A DNA stretch of 56,658 bases from contig JAUJNV010000001.1 in NCBI GenBank assembly GCA_030447945.1, positions 1 to 56,658 on the forward strand, in the 5' to 3' direction. Shown piece after piece: positions 1 to 56,658 of the stretch. The translations under genes and the position numbers were made by a program. The stretch is from Fimbriimonas sp. Lineage in GTDB: Bacteria > Armatimonadota > Fimbriimonadia > Fimbriimonadales > Fimbriimonadaceae. Position 1 is the first letter of the stretch; every line of letters begins with the position of its first letter. Below the pieces are notes generated by a model that was given only the letters and a program-made list of their open reading frames with translations, made no database searches and was not told the origin of the DNA.

Positions 1-1
1 C

Positions 2-622
2 GGCAAGCCGCGTCAGCGAATGCGCTACTCGAACGCCGGTTACGCCCTCCTCAGCCACATCGCGGAGCGGGTGGCGAAGAAGCCGTTCGAAACTCTGATG
101 CGCAACATGCTGTTCCGCCCCCTCGGCATGACCTCCGCCGTCGTGGGCCGCGACGGGGATCCCGGCCTCCCCGGCTCGCCGGGCCAGCCCCGGGGGCACC
201 GAGTGACGCCCCAGGGGCTCCAGGTGATGAAGCAGCACGCGGGAGTGCTGGATTCGATGGCGGCGGGCGCGGGAGGAGGCATCGCCTGCACGGCGGAGGA
301 CCTCGCGAAGTACGGGATGCTCCACTTGCAAGGCCTGCGCGGCCAAAGCCGCCTCCTGAGGCCCGCAACCATCCGACGCCTCCACACGCCGAAGTATCCT
401 AACGGCGAGGCTTACGCCAGCGGCTGGGCGATCACGGGGGACCTCACGCCGGACCCGTTCCACGGGCACAACGGCAGCAACGGCACTCTGTATGCAGAGC
501 TCGCCATCTGGCCGAAGCAGGGGCTCGTCGTCGTCGGGTTCACGAACGTCGACGTGGACGAGAGGCTCTCCCCTCCGCTCCAGGCGGCTCTCGCCATCTC
601 CCGAGTCTCGCAGGGCAGATAA
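2..622 (+). CDS. Beta-lactamase family serine hydrolase, C-terminal part
   Basis: The reading frame is open from the left edge, so the true start and the SxxK nucleophile motif lie outside the window. A YSNAGY motif just inside the edge matches the second (YxN) active-site motif of class C beta-lactamase-like serine hydrolases. The following stretch (RPLGMTSA) is typical of the family. Near the C-terminus HNGSNGT occupies the place of the HxG/KTG third motif, followed by a predicted strand pair (LVVVGFTNVD). Members hydrolyse beta-lactams, esters or D-amino acid peptides, usually in the periplasm; the substrate cannot be told from this fragment. The class is well supported, the exact enzyme is not. 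Confidence 0.85.
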   Translation, partial: GKPRQRMRYSNAGYALLSHIAERVAKKPFETLMRNMLFRPLGMTSAVVGRDGDPGLPGSPGQPRGHRVTPQGLQVMKQHAGVLDSMAAGAGGGIACTAEDLAKYGMLHLQGLRGQSRLLRPATIRRLHTPKYPNGEAYASGWAITGDLTPDPFHGHNGSNGTLYAELAIWPKQGLVVVGFTNVDVDERLSPPLQAALAISRVSQGR

Positions 623-675
623 GGCAGAATATTAGCACATGGCCTCCTGGTTGTCAAGGGAACCCGTAGCGTGAG

Positions 676-858
676 GTGCCATCGTACGAAACGATAAATA
701 ACTTCAAGAGAACCCTCATCATCGCCCTCGGTGTTGCCGTCGTCTTCGGCCCGCTCGCCGTCGGAAGCAAGAGCGGCGCGGAGAACGAAGCGGAAGACGT
801 CACCTAGGCCCAGAAGAAACTGGACGCAGAAAAAGCGGATCTCAAGAAGGAAGACTAA
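676..858 (+). pseudogene. Small exported protein with in-frame amber codon (possible)
   Basis: From a GTG at 676 the frame encodes a hydrophobic export-signal-like segment (TLIIALGVAVVFGPLAV) followed by a charged tail. A TAG at 805-807 interrupts it. The same frame then continues as AQKKLDAEKADLKKED and stops at 856-858. The tail before and after the TAG reads as one charged, coiled-coil-like segment; CAG in place of TAG would give a 60-residue protein. No ribosome binding site is clear at the GTG. It could be a decayed small gene, a sequence error or chance. No family is recognised. Confidence 0.35.
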
Positions 859-1071
859 GGGCCTCGAGCCCGTCCACCAGTGTTCTTGGCACCAGACGAC
901 GGGCCCGCATAAGCTCCTTTGGAGTGCGGCGACCATGTCCTAATAAAACATGGGCCGCTTTCTCTCGCGCGGCCTGACGCCGTCTTTTATCTACAGCTTT
1001 TCGTTGGGAGGACGCGCGCCGGCTCGCGCCCGGACAAAGCAGCGCCGGGTCGCCGCAGTCCAAAGGGAGTG

Positions 1072-1480
1072 TTACTCGCTTTCGCTCGCCCTCTGCCGCG
1101 ACTTCTCCATCTGGAGGGTCATGTACTCCGGGTTGTCGAGGCCGACGTTGCCAGGGTGCATACTGCGGAAACTGGGACACCACACCGCACACCCTCGGAG
1201 CCCAACGTCAACGTACGTCGGACTTGTCCGCTCCACCGTGGCGGGAGCGGCGGTCCTCTTCTGACCTGGGGTCGGAGTAGTCGTCTGCCGTGCCCGCGTG
1301 CGGGGGTGAGTCGCCGTGGTGGTTCTCCGAGGGAATGGTGCCGCCCTGGCCGGTGCCGTCGAGGCTCCCGGTTCATTGTCCCGGCTCGGTACCGGTGGTG
1401 GTGCTTTGCCCGATGCCGATGGTCAGTCCGGTGTCGGCCGCCTGGCCTTCGCTCTCGGGGGGATCCTTTTCGTCCGTCAT
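1072..1480 (-). pseudogene. Disordered small protein gene, broken by a stop and a frameshift
   Basis: Starting at ATG 1480 the frame gives MTDEKDPPESEGQ and continues as a Gly/Thr/Asp-rich, probably disordered polypeptide. An in-frame TGA lies at 1373-1375. The same frame carries on with a similar composition (GTGQGGTIPSENHHGDSP) to a TGA at 1208. A different frame then supplies a plausible C-terminus (NVGLDNPEYMTLQMEK) ending at 1072. Composition and codon usage look coding across all three pieces, so this looks like one roughly 136-residue gene with one nonsense change and one indel. No family or function is recognised. It is either decayed or misread. Confidence 0.45.
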
Positions 1481-1525
1481 GGTGAGCCTTTAGACTGCCC
1501 CGGCACGCCGGGGTTCAGACCGGGG

Positions 1526-2602
1526 CTACAGCCGAACCGGCCGTCCCGTCCGCGCCGCCTCGTAGACCGCCTGGAGGATCCGGATGTCGCGGCGTCCCTC
1601 TTCGCCCGGCGTCCGCACCGGCTTGTCCTCCTGGATGCACTCCGAGAGATCGTCCAGTTGCGCGGCGAACTGGTCCACGGGCGGGACCTCCACGAGCTGG
1701 CCCTTGATCGTCAGGCGGTTCCCCGCGTAGGCCGTCGCGGGCTCGGCCTCCATGGTGCCCCGGTCCCCCACGACGTGGTACCGGTTCATCCCCGCCCACG
1801 AGTAGCCGCTCGACAGGTTCGCGAGCGCGCCGCTGGCGAACCGCAAGGTGAAGTGGGCCGTGTCCTCGACTTCCTTAAACCGCGGATCGCCCGCGGGCGA
1901 GTGGATCATCGCCCGCACTTCCGTCGGCTCCTCCCCCGTCAGGTACCGCGCGGCCTGGAGGGAATAGATTCCAATGTCGTAGAGCGAGCCGCCGCCCGCG
2001 AGCGCCTTCTGGGTCCGCCAGGTGCCCGGCCCGATGGAGAATCCGTGGTCCGACACGATCGATCGCACCTTCCCCAGCTCGCCGCTCCGCACCGCTTGGA
2101 TCGCGCGCAGGTTGTGCGGCTCGTACTGCGAGCGATAGCCGATCATGAGCCGCTTCCCCGCGCGCCGGCAGGCGGCGATCATCGCGTCACAGTCCGCCAC
2201 CGTCGGCGCCATCGGCTTTTCCGAGAGGACGTGCTTGCCCGCCTTCGCCGCCCGCACCGTGAACTCGCGGTGCGTTCCGGGCGGTGTGATGACGTACACC
2301 ACCTGCACCTCCGGGTTGTCGCGGATCGACTCGAAGTTGCGGTAGTCGTAGATCCCCTTCGGCGCCACCCCGTACTGCTCGGCCACCCGCCGCGCCTTGT
2401 CCGGGCTGCCGCTCACGAGGGCGACGAGCCGCGAGCGGCGACAGTCCTTGAACGACGGCAGGATCTGTCCCAAGGCGTAGCCGCCTAATCCCAGGACCGC
2501 CCACCCGACCCGCTCCTCCGGCGGCGGAGCGAGCCACCGCCCGAGGCTTCCGGCCAGGGCTAACGATCCGGTTCCTTGCAGCAGTTCTCGGCGACTCAAC
2601 AT
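1526..2602 (-). CDS. Gfo/Idh/MocA family oxidoreductase, Tat-exported
   Basis: The 358-residue protein starts with SRRELLQ and a hydrophobic stretch, a twin-arginine export signal, as in periplasmic glucose-fructose oxidoreductase. The mature N-terminus has the Rossmann NAD(P) motif GLGGYALG (about residues 38-45). The family EKP motif (LSEKPMAPT, about 125-133) supplies the usual catalytic lysine. The C-terminal half is the mixed alpha/beta substrate-binding domain. Such enzymes oxidise or reduce sugars and related polyols with a tightly bound dinucleotide; the substrate is not predictable here. The ATG follows directly after a terminator, so it probably has its own promoter close by. Confidence 0.9.
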   Translation of the reverse strand: MLSRRELLQGTGSLALAGSLGRWLAPPPEERVGWAVLGLGGYALGQILPSFKDCRRSRLVALVSGSPDKARRVAEQYGVAPKGIYDYRNFESIRDNPEVQVVYVITPPGTHREFTVRAAKAGKHVLSEKPMAPTVADCDAMIAACRRAGKRLMIGYRSQYEPHNLRAIQAVRSGELGKVRSIVSDHGFSIGPGTWRTQKALAGGGSLYDIGIYSLQAARYLTGEEPTEVRAMIHSPAGDPRFKEVEDTAHFTLRFASGALANLSSGYSWAGMNRYHVVGDRGTMEAEPATAYAGNRLTIKGQLVEVPPVDQFAAQLDDLSECIQEDKPVRTPGEEGRRDIRILQAVYEAARTGRPVRL

Positions 2603-2608
2603 AGTGAT

Positions 2609-2642
2609 AAAAGGGCGCGTCTGGCTTAGCCAGACACGCCCT
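2609..2642 (-). terminator. Rho-independent terminator
   Basis: On the minus strand a 13-14 bp GC-rich stem (arms around AGGGCGTGTCTGGC and its complement) with a short TAAG-type loop is followed by TTTT. It lies between the small secreted-protein gene upstream and the oxidoreductase ATG at 2602, and would end the upstream transcript. Confidence 0.75.
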
Positions 2643-2657
2643 CTCGGACCACGGTTC

Positions 2658-2877
2658 CTACTCGGAGCAGCCGTCGTCCTGCCGGGCGATGTTTCCGCGC
2701 CCGATCCGCTTCAGCCCGGCGTTCGCCTTAGGCTTGGCCTTTGAGGACTACCTTGTGGTCGGCCGGCTTCGGCGCCTGCGGCCCCGAGTCTCCCGAGGCC
2801 AGCACGGGCACGAGCAGGAACCCGAAGGCACACGCCGCCCCGAACAAGCCTCCCAAAATATGCACGCTTCGCTTCAT
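2658..2877 (-). pseudogene. Small secreted protein, one frameshift
   Basis: An ATG at 2877, preceded by a strong GGGGGGAGG ribosome binding site, begins MKRSVHILGGLFGAACAFGF, a clear export signal. The frame stops soon after LKGQA. Moving one base gives a continuous C-terminus (KANAGLKRIGRGNIARQDD) ending at 2658. The total of 220 bases is not a multiple of three, which confirms a one-base indel near a run in the middle. The product would be a secreted peptide of about 72 residues with a basic tail. No family is recognised. The terminator immediately downstream supports a real transcription unit. Confidence 0.55.
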
Positions 2878-2984
2878 TCCGCCTCCCCCCGACCGCAGAG
2901 CCGCCGAGTCCAGACACCTAACACTATATCACGGGAAGAGAAAGACTTCTGCCGTGTTCCGACCCTTTGCCCTAAAATAGACGC

Positions 2985-4151
2985 GTGTCCGTCCACGCCG
3001 TTGCTCGCCTGAACGTCGTGCTGGCCGCGGTCGGCCTCTTCATCGCGGGGATGCTGAGCCTCTCCCACCTCCTCGGCATCGACCTTCCGTGCGGCGTCCA
3101 GTCGGGATGCGACCTCGTGACTCGCAACCCACGCTCCTACGTGCTGGGCCTTCCCATCGCCTACCTCGGCTTCGGCGCCTACACCGTGATCGCCGTCGTC
3201 GCGGCGCTCCGGCTATACGCGGGTGAGCGGCAGGCGGCTCGCCTCCACACGCTCGGCTACGTCCTCTCTGGGATCGGCCTGCTCGTGAGCATCGCTCTGA
3301 CCCTCTTCTCCATCCGCGTCCTCCACGCGGTCTGCAACTGGTGCATCGGCAGCGCCGTCACGATGAGCCTCCTCTTCGCGTCCCACGCGCTCGGCTCGTT
3401 GGCAAAGGGCAAATGGGAGTGGCCCCCGCTCGTCGTCGACGCGGGGCTTCCCTTCGTGCTCGCGGGGATCGTGCTACTCGGCCTGTTTGGCACCGCCGGC
3501 TCGCTCTCCGCCAAGGCTAATCGGGTGGACGTCGACCCGATCCTCCTCGAAGACGTCGGCGCGGCGGAGCTCGCGCCCAAGGGGCTCCATGTCCTGCGCG
3601 GCCGCAAGCCGATCGCCACCCTGGTGATGTTCGCCGACCTCACCTGCCCCACGTGCGCCCGCGTGTTCGGCCGGCTCACCGCGTGGCACGAAACGCGGGG
3701 CGACTTCGATCTCGCCTTCCGCCACCTTCCCCTCCGGACGCACCCCGACGCCCGCCCGGCCGCGCTCCTGAGCGAGATGGCCGCCGAGCGAGGGAAGTTC
3801 TGGCCCTTCGTGACCGAGGCGTACACCAGCGCCTTCGGCTCCTTCGACGATCTCTTCCCTCTCGCCGCCCGCCTGGGCGTGCCGGAGCACGAAGCCCGCC
3901 GCCGCCTGAACGACGGACGTGACCGTACGACGCGCCTCCTCGACCGGGACGCCAAAACCACGCAGCGTCTCGACCTCCATTCCACCCCGACCCTCTTCCT
4001 CATCTCCCCCGGCTACTACCCCGAGCCCCTCGCCTCCTCAGGGGTACCGGAGATGCTCGACAACCTCCACGCGGAGCTCCGGGCCGAAGCGGCGGAGAAG
4101 GCAAGGAAGAAATCTCGCAAGGCAAAGCCCGCCCGCGCTAAGGCTCGATAG
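2985..4151 (+). CDS. VKOR-DsbA-like thioredoxin fusion (disulfide-forming)
   Basis: The N-terminal half (about residues 8-170) has five hydrophobic helices. It carries the vitamin K epoxide reductase cysteines: a loop pair at 36 and 42 (PCGVQSGC) and the membrane CNWC at 117-120. The C-terminal half is a thioredoxin/DsbA-like domain with CPTC at about 221-224 and a late STPTLFLI stretch holding the cis-proline. Bacterial VKOR homologues reoxidise DsbA-type oxidants with quinone, and a fused partner does both steps outside the membrane. At 388 residues it is full length for the fusion. The Lys/Arg-rich tail is probably cytoplasm-like or disordered. Confidence 0.9.
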   Translation: MSVHAVARLNVVLAAVGLFIAGMLSLSHLLGIDLPCGVQSGCDLVTRNPRSYVLGLPIAYLGFGAYTVIAVVAALRLYAGERQAARLHTLGYVLSGIGLLVSIALTLFSIRVLHAVCNWCIGSAVTMSLLFASHALGSLAKGKWEWPPLVVDAGLPFVLAGIVLLGLFGTAGSLSAKANRVDVDPILLEDVGAAELAPKGLHVLRGRKPIATLVMFADLTCPTCARVFGRLTAWHETRGDFDLAFRHLPLRTHPDARPAALLSEMAAERGKFWPFVTEAYTSAFGSFDDLFPLAARLGVPEHEARRRLNDGRDRTTRLLDRDAKTTQRLDLHSTPTLFLISPGYYPEPLASSGVPEMLDNLHAELRAEAAEKARKKSRKAKPARAKAR

Positions 4152-4168
4152 CCACCGTCCCCTCCGCT

Positions 4169-4329
4169 ACGCCCGCAGGGCGTGTAGCCGTCGCGCGACG
4201 CGACGCCTGGGCTTTCCTGAAAGCACGCCAGCAACTGCGGAGCAAGGGGCGCGGCCCTCCGTAGGTCAGATCGTGCCAACGCGATGCCCATGCGTCGCGT
4301 CGCGCGACGGCTACACGCCCTGCGGGCGT
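4169..4329 (-). repeat. Dispersed long-inverted-repeat element, copy 1
   Basis: A perfect 38-bp inverted repeat (4169-4206 against 4292-4329) flanks an 85-bp core. The ends read ACGCCCGCAGGGCGTGTAG. On the minus strand the core holds GGCACGAT...GCTCCGCAG...TGGCGTGC, the same order as the copies near 21.2 and 37.9 kb. It fills the gap between two genes and has no coding potential. It looks like a REPIN- or MITE-like non-autonomous element. Confidence 0.85.
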
Positions 4330-4336
4330 CGGGAGC

Positions 4337-5347
4337 CTATTCTTGGTCCCAAAGCGCCCGCAGCGTCGTCCACTCCGCCTCGTCCGTCGTGTAGTCCGCG
4401 AAGATCGCCACGCCCGCAAAGACGGAGGACTTGGCTCCCTCCGAAGCCATCCCCTCCCGCACCCCCTTCAACCCCATCCTCAGGTTCTCCGCCCAAGGGT
4501 TATGCGAGAACGGCCCCTCCTCGTAAGTCGGCAGGCCGATCTGCACGCGGCACCGAGGGTTCGCCGCGGCCACGGCCCGCGTCACCCGCACCGCCTGCTG
4601 GCGCACGAGCCAGACATAGGCGCGCGGGAAGTACATTCCCGTGTCGTAGCCCATGACGGCCAGCGAGTCGCAGCGCTTCGCCACTTCGCCGAAATACGCC
4701 TCGCTCCACCCGAACCTCCCGATAGGCGGCGGGAACCACGTCGGCGCCGCCACGCCGATCCACGCGGTCTGCCCTGCGTCCGTCGTCGGTAGAGCCGCCC
4801 GCGTCTCCTCCAGCAGGAGGAGAAGGCTCGGGTCGCCGTCCGGGCAGATCTCGTAGTCCCATTGCACCCCCTCGAATCCACACTCGCGCACGAGCCAGGC
4901 CGCTTCCTCGACCATCCGTCGCCGCACCTGGGAATCCGCCAGGCGAACGTCGCCCTCGCCGTTCTCGTTCCCGGCGTAGATCCACGCCGTGCGACGCACT
5001 TCCGGTGCGAGCGCCTCGATCCGGGCGTTCAGCGCCCGGGCCCGCTCGGGATACCGGAACCTCAGTCGGCCGTCCTTCTTGATGAAGCGAACGTGGAAGT
5101 ACGCGTCCCGAATCCGATGTTCCCGCAGCCGCCTCGCCAAGCGGGCGACCTGGTCCGCCGAGTGCTCGCCGAAGTACCACTTGTAGCGGAGCCACGCCCC
5201 GTTCTCCCCTTGGTCGAAGCTCCTTCCACCGATCCCGACCAGGCGGGGATAGAAATGGTAGTCGCCGAGGGCGAAGAGAAAGAGGGCCACGAGTGCAAGC
5301 CCGAAGCGGCGCCACCGCCGCTTCCGCCCGTTTCCCTTCTCGGCCAT
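4337..5347 (-). CDS. Membrane-anchored GH18-like (TIM-barrel) protein
   Basis: The protein has 336 residues. A Lys/Arg-rich start is followed by one transmembrane segment (about 15-30), so the domain faces outward. GFEGVQWDYEI (about residues 153-163) resembles the GH18 DxDxE signature with the acid/base Glu kept. YDTGMYFPRAYVW and the final strands also fit an (alpha/beta)8 hydrolase-like barrel. GH18-type proteins cleave beta-1,4 N-acetylglucosamine polymers or act as binding proteins. The first Asp of the signature is not clear, so activity is uncertain. It could instead be a divergent glycosidase of unknown specificity. Confidence 0.6.
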   Translation of the reverse strand: MAEKGNGRKRRWRRFGLALVALFLFALGDYHFYPRLVGIGGRSFDQGENGAWLRYKWYFGEHSADQVARLARRLREHRIRDAYFHVRFIKKDGRLRFRYPERARALNARIEALAPEVRRTAWIYAGNENGEGDVRLADSQVRRRMVEEAAWLVRECGFEGVQWDYEICPDGDPSLLLLLEETRAALPTTDAGQTAWIGVAAPTWFPPPIGRFGWSEAYFGEVAKRCDSLAVMGYDTGMYFPRAYVWLVRQQAVRVTRAVAAANPRCRVQIGLPTYEEGPFSHNPWAENLRMGLKGVREGMASEGAKSSVFAGVAIFADYTTDEAEWTTLRALWDQE

Positions 5348-5390
5348 GAGCCCAGTATGGATCTGGCGGCCGCCTTAGAAGTTGTAGTGC

Positions 5391-5689
5391 GACTCCCTCC
5401 CTTGCCCGGATGGTTTGTGCCGGGGAGGGGAGGGCAAGGGTGGGGGTTCTGGGAAGCTCCTTCTTCGACTAGGTTTGACCGGAGCAGGGGCTTCTCGGAG
5501 TTTCTCGCAAAGACGCTAAGGTTCCCCATGCTTTGCGCCTCGTCTGCTGAGCCGTTGCAAGCGAGGCGCAAAGGGTGGAGAAGGCTTTGCGTCTTTGCGA
5601 GAAAATCACCGGCCCTCAGAAACTTCGCAAAACTCCCATCCTGCCCTCCCCCTCCCCGGCACAAACCATCCGGGCAAGGGGAGGGAGTC
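5391..5689. repeat. Nested triple palindrome, about 300 bp
   Basis: Three inverted repeats are nested. The outer arms are 5391-5436 and 5642-5689 (about 46 bp, differing only by one base in two homopolymers). The middle arms are 5501-5516 and 5589-5604 (TTTCTCGCAAAGACGC). The inner arms are 5531-5542 and 5562-5573 (CTTTGCGCCTCG). There is no coding potential. It lies between two genes transcribed leftward and could form a long cruciform or an RNA hairpin. Confidence 0.85.
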
Positions 5690-5793
5690 TCTCGACACCC
5701 CCCAGGTCTGCGCCTCGCCGCGGCCGCTCCTCCTAAGACCTGACGTTGCTGGCGCACGGAGGCTACTAGGCCCCTTTTCCGGCTCATCCAGGG

Positions 5794-6963
5794 CTACGGG
5801 ATCGGCTCGATCACCAGCTCCGTATTCGGCGCTTCTCTTCGAGAACCTCAGCCCGACCTTCGCCAGCGCGTCGTCGAGCGACTTGACGTCGCCGGGCGTC
5901 CAGCTCAGGTCCACGTCGTACTCGCCGGACAAGCCCGTCTCGTCCAGTCCGAGCCGCCGGTACCCGAAGCTGCCCAGGAGCTGGGCGAGCTTGCTCAGGG
6001 GCATCTTCGTCCAGTTGATCTGCCCGGCTCTCGCGCCGGTACCGCCGGACGTCGCCGCCGTCGAGACCTTCAGGGCCAGCTCCGCGCCCTCTATCCGACG
6101 CAGCACCGGCACCTCCCGCTCGACCTCCTCCCAGCGCGCCTTGAAGGGGAACGCCGCGCGTGAAGCAACTGTGCGCAACATCTCGCGCGCGCCGTCTCGT
6201 CCTTCTCGTCGGGCGCCTTTACGGCCACGCGAAATACCTTCGGCTCCTCTTCCTTCGGCAACGCGCTCCGGTAGTTCGGCCCCTCGACGCCGTAGGCGAT
6301 GAGGATGGCGGGAGAATCGCCACACCGTCCCCGGCGATCCGGCCCTTGCTCCTCGTCGCGCCCGAAGTCGCGCTGATCGGTGGAGCAACACCTCGGCCCA
6401 AGGGCTCTTCGGATCTCCTGCGCGACGAGCGGCCCTTGTCCCACTCGAGGTCGGCGACCTGGTGCGCTTCAGCGGCAGATCCGCCTTCTGACCCGCGAGC
6501 ACGCGCCGCAGAGCGGTCGCCGTGACGTCGGATCGGCTGCGTGATCGCGGCCACCCTGCCCTCCTTGTCGATCACCACGGTGTGGGGAATCACCTCACGC
6601 CGTACGCTTTGAACGTCTGGCCGACTTCGTCCAAGGCCACGCCCGTCTCCAGGGCCGCTGCTTCAGCATCGCCTCGACCTTGGGCCGCTCCTCGTTGGAG
6701 ATGGCCACGAACTCGACCGCTTCGCCCCGAAGCTCGCGCACCAGCTTGTTCAGGTGCGGAAACTCGGCGATGCACGGCGAGCACCAGGTCGCCCAGAACT
6801 CGAGCACGTAGACCCGGCCCCTCTCGAATCCCTTGACGGGTTTTCCGCGCACCCAATCGCGGGCTTGGACCGGGGGGCGCTTTGTCCCCAATGGCCGGCC
6901 CTTGGGCGGTGGCGACGGTCGCACCGGCGGTTAGAAGCAGCAGAAGCAAGCAAAGTGGCGCAT
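5794..6963 (-). pseudogene. TlpA-like thioredoxin fused to TIGR03435 domain, many frameshifts
   Basis: Pieces in all three minus frames join into one protein. An export signal follows ATG 6963 (LLLLLLTAGATVATAQ in a shifted frame). A TlpA/ResA-type thioredoxin fold comes next, with YVLEFWATWCSPC (WCxxC active site) and PHTVVIDKEGRVAAI near its end. Then a region containing ILIAYGVEGPNYR, and a C-terminus with LDETGLSGEYDVDLSWTPGD and ELVIEPIP before the stop at 5794. That last part matches the TIGR03435 family known from soil bacteria, where it is also found fused to TlpA-like domains. At least six indels are needed to read it. Whether decayed or misassembled cannot be decided here. Confidence 0.7.
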
Positions 6964-7014
6964 GAATCCTCCGGGGAGAGGACTACCTGCCGGAGCAGGA
7001 AAAGAGTTTCCCGG

Positions 7015-7744
7015 TCAGCGGAGGATGCGCAGTCGCTCCCGTAGCCGCACCGCGTCGTGCGGCGCGTGGCCGTGGGCGTCGTTGTCGAAATAGACGTAAA
7101 CCGTCCGCCTCGCCTCGCCACTCTTGCGCCCGCTCCGCCCAGAGGTTCAGATCCGGATCCTCGTAGCGGGGAGGCGTAGGTCCAGGACGGCCGTGGAGAC
7201 GCACGTACACCAGATCCGCCGTCACCGCGTCCCACCGCGGCCAGCCTTCCGCGTCCGAGATGCAGTTCCCGATCCCGTAGCGCGCGAGCACGTCCGCCAC
7301 CTCCGCCGTGAACCACGACTCGTGCCGGAACTCCAGAGAGTGGCTGTGGGCCAGGACGCGAGGAGTCCGCAGAAGGACTCCAGTCGCTCGACGTTCCGGT
7401 AGAACCGCGCCGGTAGTTGCCATAGCATCGCGCCGAGCTTCGACCCAGCCCCTCCGCCTGCTCTCGCACGCGAGCGACCGGCTCTTCAACGTCGATGAGC
7501 TTCTTGTTGTGCGTCAGGTACCGATGCTCCTCGCACGGCGAATCGGAAATCGTCTCGGCACCTCCGCCGCCCACCCGCGTAGGTCTCGCGCTTCTGCTGT
7601 CGGTAGAAGGAGGCGTCGACCTCGACCGCATCAACCGCTCCGCGCTATGGGCCAGCCAAAGACGCTTCGGCTGCTTGCCGTACCACCCTCGCGCCAGGCG
7701 TCGTACATCCACCCGCTCGTCCCGACATACGCCCTCGGCTCCAC
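7015..7744 (-). pseudogene. DUF72 family protein, frameshifted
   Basis: From a GTG at 7744 the reconstructed protein reads YVGTSGWMYDAW, then GWYGKQPKRLWLAHSAERF, HRYLTHNKKLI, HSLEFRHESWFTAEVADVL, LVYVRLHGR and finally YVYFDNDAHGHAPHDAVRL before a stop at 7015. These are the ordered conserved blocks of DUF72 (YecE-like) TIM-barrel proteins. The span matches the usual length of about 240 residues. Several one-base shifts interrupt it. DUF72 function is not established. The gene follows the DUF503 gene by 21 bases on the same strand. Confidence 0.75.
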
Positions 7745-7765
7745 GCCCCTTTGGACGACGGCCGA

Positions 7766-8053
7766 TCAGCGGCGGCCGATCTCCCGCGCCGCGTCCTCCA
7801 CCTCGACCTCCGGGTGCGTCTCGAAGAGCGCGAGCGCGTGGCCCAAGACGCTCTCGACGTGCGCCACCTCGTTCCCCACGCACACGATCCCCACGACCGC
7901 GCTGTTCCAGAGGTCCTGGTCGTCCACCTCCGCGACGGACACGCCGAAGTCGCGACGCGCGCGATCCATCAGGCTCCGCAGCACCCGCCGCTTGTCCTTC
8001 AGAGAGAAGCACCCCTGAAGGCGCAGGCAGAGCTCCAGCGTTCCGACGACCAA
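7766..8053 (-). CDS. DUF503 family protein (YlxP-like)
   Basis: The 95-residue protein begins VVGTLELCLRLQGCFSLKDK, followed by the RRVLRSLMDRARRDFGVSV helix and AEVDDQDLWNSAVVGIVCV. This is the full DUF503 pattern over its usual length. The Bacillus relative YlxP is encoded near infB and rbfA and is linked to ribosome assembly, but the molecular role is unknown. Here it lies 4 bases after a DUF3298 gene, so the two are probably cotranscribed with the DUF72 gene. Confidence 0.88.
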   Translation of the reverse strand: MVVGTLELCLRLQGCFSLKDKRRVLRSLMDRARRDFGVSVAEVDDQDLWNSAVVGIVCVGNEVAHVESVLGHALALFETHPEVEVEDAAREIGRR

Positions 8054-8057
8054 GGCC

Positions 8058-8753
8058 TTATCGCAACAGCGGCCGCAGCGGGCCGTTCCGGTCGAGCGAA
8101 GCGCGGAGGGCCGACAACGGGATCCTCACATCGATGTTGCCGGACGCGTACGCTCCCATCTCGCCTCCCGGAAAAACGTACATCAGCCCGCTTCGGCTGA
8201 CGGAGAACTCCTCGGCCTGCTTCGCGGTGAGGGCCTTCGTCATTCCGTTTCGCACCCAGTCCGCCCTCTCTTCGCGTCGAAGGCGGGCGATCACGAGGTT
8301 CGAGACCACCTTGCGCCCGTTGACCCCGCGGCGGAAGAGGTCCTGCAAGCGCAGCCGCTTCGGTCGTCCTCGGACCAAACCGAAGGTGTGGGATTTGTAA
8401 TCCCGACTGCCGTGAGCTCCCCCCGTATACACCTCCGACGCAAAGTAGACGCTGATGAGGTCCCTCCGGGCGGTCTGCACGCTGGAGACGGACTCGAAGT
8501 ACCAGTCGCTCGTCGGCTTCATGCCGTCCGCCATCAGTTCCCGCGCGCCCTTCGCGAAGTCCGCCAACTGGGCCGCCGCCGCTCGCCTAAGCTCCCGGTT
8601 AGCCAGGGCGGCGAGGGCCGAGCCGCCCCCGAAGGAGTGGTAGGTGGCACTCGCCTTCCACTGCTTGGGCCGATCGTCGGTCAGCGTGTGCTGCCGGGTG
8701 GAAAGCGCGGTTTGGGGCGGAGCGAGAACGAGAGCCGCGAGGAGGGAAAGCAT
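8058..8753 (-). CDS. DUF3298/RsiV-like secreted protein
   Basis: The 231-residue protein has an N-terminal export signal (MLSLLAALVLAPPQTAL). A first domain of DUF4163 type (about 30-105) is followed by the DUF3298 domain. The latter contains YFASEVYTGGAHGSRDYKSHTF (split here by function, not in sequence) and LQDLFRRG. TGGAHG is the family hallmark. Related domains occur in the anti-sigma factor RsiV, where they bind lysozyme, and in peptidoglycan deacetylase PdaC. No transmembrane anti-sigma part is present, so it is more likely a free periplasmic protein of unknown role. Confidence 0.8.
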   Translation of the reverse strand: MLSLLAALVLAPPQTALSTRQHTLTDDRPKQWKASATYHSFGGGSALAALANRELRRAAAAQLADFAKGARELMADGMKPTSDWYFESVSSVQTARRDLISVYFASEVYTGGAHGSRDYKSHTFGLVRGRPKRLRLQDLFRRGVNGRKVVSNLVIARLRREERADWVRNGMTKALTAKQAEEFSVSRSGLMYVFPGGEMGAYASGNIDVRIPLSALRASLDRNGPLRPLLR

Positions 8754-8816
8754 GGGCTATTGTGCCTCGCACGGGCCTCCACTACAATAGGTCCCACGCA
8801 TGCCCCGACCTGCCGC

Positions 8817-9212
8817 TTGATTCGGAGCGACGAGACCTACGACGGAAAGCAGGGCCTCACCTGCGCCTCTGGCATCTGCACCGAAACCGTCGTCTCCCAT
8901 GCGATCTGCATGCACTTGCTGGAGCTGCTCCCAGGTATCCGGGCCATGGCGCACTACCACAAGGATCACGAGACCGCGATCCACGTTCTGGAGGGAGTCG
9001 CCGGGATGCGGTACGGCGACCGGCTGCAGCACCGGATACGCGCGGTCGCCGGGGATTACCTCTACATCCCCGCCGGTGTGCCGCACCTGCCGTACAACCC
9101 CAGCGACACGAACGCAGTCCGCGCCGTCGTCGCGCGGGCCGATCCGAACGAGCAAGAAAGCGTGATCCTCTGCCCAGAGCTGGAAGACCGGTGGGAAGAG
9201 GCCAATGTTTAG
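8817..9212 (+). CDS. Cupin domain protein
   Basis: The frame encodes a single beta-barrel cupin. Metal-ligand motif 1 is in HYHKDHETAIHVLEG (His, His, Glu) and motif 2 in PAGVPHLPYN. The N-terminus of relatives (TCRLIRSDETYDGKQGLT) is present, but the natural ATG at 8800 is out of frame by one base. An extra C in the CCCC run at 8803-8806 would give MPPTCRLIRSDE in frame, so I suspect a homopolymer error; the given start is the in-frame TTG. The substrate is not predictable. It diverges from the DUF3298 gene with a 46-bp gap that must hold both promoters. Confidence 0.8.
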   Translation: MIRSDETYDGKQGLTCASGICTETVVSHAICMHLLELLPGIRAMAHYHKDHETAIHVLEGVAGMRYGDRLQHRIRAVAGDYLYIPAGVPHLPYNPSDTNAVRAVVARADPNEQESVILCPELEDRWEEANV

Positions 9213-9215
9213 TGG

Positions 9216-10433
9216 GTGAGCCACCTTAACCTCCGACGCGGCGCGGTTTTGGCGGTAGCGGCCGTCGGCCTATCGGCCTATGCCTGCGCCGAAGACGCCA
9301 CCCGGCCCCTCACTCCCGACGAGATGCACGGCATCCGCCTCTTCGAACGGCATTTCGCCCCGCCGGAGGGACCGGCGAAACCCGCCCGAGTGGGGGGGCT
9401 TTTGGAAAACTTCACCGGGCTGGAGCTCTCCTCCGTCACCATCGAGATCAGAATCGATACCGACCGGGTGGGTACCCATCTTCAGAAGTTCGTGGCGCGC
9501 AGGTTCAGCGATCGCCTCACCGGCTTCAGCGGCACTTCCCTGCCGGGTACTAGGGCGTCGTTTGTGCTGCCCCTAGCCCTACAACCGAGCCTGAGCGGTA
9601 CGCCCAAGGGCTATGGGCTGACGGTGACAGGGGCACAAGGGTACGAGAAGCCTGCCGATCATCGAGACCCAGGGCACCTCTTCGCGGAGATCCTTCAGCG
9701 TGGAGGCGCCACGGTGGAAACTTGGCTGGAGGCCGACCCCGCGCTGGCAACCGTGACGGATCCTGTGAGCAAGCTCACCCCGCTCCACTTCGCCGCGGCC
9801 AAAGGCGACGTGCGCCTCATGAAGGCCCTTGTCAGTCGGGGCGCGAACCTCAGTGCCGGCTCGTACGAAGGCATTCAGCCCATTCACGTCGCAAGCACCT
9901 CCAACGCCACCACGGGGATCCAGTACCTGCTCGACTTGGGCGTCAAGCTCGACGCGCCCGCCTCCAACGGCTCGACACCACTCCACTTCGCCGCCGAGGG
10001 GGGTGCCCCAGACGCCACCCTCATGCTCCAAAAGGCGGGAGCGGACTTAGACCGGTCGAACGAAGATGGCGAGAGGGCGATCTCCATCGCCATCTGGCGG
10101 GCGAAGCTGCCGATGCTCGGCCTCCTGCTCCACCTGGGCGCCAGCCCGAACTTCTTCACGAAGGACAGCCTCTCGCCGCTGCACCTTGCCGTCACGATGG
10201 ACGACGTCGAGAAGATCGATCTCCTGGTGAAGGCAGGGCTCGATGTGAATCTGACGGGACCCGATCCGATCTGGACGCCGCTCCACTGCGCGGCGAAAGC
10301 CGGCGCGTCGCGCGCGGCGCTACGCCTGCTCCAGCTCGGCGCGGACCGGGGGATTAAGACGAAGAACGGCAACACCGCCGCCGACCTCGCCATGAAGTAT
10401 GGCCACGAGGAGCTGGCGCAGATCCTCAGATAG
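9216..10433 (+). CDS. Ankyrin-repeat secreted protein
   Basis: A GTG start 3 bases after the cupin stop gives 405 residues. The N-terminal signal (AVLAVAAVGLSAYAC) ends in an imperfect lipobox, so it may be a lipoprotein. Residues of about 50-150 are unclassified beta-rich sequence. From about 175 to the end there are six or seven ankyrin repeats, with repeated TPLHFAA/SPLHLAV motifs spaced about 33 residues apart. Ankyrin repeats bind other proteins; the partner is unknown. The spacing suggests translational coupling with the cupin gene. Confidence 0.88.
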   Translation: MSHLNLRRGAVLAVAAVGLSAYACAEDATRPLTPDEMHGIRLFERHFAPPEGPAKPARVGGLLENFTGLELSSVTIEIRIDTDRVGTHLQKFVARRFSDRLTGFSGTSLPGTRASFVLPLALQPSLSGTPKGYGLTVTGAQGYEKPADHRDPGHLFAEILQRGGATVETWLEADPALATVTDPVSKLTPLHFAAAKGDVRLMKALVSRGANLSAGSYEGIQPIHVASTSNATTGIQYLLDLGVKLDAPASNGSTPLHFAAEGGAPDATLMLQKAGADLDRSNEDGERAISIAIWRAKLPMLGLLLHLGASPNFFTKDSLSPLHLAVTMDDVEKIDLLVKAGLDVNLTGPDPIWTPLHCAAKAGASRAALRLLQLGADRGIKTKNGNTAADLAMKYGHEELAQILR

Positions 10434-10489
10434 ACGCAGGTCCCCGGCACGTCTCGACCCGGGGAGACGTTGACGCTGATGAAGTGACC

Positions 10490-11083
10490 ATGGCGGGAAT
10501 CGTCCATCGAAGGAGGCGGGCTGCGATGCTCGTAGCGGCATGCACCCTCACGCTCCCGGCTGTTGCCGGGCAAGGCGAGTTCGGCGGTATCCCACCGAAC
10601 AACGTCCCGCGCCCGTCGTACAAGGGCGCTACCTCCTTCACAATCCCGGCAGCGCGCCGGGGAAAGGGCTCGGCCGACGCGGCCACGGTCAGCCTGCCGA
10701 AGGGGTTCACCGTCGGCCGAAGCAGCAACCTTTTCGTCGGTCCCCGCGGGTCCTTCGTCTCGATCGACTTCCACCGCGAGAAAGCGGGAGGACGGAACCC
10801 TTATCCTAAGCTTCTGAGCAGCATACGCCGCAATACCGTAAAACCGGGCAGCCAAACCGGCGTAGCTGGGCGGTCGGTCGTCGTCCTCGCCCGACCCTGG
10901 ATCGGCATTTGGCAGTCCCGCGCGCTTCCCCAGGCTCGGCGGCAGAGCACGCGCTATTTGCTCTGCTCGAAGACGAGCTGGTACTCGATGCTCGCCTCCT
11001 GGCCGCAGAACGACGCGCGGGCGCAGGCGGAGGCGACCGCCGTTGCTCGCTACGTCATTTGGAGCATCCGGGCCAAGCCCTAA
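10490..11083 (+). CDS. Secreted protein of unknown function
   Basis: The protein is about 197 residues from ATG 10490 (a second ATG two codons earlier is also possible). Arg-rich residues precede a hydrophobic segment ending AGQG, a standard export signal. The mature protein has GFTVGRSSNLFVGPRG and SFVSIDFHREK, suggesting beta strands, and two cysteine- or tryptophan-containing segments near the C-terminus. I recognise no family. It stands alone after the ankyrin gene, about 50 bases downstream, and could be cotranscribed with it. Confidence 0.6.
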   Translation: MAGIVHRRRRAAMLVAACTLTLPAVAGQGEFGGIPPNNVPRPSYKGATSFTIPAARRGKGSADAATVSLPKGFTVGRSSNLFVGPRGSFVSIDFHREKAGGRNPYPKLLSSIRRNTVKPGSQTGVAGRSVVVLARPWIGIWQSRALPQARRQSTRYLLCSKTSWYSMLASWPQNDARAQAEATAVARYVIWSIRAKP

Positions 11084-11104
11084 GCTCGGCGGGAGGCGCC
11101 GGTG

Positions 11105-11619
11105 CTACTTTCGCGACGCCGGCTTGAAGGTCATGACCTCCGAGTTCATGCAGAACCGCAGGCCGCCCTTGTCGCGTGGGCCGTCGTTGAACACGTGCCC
11201 CAAGTGGCCATCGCAGCGCGCGCAGAGGACCTCCGTGCGGGCCATGCCGTAGCTGCGGTCCGTCTTCGTCCAAACGGCATTCTTGGTCGCGGGCTGGAAG
11301 AAGGACGGCCAGCCGGTGCCGGAATCGAATTTCGCGTCGGAGCGGAAGAGCTCCAGGCCGCAGCCGACGCAGGAGTACGTCCCCTTTTTGTGGTTGTCGG
11401 TGAACCGCCCGCAGAAGGCCGCCTCCGTGCCCTTGTTTCGCAGTATCTTGTACTGCTCGGGGGTGAGGCGCTTCTTCCACTCGGCATCCGACAGCACCAG
11501 CTTGTCCTTTCGCTGGGGCTGGCCTCGGTCGCGCGAGATCCCGGGCGACCCTGGAAGCCGCCCGCCACGACGGCGACGGCCAAGCATAGGAGAACCATCC
11601 CAAGCAAGCGAAGCTTCAT
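11105..11619 (-). pseudogene. msrB: Peptide-methionine (R)-S-oxide reductase MsrB, secreted, one frameshift
   Basis: From ATG 11619 a signal peptide is read ([18 protein letters not shown]). After a one-base shift near 11530 the MsrB domain follows: [15 protein letters not shown], the zinc pairs CVGC and [22 protein letters not shown], and the catalytic cysteine in RFCMNS near the C-terminus. MsrB reduces methionine-R-sulfoxide in oxidised proteins; the signal suggests an envelope form. All catalytic and zinc residues are intact downstream of the shift. The length of 515 bases is not a multiple of three, confirming the indel. Confidence 0.85.
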
Positions 11620-11751
11620 GATCGTTCCTACGCAGCCCGGAACGGTATCCTACATTCGTTGTCGTTTTGTGAACTTTTTGAGAGGAAAATGATCGCCTGC
11701 CATTCCATTGGGCCCGCTCGGGTGGCACAGTTATTGCGGCAGGGCCGAAAG

Positions 11752-13177
11752 ATGATGCCACGCGGCGCACACACCCGATTCGCGTTCGGCGCCATCGCCT
11801 GTCTCGCGGTGGCCGGATGCTCCGGAGGAGGCAACTTCGCGGATCTGACGGCCCAGAGGCCTCTGGCCTCGCCGAGCCGAACGGCGGCACGTGGCGCACC
11901 GCCGTCCTGTCCTCCGCCTCCGACATCCAAATTCCCCGCCGCCCCCGCGCCGGGCTCGGCGCAGGAGCAGGCCGAGGTGCGCGAATTGCTAGCTCTGAAA
12001 GGGGGAGCCGCGACGAGATCTCGGAGATCCGCCGCTGGGACTCCGGCGCCTGCGCCCGGTGGAACGAGATCGCACGCGGCCTCGTGGCGAAGCACAACAC
12101 CTCCCCACCGCAGGCGGCTCGAGTGTACGCCCTGCTCAGCGTCGCCCAGTACGACTCGCTCGTCGCGTCGTGGGGGCGAAGTATGGGTACAAGCGCCGCA
12201 GCCCCCAACAGGCGAGCGACGCCCTTGCGTCGCTGGTCGCGCCCCCGCCGACTACGGCTACCCGAGCGAGCACGCCGCCGTGGCGGCCGCCTCCTCCAAG
12301 GTGCTCGCGGCCTCATCCGCCGGAAACTTCGGCCCTAGGCGATGCGGCGGCAAAGCACACGCAGTCCCGCCTGAAGGCGCTTGTCAGCTTCCGCAGCGAC
12401 TTCGACGCCGGGTCCGCGGTCGGGGAAGAGGTCGCCCGCCGCGTCTTGGAGCACGCGGCCTCCGATGGCTCCGGCGCCGCCTGGAACGGCCAGATCCCCG
12501 TCGGCCCGGGCATGTGGTACAGCTCCGAGAATCCGCCCGCTGCGCCGCTTTTGCCGGGTTGGGGCAGCGTCCGCGGGTGGTTCGTGCAGTCAGGCCAGCT
12601 CCGACGCCGCCGCCTCCGGCGTTCGGGTCGCCAGAGTTCATCGCGAGCCTGCGCGAGAGATCCGTGATCTCTCGGATACCCGAACGCCGGAGCAAGTCCA
12701 GATTGCGAAGTTCTGGGCCGGCGGGGCCGGCACGCCCACGCCGCCCGGCCAGTGGAACGCGATTCTCGCCGACGTCCTCGGCAAGGAGCGCAGGAACGAG
12801 CTGCGCGCCGCGCGCGCCTTCGCCCTCACGAACATGGCGCTCATGGACGCGGGGATCTGCTGCTGGGATGCGAAGTTCAAGACTTGGCTGCTCCGTCCTT
12901 CCCAAGCCGATCCCGCCATTACGACGCCGGTTGGCCTCCCCCAACTTTCCCTTCCTACACCTCGGGCCACTCCACCTTCTCCGGGGCCGCGGCGACGGTC
13001 ATCGGGCGACTCTTCCCAGCGAGGCCGAGCGGATGAACGCGCTGGCCGTGGAGGCGAGCGTGTCGCGCATGTACGGCGGAATCCACTACCGCTTCGACTG
13101 CGACGAAGGGCTCCAGCATGGGCCGCCAGATCGGTCTGCTCGCCTCCCAGTGGGCGAGACTGGACGCAACTCCCTAG
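11752..13177 (+). pseudogene. Vanadium-dependent haloperoxidase/PAP2-family lipoprotein, many frameshifts
   Basis: The N-terminus ([14 protein letters not shown]) has a lipobox. Joining frames gives the ordered motifs of the vanadium haloperoxidase / PAP2 superfamily: KFWAGG...TPPGQW, KFKTWLLRP (KX6RP), PSYTSGHSTFSGAAA (core of PSGH, here TSGH) and SRMYGGIHYRFD (SRX5H). All three phosphate/vanadate-binding motifs therefore survive at protein level. The middle has [15 protein letters not shown] and [11 protein letters not shown], typical of the bacterial homologues. At least seven indels are needed over 1426 bases. Homologues may be haloperoxidases or acid phosphatases. Confidence 0.75.
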
Positions 13178-13450
13178 AACCCATCCCGCCTCTGGATCGT
13201 CAATCGTACGGAGCTGAGGGATCTGACTCTGTGGTTGCCGGCTGCCTGGCGATGCCGATAAGAGCCAGATCCCTCTGCAGCGCGTCAAGGGTGTAGAGGC
13301 GAAGTGGACTGAGGGCTCTGAGAGGGGCGTGAAACGAAACTCGCCCGTTAAATCACTAGATTTAACGATGAACGCCTCCAATCAGGCAGGAATGGCCTGG
13401 TACTTGAACCTGACCCGTGCTAATATTAAACTGCTCAGAGGAGAGGATTA
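13178..13450. other. Intergenic region upstream of PEP-CTERM gene
   Basis: No coding sequence is apparent. An AT-rich palindrome lies at 13346-13367. The last 60 bases are unusually AT-rich (TTGAAC, then TAATATTAAA around 13420-13432) and probably contain the promoter. I could not fit a good -35/-10 spacing, so no promoter is called. Confidence 0.5.
13346..13367. promoter_or_regulatory. AT-rich palindrome, possible operator
   Basis: Perfect 9-bp arms CGTTAAATC and GATTTAACG are separated by ACTA. The base composition contrasts with the GC-rich surroundings. It sits 84 bases before the PEP-CTERM start and has no T-run, so an operator is likelier than a terminator. No regulator is known. Confidence 0.35.
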
Positions 13451-14279
13451 ATGAACAAAATTTAAGTAGTGCGCACCGGAGGGCGGCGAGCACGGCCTTC
13501 ATCCTTGGCACCATGGTGCTTGCGCTCGCTGGCTCTTCCTATGGCCAGGGCACCCAGACGAAGTTCTTTTACAACTGGGACGGCACGATCGACGCGGCCG
13601 ACCCGACCGAGGGAGTCGACCACAGCGCGGGCCACATCAACAGCGTCTCCACGAGCTTCAACAGCGCCAACAATCAGCTTTCCTACTACGCGAATATCGG
13701 CGGCGCGGGCTCGCCTCAGGCGAACGGCTTCTGGCTCGCCATGAGCCCCGGACCGAATCCGAAGCAGCAGGCCGGCGAAATCGCCATCTTCTACTTCGAC
13801 GCTAGCCAGGCCGGGACTCCCAAGCTCACCGTCTACGGCTACAACGGCGTGAACGGCGACAACTCTTGGCGGACGGCAACGGCTACGTCGCCGGCAACCA
13901 GACGCCGGACCGGATCGCATCCTCGCTGCTGAGCTCGTCGTTCATCAACAGCCTGACCTTCCAGACCGAGGCGGACGGCTCGCGCACGATGGGCTTCGAC
14001 ATCAACGCGTCCGGCATCAACAACCACTCCCCCCTGTACCCCGGACCCGGTGACTGGACCGGCGCGGAGTACGGCGCCAACATCGGCATCTGGTTCCACC
14101 CCGTCACGGGTCTCAGCACCTCTTATGACAATGGCTACCTGAGCTCCTTGACCTACACCACGGGCGGCTGGTTGGACATCAACAACCGCAACACCGTTCC
14201 CGAGCCGGGCACCATGCTCGTCCTCGGCCTGGGCGGCCTCGGCATCCTCGCGCGACGGCGCCGGGCGAAGAAGGCCTAA
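13451..14279 (+). pseudogene. PEP-CTERM sorting-domain surface protein, two indels
   Basis: The ATG at 13451 follows a GAGGAGAGG ribosome binding site but runs into a stop after four codons. Adding one A to the AAAA run at 13456-13459 gives MNKNLSSAHRRAAST and a full export signal ending SSYGQG. A second indel near 13865 separates NGDNSW from ADGNGYVAGNQTPD. The mature protein is Asn/Gly/Ser-rich and beta-like. It ends VPEPGTMLVLGLGGLGIL plus RRRR, the PEP-CTERM anchor recognised by exosortase. Such proteins are surface-displayed or exopolysaccharide-associated. The exosortase gene is not in this window. Confidence 0.82.
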
Positions 14280-14299
14280 GGCGCTTCCTCCTCGGTGCC

Positions 14300-14339
14300 G
14301 CCTCGGTCGTCCCCACCCGGGGGCGACCGAGGCTTTTTT
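14300..14339 (+). terminator. Rho-independent terminator
   Basis: A 10-bp stem GCCTCGGTCG / CGACCGAGGC with a 14-base loop is directly followed by TTTTTT. It lies 20 bases after the PEP-CTERM stop codon, a textbook intrinsic terminator. Confidence 0.92.
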
Positions 14340-14400
14340 GTGCCCTCTCCTCGACCGAGCGGCCGGGAACGTGGATGCCCGAAGGGCGGTCGTATTGCAC

Positions 14401-14622
14401 ATGTCAGTCGCAAGAGTCATCGAGGTCAGCGCTACCTCGAATCAGAGCTTCGAAGACGCCATTCGGCAGGGAGTCGCTCGCGCTACGCAGACGCTTCGCA
14501 ACGTCCGAAGCGCGTGGGTCAAAGAGCAGGAGGTCGAGATCCAGGGCAACAACATCACCATGTACAAGGTGAACCTGATGATCACCTTCGTCCTCGACGA
14601 CGCCAGCAACCTGAACGACTAG
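14401..14622 (+). CDS. Dodecin family flavin-binding protein
   Basis: The 73-residue protein begins MSVARVIEVSATSNQSFEDA and includes VARATQTLRNVRSAWVKEQ, then two strands ending MITFVLDD. This is the dodecin beta-alpha-beta-beta pattern at its normal length. Dodecins assemble as hollow dodecamers that store or buffer riboflavin/FMN (or CoA in some). The usual flavin-stacking Trp of some dodecins may correspond to W39 (SAWVKEQ). It lies 31 bases upstream of a sirtuin gene on the same strand. Confidence 0.9.
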   Translation: MSVARVIEVSATSNQSFEDAIRQGVARATQTLRNVRSAWVKEQEVEIQGNNITMYKVNLMITFVLDDASNLND

Positions 14623-14653
14623 GGGCGCGGCCGCCCCGCCCGCGAACTAAGCC

Positions 14654-15382
14654 ATGACCGAGCCGCAGATCGCCCGCCTCCTCAAAGGGCGGGCGCTCGT
14701 CTTTTCCGGAGCCGGGATCTCGGCCGCGAGCGGACTGCCCACCTTTCGCGGCGACGGCGGCCTCTACGAAGGGCTGAACCCGTACGAGCTGGCGAGCCCC
14801 GATGCGTTCCACCGCCACCCGGCCACGGTCTGGAACTGGTACCTCATGCGTATCCGGCAGGGAATCGACGCCCGACCGAACCCGGCCCACCTTGCTCTGG
14901 CCGAGTTGGAGAAGATCGCTCAGCGCCTGACGATTGTCACTTCCAACGTCGACCCCCTCCACGAGCGCGCGGGCTCCCGCCGTGTCTACAAGCTCCACGG
15001 AGACATCCTCGAGACCCGCTGCACGAATTGCGGCTGGGTGCATCCTCTCGACCTCCCGGCAATGCCCGAGCGATGCGAAGACAACGTGCTTCCCCGCTGC
15101 GACTGCGGCGGCCTCCTGCGCCCCAACGTCGTGTGGTTCGGGGAGTATCCGAATGCCGAGGCGATCGAGGCCGTGCGCGAGGAGCTGCCGTCAGCCGACG
15201 TGGTGCTGGAAGTGGGCCACTCGGGCACCGTCAGCTACGGCTTTACGCAGTTGGCGGTCTCGGCGAAGATTCCCGCCGTCCGGATCAATCCGGAGCCGAC
15301 TCCGGAGAGAGGCGTAACGCTCCTCGCCGAAGAAGCGGAAACAGCCCTGCCGCGGCTCCTAGCCACACTTCAAGATAGTTAG
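14654..15382 (+). CDS. Sir2 family NAD-dependent deacylase (sirtuin), divergent
   Basis: The 242-residue protein has GAGISAASGLPTFRG (about 19-33), the NAD-binding signature. The catalytic His is in KLHGDI. Cys pairs (CTNC and CDC) would form the small zinc domain. WYLMR near residue 65 has the Tyr/Arg spacing of class III sirtuins such as CobB and Sirt5, which remove succinyl or malonyl groups. Two near-invariant motifs differ: TQN-D is TSNVDP here, and the GTS near the NAD ribose is GHS. The second Cys pair is CxC, not CxxC. The fold is secure; activity may be altered or lost. Confidence 0.85.
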   Translation: MTEPQIARLLKGRALVFSGAGISAASGLPTFRGDGGLYEGLNPYELASPDAFHRHPATVWNWYLMRIRQGIDARPNPAHLALAELEKIAQRLTIVTSNVDPLHERAGSRRVYKLHGDILETRCTNCGWVHPLDLPAMPERCEDNVLPRCDCGGLLRPNVVWFGEYPNAEAIEAVREELPSADVVLEVGHSGTVSYGFTQLAVSAKIPAVRINPEPTPERGVTLLAEEAETALPRLLATLQDS

Positions 15383-16364
15383 TCGTCGGTATAAAACGTG
15401 TAGCCGCCGGTCGCCCAGTAGACGCCCTTCGGCAGCTCCGGCTTCGGCCCCAGATCATCGATGCTCTGTACCCGCAGACTCTCCCGGACGGCCGGCGCCT
15501 CGAAGGGACGGATGAACTCCAGCGCTTCCGCTGCGCTGTCTGCGACAACCCCATAGGAAGTCATGAAGCCGAGCGCTTTCTCCCCCGCGCGGAGCGGCAA
15601 GTGCCACAAGCCTAGGACGATGACGCGGTAGCTTCTCGCGGTGGGGGACAGGAGATGAGCGACGTCGCGGACCACCCATGCCGCCATCTCGTTCGTCTTG
15701 TCTAGACGAACGGCCTCCCACGCCGCGTCGAGCGCACCCTCAGCATCGTTCAGGTGCGTCCACCGCAACTCCGCAAAGTCCGCCCAAAGTAAAGCTTGGC
15801 CCATCCGGTCCTCATCGTCCGGCCGGAGACCCTCTATGGCCTTTTGCACGAGCGACAACGCTTCCTCCGGGCGCCCCAGCCGGGTCAACGTCGATACTCT
15901 CTGCGACGTCACTCGCCAGTCGGTTGGATCGCCGTCCCGCTTCGGCATAAGCGGAATCTTCTCCAGGATCCGCAGCGCGTCCTCGTGGCGCCCTTGACGA
16001 TCTTGGACGATGGCGATGTTAAGTTCTGCCGCGGCTTGGCTGGCGTTCGGGAGGCTCTGGGCTCGGCGAAATGCATCGATCGCCTCGTCGTACCGCTCCG
16101 CGTTGGACAAATACTCTCCGAGGTACTCCCAGATCACCGGAACTGTCGGCGCAATCGCCGCGCCTTCGCGAAAACGGCAATGGCCTTCTTTTGTCGGTCG
16201 AGTTCCCAGTAGGCACGGGCGGCGATCTCGAAGTGGGAAGTGTGCCGACGCTTCCGAAGGACCCGCGCAACCTTCAGCGCACCCGTAAAATCATGGTCAG
16301 AAAGACGAGCGTAGCCCTCGTCCATGAGGGCCTCGGTGCTTCGTCGCCGCAGCATGCCGAACAC
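15379..16364 (-). pseudogene. TPR-repeat protein (paralogue 2), one frameshift
   Basis: A GTG at 16364 starts MFGMLRRRSTEALMDEGYA, with tetratricopeptide helices. After a one-base shift near 16170 the frame continues as VIWEYLGEYLSNAERYDEA to the stop at 15379. Adding a T to the TTTT run on the coding strand gives AVFREGAAIAPTVPVIWEYL, which aligns with the intact upstream paralogue. The C-terminal part (GPKPELPKGVYWATGGY) is shared between the two and is not TPR. The start is one base after the paralogue's stop, so the genes are coupled. The partner or function is unknown. Confidence 0.75.
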
Positions 16365-16365
16365 G

Positions 16366-17373
16366 CTATCCCTCCCCTGGCCCGCGATTCGTCCGCGACA
16401 AGTCGAGCTTACGCTTCACGCTGAACACGTACTCCGAGGTCCAGTAGACACCCTTAGACGCATCCGGTCTCGGACCCTGGTCCTCCGCTTCTTGCACCCG
16501 CAGGGTCTCGCGTACCTCGGGCGGCTCAAATGGACGCACAAGCTCCATGGCTTCTTCAACGTCGTTCGCGACGACGTTGTACACCGTAAGAAACTCGCTC
16601 CGTCGTTTAACCCTGGGCATCCGCCACGGCCAAACGCCGACCAGAGTGAGCCGCCAAGCCCTCGCCGCGGCCGACCGCTCGTTTCGCACGTCGCGGATCA
16701 CGTGGGCCGCCGTCTCCTCCTGCTTGCGGGCCGCTATCGCGGCCCACGCCGCCGCCAATGCGCCCTCCGAATCCCCGCGTCCGAGCCAGAGAGCCCGTGC
16801 CATCTCTGCCGTCAGCCGAGACACCGCCCCCACCGCGCCCGGCGTGCCCTTCATCACGCTATCCCGCCCGCCCGCCGCGACCCTCAGCGCCTCCTCGTGC
16901 CGCCCCAAGCCGTTTAAAGCGGACACCTTGACATCGGCGACACGCCAAGCCGGCGGGCCTTTCGGGGGCACCGGGACACGGTGCGCAAGCGCCAACGACT
17001 CCTCGTAGCGGCCCTGGCGAAAGTATACGATGGCAATGTTCAAGTCCTCCACCGCCATGTCCGCCTTGGGCAGTGACCGTGCCCGCTCGAAGGCATGCAG
17101 CGCCTCGTCGTACCGTCCTTCGTCCGAGAGGTAGTGCCCGAGGTAGGACCAGAGGATGAAGATCGTGGGGAAGGCCCGGACGCCGTCTTCGAGCACGGCG
17201 ATGGCCCGCCCGCGCTTCCCCATTTCCCAGAGGGCTCGAGCTTCGATCTCGAAGCCCCCGCTATTCCGCCGCCGACGAAGCTCTTGCCCCACGCGCAACG
17301 CCTTGAGGGGCTCGTGCTCGAGCAGCCGGTACCCCAGCTTGATCAGCCCCACGTTGCTGCGCCACCAAAACAA
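16366..17373 (-). CDS. TPR-repeat protein (paralogue 1)
   Basis: The protein has 335 residues with several tetratricopeptide helix pairs, for example YLSDEGRYDEALHAFERA and VYFRQGRYEESLALA. A conserved C-terminal tail (GPRPDASKGVYWTSEYVF) is shared with the next gene. There is no export signal, so it is probably cytoplasmic. It starts 3 bases after the rtcB stop and is followed after one base by its paralogue, which puts both TPR genes in the rsr-rtcB transcription unit. TPR domains are protein-binding scaffolds. A role in RNA repair is suggested only by position. Confidence 0.82.
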   Translation of the reverse strand: MFWWRSNVGLIKLGYRLLEHEPLKALRVGQELRRRRNSGGFEIEARALWEMGKRGRAIAVLEDGVRAFPTIFILWSYLGHYLSDEGRYDEALHAFERARSLPKADMAVEDLNIAIVYFRQGRYEESLALAHRVPVPPKGPPAWRVADVKVSALNGLGRHEEALRVAAGGRDSVMKGTPGAVGAVSRLTAEMARALWLGRGDSEGALAAAWAAIAARKQEETAAHVIRDVRNERSAAARAWRLTLVGVWPWRMPRVKRRSEFLTVYNVVANDVEEAMELVRPFEPPEVRETLRVQEAEDQGPRPDASKGVYWTSEYVFSVKRKLDLSRTNRGPGEG

Positions 17374-17376
17374 GGG

Positions 17377-18552
17377 TCAGTCCTTGTACGGGTCGTCACG
17401 TCGGCGCCCGCCATCGCCACGCCGAGCGGTTTCAGGCGGTGGAGGATCTCCACCGTCCCCGAGTGGTGCGAGAGCACCCCGTCGAGGGGACTTGTAGACC
17501 TCCGGAGCCTCGTCGGGCGCGCGCCGCGAAGCTCGATCCCCTTGTCCCGCATCCGCTGCTGCACGGCCTCCCAATCCACCCGCCCCGCGCTGATGCGGGT
17601 GGGCACGCCCTTGACGAAGCGCATCTTCCCGGCGGCTTGGGTGCGGCTCATGACGCGGCCCGCGCCGTGGACCGTCGAGTACAGCCCTTCCTTCGAACCC
17701 GGAGTCCACTCTCCAGCACCACCGAGGCGCCCGCCATCGTCGCCCCCACAAAGCCTCGCTGGCCAGGAAAGGCCGGAGTGCAGCCCCAGGACCACCCATA
17801 TCGACCCCGAAGTGGCTCTCCCGCCAGGCGTAGTTGTGGTGGTTGTGGACGGAGTCCAGCTCCTTCGCGCCGAGAATCTCCAAGACCTTCAGGCACACCA
17901 GGTCGCGCCTGGCGCGGCGCGTACTCGCCCGCCAGCTCCATCGCCTTCAGGTAGTCCTGCCCGAGGTCGGAATCGTCCGGAAGAGCGTCGGCGCCGCGTC
18001 CATGCTGCCCTCGGAGGGCCTTGTCATCGAAGGCCTTGCCCTTGGCGAGGGCCAGGAAGCCGGATGCGGTGCGGTGCCCGAACCCGCGCGAGCCGAAGTG
18101 GACGCCGATCCAGAGCCGCTCGCGTTGATCCTTGAAGAGGTCCACGTAGTGGTTCCCCGATCCGACGGTGCCGAGCTGCTGGCGCGCCATTTGGATCATC
18201 TTCCGCTGCGGCCGAACTCCGCGCTGAAGATCTTGTCCAGCACCGGATGGTCCACCGGGTCCGGGTTCGGGCGGCCGACGCCGAAGCCGATCTGGCGCAC
18301 GATGTCGCTCATCACCTGCTTGATGTCCACGTCCGCCGCCATCGCGTCGGTCAGCACCTTGTTGCCGCAGCCGATATCGTAGCCAACACCGCTGGGCGAG
18401 ACATGGTCCGGGTAGCCGACGGCGCCTCCGATCGGCTGGCTGTAGCCGGGGTGGTGGTCCGCGCACAGCACGGCCGCCTCGGCCTCCGTCGTACACCGGT
18501 TCAATTGCTCCAGGGGCCCGGGGTCGACCGGGCCAAACGTCTTTAATCGCAT
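17377..18552 (-). pseudogene. rtcB: RtcB tRNA/RNA ligase (3'-phosphate), frameshifted
   Basis: ATG 18552 starts MRLKTFGPVD. The order of motifs is that of RtcB: CADHHPGYSQPIGG, SPSGVGYDIGCGNK (Mn-binding Cys), GSGNHYVDLF, HFGSRGFGH, STVHGAGRVMSR (the His that carries GMP), HSGTVEILHRLKPLGVAMAG and a final DDPYKD at the stop at 17377. The span equals about 391 codons, the normal size. Several indels between 17450 and 18200 break the frame but every motif is present. RtcB joins RNA 2',3'-cyclic phosphate or 3'-phosphate ends to 5'-OH ends using GTP. It follows rsr, as in known bacterial RNA-repair operons. Confidence 0.87.
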
Positions 18553-18562
18553 TTTATTCCTC

Positions 18563-18694
18563 GTGGTGGGTGGTGAGTAGTGGGTGGTGGATCGTTTGTG
18601 GTTGGTCGTTGGTCGTGGGCGGTAAGTAGTGGAAGTAATCGGGCCGGCGGTTCGCACCACCCACTACCACCCACTACCCACTACCCACTACTCG
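18563..18694. repeat. Word-arm hairpin a (GTAGTGGG words)
   Basis: The left arm (18563-18590) is built of GTGGTGGGT/GAGTAGTGGGT words. The right arm (18655-18694) is their complement, repeated (CCCACTACCCACTACCC). A middle part with related TGGTTGGTCG words lies between. It fills the gap between rsr and rtcB, and the rsr stop codon abuts the right arm. Confidence 0.8.
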
Positions 18695-20254
18695 CTACCT
18701 GGCGAACTCGGCGAGCGCCTGTGGACCGTCGCGTCGAAGCCGGCGACGTCCAGCATGCCCTTGTCCTTCGGATCCGCGATGCTGAATCGGTTGGCGGCCA
18801 TTGCCACCACGACCAGCTTCGCCGCGATCCCGTCCGCTCCCGGTACTCCTGGAGCGCCTGCGCCGGGTGACCTTGCCGTACCAGGTCTCGTTGTCCGTGT
18901 AGACCACGAACACGTCCGCCTGGACCCGGTTCTCTATCGCCCACAGCATCGGCAGCGCGCAGTCCGTCGACCCGGAAGGCCATGTTCTGCGTCCGCTTCA
19001 GCGTCGCCGAGGCGCATCCTCGGCGAAAGCGGCAACGGGCGGAACCCTTGACGCGAACGCCATCGGCGTGCACGCGGGCTCCGTCGCCAAGGTCACCATC
19101 GCCATCGCGGCGGCGCCCCCGGCCGGAGTCATCGGCGACCCTGCCACGCTTCCGCAGCTCATCGAGCCCGAGACGTCCATGCCCAGCACGTACCGCTTGC
19201 CCGTTGGCTCCACGTTCGCGAACGCGGCGTAGAACGCTCGGTCGAGCGCGTCGATCACCGCCGGCACCGGTACCCACTGCCCGAGCCGCGCACGCCCTTG
19301 CCCGCCGCGTAGGTCCGCAGCGCGATCAGCAAAGCCATCGGGTGGACGCGCGCCCTCTTCAAGCGCTCGTCGTCTCCCAGTTCCGCCACCACGCGCTGCG
19401 TCGCCCCGTTCCCCGGCGCGAGCAAGCCCACGCGCGGGTCAGCGGTGGCGAGGTTGCGCACCATCGCGGTCCGGCATGCCTTCGAGCAACGCCTCCCAGA
19501 CCTCGGCCCGGGCGAGCAGCTCCGTCGGCACCGCCTCGCGGGGCACCCGCAGCTCGCGCACGATCGTCGCCGCCTCGGAGGGCGTCGCCTCCTTCAGCCG
19601 CATCGTCGCCTCGACCAGCGGAAGCGAGCCCGTGAGCTCGGCGTCCACGACCCACTTGTACAGGACCTTGTGCGCCCGGACGCGGGCACCGGGTGCGCGA
19701 GCCGGAGCAAGTCGCGGTGGCTCCAGCCACCCCGCTGCCCGTACTTACGACCTGGTGCTCCAGGCTTACGGCGGAGCGCTCGTTGTACCAGCGCTCGACC
19801 GCGCGCCGGAGCCCTCGGCCCCAGCCCCGCAGCCCGTCGCACGCCCGGCGAACGCGAACAGGTGCGTACCGATGCGGCAAACCCTGGGCACGGCGGCGAA
19901 GGCGAGCGTCCGGGTCTGGACATCGCCCAGCGACGCGGCGAGCGCCAGCGCAAAGACCGCCGGGCCGTTCTTCGGCGCCCGGCCGCTTTCGCTGATCTCC
20001 GCGATGCGGGCGACGACGCGCGCGCCATCCTCCCGAATTGCTTCGAGTGCGTTCTCGATTGCAAGCTCGAGGGTGAGCTTGCGCTCCCGATGTAGTAGGT
20101 CCCATCCTCGCTTCCGAGGACAGGAACCTGATCGAGCAGCGCCCAGCGATCGACGGTCCAGCGTAGCCACCCGCCGAGTTGGGCACCCGGCCCGCACCCG
20201 AATCGGCTGCGACTGAGAGGTCGCCTTCTTGTTGAAGAGCTTGGCGTAGTTCAT
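18695..20254 (-). pseudogene. rsr: Rsr, TROVE/vWA Ro60-like RNA-binding protein, frameshifted
   Basis: ATG 20254 (upstream AAAGGA) starts MNYAKLFNKKATSQSQPI, then SAGGYA and ERKLTLELAIENALEAI: the start of the Ro60 TROVE ring. Further on come RGWGRGLRRAVERWYNE, GGWSHRDLLRLAHP, MVRNLATADPRVGLLAPG and LLIALRTYAAGKG. The C-terminal von Willebrand A domain has VLGMDVSGSMS, an intact DxSxS metal site, and ends LAEFAR at 18695. The span equals 520 codons, the normal Ro60 length, although several indels shift the frame. Ro60 binds misfolded RNAs in its central cavity and Y RNAs on its outer surface; in Deinococcus it works with exoribonucleases. Y RNA genes lie just upstream. Confidence 0.85.
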
Positions 20255-20304
20255 TCCTTTCACCTCTATGGGGTCGTGGCGACGCCATCCCGGCGACGCG
20301 GGAG

Positions 20305-20340
20305 ACAGACAAGCGCCCCACCCTGATACGGGTGGGGCGC
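20305..20340 (-). terminator. Rho-independent terminator ending the Y RNA array
   Basis: On the minus strand an 11-bp stem GCGCCCCACCC / GGGTGGGGCGC with loop GTATCA is followed by TTGTCTGTCT. It lies after the last Y RNA and 50 bases before the rsr ATG. The array is therefore probably a separate transcript, or read-through controls rsr. Confidence 0.85.
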
Positions 20341-20352
20341 TGACGACGAAAG

Positions 20353-20485
20353 CGCGCGGGCAAAGGAGCGCGGCTCGCTATTCTTACGGGCGCTCAACCC
20401 TGAGCTACGCGCCACGGGCGCGCACGACCGGACTCGAACCGGTCTCCTCCCGTTCCCTGATAACCGAACCGCTACGGCCCGCGCG
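20353..20485 (-). ncRNA. Y RNA-like gene 5 (YrlA type, tRNA-like module)
   Basis: The closing stem is CGCGCGGGC (20485-20477) with GCCCGCGCG (20361-20353). It is followed by the Ro-binding bulge CGTAG opposite CCTTTG, and an upper stem GCGGTTCG / CGAGCCGC. Next comes GGTTATC, as in other Y RNAs. The loop carries a perfect T-arm (20443-20427, loop TTCGAGT), an acceptor-like stem, and a D-arm (GCTCAGGGTTGAGC, 20405-20392). The T-arm comes before the D-arm, so the tRNA-like part is circularly permuted, as in known bacterial YrlA RNAs. A terminator follows within 15 bases. Confidence 0.82.
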
Positions 20486-20497
20486 ACGACGAGAAGG

Positions 20498-20635
20498 CCG
20501 CGGGCAAAGTCGGGCGCTGGAAGATGTCTCCGTGGGATCCATCCCCGGATTAACAGTCCGGGTGCAGCTTAAGTCCACATCTTCCGCCGAAGCGGAGCCG
20601 CTGCTAACGGTAACCAGTGCCTCCGGCCCGCACGG
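20498..20635 (-). ncRNA. Y RNA-like gene 4 (with Asn-type anticodon arm)
   Basis: The closing stem GCGGGC pairs with GCCCGC. The bulge strands are CGGAG and CGACTTT, and the upper stem GGCACTGG pairs with CCAGCGCC. GGTTACC stands in place of GGTTATC. The long loop contains AAGATGT / ACATCTT arms enclosing a perfect 5-bp anticodon-like hairpin, CCGGA-CTGTTAA-TCCGG (20561-20545), identical in loop to tRNA-Asn (GTT). No TTCGA T-loop is visible. It is the most divergent member. Confidence 0.62.
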
Positions 20636-20646
20636 GCCAGAACCTA

Positions 20647-20741
20647 CCGTGCGGGCAGTGACGGCGTGGGATCAGGCTAGATGGCCCTTGCCGGACTCGA
20701 ACCGACTAACGACCGATAACCCCGCGCTTCGGCCCGCACGG
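20647..20741 (-). ncRNA. Y RNA-like gene 3 (T-arm only)
   Basis: A perfect 10-bp closing stem CCGTGCGGGC (20741-20732) pairs with GCCCGCACGG (20656-20647). It is followed by CGAAG opposite CACTG, then GGGGTTATC. The loop has a T-arm-like hairpin GTCGG-TTCGAGT-CCGGC (20706-20690) and a small GGC/GCC hairpin, but no D-arm that I can see. It is about 95 nt, intermediate in size. Confidence 0.7.
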
Positions 20742-20750
20742 CCAAAGATG

Positions 20751-20818
20751 TGCGCAGGCAAGTGGATGCACCTGGGCGTGATCTTTTCAAGAGATAACCC
20801 AGCGCTTCGGCCCGCGCA
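20751..20818 (-). ncRNA. Y RNA-like gene 2, minimal form
   Basis: The closing stem TGCGCGGGC pairs with GCCTGCGCA. The Ro-binding strands CCGAAGCGC and TGCATCCACTTG match the conserved vertebrate and bacterial Y RNA motif (CGAAG opposite ACTTG). GGGTTATC follows. The loop is only a short hairpin (ATCTCTTGAAAAGAT). At about 68 nt it has the Ro-binding stem but no tRNA-like module. Confidence 0.78.
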
Positions 20819-20846
20819 AAGACGATATGGAAGATGACGAGCGTGC

Positions 20847-20973
20847 GGACAAGGGAATGACCGTGGGCAAGTGCTCTATCCATCTGAGCTACCCGGGGCC
20901 TTTCGGACCCAGGGCCGGACTCGAACCGGCGACCTCTCGATTAACAGTCGATAACCCACGAGCTTCGGCCAGT
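20847..20973 (-). ncRNA. Y RNA-like gene 1 (YrlA type, tRNA-Asn-like module)
   Basis: GGCCGAAGC (20970-20962) faces CCTTG (20854-20850), the Ro-binding bulge. The stem CGTGGG (20960-20955) pairs with CCCACG (20867-20862). GTGGGTTATC is identical to the human Y4 segment. Inside, in order: an anticodon-like hairpin TCGA-CTGTTAA-TCGA; T-arm GCCGGTTCGAGTCCGGC (20930-20914); an acceptor-like stem capped by GAAA (20904-20901); and a D-arm (20889-20873). This is tRNA opened between D-arm and anticodon arm and closed at the acceptor end, the YrlA topology. The outermost stem is weak. Confidence 0.78.
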
Positions 20974-20987
20974 ATCACTAACCGTAT

Positions 20988-21019
20988 CCCTGCTGCAACT
21001 TCCTGAGCTTCAGCAGGGA
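20988..21019. repeat. Hairpin upstream of the Y RNA array
   Basis: Perfect 9-bp arms TCCCTGCTG and CAGCAGGGA enclose 14 bases. There is no T-run in either direction. It stands 15 bases before Y RNA 1 and may be part of the array leader or a processing stem. Confidence 0.5.
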
Positions 21020-21088
21020 CGCAAGAGGATTATCGAATCGGAGCTCCAATCGGTTCCACGATTTTGAGAAGTTCTTAATTCCCTCCCA

Positions 21089-21274
21089 ATCTTCTTCAGA
21101 GGATTACGCAGGGCGTAGTCGTCGCCCCGCGCGACGACTAAGCCTGCGTTCGGCACGACCTGAATTGCGGAGCATGCACCGGATGCTCCGCAGACGGTGG
21201 CGTGCCTGGAGAAGGCTCGGGCGTCGCGCAGGGCGACGGCTACACGCCCTGCGGGCGTAACCCTCCGAAGAAGA
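21089..21274 (+). repeat. Dispersed long-inverted-repeat element, copy 2
   Basis: Terminal arms start ATCTTCTTC.GAGG.TTACGC at the left and are complementary to the right end (GCGTAACCCTCCGAAGAAG). Inside are GCCGTCGCGC-type arms and a core with GGCACGAC, the hairpin GCGGAGCAT/ATGCTCCGC and GGTGGCGTGCCTGGAGA, almost identical to copy 3. It fills the gap between the oxidoreductase gene and the Y RNA array. No gene is seen in 21020-21289. Confidence 0.85.
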
Positions 21275-21289
21275 TGGGGGCAGAGCCAA

Positions 21290-22342
21290 CTATCTTCGTC
21301 GTCCATTAACGGCCAGGCGACGATCCTCACACTTGCGCGGGATCGGCGGGAGCCGCTTCCTGAAGTGCGCCCCGGACTCCATGTGCCGGAGGGCGTCCGG
21401 CAGCTCGGCGAAGGCGAAGACGCGGTCGACGACCGGACGCAGGCGGTGCAGCTCGATCGCGCGGTTCATCGCCTCGAACGTCTCGCGGGGGCCGACGAAG
21501 ATGCCTTGGAGGCGCAGGTTCTTCATGAGGGCGGGGGCGAGAGAAGCCTCGGCCCCGCCCCCGGCGAGCACGCCGATGAGGCTGATCGTGCCGCCGGGGG
21601 CAGCGGCGCGGATCGAACGGGCGAGAGTGCCCGCGCCGCCCACCTCCACCACGTGGTCCACCCCCACCCGGCCGGTTAGCTCGAACGCCCGCTCGTCCCA
21701 GGCGGGCGTCTCGCGGTAGTTGATCCCGTCCGATGCCCCGAGCTCCCGCGCACGCCCGAGCTTATCGCTGCTGCTCGACGTCGCTACCACTCGGGCCCCG
21801 GCCAGACGCGCGAACTGGAGCGCAAAAATCGAGACGCCGCCCGTCCCCTGAACGAGCACGGTCTGCCCCGCTTGCAGGCTTCCCTCTCCGAAGAGTGCGT
21901 TCCAAGCCGTCACTCCGGCACAGGGGAGACAGGCTGCTTCCTCGTCCGAAAGGTGCGCGGGAACGTGCACCACTCCCTCCTCCGGCACCACAACGTATTC
22001 GGCGGCGACCCCGTCTACTCCGGCCCCCAGCGCCGTCTTTGCCCGCGCCGCCGTGAGGCGTCCCGAAGTCCAGCCCGGCATGAACGCTGCCGCGGCTCGA
22101 TCCCCGATCTTCGCGCCCGTCACGCCTTCCCCGACGGCGACGATCTCGCCGACTCCGTCCGACAGAGGGACCACACGGGGCGCGACCCGTCCGTACCCGC
22201 CCCGCACGACGAGCAGGTCCCGGTAGTTCAGCGACACCGCCCGCATCCGCAGCAGAACCTCCCCCGGCCCCGCGATGGGCTCCGGGCGCTCGACCGCCTC
22301 TAAATGCTCAATCCCCACGCCGCCCACTTCGTAAGCCTTCAT
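21290..22342 (-). CDS. MDR-family quinone oxidoreductase / alcohol dehydrogenase-like
   Basis: The 350-residue protein begins MKAYEVGGVGIEHLEAVERP, the typical MDR start. SLNYRDLLVVRGGYG and LSDGVGEIVAVGEGV belong to the GroES-like domain. PCAGVTAWNALFG and VLVQGTGGVSIFALQFARL form the NADP-binding Rossmann fold (about 170-190). The zinc-binding Cys/His set of true alcohol dehydrogenases is not evident, so a zinc-independent quinone or enone reductase is likelier. The last 20 residues (RKRLPPIPRKCEDRRL) do not look like the family end and may be a late frameshift. Confidence 0.85.
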   Translation of the reverse strand: MKAYEVGGVGIEHLEAVERPEPIAGPGEVLLRMRAVSLNYRDLLVVRGGYGRVAPRVVPLSDGVGEIVAVGEGVTGAKIGDRAAAAFMPGWTSGRLTAARAKTALGAGVDGVAAEYVVVPEEGVVHVPAHLSDEEAACLPCAGVTAWNALFGEGSLQAGQTVLVQGTGGVSIFALQFARLAGARVVATSSSSDKLGRARELGASDGINYRETPAWDERAFELTGRVGVDHVVEVGGAGTLARSIRAAAPGGTISLIGVLAGGGAEASLAPALMKNLRLQGIFVGPRETFEAMNRAIELHRLRPVVDRVFAFAELPDALRHMESGAHFRKRLPPIPRKCEDRRLAVNGRRR

Positions 22343-22408
22343 CCGTGTTCCCGCCCGAAGCCCCTTCCCACCAGGATCCCAGGGAACAATACCGTTCTCT
22401 GGGGGAGT

Positions 22409-22428
22409 CTCCGCCTCCGGAGGCGGAG
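22409..22428. promoter_or_regulatory. 20-bp perfect palindrome
   Basis: CTCCGCCTCCGGAGGCGGAG is its own reverse complement. It lies between the oxidoreductase start (22342, leftward) and the likely GTG start of the next gene (22453, rightward). An operator shared by the divergent genes is possible; a chance GC-rich palindrome or coding sequence is the alternative. Confidence 0.3.
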
Positions 22429-22452
22429 TCGCGCCTGCCGGAGGAGGACTGG

Positions 22453-22908
22453 GTGGATTTCGAGATTGACAGGCGAGAGATTCCGAACGCGGCGGTGCTG
22501 AGCGTTCGGCGCGAGGTGAGCGTCGGCGAGCTGGAAGGGTTTATCCGCAGTTCCGTGAATGAGCTTCGGGGGCGGGGCGAGGAAGCGGCCGGAGCTGCGT
22601 TCAGCATTTACCACGGCAGGGTCGATGAGGAGGACGGGCACAACGGTCCGGTCGAGGTGTGCCTGCCCGTGCGCGAGGGAACGAACGGAGCGCAGGAGCT
22701 GCTCGGCGGCCCGGCGGTCGTGGTACGCGTTCCGCAAGGGACGACCAGATTCCCGGAGATCCTTCAGGCCCACGACGCCGCCTACAAGTGGCTCGCGGAC
22801 AACGGTTATGACCCCTCCACGCCCCCGCGCGAGGTCTACCTCACCGAAGACATGAGCTCGATCGAGATCGTCCTGCCCTTCCAAGAGCACGACCCGGGCG
22901 GGATGTAG
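22453..22908 (+). CDS. GyrI-like small-molecule-binding domain protein
   Basis: From GTG 22453 (upstream GGAGGAGGA) the 151-residue protein starts VDFEIDRREIPNAAVLSVRR, the usual first strand of the GyrI/AraC-effector fold. VCLPVREGTNG, a central AYKWLADNGYDPS helix and PREVYLTED...EIVLPF at the end complete the pattern. The frame is open back to GTG 22345, but that start would leave no promoter between the two divergent genes, so I prefer the shorter form. The fold binds hydrophobic or cationic small molecules and can sequester or sense them. No DNA-binding domain is attached. Confidence 0.75.
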   Translation: MDFEIDRREIPNAAVLSVRREVSVGELEGFIRSSVNELRGRGEEAAGAAFSIYHGRVDEEDGHNGPVEVCLPVREGTNGAQELLGGPAVVVRVPQGTTRFPEILQAHDAAYKWLADNGYDPSTPPREVYLTEDMSSIEIVLPFQEHDPGGM

Positions 22909-22916
22909 GGCTGACG

Positions 22917-22981
22917 GGTGATCTCTGATGGCTGATCCGGTCGCCTATCAGCCATCAGAGATCACCCATCACTCATCACCC
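22917..22981. repeat. Word-arm hairpin b (ATCACCC words)
   Basis: Perfect 21-bp arms (22917-22937 and 22947-22967, GGGTGATCTCTGATGGCTGAT) are followed by a further word ATCACTCATCACCC. It lies 8 bases after the GyrI-like stop and also ends the gene on the other strand, so it probably terminates both. Confidence 0.85.
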
Positions 22982-23527
22982 GCGCCGTCTCGGCGCGGAC
23001 GCGCCGCGGTCGGATAGGATCTCGAGGCGGTTCTCATCTGGGCGCCAGATGACGCCTGCGCCGAGGGCGTCCGCGAAGAAGCGGAAGGGGATGAGAATGC
23101 GGCGGTTCCGCAGCATCGGCGGCGCGTCGAGGAGGCGGTTCTGGCCGTTTACCCGCGCCAGCTTCGTGCCAACGCGCGCCGAAACGGTCCGCTTACCGCG
23201 CCGGGCGAAGACCGTCTTGGAACGCTTGCTGTAAGTAAGGCGCGCGCCGAAGCGCTCGAAGACGCCCCGGATGGGAACGTAGAGTTCGTCGCCGTGAACG
23301 ATGGGATCCGTTGTCAGCCTAATTGGGCGGCCATCGAGAAAGACGCGCATCCGCTGTCCTCTGAACCGCTCCATTCCCTCGCCTTGCGAGCCCAGTCCGC
23401 CCACGATAACCCGCAGAGCGCGGGAGGTGCAAGCCAAAACGAGGCCCAGGAGGGGAAGGATGATAACCCGCTGAGCGGGGGCGGTGCATGCCAAAACGAG
23501 GACAAGGAGGGGAATGATGGTCTTCAT
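22976..23527 (-). CDS. Secreted Cu-amine-oxidase-N-terminal-fold protein, duplicated signal segment
   Basis: ATG 23527 opens MKTIIPLLVLVLACTAPAQR and then a near copy, ILPLLGLVLACTSRALR, arising from a 55-57 bp tandem duplication at about 23404-23517. The mature part has FLDGRPIRL, ELYVPIRGVFERFGARLTYS and RILIPFRFFADALGAGVIW, the two halves of the copper amine oxidase N-terminal (stalk) fold, used in many bacteria as a cell-surface or secreted domain. There is no enzyme domain. The exact export boundary is unclear because two signal-like stretches are stacked. Confidence 0.8.
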   Translation of the reverse strand: MKTIIPLLVLVLACTAPAQRVIILPLLGLVLACTSRALRVIVGGLGSQGEGMERFRGQRMRVFLDGRPIRLTTDPIVHGDELYVPIRGVFERFGARLTYSKRSKTVFARRGKRTVSARVGTKLARVNGQNRLLDAPPMLRNRRILIPFRFFADALGAGVIWRPDENRLEILSDRGASAPRRRG

Positions 23528-23638
23528 CGGCGTATCCTGCGGTGTGGGTAGGACGAGAGGTGTGTCGTCATTGTTGCCGTCGTACGAACCTAGTGCCCTC
23601 ACTGGGTGTCCGGTATCTGTGTCAAGTCGGGGAGAAAG

Positions 23639-23986
23639 ATGAGCGAGACGGCAACGAGATCCAAGGTCGTAGGTGTGGGATCGGTCGTGGAGCACCCGTA
23701 CATTCGGGTGGTCTTCCAGAGCGGCCTGCCTCAGGAGGCGGGCATCAACGGGTGCCGCGTGGACGAGGTCATCGCCGTGGCCATGGAGCGGATCGAGGAG
23801 TACCAGAACGGGCCCTTGGCGTGCCCCGAGAACGAAGAAGCTTTGGAGCACCTCAAGTGCGCCCTGGGCATGTTAGAGCGCCGACGCGAGCGGCGAATGG
23901 CGCAAGGGGTATTCAACACCCACCTCCAGCATGAAGTCCACCGCACCGAGGACGAGGACGAGGACTTCTCCGCCACCTCCTGCTAA
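23639..23986 (+). CDS. Small helical protein, Acb2/Tad1-hairpin-like (tentative)
   Basis: ATG 23639 follows a GGGGAGAAAG site. The 115-residue protein has the order GINGCRVDEVIAVAMERIEE, YQNGPLACPENEEALEHLK and ALGMLERRRERRMAQGV, then an acidic tail. This matches, from memory, the pattern of phage-encoded small proteins annotated with the Acb2/Tad1 hairpin domain (GVNG..NE.L..I...L...Q.GPFAC.EN..AL..LE.AL..L..R...R...GV). Acb2 sequesters cyclic (oligo)nucleotides and blocks CBASS immunity. No phage genes flank it, so it may be a domesticated protein with another role. The family call is tentative. Confidence 0.5.
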   Translation: MSETATRSKVVGVGSVVEHPYIRVVFQSGLPQEAGINGCRVDEVIAVAMERIEEYQNGPLACPENEEALEHLKCALGMLERRRERRMAQGVFNTHLQHEVHRTEDEDEDFSATSC

Positions 23987-23997
23987 AGTATGTGCGC

Positions 23998-24078
23998 GGG
24001 CCGGGCTAGAGCCCGGCTCTTCCGCGCTTCCGGGATACAGGGTTTCCCTCCCCCGCCCCCTTCGGGCCGGGGAGGGTG
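23998..24078. terminator. Two GC-rich hairpins between convergent genes
   Basis: GCCGGGCT-AGA-GCCCGGC (about 24000-24017) and CCCTCCCCCGCCC / GGGCCGGGGAGGG with a short loop (about 24045-24077) lie between the 23986 and 24086 stop codons. They probably terminate transcription from both sides, although T-runs are weak. Confidence 0.5.
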
Positions 24079-24085
24079 AGCGGGC

Positions 24086-24805
24086 CTAGGCGCCGTCGTT
24101 CTCCGGCGTATCCTGACGAGGAGACTCGCCGCCGCCACCGCCGAGCTCCAGGATCGCCTTGAAGCGCCGGAGGTCGTTGTCGATCTGGCGCTGGGGATCA
24201 TTCTGGAAGATCTTCGCGACCCACGCCCCGAGCATGTCGCCGGGTGGGTCGTAGCTGAGCACCACGCGCAGGCGCGTTCCCCCGTCCTCCAGCTCCTCGA
24301 AGCGAACGCTGCCCGCATTGTCTACCCCGGAGCCTTCGAGAGACTGCCAGGCGATGATCTCGTCCGGCACGTCGTTGATGATCTCCGCTTCCCACCTCAC
24401 GACCATCCCGGCCGGAGCGCGGGCGGTCCACACCGAACGGTCTTCATCGACCTCCCGCACCTCGAGAAGGTGGTCCATGAAAATCGGGAGGTTCTCGAGG
24501 TTCCTCCAGAGGCGGTAGAGCTCTCTCGGCGGCTGGTCGATGTCGATGGATGACTCCACGCGCACGTTGTAGCGCCCCACTCCCGTCGGGGTGTGCGGAA
24601 GCGCGATCCCCAGCCGGTCGTAAAGGGGGCGATACCCCTTCTGGCCGCGGTAGAGTAGGGCCACCCCGCCCAGCTTGAAGATCAGGCCGAGCGGCCCGCT
24701 CTTTCGCATCCCTTTGAGAAGGAGCAATCCGCCAGCCACTAAGGCGCCGATATGCTCGATATCGGCGGCATCGATCTCTCTGTTCCCGTCCCTCGCGTCT
24801 ATCAC
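24086..24805 (-). CDS. SRPBCC family protein with DUF2892-like membrane part
   Basis: The 239-residue protein starts with a polar stretch and a hydrophobic region (GALVAGGLLLLKGM, then LGLIFKLGGVALLYRG) resembling the DUF2892 two-helix membrane unit. From about 80 the polyketide-cyclase/START-like domain follows: VESSIDIDQPPRELYRLWRN, LPIFMDHLLEV, WEAEIINDVPDEIIAWQSL and FQNDPQRQIDNDLRRFK. This combination is common in bacteria. The SRPBCC cavity binds hydrophobic ligands; ligand and role are unknown here. The tail is Gly-rich. Confidence 0.82.
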   Translation of the reverse strand: MIDARDGNREIDAADIEHIGALVAGGLLLLKGMRKSGPLGLIFKLGGVALLYRGQKGYRPLYDRLGIALPHTPTGVGRYNVRVESSIDIDQPPRELYRLWRNLENLPIFMDHLLEVREVDEDRSVWTARAPAGMVVRWEAEIINDVPDEIIAWQSLEGSGVDNAGSVRFEELEDGGTRLRVVLSYDPPGDMLGAWVAKIFQNDPQRQIDNDLRRFKAILELGGGGGESPRQDTPENDGA

Positions 24806-24987
24806 AGCATTTGTGACCGGGCGTAAGGGAGTTGAGTTCGGAAAGGTTTTTTGTGGGGCTTTCGGGAAGAGAGGGAACTTCTGGGAACTTTTCTCGGGTA
24901 CTCCGTTTTCAGCCGTTGCTATTCTATGCGGAAAGCACGTCTACCCGGTGCGCCCCAGGGATGGAGACGGGCGCTGGAGGATTGGGC

Positions 24988-25720
24988 ATGCCACTGAAGA
25001 CTACTCTCGTCGTCGTAACCGGAGTCGCGGGCGCTGTGGGCGTCGGAGCGGCCCAAGTGGACAGCAGGACGGCGCAACGCGCCGCGAAGAGAGAGCCGAC
25101 CGTCAGCCTGAGGTTCCAGCGCGCCAGCGTCGATCAGGTCATCCAGCAGCTCTCGCGCGAGGGGATCAGCTTCGTCGTCAGGGACGAGGATCTGCTCCGC
25201 GACAAGAAGATCACGCTGAACATCGTGCGGCAGCCGCTCCGCGACGCGATGGGCGCTCTCGGCTCGGCCCTCGGCGGCCGCTGGCAGCGCACCGGCTCCA
25301 TCTTCGTGTTCCAGAAGGGCCAGTACGACTTCGGCACCGTCGCGGGTGGCAGGCGGCAGTTCGATCGGAGCCTCTTGCCGCGCCCCCTGGGGCGCACCCC
25401 TCGGCCGATCGCGCCGGGCAGAGTCGCGCCGCCCCCACTGAAGCCTTTCAAGCTGGATATCAAGCCGTTTAAGCTCGCTCCAGGATCGTTCTACCGCTCT
25501 ACGCCGATCTCTCCGCCGGGGAAAAAGTCTTGTGGGGGGGCGCGTGGCACGCCGACCACGTTTGCCGCGTCGATGAGAACGCCGCGAAGCATCACGACCC
25601 TCGGCGAGACCTTCTCGGAAGAACAGAAGGAGAAAGACCGGCGCCAGGGGTTCCTCGCGGGAAATTTTGCACATTGCCGATCCCGAGGACAAGCTCGCCC
25701 GTCACTTCGGCCTCAAGTAG
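24988..25720 (+). pseudogene. Secreted STN-like (secretin/TonB short N-domain) protein, frameshift near the end
   Basis: ATG 24988 with GGAGG upstream gives an export signal (TTLVVVTGVAGAVGVGA). A domain follows with VSLRFQRASVDQVIQQLS, ISFVVRDEDLL, KKITLNIVRQPLRDAMGAL and GGRWQRTGSIFVF. This is the STN/secretin N-domain pattern seen in TonB receptors, secretins and FecR partners. A proline-rich linker follows. A one-base shift near 25665 is needed to read the natural end ILHIADPEDKLARHFGLK (stop 25718). It is a paralogue of the next gene. No secretin channel is attached, so it may be a stand-alone periplasmic adaptor. Confidence 0.7.
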
Positions 25721-25822
25721 GCTCCAACCGTCTCCCCGCGGACCGCGCCCTCGCCTGGAGAGCGCGGTCTGCGCCATAGTGGGGGCACGTGTTCGTGCGA
25801 AAGCGGGCACAGGAGAAGACAG

Positions 25823-26569
25823 ATGGCCCTCAGAACTACCCTCGCCGTGCTCGCCGGCCTATCCGGCGCCTTGTTTCTAAACGCGCCCCTATGTCAAGGC
25901 GCTCCGCCACAGGCCCGTGCGGCGGCGGATGGGAAGCTGACGCTCGTCTTCTCCAACGTCCAAGTGACCGAGGTTCTGGAACGGCTGAAGACGCAAGGCG
26001 TCAACTTCGTCGTCGGCCAGGGAGAGCTGGAGGCCAATCGCACGATCACTCTGAACCTGATCGACCAGCCGCGCGAGGTCGCCATGGATCTACTGGCGGA
26101 GGCGCTCGGCGGCCGGTGGGAGCGCCGCGGCGAGGTGTACCTGTACCGCAAGGGAACGGGCGATAGGCCGCCCATGCACGGCGCGCCGATAATGGAAAAG
26201 GCCGCCGTTAAGCGCGACGGGGGCAAAACGAAGCCTCAGCCGAAGAGCAGCGGCCCTGGCTCGGAAAGGATCCTCGTCTCCTACTCCCTCACCTCCCCCA
26301 TCGGCTCCCGGGCGCGGGCGTTCCTCGACAGCCTGACCCAAGCCCAGATCCAGAAGCACGGCAGCCGGGGGTACCTCCTGGCCTCCGAGCTGACAATGGA
26401 TCAGCGCAAGCTCATCGGCGGGATGGACGCGCTCCGGGGACGGCTCGACGTTCGGCTTGGGGTAGACAAGGAGTCGGTGACGATCAAGAGTGACATTCCC
26501 GCCGTTGGTAGCGCCAAGCCCGCGACCAAGAAGCCCGTCCGCCGCCCCAAGACCCGCCGCCGGGGATAG
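25823..26569 (+). CDS. Secreted STN-like protein (paralogue)
   Basis: ATG 25823 (GGAGAAG upstream) starts MALRTTLAVLAGLSGALF, an export signal. The STN-like domain has LVFSNVQVTEVLERLK, VNFVVGQGELEANRTITLNL and ALGGRWERRGEVYLYRK. A distinct C-terminal half (about 145-230) contains ILVSYSLTSPIGSRARAFLD and is followed by a Lys/Arg/Pro-rich tail. The pair with the previous gene looks like a tandem duplication with different C-termini. The function is unknown; export and fold are the supported parts. Confidence 0.75.
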   Translation: MALRTTLAVLAGLSGALFLNAPLCQGAPPQARAAADGKLTLVFSNVQVTEVLERLKTQGVNFVVGQGELEANRTITLNLIDQPREVAMDLLAEALGGRWERRGEVYLYRKGTGDRPPMHGAPIMEKAAVKRDGGKTKPQPKSSGPGSERILVSYSLTSPIGSRARAFLDSLTQAQIQKHGSRGYLLASELTMDQRKLIGGMDALRGRLDVRLGVDKESVTIKSDIPAVGSAKPATKKPVRRPKTRRRG

Positions 26570-26576
26570 AATTACC

Positions 26577-26630
26577 GAGTGTTAAGCGTGGAGTGTCGAG
26601 ACCAGAGCCTTCTCCCTTAATACTCAACAC
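26577..26630 (+). repeat. Word-arm hairpin c (GTGTTAAG words, GAGCC core)
   Basis: The left arm GAGTGTTAAG...GTGTCGAG (26577-26600), core ACCAGAGCCTTCTCCC and right arm TTAATACTCAACAC (26617-26630) form the hairpin. The core is nearly identical to hairpin f at 45.7 kb. The uvsE stop codon (26624) is made by the right arm. Confidence 0.82.
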
Positions 26631-27565
26631 ATATCAGTGAACGCGCACGCAGGCGCCCCTTCGGCCAGCCGTCCTTGCTCGCGAAGCCAACGCCAAGCCT
26701 CCCCCGCGGCGACTTCCTTCCCCTTGGACTCCACCATGACATCCGCTTCCCAGGGGAGAAGATCGCACAGCGTCTGAAGATCCTCCGGGTGGACCAGGAT
26801 ATCGTGGGCGCCGGGGCGGGCGCCCGGCTTCTGACTGGACATATGCACCTTCGGGCGGCAGTGCCAAACGGTCCGCACACGCTTCAGCAGCCCCGCTAAG
26901 TCTTCTTCGGCGGGATTGATCTGATGGTGATGAAGGTCGAATACGACGGGAAGCCCCGTGGCCTCCGAGACGGCGAGGATCTGCCCCAAGTCAAAGGCTC
27001 GCTCGTCGTTCTCCAACACGAGGCGGCGACGGATATGCGCGGGGAGCCCGTTGAGTTGGCGGATGAGTCGATCCGTCGCGGTGATGCGGTCGCCGTAGGT
27101 CGCGCCGCCATGGATGATGACCTTGTGCTCATGGTCAAGGCCCATGAGGTCGAGCAGCGTGGCGCTGTAGTCCAGTTCGGCGATCGCGTTGCGCAGGATG
27201 GTGGGATCGTCGGTGCTGAGGATGGTGTACTGGCCCGGGTGGTTCGAAAAGCGGAAGCCCCGCGCCGCGTACCGCTCACCGATCTCGCGCAGGCGGCCCG
27301 CGACGAGAGGCTTCCAGTCGAACTTGATGGCGCTGTGCGAGGCGAGGGGTATCGTCGAGCCGCCAAGCCGCAGCATGCGGAGGGGGCCCCGCTCCATGAG
27401 AAAGAGCATCCTTTCCAGATCGTCCAGGTTCTGGTGGGCAGTCTCCGCCATGCGCGCTTCCGTGGCGTTCGCGAGGCGGAAAGTGTGGTTCGTCGAGAGG
27501 GAGCCGTCCGAGAGGACGCACGCGAAGCCGATGCGGTGGATGGGGCGGAAAGAGGTGTCGGTCAT
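26624..27565 (-). CDS. uvsE: UV DNA damage endonuclease UvsE
   Basis: The 313-residue protein matches UVDE throughout: HRIGFACVL at the start, TFRLANATEARMAE, MLRLGGSTIPLASHS, FSNHPGQYTIL (metal ligand His), HEHKVIIHGGATYGDR, LVLENDERAF (catalytic Glu), VVFDLHHHQINP and VHMSSQKPG. UVDE is a TIM-barrel nuclease that nicks DNA 5' of cyclobutane dimers, 6-4 photoproducts and abasic sites without ATP. All metal-site residues appear intact. The last residues (FTDMC) are encoded by the repeat arm, so the tail may have been changed by that element. Confidence 0.95.
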   Translation of the reverse strand: MTDTSFRPIHRIGFACVLSDGSLSTNHTFRLANATEARMAETAHQNLDDLERMLFLMERGPLRMLRLGGSTIPLASHSAIKFDWKPLVAGRLREIGERYAARGFRFSNHPGQYTILSTDDPTILRNAIAELDYSATLLDLMGLDHEHKVIIHGGATYGDRITATDRLIRQLNGLPAHIRRRLVLENDERAFDLGQILAVSEATGLPVVFDLHHHQINPAEEDLAGLLKRVRTVWHCRPKVHMSSQKPGARPGAHDILVHPEDLQTLCDLLPWEADVMVESKGKEVAAGEAWRWLREQGRLAEGAPACAFTDMC

Positions 27566-27664
27566 AGAGCGGCCTCGGGAGGAACCTACGCAGGGGCACG
27601 GTGGGTCCTAGCGTTAAAGCGGCGGGTGACGGAGTGCGCTTTGACCCGCGAATAGGAAAGTCTT

Positions 27665-28531
27665 ATGTCAACGTTCTACGCAACCTTCGACGACACCGCC
27701 CGCGCCCGCGAGCTGGTCCGGACGCTTCTGCGATCCGGCGTGGCCTCCGACGACCTCAGCCTGGTGCTCCGGGCAGAGGACGCGGACGGTCTTCCGAGCG
27801 ACACCCTGGGGACCGAGGACGAAGGAATGATCGAGTCGGTCTCATCCGTCGGCGACGCGACGGCCTTCGTCGGGCGCGAGGACGATCCCACGCCCAACGA
27901 TCCCTTCGCGGCGGACGCTCCATTCGCCGGGTACACGTCGGTCTACGAGTCGAACATCGGCGGCGGGATCAGTACGGTGGAGAAGGGGAGGAACGTCGAC
28001 AGCGTGGATCAGATGGACGACTCGCAGAGCGCGGCGGAGGACATGATCTCACCACCCCACGAGATCTCACAGTCGGAACACGAGAAGGACGACATCGCGC
28101 TCACCCTCCAAACCGGCTTTCCTACCCCGGTCCCTGTCATCGACAACGATCTGACGGACGTCGAGGGTCCGGCGCAGGATCAGTACGAAGAGGGCATGGA
28201 CGCGATCACCGTCCCGGGCTTCGGAACGCTGATCGGGGGCGGCGCGCTCGCCACGGCCGCTCTCGACTTCATGAACCCGGAGAGCGTCGGGATCAGCGAC
28301 TCTCTCGTCACCCACCTTAGAGACGAGGGCGTGCCGCGCGAGCGGGCGCAGACTTACCAGGAAGCGTTTGAACAGGGCGCCGCGCTGCTAGCCGTAGCGA
28401 TCGTCCCCGGCGAGATCAGCGCCGGCGTGGTCGAGAGCCTCGCCGAGCGGCACGGCGCCCGAAACGCCGAAACCTTCGACGCGCCCCGCTTCTACGAGGA
28501 CGGCGGCAAGCGGTCGGGGGTGACGGTATGA
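27665..28531 (+). CDS. Stress-type acidic protein with hydrophobic hairpin
   Basis: The 288-residue protein starts MSTFYATFDDTARARELVRT, a ferredoxin-like segment as in general-stress (YflT/DUF1269-like) proteins. An acidic, disordered middle (about 35-175) follows. Then comes a Gly/Ala hydrophobic patch (ITVPGFGTLIGGGALATAA) and a second ferredoxin-like unit (LVTHLRDEGVPRERAQTYQ, then AVAIVPGEISAGVVESL). The layout is shared with the 29.6-30.7 kb gene. The role is unknown; desiccation or membrane stress is a guess from similar architecture. Confidence 0.7.
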   Translation: MSTFYATFDDTARARELVRTLLRSGVASDDLSLVLRAEDADGLPSDTLGTEDEGMIESVSSVGDATAFVGREDDPTPNDPFAADAPFAGYTSVYESNIGGGISTVEKGRNVDSVDQMDDSQSAAEDMISPPHEISQSEHEKDDIALTLQTGFPTPVPVIDNDLTDVEGPAQDQYEEGMDAITVPGFGTLIGGGALATAALDFMNPESVGISDSLVTHLRDEGVPRERAQTYQEAFEQGAALLAVAIVPGEISAGVVESLAERHGARNAETFDAPRFYEDGGKRSGVTV

Positions 28532-28532
28532 G

Positions 28533-28597
28533 AAGGCGTTGAGGCTTTCGGGCGTTGAGGCATTGGATAGGGCTCTGGAAGGCCTCAACGCCTTAAC
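28533..28597 (-). repeat. Word-arm hairpin d (GGCGTTGAGG words)
   Basis: The left arm AAGGCGTTGAGG plus GGGCGTTGAGG (28533-28560) and right arm GGCCTCAACGCCTT (28581-28594) enclose a core that reads CCAGAGCCCTATCC on the minus strand, a variant of the GAGCCYTCTCC core. It starts 2 bases after a stop codon. Confidence 0.8.
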
Positions 28598-28612
28598 TGT
28601 CCCTGCTTAATC

Positions 28613-28996
28613 ATGTCCCGGCCCTTCGTTTCACTCGGTAGCTTGCTCGCGTTCGTCGCTGTCGGGCTGGGCGCGTTCGGTACGCATGGTCTTCGGGACC
28701 GGGTGACGCCGCGCATGTTCGAGGTATGGCAGACTGGGGTCTTTTATCACCTCGTGCACGCGGTCGCCATCGTGCTGGTCGGCGCGATGTTCGCCCACCT
28801 CCCGGGCCGCGCGGCGAGGTGGGCTGCGTGGCTGTTCCTCGCCGGAATCGTTCTGTTCGGAGGGAGCCTCTACGGGATGGCCCTCGGCGGGCCGAGGGTG
28901 CTTGGCGCGGTCGCGCCTCTCGGAGGATCCTGCTTCTTGGCCGGGTGGCTCACCCTCGCGGTCGCCGCGCGAAATACCGACCAAACATCGGGATAG
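28613..28996 (+). CDS. DUF423 membrane protein
   Basis: The 127-residue protein has four hydrophobic helices. SLGSLLAFVAVGLGAFGTHGL, with the conserved GAFGTH, is followed by FEVWQTGVFYHLVHAVAIVL (Y/H-rich helix), LFLAGIVLFGGSLYGMAL and the GAVAPLGGSCFLAGWL helix. This is the full DUF423 (YwdK-like) pattern and length. It is an inner-membrane protein of unknown function. Confidence 0.92.
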   Translation: MSRPFVSLGSLLAFVAVGLGAFGTHGLRDRVTPRMFEVWQTGVFYHLVHAVAIVLVGAMFAHLPGRAARWAAWLFLAGIVLFGGSLYGMALGGPRVLGAVAPLGGSCFLAGWLTLAVAARNTDQTSG

Positions 28997-29003
28997 TGCG
29001 ACA

Positions 29004-29035
29004 TCCCTAACGTTGGCGCAAGCGCCCACGCTAGG
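29004..29035. terminator. Hairpin between convergent genes
   Basis: TCCCTAACGTTGGCG and CGCCCACGCTAGGGA pair with few mismatches around CAAG. It sits between the DUF423 stop (28996) and the stop of the leftward gene (29055). It is likely a bidirectional terminator, without a strong T-run. Confidence 0.55.
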
Positions 29036-29054
29036 GACCGCAGGCTGCACGCCG

Positions 29055-29516
29055 TTAACCGCCAGTCGATCCGCCGCCGCCTTCGTCGTTGGGCGGCGGC
29101 GGATCGGTTGCCGTCGCGATGTTGACGGTGTTGTTCGCCTTGTCGAAGCCTACGGACGCACCCATGGACTCGGCAAGGAAGCGTAGGGGGACCATCGCGC
29201 GGCCCCGGACCGTGATCGGCGGGACGTCCATCAGGATCTCGGCGCCGCTCTTGCGGGCGATCTTGTCGCCCACGCGCATCTCGATGTCCTCGTTGTTGCG
29301 CCGGGCGGTGATGCGCTTGAGCACGGGGTTGTACTCGACGTAGGCACCGATCGACTCGAAGACGCCGCGCAACGGGACCATCACGCGGCCCTTGATCGTC
29401 CGGGGCTGGGTGCCCTCGAACTTGACGGGTTTGCCGTCAACGATAACGACGAGTTTGACGCGCGGCGGCGAGCCGAAGGCCGCGATGGCCGCGAAGAGGG
29501 CGAGGGTAGTTTGCAT
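29055..29516 (-). CDS. Secreted Cu-amine-oxidase-N-terminal-fold protein
   Basis: From ATG 29516, 153 residues: a short signal (MQTTLALFAAIAAFGSP), then VVIVDGKPVKFEGTQPRTI, GRVMVPLRGVFESIGAYVEY, ITARRNNEDIEMRVGDKIA and RAMVPLRFLAESMGASVGF. These are the two repeats of the copper amine oxidase N-terminal fold. The protein ends in a Pro/Gly-rich tail (TDPPPPNDEGGGGSTGG). It is one of four copies in this window. It has no catalytic domain and probably acts as an exported binding or structural module. Confidence 0.88.
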   Translation of the reverse strand: MQTTLALFAAIAAFGSPPRVKLVVIVDGKPVKFEGTQPRTIKGRVMVPLRGVFESIGAYVEYNPVLKRITARRNNEDIEMRVGDKIARKSGAEILMDVPPITVRGRAMVPLRFLAESMGASVGFDKANNTVNIATATDPPPPNDEGGGGSTGG

Positions 29517-29607
29517 AGGTTCTTCTCTGGGTTCAATAGACTGGCGGAAGACCAGGCAGTTCCCCGGGCGGAACACCGGCTGGGCACGGCGAGTCCCCAG
29601 AGAAGAG

Positions 29608-30675
29608 ATGGGACCCACACTTTACGCAGCGTTCGCCGATGCGGGGCAGGCCGAGAGCGCGGCCGGCGCCCTCTTGGACCACGGGATAAAGGCCGAAGAG
29701 ATCAGCCTCGTCGTCAGCGAGGAGACGCAGGCCCAGCGGGGGACGGTGGACGACCCAGAGCTCTCCTACTCGTCCCGCACCATCGTCTCGGGCCGCGACT
29801 TGGGGGCCCAGAGGCTAGATCCGTTCGAGAACGACCTGCGCATCAGCACGCCGACGGGCATCCAAGGCGGAGACATCAGTCAGGCGGACATGTACGTCAC
29901 CAACACGCGCCAAGCCGACCACACCCTCGACGAGCTTAACCCCGCGCAGGACGATTATCCCCGAACCGGAAGCGCCTCCCCGACCGAGTTCAGCTCCGTC
30001 CCCGCGGACGCCCGCCGGGACTACAACCCTGACCTCGACAAGCGAGAGTACGACGCTAATTACGCCTCAGACGTGGACAACGAGATACGGAGCGACTTCG
30101 AGAAGGATCGCGCGCGCGCCAACGACTCGGCCGCCGGTCCTCAGACCGACCGCGGCATGGAGATCAATCCGTCGATGAACGCACCGGACGCCCATCCCGG
30201 AACGGGCGACCGGTCGACGATGGGCGGCGGACAGAACGCCGAGCAAAGCATCCCTCCGTACGACCCCGATCGAGCGGCCAAGGGCGGCATCACGACCACG
30301 ACCCTCGGCGATGCCGCAAGCGGCGCCGCGAAGGGTGCCGGCCTGGGTCTGGGCGTCGGAGCCCTGGCGGCGGTAGCGGCGGTCACCATCCCCGGCTTCG
30401 GCTTAATCCTCGGCGGCGGCGCCCTCGCGGCGGCCCTCGCCGGCCTGGCCGCCACGGCCGGCGCGGGCGCCGTCGCGGGGGGCGTCGTGGGCTACCTGAA
30501 GGATCAGGGAGTGGACGCCCACGCGATTCCCCAGTTCCAAGAAGCCTACGAAGCAGGCGGTGCGATCCTCTCCGTCCACGTCGGCGACCCCAAGGTCAGC
30601 CGCGAGGCGATCGAAAACGTCCTGCGCAAGTACGGCGCCCAGCGCGTCGAAGCGCATGGGTTTGAGGAAGGCTAG
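29608..30675 (+). CDS. Stress-type protein with glycine-alanine hydrophobic segment
   Basis: ATG 29608 (AGAGAAGAG upstream) gives MGPTLYAAFADAGQAESAAGAL, a ferredoxin-like start. A long polar, Asp/Asn-rich region (about 50-225) follows, then a Gly/Ala helix pair (GAAKGAGLGLGVGALAAVAA and the following stretch) as in YmgG/glycine-zipper proteins. It ends with VGYLKDQGVDAHAIPQFQEA and AILSVHVGDPKVSREAIENV, as in its paralogue at 27.7-28.5 kb. The 355-residue protein could insert in or associate with membranes. Function unknown. Confidence 0.7.
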   Translation: MGPTLYAAFADAGQAESAAGALLDHGIKAEEISLVVSEETQAQRGTVDDPELSYSSRTIVSGRDLGAQRLDPFENDLRISTPTGIQGGDISQADMYVTNTRQADHTLDELNPAQDDYPRTGSASPTEFSSVPADARRDYNPDLDKREYDANYASDVDNEIRSDFEKDRARANDSAAGPQTDRGMEINPSMNAPDAHPGTGDRSTMGGGQNAEQSIPPYDPDRAAKGGITTTTLGDAASGAAKGAGLGLGVGALAAVAAVTIPGFGLILGGGALAAALAGLAATAGAGAVAGGVVGYLKDQGVDAHAIPQFQEAYEAGGAILSVHVGDPKVSREAIENVLRKYGAQRVEAHGFEEG

Positions 30676-30740
30676 AGGTTAGAGATGAGAGGGCAGAAGA
30701 TTCTTCCCCGTCTCTAACCTCTCCCCTCCAACCTCAAACC
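30674..30740. repeat. Word-arm hairpin e (CTCTAACC words)
   Basis: The left arm AGAGGTTAGAGATGAGAG (30674-30691) and the longer right arm made of CTCTAACC, CTCCAACC and CTCAAACC words (30711-30740) enclose AGAAGATTCTTCC. It joins the convergent stop codons at 30675 and 30744; the TAG of the left gene is part of the arm. Confidence 0.8.
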
Positions 30741-30743
30741 TTC

Positions 30744-32411
30744 TTACCGCTTAACCCTCAGGACCGTCGCCTCCGACGCCGTCTCGTTGGCTCCGAGCGT
30801 CACGGCAGTGATCGTGTAGGTGGTGTTCCGGTCGGCCCCGAGGAAGTTCACGTCGATGGGGCGCGTCTCGAACTTTCCGTTCTGGTCGGCATCGACCACC
30901 TGATCGTACAAGGTCCCCTTTCGCTCAAGAAGGCCGAGCAGGGTGGCGGAGTACTCCACGCGGATCCGAACCCGGGCGCCGGAGCCTGCAGTGCCGCGTA
31001 CTATGAGATTGCCCGCGCCGATACGTGCCCCCTCCTCAGGGGACGTGAGCTTCGGGGCCTCGAGGGCGCCCGCATTAACCGCGACGCCGCTGGCGGCTTG
31101 CGCGGTGAATGTCTCCCCCGCCTTCGTCCGCAGGCGCGCGGTCACCACGTCGTCGCGGAAGTTGTCCCCTTTCCGGACCGTGTACTCGCCGATGTAGCGC
31201 CCCGGCGCCTCTTCCTCCATGGCGCGGTTCTTGACGGTCTCCCCGATGCTGAACGTCGCCCGCCCGCCCGGCTCGCCGAGGAGAACGAACGTGAGGACGT
31301 CCCCCGGTTGCGCGTTGCCGGTGCCGGTATGCGTGAAGGAGCGGATGGCCTCCGATCCCGCGACGACGCGGAAAGAGTACGCCTTGCTCGCCGTGTTCCC
31401 CGCCCGGTCCCGTACCGAGATCGACACCTCGTGGAGGCCGGCTTCGAGGGCCACCGATGGCTTGTAGGTGAGGCGGTCGCCGGTAACAACCGCGTCGTTC
31501 GTCACGTTTCGCCCGTCGAGCGTCATCGTAACGCTGGCCGGGTCCACGCCGCTGCCCCCGGCGTCGTCGAAGCTCACGCTGAAGCTCGGCCGGTTGATGT
31601 TGACGCGGCTATCCGCTTGCGGCATTGATTCGCGGATCACCGGCGGCTTCGTATCGACCGAAATGGTGTTGCTCGCCTGAATGAGCCGCTCGGCGTTCCC
31701 GACCCGCAGGCGTGCGATGGCGTTGGCTCCGCTCACGGCGACCGGGTTCGCCGGATCGTTCGGCACGACGTAGGTGGCGGTGTACACGCCGGGGTTCGTC
31801 TCCCTCATGCGGATCTCCCGCGTCACGCCCGGAATCTGAAGGCTGGCGGTGCCGCCCGGGGTGCCGCGCAGGGTGAACTCGATGTTGCTTCCGCCGCGGC
31901 TATAGCCCTCGGGCTCGGCGGTAAAGGACGTGATTTGGATGTTGCCCGCATTGGCTTCCCTGGAGGGCACATCGGCCTCCGCGTCAGAGGTCGTAATGTT
32001 CACCGTCCGGGTCGCGTTGTCCCACTGAACCTCCGCGCCGAGGGCCTGCCCCATGAAGCGTAGCGGAACGAGGGTGCTGCCTCGGTAGATCTGCGGGGGT
32101 ACGTCGAGGGCGATGTCCCTCCCGTTGACGCGCGCCGTGGCGTCGCCGATCCGAAGCTGTATGTCGATGTCGCCGCGACTGGCGGTGACGGTCTGCGTTG
32201 CCGACTCATAGCCGACATAGGCGCCGAGACGCTCGAGGACGCCGCGCAGGGGCACGAGGACGCGTCCCCGGATGCTCTGCGGCCCGACGCCGGTGAAGCG
32301 CACGGGTTGGTTGTTGATGACAACGCCGATATTCTGGGCGAGCGCGCTCGTGCTGAACGCGATGATCGCCGAGAAAACGGCTAGCGGTCGTAAGTTTAAG
32401 TTCCCTTTCAT
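30744..32411 (-). CDS. Secreted Cu-amine-oxidase-N-fold protein with Ig-like domains
   Basis: From ATG 32411 (GGAGCAAGCC upstream, identical in its paralogue), 555 residues: signal peptide ending STSALAQ, then VVINNQPVRFTGVGPQSI, GRVLVPLRGVLERLGAYVGY and STLVPLRFMGQALGAEVQW (stalk fold, about 27-140). Three or four immunoglobulin-like beta domains follow, with FTLRGTPGGTASLQI, PVIRESMPQADSRVNI and VRGTAGSGARVRIRVE among their strands. It is probably a surface or periplasmic adhesion/structural protein. It lies downstream of a shorter paralogue on the same strand. Confidence 0.88.
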   Translation of the reverse strand: MKGNLNLRPLAVFSAIIAFSTSALAQNIGVVINNQPVRFTGVGPQSIRGRVLVPLRGVLERLGAYVGYESATQTVTASRGDIDIQLRIGDATARVNGRDIALDVPPQIYRGSTLVPLRFMGQALGAEVQWDNATRTVNITTSDAEADVPSREANAGNIQITSFTAEPEGYSRGGSNIEFTLRGTPGGTASLQIPGVTREIRMRETNPGVYTATYVVPNDPANPVAVSGANAIARLRVGNAERLIQASNTISVDTKPPVIRESMPQADSRVNINRPSFSVSFDDAGGSGVDPASVTMTLDGRNVTNDAVVTGDRLTYKPSVALEAGLHEVSISVRDRAGNTASKAYSFRVVAGSEAIRSFTHTGTGNAQPGDVLTFVLLGEPGGRATFSIGETVKNRAMEEEAPGRYIGEYTVRKGDNFRDDVVTARLRTKAGETFTAQAASGVAVNAGALEAPKLTSPEEGARIGAGNLIVRGTAGSGARVRIRVEYSATLLGLLERKGTLYDQVVDADQNGKFETRPIDVNFLGADRNTTYTITAVTLGANETASEATVLRVKR

Positions 32412-32559
32412 GGCTTGCTCCAAGGGTTAGACGATTGAGAGCCTCAGTCGGGCCTTCAAGGTTTGTCCGGCTAGTTGGCTCCCGAGGTTAAGGACCGAGG
32501 TTGGAGATAATCTCCGTCCCCGGTGTCCTTTCTGTGCCTGCTACTGAGGGGTGGCCGCC

Positions 32560-33339
32560 TTAGCGAATGCCCCTGTCCAGGCGAGCGGAACGCTCGTTTC
32601 TGCCGACGCGCAGAGTAGCCGAAACCGAAGCGGGGCGAATGGCGGTCGCGCGGGGCGCCGTGAAGGACGCCACGTAAACGCCGGGAGTCCTCTCTTCCAT
32701 ATCTATCTCCCCTGCCACGCCTTCGATCTTGACGAAGGCGTCGCCACCCGCGGTCCCACGGAGGGTGAACCTTACGGTCGATCCGGCGGCCAAGGTGCCT
32801 CTCCGATTCGCCGTGAAGGACCTGATGCCGATCGTGCTCGTGCGAACCGGTTGGTCGTCATCATCTTCATCGTTGCGCCTCCGGCCCGCCCCGATGCCAC
32901 TGCCATCGGTCGTAATGTTGACTGTCTGGTTGGCGTCATCCCAATCGACCGCCGCGCCGAGGGCTTGCCCCATAAAGCGTAGCGGCACCATCGTGCTGCC
33001 CCGGTAGATGGCGGCGGGAACGTCCAGTTCGACGTTTCGGCCACCGACGCGAGCCGTGCGCTCGCCGATCCTTAGCTGGATGTCGGTCTCTCCGCGCGTG
33101 GCGGTGACGGTCTGGGTGCTCGATTCGTAATCGACGTAAGCGCCGAGCTTCTCCAGCACGCCGCGCAGGGGCACGAGGACGCGGCCGTTCATGCTCCGTG
33201 GGCCGACGCCGCTGAAGGTGACGGGATCGCCGTTCACGACGACGCGAATGCGCTGGCCGAAAGCACTGACGCTGAGAGCGGCGAGCGCCGCGCAAACGAC
33301 CAGAGGTCGTACGTTAAGTTTCCTTTTCATGATTTTCAT
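32560..33339 (-). CDS. Secreted Cu-amine-oxidase-N-fold protein with one Ig-like domain
   Basis: ATG 33339 (GGAGCAAGCC upstream, as in the previous paralogue; an internal ATG lies 9 bases on) gives 259 residues. The signal ends SVSAFGQ. The fold follows with VVVNGDPVTFSGVGPRSM, GRVLVPLRGVLEKLGAYVDY and STMVPLRFMGQALGAAVDW. An Asn/Asp-rich linker (NDEDDDDQ) joins a single Ig-like domain (FTLRGTAGGDAFVKI). It is about 70% alike in its first 140 residues to the 30.7-32.4 kb protein, so the two are a recent tandem duplication differing in number of Ig domains. Confidence 0.88.
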   Translation of the reverse strand: MKIMKRKLNVRPLVVCAALAALSVSAFGQRIRVVVNGDPVTFSGVGPRSMNGRVLVPLRGVLEKLGAYVDYESSTQTVTATRGETDIQLRIGERTARVGGRNVELDVPAAIYRGSTMVPLRFMGQALGAAVDWDDANQTVNITTDGSGIGAGRRRNDEDDDDQPVRTSTIGIRSFTANRRGTLAAGSTVRFTLRGTAGGDAFVKIEGVAGEIDMEERTPGVYVASFTAPRATAIRPASVSATLRVGRNERSARLDRGIR

Positions 33340-33410
33340 GGCTTGCTCCGAAAGCTTTGACGACTCGGATCGCCAACGGGAACACTCTTTGGACCGTGTA
33401 ATCTGCAGGG

Positions 33411-36005
33411 ATGCCACGGCGCATCCCCATCTCCCTCGCCGCGCTCCTGCTCGCCGGAGGCCTCACCCACGCTCAGAACGACCTCGGCTACACGCGGAAG
33501 ATCCTCGAGTACACGACGGAGCCGTTCTTCCTCACGGAGTTCGTCGACCATCTGCCGGCGAGCCGCACCGTCCCGACCCCCGAAAAGTTCTTGGGCCATA
33601 TCATCGGCGCTCCGGACGTGCTAACGACGAGCCGGGAGTCCGCCGCCTACCTGCGCGCGCTGGACAAGGCCTCGCCGCGCGTGACCGTGGTCTCGATGGG
33701 CCTGAGCGAGGAAGGGCGGGAGATGGTGGTCGCGCTCATCTCCGACGAAGCGAACTTGCGCAAGTTGGACCGGCTGAAGGAGGTCAACGCCCTGCTCGGC
33801 GACCCGAGGCGGATCAAGGGGAGCCCGGACCAACTCATCGCCGAGGGCATTCCCTTCTACTGGGCAACGGGCGGCATGCACGCGCCGGAGTCCGGACCGC
33901 CTGAGGCTACGCTGGAGCTGGCGTACCGGCTGGCGGTGAGCGAGCGCCCGGAGATTCGGCAGATCCGCAAGAGCATGGTCGTGATGCTCACGCCCGTGCT
34001 CGACGTAGACGGGCGCGAGCGAGCCGTGGACCTGTACCGCTACCGAAAGGCGAACCCGACCAAGCCCCCGATTCCCCTCGTGTACTGGGGCAAGTACGTG
34101 GCCCACGACTCCAACCGGGATGCCATGGGTATGGGCTTGAACCTCTCCAAGGCGCTGATGAAGACCTGGCTGGACTTCAAGCCTCTCGTGCTGCACGACC
34201 TGCACGAGTCCGTTCCTTACCTTTACACCTCCACCGGCACCGGCCCTTACAACGCCTGGCTCGACCCCATCGTGATCTCGGAGTGGCAGGAATTGGCGTA
34301 TCACGAGATCCAGCAGCTCACGGAGCGCGGCGTGCCGGGCGTGTGGACGCACGGCTTCTACGACGGCTGGGCGCCCTCCTACGGGTTCTATGTCGCGAAC
34401 GGCCACAACGGGATCGGGCGATTCTACGAGACCTTCTCCGGCGGAGGCGCGGACACGGGCATCCGCTCGGCAGTGAGCCAGAGCACTCGCGCGTGGTACC
34501 GCCCCAATCCACCTTTCCCCCGCGTGCGCTGGAGCATCCGGAACAACGTGAACCTGATGCAGTCGGGCCTGATCCTCGCCATGGGCAAGGTCGCGGCGGA
34601 AAAGGAGAAGTTCCTGCGGAACTACTACCTGAAGGCGAAGCGCTCCATCGCCAAGGCCCGCGCGGAGGGCCCGACGGCATGGGTGTTCCCCGCCGACGAG
34701 CGCCGAAAGGGACAGCAGGCGGCGCTGCTCCGCATCATCCAGGGCCAGGGAGCCGAGGTCCACCGATTGACCGCGGAGCGCGCCACCTCGGACGGCAAAT
34801 TCGGACGAGGCAGCTATGTCGTGCGGATGGACCAGCCGTACAGCCGCATGGCCGATATGATGCTCGACCGGCAGTACTACAAACCGGAGGATCCCCGCTC
34901 GTACGACGATACCGGCTGGACGCTGGGACCGCTCTTCGACGTGGCTACGGTCCGGGTGAAGGACGTCACCCTGCTAAGCGCGCCGATGGAGCGTGTCGCG
35001 GATATGGCGCCGCCGCGCGCCCACGACTTCGGGTGGAAACCCACGAAGGATGAGCCCCGGATAGCCATCGTCCACACGTGGACGAACACCCAGGACGAGG
35101 GATGGTACCGCCTCGCCTTCGACCAGCTCGGTGTGCCGTATCGGTACGTCTCCGTTCATGAGCTACGGGACACTGCCGATCTGCGGGCGAAGTACGACGT
35201 CATCCTGCTGGCCCCCGCGAGAGGGACGGGGCAGAGCTTGGTCAGCGGCCTTCCGAAGGTGGGCGACCCGATTCCCTGGAAGCCGACGGCCCAGTACCCG
35301 AACCTCGGAGGGCCGGACACCAGCGACGACATCCGCGGCGGAATCGAGCTGGAGGGGGTGCTCCACCTGCGAAAGTTCGTGGAGAACGGCGGGCTGCTCA
35401 TGTGCGTCGGCAACATGTGCCGCGTGCCCGTAGAGTACGGGCTGGTCACCGGCGTCTCCATCGCGACGCCGAAGGACCTGAACGCGCCCGGGGGCGTCTA
35501 CCTGGCGGAGCGGGTGGACAAGACCTCGCCGGTGCTGTCCGGGTACGGGGACACCCTCGGCGTGTACTTCAACATGAACTCCACGCCGTTGCTCGCCCTC
35601 GGAGGCGGAGCTCCGGGCCGGGGGCCGAGGGACGCCGACGGCGGCCGGCCCAGTGGACGAGGATCCCTCACCGATCCGGACGTCATCCAGGGAAGGCCGC
35701 CCTACGCTCCGAAGGAGAAGCCGGGCGACGTCCCCGAAGGCGGCACCTATCAGCCACCGACCACGAACGCGCCGCGCGTGCTGCTGCGGTTCGCCGACAA
35801 AGACCGCGTCCTGATGAGCGGCATGATCTCGGCGGCGGAGGAGCTGGCGGGGCGACCCGCCCTCGTGGACTGTCCAGTCGGCAAGGGCCACGTCCTGCTG
35901 TACGGCATCAACCCGATGTGGCGGGGCCAGACGGTTGGCTCATACGCGCTGCTGTTCAACGCGGCGATGAACTACCGCAACCTTTCACCCGCCCCAAAGC
36001 CTTGA
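33411..36005 (+). CDS. M14-family zinc carboxypeptidase-like, large secreted form
   Basis: The 864-residue protein starts MPRRIPISLAALLLAGGLTH, an export signal. The metallocarboxypeptidase domain has VVSMGLSEEGREMVVALIS, ATGGMHAPESGPPEA (zinc HxxE), the family VLDVDGRER block and HDSNRDAMG. LHDLHESVPYLYTS holds the third zinc His. After residue 450 a large extra region includes a glutamine-amidotransferase/ThuA-like segment (IAIVHTWTNTQDEGWYR, then YDVILLAPARGTGQS). Together they resemble large M14 proteins of soil bacteria. The general-base Glu is not obvious, so activity is inferred, not shown. Confidence 0.82.
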   Translation: MPRRIPISLAALLLAGGLTHAQNDLGYTRKILEYTTEPFFLTEFVDHLPASRTVPTPEKFLGHIIGAPDVLTTSRESAAYLRALDKASPRVTVVSMGLSEEGREMVVALISDEANLRKLDRLKEVNALLGDPRRIKGSPDQLIAEGIPFYWATGGMHAPESGPPEATLELAYRLAVSERPEIRQIRKSMVVMLTPVLDVDGRERAVDLYRYRKANPTKPPIPLVYWGKYVAHDSNRDAMGMGLNLSKALMKTWLDFKPLVLHDLHESVPYLYTSTGTGPYNAWLDPIVISEWQELAYHEIQQLTERGVPGVWTHGFYDGWAPSYGFYVANGHNGIGRFYETFSGGGADTGIRSAVSQSTRAWYRPNPPFPRVRWSIRNNVNLMQSGLILAMGKVAAEKEKFLRNYYLKAKRSIAKARAEGPTAWVFPADERRKGQQAALLRIIQGQGAEVHRLTAERATSDGKFGRGSYVVRMDQPYSRMADMMLDRQYYKPEDPRSYDDTGWTLGPLFDVATVRVKDVTLLSAPMERVADMAPPRAHDFGWKPTKDEPRIAIVHTWTNTQDEGWYRLAFDQLGVPYRYVSVHELRDTADLRAKYDVILLAPARGTGQSLVSGLPKVGDPIPWKPTAQYPNLGGPDTSDDIRGGIELEGVLHLRKFVENGGLLMCVGNMCRVPVEYGLVTGVSIATPKDLNAPGGVYLAERVDKTSPVLSGYGDTLGVYFNMNSTPLLALGGGAPGRGPRDADGGRPSGRGSLTDPDVIQGRPPYAPKEKPGDVPEGGTYQPPTTNAPRVLLRFADKDRVLMSGMISAAEELAGRPALVDCPVGKGHVLLYGINPMWRGQTVGSYALLFNAAMNYRNLSPAPKP

Positions 36006-36006
36006 G

Positions 36007-36032
36007 GAGGGCGCCAGACCCTTGGCGCCCTC
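36007..36032 (+). terminator. GC hairpin after the first M14 gene
   Basis: GAGGGCGCCA and TGGCGCCCTC pair around GACCCT, right after the stop at 36005. There is no T-run, and the next gene starts only 24 bases later, so it may attenuate rather than end transcription. Confidence 0.5.
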
Positions 36033-36055
36033 CCAAAGATGGGTATGACTGCTCC

Positions 36056-37783
36056 ATGCTCCCGATCGCGCTTAGCCTCGCCGTCGCCCAAGGCGGCAAC
36101 CTAACCACCACTGCCGAGCGGACAGCCTTCCGAGAGACGGGCCGCTATGCCGAGGCGGTGGAACTCTGCCGCCGACTGGACGCGCGGTCGAAGCAGGCGA
36201 AGATGATCACGTTCGGGACGAGCCCGGAGGGGAGGCCGATGGTCGCGCTGGTCATCAGCGAAGAGGGCCGGTTCAATGCACCTGCCCTGCGGGGCTCGCG
36301 CAAGCCGCTGATCTTCGTGAACAACGGCATCCACAGCGGAGAGATCGAGGGGAAGGACGCGAGCCTCATGCTCGCGCGAGAGATGCTCCTCGGGCGGGAA
36401 CGGGCGTTGCTCAAGGGCGTCAATGCCGTGATCGTCCCCGTGTACAGCGTGGACGCCCACGAGCGCTTCGGACCCTACAATCGGATCAACCAGAACGGGC
36501 CGCGGGAGATGGGGTGGCGCTCGCAGTCGAACAACCTCAACCTCAACCGCGACTTCACCAAGGCCGACGCCCCGGAAACCCGTGCCCTGCTGGGGCTGCT
36601 GCACACCTATCGCCCGGACTTTTTTTTCGACAACCACACCACCGACGGCGGGGACTGGCAGTACACCCTCGGGCTGGGCGTGCCGAGCGGGCCCACGATG
36701 AGCGGGCCGATGGCTCAGTGGCAGAGGAGCATGTACGCGGCGGTGCGCGAGGCCTGCGAGAAGGACGGGTTCCTCACCGCTCCCTACTTCGGCATGGCAG
36801 ACCGCGCCGATCCGACGAAGGGCATCACCGTCGAGGACTTCTCGCCTCGCTACTCGACGGGCTACCTGACGGCGATGAACCGGCCCAACATGCTCGTAGA
36901 GACCCACGTCCTGAAGCCGTACCGCGACCGTGTCCTGGCGACGTACAGCGTCGTCAAGCGCACGATCGAGTATTGCGCGCTCTCGTCGGAGTTCCTCAGG
37001 GCTACCCGGAGCGCCTTCGCCGCGGGAGCCCCGGGCGAGGGAACGCCCGTGGTGTTGGCTACGCAGCTTGCGAAAAGCACGCGGCCCTTCACGTTCAAAG
37101 GCTGGGAGTACGCGCCGTACCGGGGTGAGGCGGGGGGCGGCACTATCCCGGCTTGGAAGCACGTTCCCCTGGATTTCGCCTCCACCATTCGCGACACATT
37201 CGAGCCGACGGTGTCGGTCGCTGCCCCCGGCGCCTACCTCATCCCGGCGCAGTGGACGGAGGCAATCGAGCGGCTCAAACTGCACAACATCGAGTTCCGC
37301 CGCCTGCGCCACGCGGTCGAAGGAGAGTTCGAGTCGTACGCCTTCTCGGAGGTGGGCTTCCCAGCCGTACCCTTCGAGGGGCGATTCCGGCCGCGCTACA
37401 AGGTTACGCGGATCGTCGAGCGGCGCCGGTTCCCCGCCGGTTCGGCCGTCGTCTCCACGCGCCAGAGCGGCCTAAAGCTCGCCACGCACCTGTTGGAGCC
37501 GGAAGCCCCCGACTCGCTCATGGCCTGGGGGTTCTTCAACGCCGTGTTCGAGCGCAAGGAGTACTTCGAGACGTACGCCATGGAGCCGGTAGCGAAAGAG
37601 ATGCTCGCCAAGGACCCGGGCCTGCGCAAGGAGTTCGAGGAGCGCCTGAAGGACGAAGCCTTCGCCCGCGACCCCGCCGCCCGCCTCCGCTGGCTCTACG
37701 ACCGGTCCCTGTACGCCGACGTGCGCTTGGACAAGTACCCGGTGGCGCGGCTGACCTCGAGGCAGCTAGAGGATCTGCCGTAG
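36056..37783 (+). CDS. M14-family zinc carboxypeptidase-like (second)
   Basis: ATG 36056 gives 575 residues with a short signal (MLPIALSLAVAQGG). The motifs are MITFGTSPEGRPMVALVIS, VNNGIHSGEIEGKDASLM (zinc HxxE), VPVYSVDAHERFGPYNRINQ, NNLNLNRDFTKADAPE (substrate Arg) and FFFDNHTTDGGDWQYT (third zinc His). MLVETHVLKP holds a likely catalytic Glu. This is the standard M14 order. It follows the larger M14 gene by 50 bases on the same strand, so both may act on related peptides after export. An aminoacyl specificity cannot be assigned. Confidence 0.88.
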   Translation: MLPIALSLAVAQGGNLTTTAERTAFRETGRYAEAVELCRRLDARSKQAKMITFGTSPEGRPMVALVISEEGRFNAPALRGSRKPLIFVNNGIHSGEIEGKDASLMLAREMLLGRERALLKGVNAVIVPVYSVDAHERFGPYNRINQNGPREMGWRSQSNNLNLNRDFTKADAPETRALLGLLHTYRPDFFFDNHTTDGGDWQYTLGLGVPSGPTMSGPMAQWQRSMYAAVREACEKDGFLTAPYFGMADRADPTKGITVEDFSPRYSTGYLTAMNRPNMLVETHVLKPYRDRVLATYSVVKRTIEYCALSSEFLRATRSAFAAGAPGEGTPVVLATQLAKSTRPFTFKGWEYAPYRGEAGGGTIPAWKHVPLDFASTIRDTFEPTVSVAAPGAYLIPAQWTEAIERLKLHNIEFRRLRHAVEGEFESYAFSEVGFPAVPFEGRFRPRYKVTRIVERRRFPAGSAVVSTRQSGLKLATHLLEPEAPDSLMAWGFFNAVFERKEYFETYAMEPVAKEMLAKDPGLRKEFEERLKDEAFARDPAARLRWLYDRSLYADVRLDKYPVARLTSRQLEDLP

Positions 37784-37861
37784 CGTCGGCGCGGACGCGA
37801 TGGGATTGGGAGATGAGAGATCACTCGATAAACCCCCGCCTGTTCCACTTCCTCTCTGGTG

Positions 37862-38032
37862 GGGTTACGCCCGAAGGGCGTGTAGTCGTCGCGCGTCGCG
37901 ACGCCTGGGCGTTACGTCGGCACGACGTGACTTGCGGAGCATGCACCGATGCTCCGCAGACGGTGGCGTGCCTGGAGAACAGCCCAGGCGTCGCCGGGCG
38001 CGACGAATACACGCGCTACGCGCGTAGCCCTC
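37862..38032 (+). repeat. Dispersed long-inverted-repeat element, copy 3
   Basis: The ends GGGTTACGCCCGAAGGGCG and the reverse complement of ACACGCGCTACGCGCGTAGCC, with inner arms GACGCCTGGGC / GCCCAGGCGTC, enclose a core with GGCACGACGTGA, the hairpin GCGGAGCAT/ATGCTCCGC and GACGGTGGCGTGCCTGGAGA. The core is nearly identical to copy 2. It occupies most of the gap between the M14 gene and the acetyltransferase. Confidence 0.85.
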
Positions 38033-38063
38033 CAACGAGAGTTCTGACAAGGCCATACGGCTG

Positions 38064-39212
38064 CTAGAAGAACTCCGCGCCGCAGCCCCGCAGTGCGGGC
38101 AGCCGGGCCCGCGCGCCGCGAACCCCCTCCCCGCCCTGAACGCTGACGAGCCCGCTCCGGAGCATGTAGTCGAGGCGTGGCACACCGAGAAAGGCCTGGG
38201 CGAAGGGTTGAATGTCCAGCTCCATGTCCGCGTCCGAAGCGGGCTCAACCTCCACTCCGTTTGCTCCAAACGCGACTCGCCACGGCCCCTCGTTCTCCGG
38301 CACTACCTCGTCGCGCACCCGTACGCGAAACTCGCCCGCGCCCTCCGGGCGCAGCGCCCGTAGAGCGGCGGGCACATCGTTCACGCGGAACATGATCGGG
38401 CGCCGGATCTGCGCCTCGATTCCGTTGTCCAGGTGTCGCGCATAGAACGGGCCATCCGAGGGCTCGAACCAGGTGAGATTCGTCTTGTTGATGCCGATTC
38501 CGCGCAGGAAGGCAAGGGCGGATTCGTAGCCACGGAGGGTGGACCATACGAGCTCCGAGATGTGTTGGTCCGACCAGAACTCGGTCTTGTGGCTTACGGC
38601 GGCGTACGACTCGACCGGGTCGCCGAACGCGTAGATGGCGAGCGGCTTATGCTCCCCCAGCACACGCTGCCACAGGGCCACGTCCCGCAGGTTGAGACCG
38701 GAGCGGGCGTGCGCGAAGGCGCGGTAGCAGGGATCGATCTTGCGCCAGTCGGCGGGCCCGAGCCGCCGCACCGGAAGCCCCCCGTCTCCTGTGGGAAGCC
38801 GGTGGGAGGGACAGTTTATCTGGAGCCGTTTTCCGCCGCCCTCGTAGCCGAACCGCCGGTCGTACGACTCGCGATACCCGGACAGGGCGGCGAGCGGCAC
38901 CCCCGAATCCCGGAAATGCCGCACCGCCCAGCGCATCATCTCGCTGCCCAGGCCGGAACGTCGGAGCTCCGGAAGCACCGCGACCCCCGCGATGCCGCCG
39001 CAAGGCAGCGAGGCAGGGCCGCGGGTGACGTTCATCGGCAGAACCTGGAACACCCCGCCGATCCGTCCGTCCTGCTCCGCCAAGTAGCCCCGGCCGTGGC
39101 GGATCTGCTTCTCCTCCTCGGGGAACGGCAGGCCGTCGTTGTAGGTCAGCGCGGCGGTCTCGAAGAAAGCCTCGCGGTCGCGCTCTTCGTAAGGTCGAAC
39201 GAGTGTAGGCAT
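38064..39212 (-). CDS. Eis-like GNAT N-acetyltransferase
   Basis: ATG 39212 gives 382 residues. The N-terminal GNAT fold starts MPTLVRPYEERDREAFFETA, with GGIAGVAVLPELRRSGLGSE as the acetyl-CoA pyrophosphate loop (RRxGxG). A second GNAT-like unit (about 155-285) and a C-terminal sterol-carrier-like domain ending RSGLVSVQGGE give the Eis architecture. Mycobacterial Eis acetylates lysine-rich or aminoglycoside substrates at several amines. Here the acceptor is unknown. Length and three-part layout match the family well. Confidence 0.87.
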   Translation of the reverse strand: MPTLVRPYEERDREAFFETAALTYNDGLPFPEEEKQIRHGRGYLAEQDGRIGGVFQVLPMNVTRGPASLPCGGIAGVAVLPELRRSGLGSEMMRWAVRHFRDSGVPLAALSGYRESYDRRFGYEGGGKRLQINCPSHRLPTGDGGLPVRRLGPADWRKIDPCYRAFAHARSGLNLRDVALWQRVLGEHKPLAIYAFGDPVESYAAVSHKTEFWSDQHISELVWSTLRGYESALAFLRGIGINKTNLTWFEPSDGPFYARHLDNGIEAQIRRPIMFRVNDVPAALRALRPEGAGEFRVRVRDEVVPENEGPWRVAFGANGVEVEPASDADMELDIQPFAQAFLGVPRLDYMLRSGLVSVQGGEGVRGARARLPALRGCGAEFF

Positions 39213-39235
39213 AAGCCGGGGTGGAGGATACTGGA

Positions 39236-41698
39236 TTAGGTTGGCTGCCGCGCCCGGATGTAGTAGTAACCGCCCCCGACCATGATGAGCCCCAAGGCCA
39301 TCAGGAGGGCCGCCTTGAGAGCGGGATCGAGCGCCGCCAAATCCACCAGGACGATCTTGACGACCGTCGCGCCGACGACGCCGAAGCTCGCGTGGCGCAG
39401 CGTCGGGACCGACTTCGCGAACCCGACCAGCATCAAAGCGACCGCCGTAGAGATCCAAGCCGCCGTTAGCGCGCCGATCACGCTCATGCCGACCGTCGGT
39501 CCCGTGAGGAGGAGCACGCCCAACCGGCTCAGCAGCACCCACCCGGCCGCCGACGCGGCGATCGCGACGGACTGCTCCGCCTCCGCGTTTCTCAGCAGTG
39601 CCCCGGCGACCGCGCAGAGCGACGTCAGCAGCAACAGCACGCAGGCGAGGTCCCACCCGAATGTGGCCGCGTCGGGAGAATAGAAAACATCGAAGTAGGC
39701 GAAGCCTCCCGCCGCGAGGAAGACGGCGCCCGTAACGGCCAGGGCACCCGCGTGGCGGCGGCGAGAGAGCAACCCGTAGAGCCCCGCCACGAGGGCGCAG
39801 GTGAGGACGACCGAGACCGTTCCGCCCGCCTCGACCGGGGGGAGCGTAAGAAGGAGGCGACCCAGCCGGACCACGAGCGCGCCCACCACCAGAGAAGCGA
39901 CGCCGAGAGCCTTGGCGTGGGGCACGACCTTCGACCGCCAGCCGCTCACGTAAGCCGCGCCGCTAACGACGGCCGCGAACGCGAGGGCGATCGGGACCTC
40001 GGCCGAGACAGCCGGAGGACGGGTGGTGAACGCGAAGGTCGTGAGGTAGCACCCCAGTCCTCCCATCAGGCCAAAGGCGACGAGCAGGTTCGAGGAAGTC
40101 CAGCGCGTGATGTGGGCGAGCACCAGCAACGCGGCGCTGGCGGTGAGTAGCCCGACCGCGGCGCCCAGGATCGGGTCCGCCCCCACGGTCGGCAAGCCGA
40201 GGGTGCTCTGCACGAGCCGCGCCACGAGCGGACCCACGAGGAGGCAAGCCAGCGTGGTCACCGCCTCCGCTTCGCCCCGGGTCTTCACCAACGCGTACGC
40301 CGTCGACACCGTGGCGGCGACGAAGAGGAGAAGCAGAGCCACCTCTTGCTCCCAGGGCATGAAGCGGAGCGTAACATTGCTCCAGACGACCAGGCCCCTC
40401 AGCAAATACGTGCCGAGCCCCAATCCCAGGAGAGCGGCGGCGAGACCCGAGGCAGCCTTAGGCAGGGCTCGCAAAGAGAAGCCGGCGCAAAGCGTCGCGA
40501 GGCCCGCGTGGACGAACGGCGACAGCCCGCCTAATCCGAACGGCGCCAGCCCTAAAGCCACCGCCACGCCGCCGACGGCGACGCGCTCTCGCGCAGGGAT
40601 GTCCTCGGAAAGGAGCAGGCTGAAAGCGGCCGCGAAGGCTCCATACGCCAGCAGATGGAGCGCACCTTCCCGGTTGCCCTGCACCCCGAAGGCGAGCAGC
40701 GCCGTCCCCACGAGCGCACAGGGGGCGAAGACGGACTGCGGGTCGAAGGCGAGACGGCGGTAGGCGAAGGCGTACGACGCGACGGAGACGAGGGCGGTGC
40801 CGTAGAGGGCGAGAACGCGAAGTTCCCAGGGCGCCCGGACGAAGAAGGCCACGGGCAGGAGCGCGAGGGTCGCGGCGCCGTACAGAGTCATCGCCATGTC
40901 CGGCCAGCGGTGGCGGGCGGCGATGAGGGCGGCCGGGACGAGGATGAGGAAGTGGAGGCCGACGTCGAGCGCCGCTTTGCCCTCTTGCAGCGGCATGAGC
41001 GCCGAGGCTAGGCCACCTAAGAGGCCAATGCCAAGGAAGACCCGGGATGCCCGCCAGAGGCTGAAGCCGAGGTTGGCGACGCTCAATAGGAAGAACAGGA
41101 GCACGAGGGTGCGGCCGTCATAGAGGTTCTGGAACACGTGCCCGGCAGCGAAGGTCACGTAGAGACCGCACGAGCCGACGCCGACGAGAACCTGCCCAAA
41201 CTCCTCCCGCTCGTTCCGCTTGATGAGGCCGACGATGATGAAGGCGAGGGACACGAGCACCGCCCCGCTAAAAAGAATTGCCGGGGTGATGAGCCCGCGT
41301 GACAGGCCGAGACTGACCAAGTAGCCGATTCCTGCGATGAAGGCGACCCCGCCCACCTTGGGCATGATCTGCGCGCCGATCTGGTACTCACGGTCCACTG
41401 CGGGCACCGACGGGGGAGGCGGAGGGGGAGGAGGAGACGTCTGACCCGCGAACACCCATGCGGTGGACCGGGGAGGAGGCGGTGGGGGAGACGAGACGAC
41501 CGGCGGCGGGACGATCTCCTGGAGGGGTGATGGGATCGCCGGAGGCGCGGGCGCGACGGGCGGCGCCTTGGCTATGCCCGCTACGCGCTCCACTTCATCG
41601 AGCCTATGCTCGATGGCTTCTAGGCGGCGACTGATCTCCTTCCATCCCGGTTCTTGCATGGTCGGCCTCTCCGCATCAAGGTACACCTCTTTTGCCAT
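39236..41698 (-). CDS. DUF2339 large multi-pass membrane protein
   Basis: From ATG 41698 (CGGAGC upstream; ATG 41659 is an alternative) the protein has about 820 residues. A coiled coil (EISRRLEAIEHRLDEVERV) is followed by a Pro-rich linker with seven- and eight-proline runs. IGAQIMPKVGGVAFIAGIGY, the usual DUF2339 entry, leads into more than twenty predicted membrane helices to the end (LLMALGLIMVGGGYYYIRAR). The function is unknown. It is transcribed away from the M42 aminopeptidase gene. Confidence 0.88.
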   Translation of the reverse strand: MAKEVYLDAERPTMQEPGWKEISRRLEAIEHRLDEVERVAGIAKAPPVAPAPPAIPSPLQEIVPPPVVSSPPPPPPRSTAWVFAGQTSPPPPPPPPSVPAVDREYQIGAQIMPKVGGVAFIAGIGYLVSLGLSRGLITPAILFSGAVLVSLAFIIVGLIKRNEREEFGQVLVGVGSCGLYVTFAAGHVFQNLYDGRTLVLLFFLLSVANLGFSLWRASRVFLGIGLLGGLASALMPLQEGKAALDVGLHFLILVPAALIAARHRWPDMAMTLYGAATLALLPVAFFVRAPWELRVLALYGTALVSVASYAFAYRRLAFDPQSVFAPCALVGTALLAFGVQGNREGALHLLAYGAFAAAFSLLLSEDIPARERVAVGGVAVALGLAPFGLGGLSPFVHAGLATLCAGFSLRALPKAASGLAAALLGLGLGTYLLRGLVVWSNVTLRFMPWEQEVALLLLFVAATVSTAYALVKTRGEAEAVTTLACLLVGPLVARLVQSTLGLPTVGADPILGAAVGLLTASAALLVLAHITRWTSSNLLVAFGLMGGLGCYLTTFAFTTRPPAVSAEVPIALAFAAVVSGAAYVSGWRSKVVPHAKALGVASLVVGALVVRLGRLLLTLPPVEAGGTVSVVLTCALVAGLYGLLSRRRHAGALAVTGAVFLAAGGFAYFDVFYSPDAATFGWDLACVLLLLTSLCAVAGALLRNAEAEQSVAIAASAAGWVLLSRLGVLLLTGPTVGMSVIGALTAAWISTAVALMLVGFAKSVPTLRHASFGVVGATVVKIVLVDLAALDPALKAALLMALGLIMVGGGYYYIRARQPT

Positions 41699-41771
41699 AA
41701 GGACGGCTCCGGGCGGAAGAAAGCGGGACCGTACATGCGCGCGAAGGGCATGCTGCGGGTACAACGCGCCC

Positions 41772-42830
41772 GTGAACATTGAGCTGCTACGTGAGCTAAC
41801 GGAGGCGCACGGAACGTCGGGGCGCGAGGATGCGGTGCGGGAGATCGTCCGGCGCGAGATGGAGGCCCTGGGGGACCTATCGACGGACGCGATGGGGAAC
41901 CTCGTGTGCGTCAAGAGTGCGACCCGTGCTCCGGAAGGAGGCGCGAAGCGCTTGATGATCGCCGCCCACATGGACGAGATCGGCTTCGTCGTGCGGTTTA
42001 TCGACGGCAAGGGCTTCTTGCGGCTCCAGCCGGTCGGCGGTTGGGACCCTAGGCAGATGTTTAGCCAGCGGGTGATCGTCCACACGGCGGAAGGTCCTCT
42101 GCGCGGAGCGCTCGCCTACGGCACCAAGCCGAAGCACCTCCTCACGGAGGCCGAGATGAACGAGGGGCCGAAGATCGAGACGTTCTTCGTCGACCTCGGC
42201 TTGAACGAGGAGGACGCCAAAGCGCGCGTGCGGCTGGGCGATCCGGTGACGATGGACCGGGGGCTGATGGAGGTCGGCGAGCTGCTGACCTGCAAGGCGA
42301 TGGACGACCGCGTGGGCGTGTACGTGATGATCGAGGCGCTCCGGGCGGTCCGCGACCACGAGGTGGACGTGGTCGCGGTGGCCACGGTGCAGGAGGAGGT
42401 CGGTCTCCGCGGCGCTTCCGCCAGCGGCTGGGCGATCGAGCCGGATGCGGTCATCGCGCTCGACATCACGCTCGCCAACGATATCCCCGGCGTGCCGGAG
42501 GAGGACGCGATCACGCGCCTCGGGGAGGGCGCGGCGATCAAGGTCATGGACTCTTCGCTCATCTGCCATCCCGGCATGGTGGACCACTTCCGTTCCCTCG
42601 CCGAGAAGAGCGACATCCCCTTCCAGATGGAGGTACTCCCGCGCGGCGGCACGGACGCCGGCGGCGTCCAGCGCCTCCACGGCGGCATCCCCGCCTTCAC
42701 ACTCTCCATCCCCACCCGGTACGTCCACACGGTAAACGAGACGGTGCACCCGCGCGACGTGCAGGCCTGCGTCGATCTACTGGCGAGCTACATCGAAGAC
42801 GCCCACAACGCGGGGTATTTGGGAGGCTAG
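41772..42830 (+). CDS. M42 family glutamyl aminopeptidase (FrvX-like)
   Basis: A GTG start at 41772 gives 352 residues: VNIELLRELTEAHGTSGRED at the start, RLMIAAHMDEIGFVVRF (zinc-ligand His and Asp), KAMDDRVGVYVMIEAL (bridging Asp), TVQEEVGLRGA (catalytic and zinc Glu), VIALDITLANDIPG, PRGGTDAGGVQRLHGGIPAF and IPTRYVHTVNE (last zinc His). M42 peptidases form dodecameric cytosolic aminopeptidase shells acting on acidic N-termini or peptides from the proteasome. All metal ligands are in place. Confidence 0.93.
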   Translation: MNIELLRELTEAHGTSGREDAVREIVRREMEALGDLSTDAMGNLVCVKSATRAPEGGAKRLMIAAHMDEIGFVVRFIDGKGFLRLQPVGGWDPRQMFSQRVIVHTAEGPLRGALAYGTKPKHLLTEAEMNEGPKIETFFVDLGLNEEDAKARVRLGDPVTMDRGLMEVGELLTCKAMDDRVGVYVMIEALRAVRDHEVDVVAVATVQEEVGLRGASASGWAIEPDAVIALDITLANDIPGVPEEDAITRLGEGAAIKVMDSSLICHPGMVDHFRSLAEKSDIPFQMEVLPRGGTDAGGVQRLHGGIPAFTLSIPTRYVHTVNETVHPRDVQACVDLLASYIEDAHNAGYLGG

Positions 42831-42833
42831 GGG

Positions 42834-42904
42834 CAGGCTTGGCATTGCTCGGTGTGGCTCGGCACTGCCGGCCGGGGCCATGCCAAGCAACGCAGAGCGT
42901 CCCC
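42834..42904. repeat. Word-arm hairpin-like sequence with CTTGGCA/TGCCAAG arms
   Basis: Between the M42 stop and the ThuA-like start, words GGCATTGCTCGG, GTGTGGCTCGGCACTGCC are followed by the complement ATGCCAAGCAACGC. Pairing is imperfect. It fits the general pattern of the gene-end word hairpins but lacks their core, so membership is uncertain. Confidence 0.45.
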
Positions 42905-42938
42905 GAAGCTACAATCCCATCGGCTATGGAGGGCATGG

Positions 42939-43725
42939 ATGCAGAGTGATAGAACAATTCGCGTGCTGGTGTGGGACGAGAACCCGCCGCACGCGCCGAA
43001 GGAGCTTTACCCCGACGGGATTCGCGGCGCGGTGGCGTCCGGCCTGCAGCAGTTGGGCGGGCTGCACGTCGAGACGGCGAACCTGGACGACCCGGACCAA
43101 GGCGTATCCGACGAGCGTTTGCGGAACACCGACGTGCTCGTGTGGTGGGGCCACGCGCGGCACGGCCTGGTCGAGAACGCCCTCGCGGACCGAATCCGCA
43201 AGCGAGTGCAGCGCGAGGGGATGGGCTTCATCTGCCTCCACTCGGGCCACTACTCCAAGCCGTTCCAGGCCATATTGAGCGCGCCCGGTCACCTCAAGGG
43301 CGGCTGGCGCGAGGCAAACGACACGGAGGAGATCACGGTGTGCGCGCCGCGCCACCCAATCGCCGAAGGCGTCGAGGACTTCACGATCGAGGCGGAGGAG
43401 ATGTACGGGTCGCCGTTCGACGTGCCGCCCTTCGAAACGCTCGTCCTCCCGTCTTGCGTCCCCGGCGGCGGAGAGTAGTTCCCTTGCGGCATCACCTGGA
43501 CGGTCGGCGACGGCATCGACCCCCTCTTCACCTCCGGCCCCGGCGGCGGGAAGGGCAAGGCCGGCGCGGGGCGCGTCTTCTACTTCCGCCCCGGCCACGA
43601 GACCTACCCTGTCTACTTCGACCCAAGGGAGAAAGATCATTCACAACGCCGTCCGCTGGTGCGGCAGGCAGACGGGGGTGAGCGGAGGGGGACGGGGACG
43701 GGTCAACGCGGGGCTTTGGCTTTGA
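42939..43725 (+). pseudogene. ThuA-like domain protein, in-frame TAG and a frameshift
   Basis: ATG 42939 (GGAGGG upstream) starts MQSDRTIRVLVWDENPPHAP, then DVLVWWGHARHGLV, GMGFICLHSGHYSKPFQAIL and EEMYGSPFDVPP: the ThuA (trehalose-utilisation-like) glutamine-amidotransferase fold. A TAG at 43476-43478 falls in frame; the same frame continues FPCGITWTVGDG to RVFYFRPGHETYPVYFDP, the expected family end. A one-base shift near 43630 is then needed to read IIHNAVRWCG. The repeat arm of the S23 element starts at that point. ThuA-like enzymes are linked to sugar metabolism; no activity is established here. Confidence 0.8.
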
Positions 43726-44152
43726 GGCGGGCGTGGCGAAAGGCGATGAGGCCCTCCAACATCCTGAGGGCTGTCCGAAGCTCGGCAATCTTCTGTAGGG
43801 TCTTCTCGCGGTCTCCGATGCCTCGGGCTGCTGCCGTTCGTTCGAGCCAGTAGATAGTCTCTTCGGCGGAAGCCCGAGCTGTCACGAAGAAGTGTAGGGC
43901 GTCGGCATCGGTGTAGCGATGCCCTCCTTCGATGAGATTCGCGCCTATGCTGTCGGCGGCCCGAACGAGCTGCTTGCCGATCGTGTCACGCTCGAAATGC
44001 TGCCAGTCCCTGACGAAATCACACCCAGTCTGCAACGGCGATGCGCTTAACAACCTCAGTCTTCTCTATCGGAAGCCGCCCACCCTCCAGCATCTCAACC
44101 CCCGACTCCCGTCCCCTGTCCCCAGTTTCCTGTTTCCCGTCCCCCGTCCCCT
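43671..44152. repeat. Word-arm pair bracketing the S23 four-helix gene
   Basis: GGGGGTGAGCGGAGGGGGACGG and following GGGACGGG (43673-43702) lie directly after the gene's stop. Complementary words CCCGACTCCCGTCCCCTGTC and CCCGTCCCCCGTCCCC (about 44098-44152) lie directly before its start. The whole is an inverted-repeat cassette around one gene, ending at the stop codon of the ABC gene. Confidence 0.7.
43703..44093 (-). pseudogene. S23 / four-helix-bundle protein (23S IVS type), one frameshift
   Basis: ATG 44093 starts MLEGGRLPIEKTEVVKRIAV and shifts one base near 44015-44025. It continues FVRDWQHFERDTIGKQLVRA, DSIGANLIEGGHRYTDADAL, FFVTARASAEETIYWLERT and MLEGLIAFRHARLK, the pattern of the four-helix-bundle proteins first found in 23S rRNA intervening sequences. 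About 129 residues. Such genes are usually carried by small inverted-repeat elements, and here repeat arms flank it. The related Avd proteins bind RNA. Role unknown. Confidence 0.8.
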
Positions 44153-45648
44153 TCAAAGCCCCGCCATCAGCCGCATCGTCGCCTCCTCGGTCGTCCCTCC
44201 GGGTAGCTCGCCGACGATACGGCTTCGCGCATGACGAGCACGCGGGTGGCGAGGGCGAGGAGCTCCGGGAGGTCGCTGGAGACGACGATCACGGCTTTGC
44301 CGCTCACGGCGAGATCCCGCAGGAGGTTGTGGATCTCCGCTTTCGCGCCGACGTCCACGCCGCGGGTCGGTTCGTCGACGAGGAGCACATCGCAGTCGGC
44401 CGCGAGCCACTTCGCCAGCACAAGCTTCTGCTGATTCCCGCCCGACAGGCCCATGGCGGCGGTGTCGATGCCGGGTGCCCGGACGCGCATGCGGTCGAAG
44501 TACTGCCCGACCACCGCCCGCTCCCGACGGCCGCGCACCCACCCCAGGGTGGCGAGCCGGCTCAGGGTCGGGAGCGACACGTTCTCCTTGATGCTCATCC
44601 CTAGCACGAGCCCCTGCCGCTTTCGGTCCTCCGGGACGAGACCCAGACCCATTTTCATCGCCCGCCCCGATCCTCCGAGCGGAACCGGCTTGCCGCGGAC
44701 GGACACTTCCCCGGCCGCCTGGGGGTCGAGCCCGAAGATCGCCTCCATGGCCTCCGTCCGTCCTGCCCCCACGAGTCCGGCAAACCCGAGGATCTCTCCG
44801 CCGCGGACCGAAAACGAGATGCTCTGAACGCGCCCGGGGCTGCTCAAACCCTCCACGCGCAGGAGCTCGTCGCCCTGCGCGAACTCGTCGTGTTCGGCGA
44901 GGCTAGCCGCAAGCTCGCGCCCGATCATCATCCGCACGAGGTCCTCCCGCGTCAATCCCGCGAGCGGAACGGTGTCCACGAGCCGCCCGTCGCGCAGCAC
45001 GGTCACGGTGTCGCAGAGGGCGAATATCTCTTCCAGGCGGTGCGAGACGTAAAGGCAGGTCGTCCCCCTCGCCTTCAGCTCCTTGACGATCTCCATGAGC
45101 CGGTCCGCCTCGCCTCGCGAGAGGGAGCTGGTGGGCTCGTCGAACACCAGCACTCGCGCCCCGCGTCCCAGGGCCGACGCGATCTGCACGAGCTGCCGCT
45201 TCCCGATCGGCAGCTCCCCCAGCCGCCGTCGGGGATCCACCCCCGCAGCCACCGCGTCGAGCCACCCCTGTGCCCTCCGTAGTGCTTCCTTTTCGTCCAG
45301 CCAGATACCCTTGCGCGGAAGATCGCCCAGGCAGAGATTCTCCGCGACGGTCAGGTTCTCGCAGAAGGTCGGTTCCTGGTGAACCATCGCAACCCCCGCC
45401 TCCCCCGCATCGCGCGGCGACCGAAAGCGCATCGGCTGTCCATCGAGGACGATCTCGCCCCCGTCTGGCGTGTAGATGCCCGCGAGGATCTTCCCGAGCG
45501 TGCTCTTCCCCGCCCCGTTCTCGCCCAGCAGGGCGTGGCATGAGCCCGAGGCGACATCGAGGCTAATGTCGTCCAGCGCGAGAACGCCCGGGAACCTCTT
45601 GGTGATCCCCCTCGCCTGCACCGCCCCGCCGACCCGCTCTTGCACCAC
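44153..45648 (-). pseudogene. Sugar ABC transporter ATP-binding protein (RbsA/MglA-like), frameshift at C-terminus
   Basis: GTG 45648 starts a double ATPase of about 498 residues. The first domain has LLGENGAGKSTLGKIL (Walker A), LGELPIGKRQLVQIASAL (in place of LSGGQ) and VLVFDEPTSSLS. The second has FAGLVGAGRTEAMEAIFG, LSGGNQQKLVLAKWLAADCD and LLVDEPTRGVDVGAKAEI. The natural end, RIVGELPGGTTEEATMRLM, is reached only after a one-base shift near 44225. Such proteins power import of ribose, galactose or similar sugars with an RbsC-type permease. The upstream gene is the binding protein; no permease is present between or downstream. Confidence 0.87.
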
Positions 45649-45665
45649 GCTTAAAGCATACGCTT

Positions 45666-45741
45666 TGAGTGTCGAGTGTTAAGTATTAGGTGTTGAGGGA
45701 GAAGGCTCCGGTCTGGACACTCAACACTCAACACTCAATAC
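45666..45741 (-). repeat. Word-arm hairpin f (CTCAACA words, GAGCC core)
   Basis: The left arm is built of GAGTGTCGAGTG...TTAGGTGTTGAG words (45666-45698) and the right arm of CACTCAACACTCAACACTC (45718-45741). Between them the minus strand reads CCAGACCGGAGCCTTCTCCC, almost identical to the core of hairpin c. The binding-protein stop codon (45735) lies in the arm. It fills the gap between binding protein and ATPase. Confidence 0.85.
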
Positions 45742-46796
45742 TTCTTCTTTCCCGCCATCGACAGGTACTTCTCCGGCACGTCTTCGAAGCCCCAGTCCTT
45801 TAGCTGACGCGCCCAGTCGCCGAGGGTCTCCTTCGACACGCGGACGAGCTCCATCTTGTTGACCGTCGGCACCTCTTTGTTCAGCACCAGCTTGTCCACG
45901 ATCTTCTCCACGGAGACGTAGCCCCACATGTAGGTCGGCTGGGCGAGGAGTACAGGTGCGATGCCCTTCTCCACGTAGGGCAGTTGCGCGGGCAGCGCAT
46001 CCACGGCGACGATTTTCACCTTCGTGGGGTCCAGGCTGAGAAGGGACTGGGCGAAGAGTGGCCAGCCACCGATCATCGCCCACGAGTCGATCTCCGGGTT
46101 CGCGTTCATCGCGCGCGTGACCTCCGCGGCGGCGTCTTGGGGCGTCTCGGCGTGGTAGAAGACGTCGACCACTTTCATACCAGGGTACTTGGCGATCTCG
46201 GCCTTCGCGCCGGCGACGCGCTTCTGGAGGTTCGGCGCGTTCTGGTTGCCCGCGAGGATGGCGACGTTCCCCTTGCCGCCCGTGAGCTTCGCGAGCTCGT
46301 CCACCACCTGCCGCCCGCAGGAGTCGTCGTCCGCGCCGTAGAAGGCGAACCGCTTCGACTGGGCGGCATCGCTATCGAAGGTCATCACCGGGACGCCCTT
46401 GCCCACCGCGTCGTTGATGGCCCCGGTGACTTTGGCCGCATCGGAGCAGGAGACGAGCACGGCGTCCGCGCCGCCGTTGACAGCCTCTGCGATTCGCTGG
46501 GCCTGCACCTGGCCGTCCTCTTGGGGCGGAGTGCGCCAGTCGATGGTGATCTGAACCCCGTGCTTTTCGCCCAGCTCCTTGGCGGCGGCCTCGGCGCCCG
46601 TCCGGGCGGAGAGGAATACCGGGTTGGTGGAGCTCTTGGCGATCATCGCGATCTTGATCGATTTGTTTCCGCCTCGGCCGCCCCTCGTTGTGGTGGTGGG
46701 GCCCTTCGTCTCCCCTCCTCCCGCCGTCCCGGAGTTTGCACACCCCGCGAGGAGTAGTGCCGCCAACAGTCCGCCCAGAATCGCCCTCGATCGCAT
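45735..46796 (-). CDS. Sugar ABC transporter substrate-binding lipoprotein (RbsB-like)
   Basis: ATG 46796 gives 353 residues. The lipobox is LLAALLLAGC, followed by a Thr/Gly-rich linker. The periplasmic binding fold has IKIAMIAKSSTNPVFLSART, then ADAVLVSCSDAAKVTGAIND, VPVMTFDSDAAQSKRFAFYG, NVAILAGNQNAPNLQKRVAG and VKIVAVDALPAQLPYVEKG. This is the peripla_BP_4 sugar-binding type (ribose/xylose class). It probably delivers sugar to the ATPase encoded just downstream. The substrate cannot be told. The start follows the divergent serA gene by 110 bases. Confidence 0.92.
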   Translation of the reverse strand: MRSRAILGGLLAALLLAGCANSGTAGGGETKGPTTTTRGGRGGNKSIKIAMIAKSSTNPVFLSARTGAEAAAKELGEKHGVQITIDWRTPPQEDGQVQAQRIAEAVNGGADAVLVSCSDAAKVTGAINDAVGKGVPVMTFDSDAAQSKRFAFYGADDDSCGRQVVDELAKLTGGKGNVAILAGNQNAPNLQKRVAGAKAEIAKYPGMKVVDVFYHAETPQDAAAEVTRAMNANPEIDSWAMIGGWPLFAQSLLSLDPTKVKIVAVDALPAQLPYVEKGIAPVLLAQPTYMWGYVSVEKIVDKLVLNKEVPTVNKMELVRVSKETLGDWARQLKDWGFEDVPEKYLSMAGKKKY

Positions 46797-46906
46797 GACG
46801 GCATAGTAGCATGCGCGTCCCGCGCATGAACCTCGATTTGCCCATAACCGGCAGCTTCCGAATTCATGCGCTGGGCGTGCAGGCCGCACCGGTAAACTCG
46901 GTGCCC

Positions 46907-48112
46907 ATGAAGGTGCTGGTAGCGGATAAGTTTGAGAAGAGCGGGCTGGAGGGGTTGCGTGGGCTCGGGGCGGAGGTCCTGCCCGAGCCCGACCTGAAGG
47001 GTCCGGCGCTGGGCGAGCGGCTGCGCGAGAGCGAAGCGGACGTGCTCGTGGTCCGCTCCACGAAAGTGCCCGCCGACGCCATGGAGAACACGCGGCTCGC
47101 CCTTATCATCCGGGCCGGTGCGGGCTACAACACCATCGATGTCGAGGCGGCCAGCCGCCTCGGTATCCGGGTCGCCAACTGCCCCGGCAAGAACTCTCAG
47201 GCCGTCGCGGAGCTCGCCGTCGCCCTCATTCTCGCCTGCGACCGGCGCATCGCCGACAACGTAGGCGAACTCCGCGCGGGCCGCTGGAACAAGAAGGAGT
47301 ACAGCAAGGCCCGTGGGCTCTTCGGGAGCACGCTCGGGCTTGTGGGGATGGGCAACATCGGGCAGGAGATGATCCCGCGCGCCAAGGCGTTCGGCATGAA
47401 CGTCGTCGCCTACTCCCGCTGGATGACCCCCGACATCGCCGCCGCTCTCGGCATTGGCCGCGCGGACTCGCCGCAGGAGCTCGCCGCGATGTCGGACGTC
47501 GTGTCCGTCCACGTCTCCCTCACCCCCGCCACGCGCGGCATGCTGGGAGCGGAGTTCTTTGGCGCCATGCGCCCCGGCTCGATCTTCGTCAACACCAGCC
47601 GCGCGGAAGTCGTAGACCAAGCGGCGCTGCTGGCGGCGCTAGAGGAAAAGAACCTCCGCGCGGGGCTGGATGTCTTCGAGGGCGAGCCCGAGGGTGGCGA
47701 AGGAACCTATGACGGCCCGCTTCGCGAGAATCCGCGCGTTTATGCGACGCACCACATCGGCGCGAGCACGGATCAAGCCCAAGAGGCCATTGCCGCTGAG
47801 ACCGTCCGCATCGTCCGCGAGTACCACACCACCGGCATCGTGCCGAATGCCGTGAACGTCAAGCGGACCGAGGAAGCGACCCACCTGCTCGTCGTCCGGC
47901 ACCTCGACCGCGTGGGTGTCCTCGCCCACGTGCTGGGCGTTCTGAAGGACGAAGGCGTGAACGTCCAAGAGATGGAGAACGTCGTGCTCGGCGGCGCAAA
48001 GTCGGCCATCGCCCAGATTTCCCTCGACAAGGAGCCGTCCCCTGGAGCGCTCACACAGGTGAAGATGAACGAAAACGTCTTCGACGCAAGCGTCCTCGCC
48101 ATGCAGCGCTAA
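46907..48112 (+). CDS. serA: D-3-phosphoglycerate dehydrogenase
   Basis: ATG 46907 gives 401 residues. The N-terminal catalytic and NAD-binding domains have LIIRAGAGYNTIDVEAASRL, GLVGMGNIGQEMIPRAKAFG (Rossmann), FVNTSRAEVVDQAALLAAL (catalytic Arg lies in LIIRAG), LDVFEGEPEGGEGT (Glu) and THHIGASTDQAQEAIAAE (catalytic His). From about 330 an ACT-type domain follows (HLLVVRHLDRVGVLAHVLGV), which in relatives binds serine as feedback inhibitor. The enzyme oxidises 3-phosphoglycerate in serine synthesis. Its end overlaps the convergent deacetylase gene by 4 bases. Confidence 0.93.
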   Translation: MKVLVADKFEKSGLEGLRGLGAEVLPEPDLKGPALGERLRESEADVLVVRSTKVPADAMENTRLALIIRAGAGYNTIDVEAASRLGIRVANCPGKNSQAVAELAVALILACDRRIADNVGELRAGRWNKKEYSKARGLFGSTLGLVGMGNIGQEMIPRAKAFGMNVVAYSRWMTPDIAAALGIGRADSPQELAAMSDVVSVHVSLTPATRGMLGAEFFGAMRPGSIFVNTSRAEVVDQAALLAALEEKNLRAGLDVFEGEPEGGEGTYDGPLRENPRVYATHHIGASTDQAQEAIAAETVRIVREYHTTGIVPNAVNVKRTEEATHLLVVRHLDRVGVLAHVLGVLKDEGVNVQEMENVVLGGAKSAIAQISLDKEPSPGALTQVKMNENVFDASVLAMQR

Positions 48113-49062
48113 GGTGGCGCGGGTCTCGCGGCCGCGCCGCTTGGGATCCTCTCGACGCTGATCCGGGAAGAAGGGCTTCGCCGGCTGTTCTGGACGTGCA
48201 CGCCGCTCCATACCTTCCGTTCGAAGTCCTTCATCGTCGTGCGGCCATGCACCCGAACGCGGGGCAGTAAGAACGCCGGATCCCCCGGACGTACGGGACC
48301 GCCGCCCTTCTTCCAGCCCGCCAGATACCCGGCGGCCTCGGCTCGTTCTACCACGAATCGGTTGTAGCGTCCGGCAGGATACGCGATGGAGGAGATGGGC
48401 TCAGCGAGGCGCTCCTCGATGACCCGCTTCGACTCCCTCAGCTCATGGTCTAAGACCGCGGGCGGTAGGGACGGCAGGTCCGCATGGGTGACCGAGTGAG
48501 AGCCGTACCCGACCGCCTCCTTCTGCATCGTCCGCACGTGCTCCCAGGTCAAGTGTCGCTCGGTATCGACGGTTGAGGAAACCAAGAAGATGGTCGCGGG
48601 GATGCCGTACTTCCGCAGGATCGGGAAGGCGTGCTCGAAGTTGTCTCGATAGCCGTCGTCGAGAGTGATAGCGACCGCCTTCTCGGGGAGCGCCTGCCCC
48701 AGCCTCAATGCCTCTTCAACCTCTCGTGCCAAGAGGGGAATGAATCCGTTGGTAACGAGGTAGCGCATCTGCTCCTCGAAGTCGGTCGGCTTCACCGTAA
48801 GATCGCGAACAAGAGGGCTTCGGGCCTCCCTTGGCGACAGATCGCAGACCCGGTGGTACATCAGCACCGGGACCGCGAATGCTTGCGTACGGCGCGGCTT
48901 CGGCTTCACGACGACCGGCGCGGGCGGTGGTTGTGAAACGGGCCGATCCGGGACTCCACGGCGCACTGCCAGCGCGACGACGAGCGACGCAGTGAGGAGA
49001 GCAAAGCCTGCGGCCACGGCACATGCACGCCGCGCCGCAATCCAAGGGTCACCTATGGGCAT
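48109..49062 (-). CDS. Polysaccharide deacetylase (NodB domain), membrane-anchored
   Basis: I use ATG 49062 (317 residues); ATG 49107 would add 15 residues. A membrane anchor (FALLTASLVVALAV) is followed by VPVLMYHRVCDLSPREARSP and the NodB motifs: ITLDDGYRDN (motif 1, Asp pair), GSHSVTHADLPSLP (motif 2, zinc His-His) and SIAYPAGRYNRFV (motif 3). These enzymes remove acetyl groups from N-acetylglucosamine polymers such as peptidoglycan or exopolysaccharide. The last 40 residues are Ser/Arg-rich and may reflect a late frameshift. Confidence 0.9.
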   Translation of the reverse strand: MPIGDPWIAARRACAVAAGFALLTASLVVALAVRRGVPDRPVSQPPPAPVVVKPKPRRTQAFAVPVLMYHRVCDLSPREARSPLVRDLTVKPTDFEEQMRYLVTNGFIPLLAREVEEALRLGQALPEKAVAITLDDGYRDNFEHAFPILRKYGIPATIFLVSSTVDTERHLTWEHVRTMQKEAVGYGSHSVTHADLPSLPPAVLDHELRESKRVIEERLAEPISSIAYPAGRYNRFVVERAEAAGYLAGWKKGGGPVRPGDPAFLLPRVRVHGRTTMKDFERKVWSGVHVQNSRRSPSSRISVERIPSGAAARPAPP

Positions 49063-49235
49063 GTAGGATGAGTGCCCTCGGGACCAATGGGAGTTCAATC
49101 GTGGCATATCGCTGGAGGAGAGTAGGGGAACAACTGGCTACGACCGTCCTCCCCACCTGAGGACCGCCGAGGCTCAAGTTCGCTTGGTTTCCCTTGCGCC
49201 GGCCCTCTTATGACCCAGGTGGCGGACAATAGCGC

Positions 49236-49664
49236 GTGAAGCATTCCCTCGAACCCATCGAAGCGCTCCAGCGCACCGCCCGGTGGCACACCCTATGGAT
49301 CTGGCTGATCGTGCTCCTCGGGCTGGTCGTGGCCGCCTTCACGGCTCTCGCCATTATCGCCCATGAGACGGGCACTCTTCAGACGAAGGGCAAAGGTAAC
49401 TCGCTCTACCTTTCCCCCTTGAGTGAAGGCCCTTTCGTCGTCACGCACCTATACACGTGGGGTGGATCCGAAAGAGAAAATAAGACGGCGGTGCTGTCGC
49501 CCCCGATAGCGATTGTCGACTCAGAGGGTGGCGCAGTGCGGCGTATTTCGACGCTGAAGTGGACGGATTACCGGGGCGAGCCTGCGAGCCCTCCGGGCGA
49601 AGGCGATCCGATCATAGCGCTCTACTTCCGCGCCGAACAGGCCCGCCCTCAGGGCACACCTTGA
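49236..49664 (+). CDS. Small membrane-anchored protein of unknown function
   Basis: A GTG start gives 142 residues. One transmembrane helix (about 20-45, WIWLIVLLGLVVAAFTALAI) is followed by a soluble beta-rich part (NSLYLSPLSEGPFVVTHLYT, then AVLSPPIAIVDSEGGAVRRI). I recognise no family. It is divergent from the deacetylase gene and 22 bases upstream of the ABC-F gene, so the two could be cotranscribed. Confidence 0.65.
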   Translation: MKHSLEPIEALQRTARWHTLWIWLIVLLGLVVAAFTALAIIAHETGTLQTKGKGNSLYLSPLSEGPFVVTHLYTWGGSERENKTAVLSPPIAIVDSEGGAVRRISTLKWTDYRGEPASPPGEGDPIIALYFRAEQARPQGTP

Positions 49665-49686
49665 TGCCGGGCAGTAAACTCCTCCC

Positions 49687-51697
49687 GTGCTCCTCAGCGT
49701 CGCTAACGTCGCCAAGTCCTTCGGCGCCGACCATATCCTCACGGGGGTGACCTTCCGGCTCGACGCTCGCGAGAAGGTTGCGCTCGTCGGGCGCAACGGC
49801 ACGGGCAAGACGACGCTGCTCAAGATCCTCACGGGCCAGATGGAGCCGGACACCGGCCACGTCGGCCTCACGCGGGGGGCGAAGGTCGGCTACCTGCGCC
49901 AGGAAGCCCCCGTCACCATCGGACGGACGGTGATCGAGGAGGCGGAGTCGGCCCGGGAGGGGCAGCTCGCCATGCGCAACCGCCTGGAGGAGTTGGAGAG
50001 GAAGCTGAACCCTGGGAGCGCGGACGTCCCGTCCGTTCCGGATGCGCTCGGGACGAGCGCGGAAGACCTGGAAGAGTACGCGCTCCTCCACGAGCACTTT
50101 TTGGACAACGAAGGCTACTCGGCGGAGACCGACGTGCGCGCCGTCCTGGCACGGATGGGCTTCACCGAAGACGAGTTCGAGAAGCCCACGGACTCCTTAA
50201 GTGGCGGGGAAAAGACCCGGTTGGCGATCGGGCGGCTCCTCCTCGAAGAGCCCGACCTCTTGGTCCTCGACGAGCCTACGAACCACCTGGACCTTCAGGC
50301 GACCGAGTGGCTGGAGGGCTGGATCCGCGGCTACCACGGCGCGGTGCTGCTCGTCTCGCACGACCGCGCGTTCCTGGAGAGCACCGCCGAGCGAGTGCTG
50401 GAGATGCGCGAGGGGACGGTCAAGGCGTACCCCGGCCCCTTCGAGAAGTACCTGCGCCTCCGGGCGGAGGAGGAAGCGCGCCAGGCAGAGGTCGCCAAGC
50501 GCCAAGAGGCCGAGATCGCCAAGCTGGACGAGTACGTGCGCCGCTTCATGAATTCCCAGCGCACCGCCCAGGCGCGCGGCCGGCAGAAGATCATGAACCG
50601 CCTCATCGAGAGCAAAGTCGAAGCGCCCAAGGCCGATAAGGGGATGAAAGCCGGCTTCGGCTCCGCGAAGCGATCCGGCGACATCGCCATGATCGCCGAG
50701 AAGCTGACGGTAGGCTTCGAAGAGGGCGTTGGAAACACTCTCCCCAACGCACAACGCCCCACGCCCAACGCCCCTCTCTTCAGCGACCTCGACTGGACAG
50801 TCCGCTACGGCGAGCGGTGGGGCATTGTGGGTGAGAACGGCTCAGGTAAGTCGACTCTCGTAAAAGTCATGCTCGGGCTGATGGAGCCGCTTGCCGGACG
50901 GGGAGACGACTGGGGGCGGGCGTAACGGCGGGATATTTCAGCCAGGACAACTCGGACCTGGACCCCGAGATGAGCCCGATCGACTTTCTCGTGTACGACG
51001 CCGACATGCTCCCCGCCGAGGCCAGGAACCTCCTCGCGCGGTTCCTCATCACGGGCGACGACGTCTACCGCCCTATCCGCACCCTCAGCGGCGGCGAGAA
51101 GAACAAGCTCTCTCTGGCCCGCCTCACGCGCCTGAACCCCAACCTTCTCATCCTCGACGAGCCGACGAACCACCTGGACATGGCCTCTCGCGATGCCCTC
51201 GCCGAGGTGCTCGGTGAGTACAAGGGGGCGCTAGTGCTCGTGTCTCACGACCGCTACCTCCTCGCCCGCGTCACCGACCACACCCTCGACGTTCGCCGCA
51301 GCGGGCCCCTCACCTACTCCGGCTCTTACGCCGACTATCGGGCGCGCCAGAACAGCGCGCCGAAACTCCGCCGAAGCCGGTGCCGACTATTCCCAAGCTT
51401 CTCGGAAAGGAGAAGCCGGAGGAACCGACGCTCAGTCCTCGCGAACTGAGCAAAGAGATCGAGCGGATGGAGCGTTTGGTCGCCGACACCGAAGACCAAG
51501 TGGGCTCGAACGAGCAAAGGATCAAGGAGATCGAGGAAGAGCTCGCCGACCTCCCCCCGACGGCCGACGTGTTCGCCATGACCCGCGAGCACGCGAGAAT
51601 GCAAGAACAGCTCGAAGGAAGCCTCTCCGCCTGGGAAGAACACTCGACGCGGCTTGAGGCATTGAAGGCCAGGCAGAGGGAAGGCGTTGGGCGGTGA
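49687..51697 (+). pseudogene. ABC-F family ATPase, two frameshifts, in-frame repeat insertion
   Basis: A GTG start gives about 669 residues. Domain 1 has VALVGRNGTGKTTLLKILTG, LSGGEKTRLAIGRLLLEEPD and LLVLDEPTNHLD. Domain 2 has WGIVGENGSGKSTLVKVMLG, LSGGEKNKLSLARLTRLNPN and LLILDEPTNHLD. Frames shift near 50915 and 51368. The C-terminal coiled coil (LSKEIERMERLVADTEDQV) ends at 51697. ABC-F proteins are soluble and act on ribosomes or in translation-factor roles. Just before domain 2, GVGNTLPNAQRPTPNAP (about residues 347-364) is coded by a word-hairpin sequence that fits the repeat family. No membrane domain is present. Confidence 0.9.
50722..50775 (+). repeat. Word-arm hairpin h, inside the ABC-F gene
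   Basis: The left arm GAGGGCGTTGG (50722-50732), core AAACACTCTCC, and right arm words CCAACGCACAACGCCCCAC and CCCAACGCCCCTC (50743-50775) occur in frame. Word type and order match hairpin g at the gene's own 3' end. No stop codon is created in the reading frame used. Confidence 0.75.
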
Positions 51698-51748
51698 GGC
51701 GTTAGGGGAGCCCTCTCCAACGCCTTAATGCCTAACGGCCTAACGCCC
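51681..51748 (+). repeat. Word-arm hairpin g (GGCGTTAGG words, GAGCC core)
   Basis: The left arm AAGGCGTTGGGCGGTGAGG and GCGTTA (51681-51704), core GGGGAGCCCTCTCC (51705-51718), and right arm AACGCCTTAATGCCTAACGG then CCTAACGCCC (51719-51748). The ABC-F stop (TGA) is inside the left arm. It separates two convergent genes. Confidence 0.85.
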
Positions 51749-51754
51749 TCCCGC

Positions 51755-52264
51755 CTACAATTCCAGCTTGTGGTGCGTGCCCGGGTCGTACTCGCGGCCG
51801 GTGACGGCGGCGGAGACGTGGCCGGCGAAGTCCTTGGCGATGCTGTTGGGCTGGTCCCAATACTCCGCCTGGGTCACGTTGATGTGCAGGAGCACGAGAT
51901 CGGGGTGTTGGAGGCCCTTGGGGAACCACTCCTTCAGGCGGTCGTTCCAGAGGGCTGCCATCTTGGCGTGGTCGTTCTCGATGATGGCCGCGCCGGATAC
52001 GGAGACGAACCGCTGGTGGCCGAGATGGGCGAAGATCACGTTGACGTGGTGCTCCTTCGTCACTTCGTCCACTTTGGGCGTGTGCTCGCTGGTGAAGAAA
52101 TGGAGGACGCCGTCAAACTCCTGCTCCAGACACTGCATCGGCCGACTGCGGATCTCGCCCGACTCGTCCAGTGTGGCGAGCATGGCGGTGGGGATACCGC
52201 GGATGATCTCTCTCAGCCGGGCGATGGCCTCATTTCTCTGTACGTCGTTCGGGGGGGTCTGCAT
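51755..52264 (-). CDS. Pyridoxamine 5'-phosphate oxidase-like FMN-binding protein
   Basis: The 169-residue protein has the split-barrel fold of general stress protein 26 type: IPTAMLATLDESGEIRSRPM, FDGVLHFFTSEHTPKVDEV, NVIFAHLGHQRFVSVSGAAI and MAALWNDRLKEWFPKG with VLLHINVTQAEYWDQPNS. The WNxxxKxWFPxG helix is typical. Such proteins bind FMN or related flavins and are often stress-linked; true PNP oxidase activity is unlikely because its C-terminal substrate motif is missing. Confidence 0.88.
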   Translation of the reverse strand: MQTPPNDVQRNEAIARLREIIRGIPTAMLATLDESGEIRSRPMQCLEQEFDGVLHFFTSEHTPKVDEVTKEHHVNVIFAHLGHQRFVSVSGAAIIENDHAKMAALWNDRLKEWFPKGLQHPDLVLLHINVTQAEYWDQPNSIAKDFAGHVSAAVTGREYDPGTHHKLEL

Positions 52265-52377
52265 GATGGCGTTTCCGTAGGGGTGCAGGGATTGGACTGG
52301 GTTTTTGGGGGCTAGGGTTTCTGACGAGGCTCCCGAAGTCCGGAAACCTCGACCGCCTGCGCCCGGTCGTAGCCGGC

Positions 52378-53280
52378 ATGGAGCACCGGAAGTTCGGCAA
52401 CACGGGCATGGAGGTCAGCGTCCTCGGCTTCGGCGGGGCGGAGATCGGGTACGAGGGAGCGGACGACGCCACCGTCGAGCGCTTGCTCGGGGCGGCTCTC
52501 GACGCGGGCCTGAACGTGGTGGACACGGCGGAGTGCTACGTGGATAGCGAGGAAAAGATCGGGCGCGCCATCGGGCACCGCCGGGAGGAGTTCTTCCTGT
52601 TCACCAAGTGCGGCCACCGGGGCGAGTCCGGGATCGACCTGCCCGATTGGCACCCGAAGCTCCTGGAGCAGACCATCGACCGCTCCCTGCGCAACCTGCA
52701 GACGGACCGCGTCGACCTCATCCAGCTCCACTCCTGCTCCGAGGATATCCTGCGTCAAGGCGATGTGATCGACGTCCTCCGCCGCGCGAAGGAAACGGGC
52801 AAGACCCGTTTCATCGGCTACAGCGGCGACCGCAACGACGCCGCTTACGCCATCGAGAGCGGCGCGTTCGACACGCTCCAGACCTCCGTCAACATCGCCG
52901 ATCAGGAGTGCCTGACGCTGACTCTGCCGAAGGCGAAGGCACGGGGCATGGGCGTCATCGCCAAGCGCCCTATTGCCAACGCCGCTTGGAAGACGGGTGC
53001 GCTCAAGCCCGACAACGGCTACAACCACACCTACTGGGAGCGCCTCCGCAAGCTCGCTTATCCCTTCTTGGAGACGTCGCTCGCCGACGCCGTCGCCACC
53101 GCTCTGCGCTTCACCCTCGCCCAAGACGTCCACACCGCCATCGTCGGCACCAAGAGCCCCGAGCGCTGGGGCCAAAATGCGCGCACCATCGCCGCTGGCC
53201 CGCTAGGGCCTGAGGAGGTCACAGCGGTTCGGGCGCGCTGGCAAGAGGTAGCCCCGCCCGACTGGGTAGGCCAGGGCTAG
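52378..53280 (+). CDS. Aldo/keto reductase
   Basis: The 300-residue protein begins MEHRKFGNTGMEVSVLGFGG, then LDAGLNVVDTAECYVDSEEK (catalytic Asp and Tyr), FFLFTKCG (Lys) and DLIQLHS (His): the complete AKR tetrad. FIGYSGDRNDAAYAI and AIVGTKSPERWGQNARTI complete the barrel and the NADPH-phosphate region. It reduces carbonyls with NADPH; the substrate is unknown. A hairpin terminator follows at once. Confidence 0.93.
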   Translation: MEHRKFGNTGMEVSVLGFGGAEIGYEGADDATVERLLGAALDAGLNVVDTAECYVDSEEKIGRAIGHRREEFFLFTKCGHRGESGIDLPDWHPKLLEQTIDRSLRNLQTDRVDLIQLHSCSEDILRQGDVIDVLRRAKETGKTRFIGYSGDRNDAAYAIESGAFDTLQTSVNIADQECLTLTLPKAKARGMGVIAKRPIANAAWKTGALKPDNGYNHTYWERLRKLAYPFLETSLADAVATALRFTLAQDVHTAIVGTKSPERWGQNARTIAAGPLGPEEVTAVRARWQEVAPPDWVGQG

Positions 53281-53308
53281 GTAGCGGCAGATCGCGCTCT
53301 GCCGCTAC
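53281..53308. terminator. Bidirectional hairpin terminator
   Basis: Perfect 11-bp arms GTAGCGGCAGA and TCTGCCGCTAC enclose TCGCGC. It stands exactly between the aldo/keto reductase stop (53280) and the DUF1552 stop (53311), so it can end both transcripts. Confidence 0.75.
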
Positions 53309-53310
53309 GG

Positions 53311-54657
53311 TTAAAACAACTGCTGCAACTTGCCGGTGCTGTCGCCGAGGGTTTCGGTGGGGACGCCGAGGCGGTCGAGCATCGAGAGGAACAGGTTGTT
53401 CATCGGCGTGTGCGGGGCGTAGCGTAGGTGGCGGCCCGATCTTACGGTGCCACCGCCACGGCCGGCGAGCAGAATCGGGAGGTCGTCGTGGTTGTGGCGG
53501 TCGCCGTCACTGATGCCGCCGCCGTAGACGATCAGGCTGTTGTCGAGCAACGTTCCGCCGCCCGGCTCCTGAATCGACTGCATCTTCTGCAGGATGTAGG
53601 CGAGCTGCTCCACGTGGTAGCGGTCGATCTTCTGCTTCTTTTCGAGCTTGTCCGGATCTTTCCCGTGGTGCGAAATGTCGTGGTGCCCCTCAGGCGCGCC
53701 GATCTGGCGATAGGAGCGATTGCTCCCTTCGTTGCCGAACATGAAGGTCGCTACCCGCGTCAGGTCGGCTTGGAACGCGAGCACCATCATATCGCCCATG
53801 AGCCGGATGTGCTCGTCGTAGTCGACCGGGATGCCGCGCGGCGTGGATACGCCCGCCAAGGCCGCGCCCGCACCGGTGCCCTCGATCTTCGCGAGGCGCT
53901 GCTCGATCTCCCGCACGCCTGCCAGATACTCGTCCATCTTCTGCGCGTCGCGCTTTCCGAGCCGACCCTTGAGGGCCGCGGTGTCCTCCATAATGAGGTC
54001 CAGGATGCTCAGTCGGTATCGCTCGCGGCGGATCTTCGCCTCATCCCGCTCCCCCGCCGTGCCGCTGCCGAAGAGCCGCTCGAACACAGCGCGAGGGTTC
54101 ACTTCCTTCGCAACGGGCGTGTTTTCGGAGCGCCAGGAGATACTCGACGAGTAGGCGCAGGAGTAGCCGGAGTCGCACTGTCCCGCGGTTCCGCCCCGCT
54201 CGCACCCGAGCTCCAGCGACGCGAAGCGGGTGTCCTTACCCAGCCGCATTGCGGCGACCTGATCGACGGAGATGCCGTTCTTAATGTCGGCGCCGCTCGT
54301 CTTGCGCGGGTGGACGCCCGTGAGCCACGCCGCGCTGGAGCGGGCATGGTCGCCGGGGCCGTCGCCGAGGGCGAAGGCGTTCTGCTGCGCGAGGCCGGTG
54401 AGGACGTTGAGCGAGCTCTGGACCGCCTTCAGCGGCTCCAGCGTGTGGGGCAGGGCGAAACCCAAGCCCTCGGCCGCCGGGGTCCAGTTCGCCATGTTCA
54501 CGCCGTTCGGCACGAACAGAAACGCCATGCGCACCGGCGCGCTCTTCGGCGTCTGCGCGAGCGCCGTCAGGGGCGCCATCCCCTCCAGAAGCGGCAGCGC
54601 CATCATGGTTCCGATGCCGCGAAGCACGGTTCTACGGTCGAGGGTCCGGTCGCTCAT
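53311..54657 (-). CDS. DUF1552 family secreted protein
   Basis: ATG 54657 gives 448 residues with a twin-arginine signal (LDRRTVLRGIGTMMALPLLE). VRMAFLFVPNGVNMANWTPA, HARSSAAWLTGVHPRKTSGA, VDQVAAMRLGKDTRFASLEL and MDEYLAGVREIEQRLAKIEG are the conserved DUF1552 blocks. YGGGISDGDRHNHDDLPILL (near the end) shares the alkaline-phosphatase/sulfatase-like fold pattern. These genes almost always follow a DUF1592-type cytochrome gene, as here (5-base gap). The pair is exported; the substrate is unknown. Confidence 0.93.
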   Translation of the reverse strand: MSDRTLDRRTVLRGIGTMMALPLLEGMAPLTALAQTPKSAPVRMAFLFVPNGVNMANWTPAAEGLGFALPHTLEPLKAVQSSLNVLTGLAQQNAFALGDGPGDHARSSAAWLTGVHPRKTSGADIKNGISVDQVAAMRLGKDTRFASLELGCERGGTAGQCDSGYSCAYSSSISWRSENTPVAKEVNPRAVFERLFGSGTAGERDEAKIRRERYRLSILDLIMEDTAALKGRLGKRDAQKMDEYLAGVREIEQRLAKIEGTGAGAALAGVSTPRGIPVDYDEHIRLMGDMMVLAFQADLTRVATFMFGNEGSNRSYRQIGAPEGHHDISHHGKDPDKLEKKQKIDRYHVEQLAYILQKMQSIQEPGGGTLLDNSLIVYGGGISDGDRHNHDDLPILLAGRGGGTVRSGRHLRYAPHTPMNNLFLSMLDRLGVPTETLGDSTGKLQQLF

Positions 54658-54662
54658 GGTCT

Positions 54663-56658
54663 CTACTTTCCTCCGCCCCGCCGCTTGAGGAAGGGCTCGC
54701 TCTGCACGATGGCTTGAATGACGGCTGAAATGCGGTACTGCTCGGCGGTCGCCCGCTTGACGGCGTCGTCCACCGCGCACTTGTCGGTACTGTCCACGCC
54801 CCGTCCCAGCGCATAGATCAACATCTTCTCCGAGAAGGCCCGCACGAACTGCGGCTTCTTTTGCATCAGGATAGCGCGCAACGCCGCCGGACCCTTAAAG
54901 GACTTCCCGTCCGGCAGGACGCCCGAGGCGTCGATCGGGGCTTTGCCCTCCTTGGTTCGCCACTTCCCCACCGCGTCGAAGTTCTCCAGCCCAAAGCCGA
55001 GCGGATCCATGCGCGCGTGGCAGGAGGCGCAGGCGGGGTCCTTTCGGTGCTGCTCCATCCGCTTGCGAAGCGTGGCCGCCGTCAGCGCCTCGCCGCCTTC
55101 CTTCAGGTCCGGCACGCCGGGAGGAGGAGGAGGGGGGGGGGTGCCCAGGAACTGCTCCAGGATCCACTTCCCGCGCTTGACGGGCGAGGTACGCGTCGGG
55201 TTGCTCGTGACGGTGAGCACGCTCGCCTGCGTCAGGACGCCTCCCCGCTCCCCGCCCTTCAAGGCCACCCGCTTGAACGCACTCCCCGTCACGCCGGGGA
55301 TGCCGTAGTGCTTCGCGAGAGGGCCGTTGAGGAACGTGAACCGCCCGTCGAGAAAGTCGAGGACGCTCCGATCCTCACGGACGACGGCATCGAAAAACAT
55401 CGTCGTCTCCGTGAGCATCGCGTCCCGCAGCTCGTCGTTGAAGCCGAACGAGGGATCGGGCGAGGTCGTCGCGAGCTTTCGCAGCTCCAGCCACTGCCCC
55501 GCGAAGTCCTGCCCAAGCGCCCGCGCCTTCGGGCTCTGCAGCATTCGGGTGACCTGCGCCGCGAGCACCGTCGGCTTGACGAGGGTCCCCTTTCCGGCGA
55601 GCGTGAACAGCTCCTCGTCGGGCATCGAGCTCCAGAGGAAGTAGGACAGGCGAGACGCCAGCTCATACCCGCTCAGAGCGCGCGTCTTCCCCTTGCCGGG
55701 GTCGTCCTCCACACGGAAGAGGAAGTGCGGGGAAACGAGCACCGCTTGGACCGCCAGTTGTGCGCTCCGCTCGAACGGCTCCCCCTGCTTCTCGGCGAGC
55801 GCCATGAGCCGCCCGAGTGCGGCCACCTCGTCTTTCGTCGGTGGGCGCCGATACGCCCGGCGCGCAAGCTCCTTGGCGAAGACCCGGCTCGTCTCGGCGC
55901 GGGTCATCGAGTCCGTCAGCTTGGCCATGAGCCGCTTGTGCGACGCGGGCAGGGGCCGGGCGACGCCCACCGGACCCACGACTTCGAGGTAGTCCACGAC
56001 TAGGTTGCGGTCCTTCTTCCCCTGGGGAAGGGAGGGGTCGAAAAAGTCGTTCGTGAAGGCGACCGCGATTCGGTGATTGCCGCTCGGCGCGAAAGCAGAG
56101 ACCTCGTAGACCGCCGGTGCGGGCTCCTCGGCCTTCACGTCGACCGTGCCGATAACCTGGCCGTCGAGCAAGAACGCCATCTTGGCGGGCTCGTTCCCCG
56201 CTTGTCCCGCGTAGGCGCGCGCCCGGAAGACGTACTGGCCGTCCTTGCGAAACTCGTGCGGCGTGCCAACGCGGGCGTTCGAGTAGAAGACGCGCTGGCC
56301 GGTCTCAGTTATGTTCGTTTGCGGGACCTCAGGCAGCTCCTCTAGCTCGTAGCGCGGAGTCGGCTCCGGCGCGATGATCGCGCGCTCGGAGATCTTTTCC
56401 GCCGCGGCGAGGTACTTCTCCACGAGCAGGGGAGAGACGGACAAGACGTCGCCAATGTTGTCGAAGCCGTAACCGACGTCGTCCGAGGGGAAATCGTCCG
56501 CCACACTCGTCTCGAGCCCCAAGAGATCGCGAATCGTGTTGGTGTACTCCTGTCGATTGAGACGCCGCAGTGTCACCGCGCCGGGGTTCTGGATGCGGCA
56601 CTCGGCGGAAAGGGCCGTCTCGATCCACTCGACGAGCGCGCGGCGCTGCGCCTTCGTG
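54663..56658 (-). CDS. DUF1592-type (planctomycete-like) heme protein, N-terminus off the window
   Basis: The frame stays open to the right edge, so about 665 residues are visible and the start lies outside. The order is DUF1587 (RLNRQEYTNTIRDLLG), a carbohydrate-binding-like insert (QYVFRARAYAGQAGNEPAKM), DUF1595/DUF1592 (ELASRLSYFLWSSMPDEELF), DUF1588 (RTSPVKRGKWILEQFLGTPP and the c-heme site CASCH) and DUF1585 (FVRAFSEKMLIYALGRG). The missing N-terminus normally holds another cytochrome c domain. These proteins pair with DUF1552; they probably oxidise polysaccharide-derived substrates in the envelope, but this is not shown. Confidence 0.92.
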   Translation of the reverse strand, partial: TKAQRRALVEWIETALSAECRIQNPGAVTLRRLNRQEYTNTIRDLLGLETSVADDFPSDDVGYGFDNIGDVLSVSPLLVEKYLAAAEKISERAIIAPEPTPRYELEELPEVPQTNITETGQRVFYSNARVGTPHEFRKDGQYVFRARAYAGQAGNEPAKMAFLLDGQVIGTVDVKAEEPAPAVYEVSAFAPSGNHRIAVAFTNDFFDPSLPQGKKDRNLVVDYLEVVGPVGVARPLPASHKRLMAKLTDSMTRAETSRVFAKELARRAYRRPPTKDEVAALGRLMALAEKQGEPFERSAQLAVQAVLVSPHFLFRVEDDPGKGKTRALSGYELASRLSYFLWSSMPDEELFTLAGKGTLVKPTVLAAQVTRMLQSPKARALGQDFAGQWLELRKLATTSPDPSFGFNDELRDAMLTETTMFFDAVVREDRSVLDFLDGRFTFLNGPLAKHYGIPGVTGSAFKRVALKGGERGGVLTQASVLTVTSNPTRTSPVKRGKWILEQFLGTPPPPPPPGVPDLKEGGEALTAATLRKRMEQHRKDPACASCHARMDPLGFGLENFDAVGKWRTKEGKAPIDASGVLPDGKSFKGPAALRAILMQKKPQFVRAFSEKMLIYALGRGVDSTDKCAVDDAVKRATAEQYRISAVIQAIVQSEPFLKRRGGGK

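Follow-up and report, generated by a model that had tools for sequence, protein, structure and literature searches.

Five Y-RNA-like units upstream of rsr and rtcB, three with an anticodon-like loop: predicted Ro-bound RNAs and possible tRNA decoys

The major finding in the window, by which we mean the whole stretch of 56,658 nt that was analyzed, was a series of five Y-RNA-like units on the minus strand, followed by the Ro60 gene (rsr) and then by the RNA ligase gene rtcB. A Y RNA array beside rsr is an already known kind of arrangement. Judged from the sequence, the head of the first unit (Y1) has the part order of a circularly permuted tRNA, three of the five units (Y1, Y2, and Y4) carry a seven-base loop resembling an anticodon loop, and relatives of Y1 have an anticodon stem that covaries around a changeable triplet. 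The five units are predicted to be Ro-bound RNAs, and we infer that their heads may act as tRNA decoys, a reading that we prefer while regarding it as tentative. The features are as follows.

20840..20977, minus strand: Y1, Y-RNA-like unit; head in the shape of a complete, circularly permuted tRNA; lower stem weak
20937..20951, minus strand: putative anticodon arm of Y1, UCGA (20951-20948), loop CUGUUAA (20947-20941), UCGA (20940-20937); triplet GUU
20914..20930, minus strand: T arm of Y1, GCCGG-UUCGAGU-CCGGC
20873..20913, minus strand: acceptor halves of Y1 (20913-20907 and 20898-20892) with linker CCGAAAGG, then UA and the D arm GCUCAGAUGGAUAGAGC (20889-20873)
20751..20818, minus strand: Y2, short Y-RNA-like unit; head a single anticodon-loop-like hairpin, AUCU-CUUGAAA-AGAU (20795-20781)
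20646..20742, minus strand: Y3, Y-RNA-like unit; T arm at 20706-20690, no clear D arm; partial tRNA mimic
20493..20640, minus strand: Y4, Y-RNA-like unit; head includes CCCGGA-CUGUUAA-UCCGGG (20562-20544), triplet GUU
20353..20485, minus strand: Y5, Y-RNA-like unit; permuted tRNA-like head of the YrlA layout
20313..20340, minus strand: GC-rich hairpin GCGCCCCACCC-GUAUCA-GGGUGGGGCGC between the array and rsr
18692..20254, minus strand: rsr, Ro60/TROVE protein gene; reading frame with many breaks, 3′ end approximate
17345..18553, minus strand: rtcB, RNA ligase gene; frame broken in several places, ends approximate

All five units share the 5′ motif (T/G)GG(C/T)CG-N7-12-GGTTA(T/C)C, with starts at 20971, 20813, 20735, 20629, and 20480 on the minus strand, and no further copy was found on either strand of the window. 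The chance rate in 50 dinucleotide shuffles was 0.02 per strand, and this value, together with a 300-to-1 bias of the motif to the rsr strand in relatives, ruled out a chance origin of the array. A pattern of fixed spacing was too rigid for the window (2 matches versus 0.59 expected). A coding explanation was rejected as well: a plus-strand open frame of 189 aa overlaps the array, and the minus-strand motif and folds account for the stretch. The array is flanked by an alcohol-dehydrogenase-type gene on one side and rsr on the other, and no sigma-70 promoter for it was found on the array strand. The initial annotation had placed five minus-strand units between 20353 and 20973, ahead of the Ro60 gene and then rtcB, and this was confirmed. 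It had also described a strong terminator after the array, which was not upheld, as the hairpin at 20340-20313 has no U-run and no terminator was called on this strand.

The units Y2, Y3, Y4, and Y5 were found to fold into a lower stem, a bulge, and an upper stem, with z scores of −3.09, −3.35, −2.01, and −2.50, respectively. Y1 has an upper stem and a poor lower stem, and its fold was no better than shuffles (z = +0.45). The closing stem with a Ro-type bulge claimed for every unit was thus seen in four of the five (Y2 to Y5), each of which folded better than its shuffles, and Y1 does not fold in this way. The further claim of ACTTG or a variant opposite the bulge failed for Y3, which has CACUG rather than ACUUG. 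In the Rfam scan of the window, zero families reached the curated score. Matches below the cut-off were obtained to YrlA (RF02553; cut-off, 69 bits) for Y1 (40.5 bits, E 2.6e-7), Y5 (24.5 bits), and Y3 (15.3 bits). The YrlA cut-off was likewise unmet by relatives in loci L002, L003, L008, and L053, and L001 gave no YrlA match at E up to 0.01. The Rfam tRNA model scored 25.0 bits on part of Y1, below its 29.

Of the eukaryotic models, the nematode stem-bulge RNA (RF01656) matched Y2 at 30.5 bits (E 4.5e-4), below the curated 38, and shares the CCGAAG bulge, the UGGGUUAUC upper stem, and a 3′-side CUUG, whereas the vertebrate Y RNA model (RF00019) gave no match to the array at E up to 10. The GUGGGUUAUC of the array units is presumably also present in human Y4. 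A review states that the Y RNAs of bacteria share no homology with the vertebrate clades (PMC4726728).

The head of Y1 runs in the order anticodon arm, variable region, T arm, closed acceptor stem, and D arm, with 6 of 7 acceptor pairs and 4 of 4 D-arm pairs formed. When it was un-permuted, ARAGORN read it as tRNA-Asn(GUU); in native order, ARAGORN found no tRNA in the window. A permuted tRNA was not seen in Y2 or Y4. The head hairpin of Y2 had pair probabilities of 0.51 to 0.55 in the energy model, and the anticodon-loop-like hairpin of Y4 appears in its minimum-energy fold. In the minimum-energy fold of Y5, the stem replacing the anticodon stem continues into the Y stem and the anticodon loop is absent. 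Neither the permuted tRNA nor the anticodon-like loops were part of the initial annotation.

Among the closest known systems is YrlA of the Salmonella rsr-yrlBA-rtcBA operon, which likewise lies beside rsr with rtcB nearby, has a 5′/3′ stem, and carries a tRNA-like head whose T, D, and closed acceptor parts stand in circularly permuted order. The array differs from it in having five units and in its Rfam scores under 69 bits. In the Rfam YrlA model, the anticodon stem merges into the Y stem without an anticodon loop, and Y5 is of that kind; Y1, unlike YrlA, has its opening between tRNA positions 26 and 27 and appears to retain the anticodon arm in full. The permutation in YrlA-type heads had already been described (PMC11472068), as had the resemblance of the YrlA head to D, T, and acceptor arms (PMC8394870). 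In the limited literature covered, which was without some key papers on bacterial Y RNAs (Chen 2014; Wang 2018; Sim and Wolin 2018), no description was found of rRNA-hairpin heads or of a permuted head in which a separate anticodon arm is present and the triplet varies; such arms may already have been published.

The identity of the neighboring genes was deduced despite the broken frames. One rsr piece matched Pfam TROVE weakly and under the cut-off (E 0.0089), and a translation carried across the breaks, with X marking each frame join, matched full-length TROVE proteins, the best at 64% identity and those named Armatimonadota or Fimbriimonas at 56 to 59%. An Rsr of this type is present in Fimbriimonas ginsengisoli, a culturable relative. 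The breaks in rsr and rtcB lie at 17300-20260, and intact frames elsewhere in the window include a 350-aa dehydrogenase and a 559-aa ORF. Sequencing errors are the simplest reason for the breaks, and decay is possible; the assembly may thus carry indel errors, and some letters of the Y units may be wrong. Low-complexity repeats of the GTAGTGGGTA and CACCACCCA types occupy the gap between rsr and rtcB (window 18560-18700). Two intact loci in records named Armatimonadetes (L001 and L008) have the order Y-Y-rsr-rtcB, with the L001 genes confirmed by Pfam. Within the flanks examined, rtcB was found at 7 of 80 genome loci, some by weak matches, and at 0 of 80 viral loci, so that RtcB is not a fixed partner.

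The relatives were drawn from 160 rsr loci obtained with an alignment of 21 Rsr proteins, namely the best 80 of 375 from named genomes and the best 80 of 430 from viral contigs. The 5′ motif occurred in 300 copies on the rsr strand, at 103 of the 160 loci, versus one copy on the opposite strand, which bears out a Y-RNA-like array upstream of rsr. Under a single counting rule, arrays of at least five units were present at 10 of the 80 loci from genomes and at 4 of the 80 from viral contigs, with a maximum of nine; these counts are low because the finder misses units (it found three of five in the window). Five units are therefore a large array in the upper tail, neither singular nor a record, and the earlier description of an expanded set is fair, although such sets are not unique. 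Across ten whole genomes, by our count, 31 of 45 exact motif matches fell in the rsr stretch and 14 occurred elsewhere, singly, whereas the reversed pattern gave 8 matches. In this exact form, the motif was absent from the rsr stretch of one genome (G010).

Pattern searches were extended to two phyla. In Armatimonadota, 42 places in 31 of 291 genomes were obtained, some of them plainly by chance, versus 9 for the reversed pattern as judged by eye; the loops of the heads from whole genomes read CUGAAAC, CUGUAAC, CUAAGGC, CUGUCAC (twice), CUAUCAC, and CUAUGAC. In Chloroflexota, 39 places were found in 301 genomes, of which 18 belong to a single family. This family has a conserved 39-mer, GGTTACCGGGGGTGCTCCCCTCGGTCGTGGGTTCGAATC, with 14 exact places and 4 near variants (e.g., G777:C2:53795-53833), which may derive from a normal tRNA gene. 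When two Y RNAs were used as DNA queries against 335 and 291 genomes, many short matches to the tRNA-like parts were obtained, presumably from real tRNA genes; the loci from these searches entered only the sister-RNA comparison described below, and one head (L162) was added.

The detailed assignment of the anticodon arm was made on aligned heads. A T-loop was found within 75 nt of 160 of the 424 distinct 5′ motifs, and the distance from GUUAUC to the T-loop peaked at 21, 22, and 23 nt (20, 22, and 29 cases, respectively). The alignment held the 29 heads at spacing 23, which were picked blind to the arm, and Y1, which is of the 23-nt class and was added by hand because its first letters escaped the motif search; 29 rows were distinct. 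From GUUA on, heads of this class have a stem of four pairs with a loop of seven bases, followed by a variable region, a T arm, an acceptor stem shut by a short loop, and a D arm, which is the order of a tRNA whose opening lies between positions 26 and 27. In three other heads (L036 6647, L051 7253, and L065 7408), GUUAUC and the T-loop are 38 to 41 nt apart, a distance suggesting that the tRNAs mimicked there have a long variable arm.

The putative anticodon stem had four pairs in 17 of the 30 heads, three in 9, one in 3, and none in 1, and over the 29 distinct rows it was paired in 81.9% of cells. The pairs 30-40 and 31-39 were formed in 52 of 60 cases, whereas 2,000 permutations averaged 26.7 and reached 39 at most. 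The covariation score for the arm and T arm was 0.561, compared with 0.142 for shuffles and 0.057 to 0.114 for slid versions, although two of five whole-structure measures were matched by shuffles (double-change pairs in 75 of 500, further pair types in 21 of 500). Covariation, which the initial annotation had proposed to seek in related loci, was observed for the anticodon stem in the 29 relatives and Y1. Within the loop, U33 was present in 24 of 30 heads and a purine at position 37 in 26 of 30, while positions 34 to 36 were near-random (1.8 to 1.9 bits versus 0.8 to 0.9 at 33 and 37). The same bases could form another helix between a conserved CU and the GG of AGG, and this was rejected in place of the anticodon stem because it was paired in 70.7% of cells rather than 81.9% and showed 7 double-change cells rather than 25. 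Under the energy model, pair probabilities in the Y1 arm averaged 0.07 at a cost of 0.9 kcal/mol, and the probability exceeded 0.3 in 5 of 30 heads. Covariation was provisionally weighed above energy folding because energy models omit tRNA tertiary contacts. For Y1 itself, covariation would place the unit in the class with a separate anticodon arm, and energy folding disfavors the arm.

Permuted tRNA genes occur in algae and archaea, and the heads resemble them in their rotated part order and loop-joined acceptor ends. The units might be such genes, with the Y stem excised, a circle sealed by RtcB, and working tRNAs produced once the acceptor loop is opened. Acceptor and D arms scored above the 99th percentile of shuffles in 68 of 161 T-loop heads (Y1 included), and ARAGORN read 39 of these 68, once un-permuted, as tRNAs with about 20 triplets, a count with no shuffled comparison set; four of the 39 lack a clear triplet, and the one in L115 looks like a normal tRNA gene. 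The adjacency of rtcB to rsr in the window, L001, and L008 also fits, as does a match of the Rfam tRNA model (33.2 bits; cut-off, 29) at L053 640-781, which bridges two neighboring Y units and takes the D part from one and the T part from the other. However, pair 27-43 was mismatched in 29 of 30 heads, the heads are joined to a Y stem, which is the conserved part, short units have no tRNA body, and no sign of tRNA maturation was seen. Triplet identity agreed with the identity of the tRNA body in 2 of 21 heads, which is the chance level (P 0.51). We consider this origin very improbable. A working tRNA was rejected on the absence of a native-order call, the 27-43 mismatch, which leaves a five-pair anticodon stem unformed, and the disagreement of triplet and body; the last also excluded faithful copies of particular tRNAs, so that no head was shown to mimic a given tRNA faithfully.

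The abundance of tRNA genes near rsr raises a different origin, in which Y RNAs lying amid tRNA genes gain, by recombination, tRNA pieces that then decay, the arms having no role. Calls of tRNA genes numbered 683 in 74 of 161 scanned sequences, with up to 32 per locus. At L009, L010, L016, L023, L056, L062, L142, and others, from several phyla, rsr and the Y units lie amid 25 to 32 tRNA genes of the same strand, L142 being a viral contig with 29. Such leftovers would account for the partial state of Y3 and Y4, for the disfavor of the energy model toward the arm, and for the 13 of 30 heads without one or more stem pairs, a count that also stands against a decoy. The anticodon-stem covariation, moreover, may be partly inherited from different parent tRNAs. 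Pure inheritance is countered by the fit of the 3′ strand of the stem, which reads as refitted to U28-C29, two bases dictated by the Y motif. G41 together with a purine at position 42 was found in 18 of 30 heads versus 134 of 681 tRNA calls of the same loci, 32 of which overlap Y motifs (Fisher p 3e-6).

Two further observations are hard to reconcile with decaying pieces. Among 327 units, seven-base hairpins with U33 and R37 numbered 126 versus 55 in shuffles, and a comparable excess was absent for loops of 5, 6, 8, and 9 nt. At least one such hairpin occurred in 105 of the 327 units, including Y1, Y2, and Y4, some surely by chance. Of the 264 motifs without a T-loop, 24 have a four-pair stem and a seven-base loop at GUUAUC, with U33 in 17; five of the seven others are 23S-like or have A33. 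The second observation concerns the sister RNAs L028 and L029 of Verrucomicrobiia, in which 4 of the 7 loop bases differ but 1 of the 119 positions elsewhere, so that the loop was swapped while the remainder was kept. Over 73 overlapping and non-independent sister pairs, 196 of 450 loop positions differed, compared with 1,080 of 8,134 in the rest. Sisters in Chloroflexota have an invariant loop, as in L042 and L051 (0 of 5 versus 3 of 127 elsewhere). An origin as functionless leftovers was therefore judged unlikely.

Some heads carry rRNA letters in place of the anticodon arm. The 23S rRNA letters CCGTAACTATAACGG...CCTAAGGTAGCGAA were found there at ten loci, or eight under a common rule; six were obtained with the unit finder (L009 at 2905-3081, L010, L016, L021 at 3435-3626, L023, and L035, with poor 3′ ends in L021 and L023) and four through the motif (L014, L019, L020, and L069). 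Nine of the records are of Myxococcota type or deltaproteobacterial, and one (L021) is named Armatimonadota. The L009 head matched Escherichia coli 23S rRNA over 36 bases at 94.4%. The copied stretch is, we take it, helix 69 and the sequence just after it. Other odd heads were observed as well. A unit upstream of rsr in L002 (4410-4445) gave a weak match to the tmRNA model (20.3 bits; cut-off, 47), with a T arm and CAGCTCCACCA, and its head is perhaps tmRNA-like. The head sequence CTTCGGCGGAAAGGCCG(G/A)CC is common to units at L013 4571, L053 1181, L064 4670, and L075 2427.

Pseudouridine synthases act at both of the mimicked parts, the anticodon arm and 23S helix 69. One role for the heads could accordingly be to recruit RNA-modifying enzymes or to compete for them, whether pseudouridine synthases, dihydrouridine synthases, or anticodon-loop enzymes, with Rsr particles checking or tuning tRNA and rRNA modification. 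TruB and DusA are reported to use YrlA as a substrate (PMC8394870). No gene for such an enzyme, however, was present among the 13 neighboring proteins scanned in the window and four loci. Many anticodon-loop enzymes also need fixed bases, and here the triplet varies. A role in modification seems unlikely, although less so than permuted tRNA genes.

A rival of greater weight holds that the units are ordinary tethers or gates of Rsr, with the lower stem binding Rsr, the heads binding PNPase (RYPER) and blocking or opening the Rsr ring, the anticodon loops incidental, and the copies tuning dose or choice of partner. Rsr binds the lower stem of Y RNAs, and a Y RNA can tether PNPase (PMC8394870 and PMC8058203). 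The Deinococcus radiodurans Y RNA of RYPER (Rsr-Y RNA-PNPase) resembles the array in lying beside rsr and, by motif, in its Rsr-type lower stem; in the window, the heads differ among units. The tether is the function of bacterial Y RNAs known by experiment (PMC7790460, PMC8394870, and PMC8058203), and it agrees with the T, D, and acceptor parts in Y5 and Y1 and with the mismatch of triplet and body. It leaves unexplained why an anticodon-like hairpin is kept in short units without a T arm, why U33 and A37 are mostly constant while positions 34 to 36 change, and why some heads copy 23S rRNA. We regard it as a serious if somewhat doubtful alternative, placed close behind the decoy because it is backed by experiment in other species.

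The mimicry of tRNA, of an anticodon arm, and in some heads of a 23S hairpin points to the binding or decoying of enzymes rather than to pairing with targets, and the initial proposal that the units are guides steering Ro60 to different RNAs found no direct support. Taken together, its observations were partly confirmed and its interpretation partly supported. In the decoy reading that we prefer, the Y units would be transcribed, Rsr would bind them through the lower stem and bulge in the manner of known Y RNAs, and each head would display a tRNA body, an anticodon arm, or both outside the Rsr particle. Anticodon nucleases, or other enzymes that read the anticodon loop, would then be occupied by the displayed anticodon arms or would cut them, so that real tRNAs are spared, and the adjoining RtcB would rejoin broken ends. 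In some lineages, the heads might decoy enzymes acting on helix 69. In Salmonella, Hughes et al. reported tRNA cleavage in anticodon loops and offered YrlA as a possible competitive inhibitor of the anticodon nuclease, while reporting that YrlA is not a substrate of that nuclease (PMC7790460).

A broader and more speculative extension, to which we give limited credence, is that Ro particles in many bacterial phyla display swappable look-alikes of decoding sites (23S helix 69 and anticodon arms whose triplet differs from species to species while the RNA is otherwise conserved) that bait ribonucleases, the array being a record of the tRNA- and rRNA-cutting attacks met by a lineage. The 23S heads would extend the mimicry from tRNA to the decoding site, and the presence of anticodon arms with many triplets makes the decoy idea directly testable by a triplet swap. 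The finding bears on the role of bacterial Y RNAs beside RNA repair genes, the question of Hughes et al.
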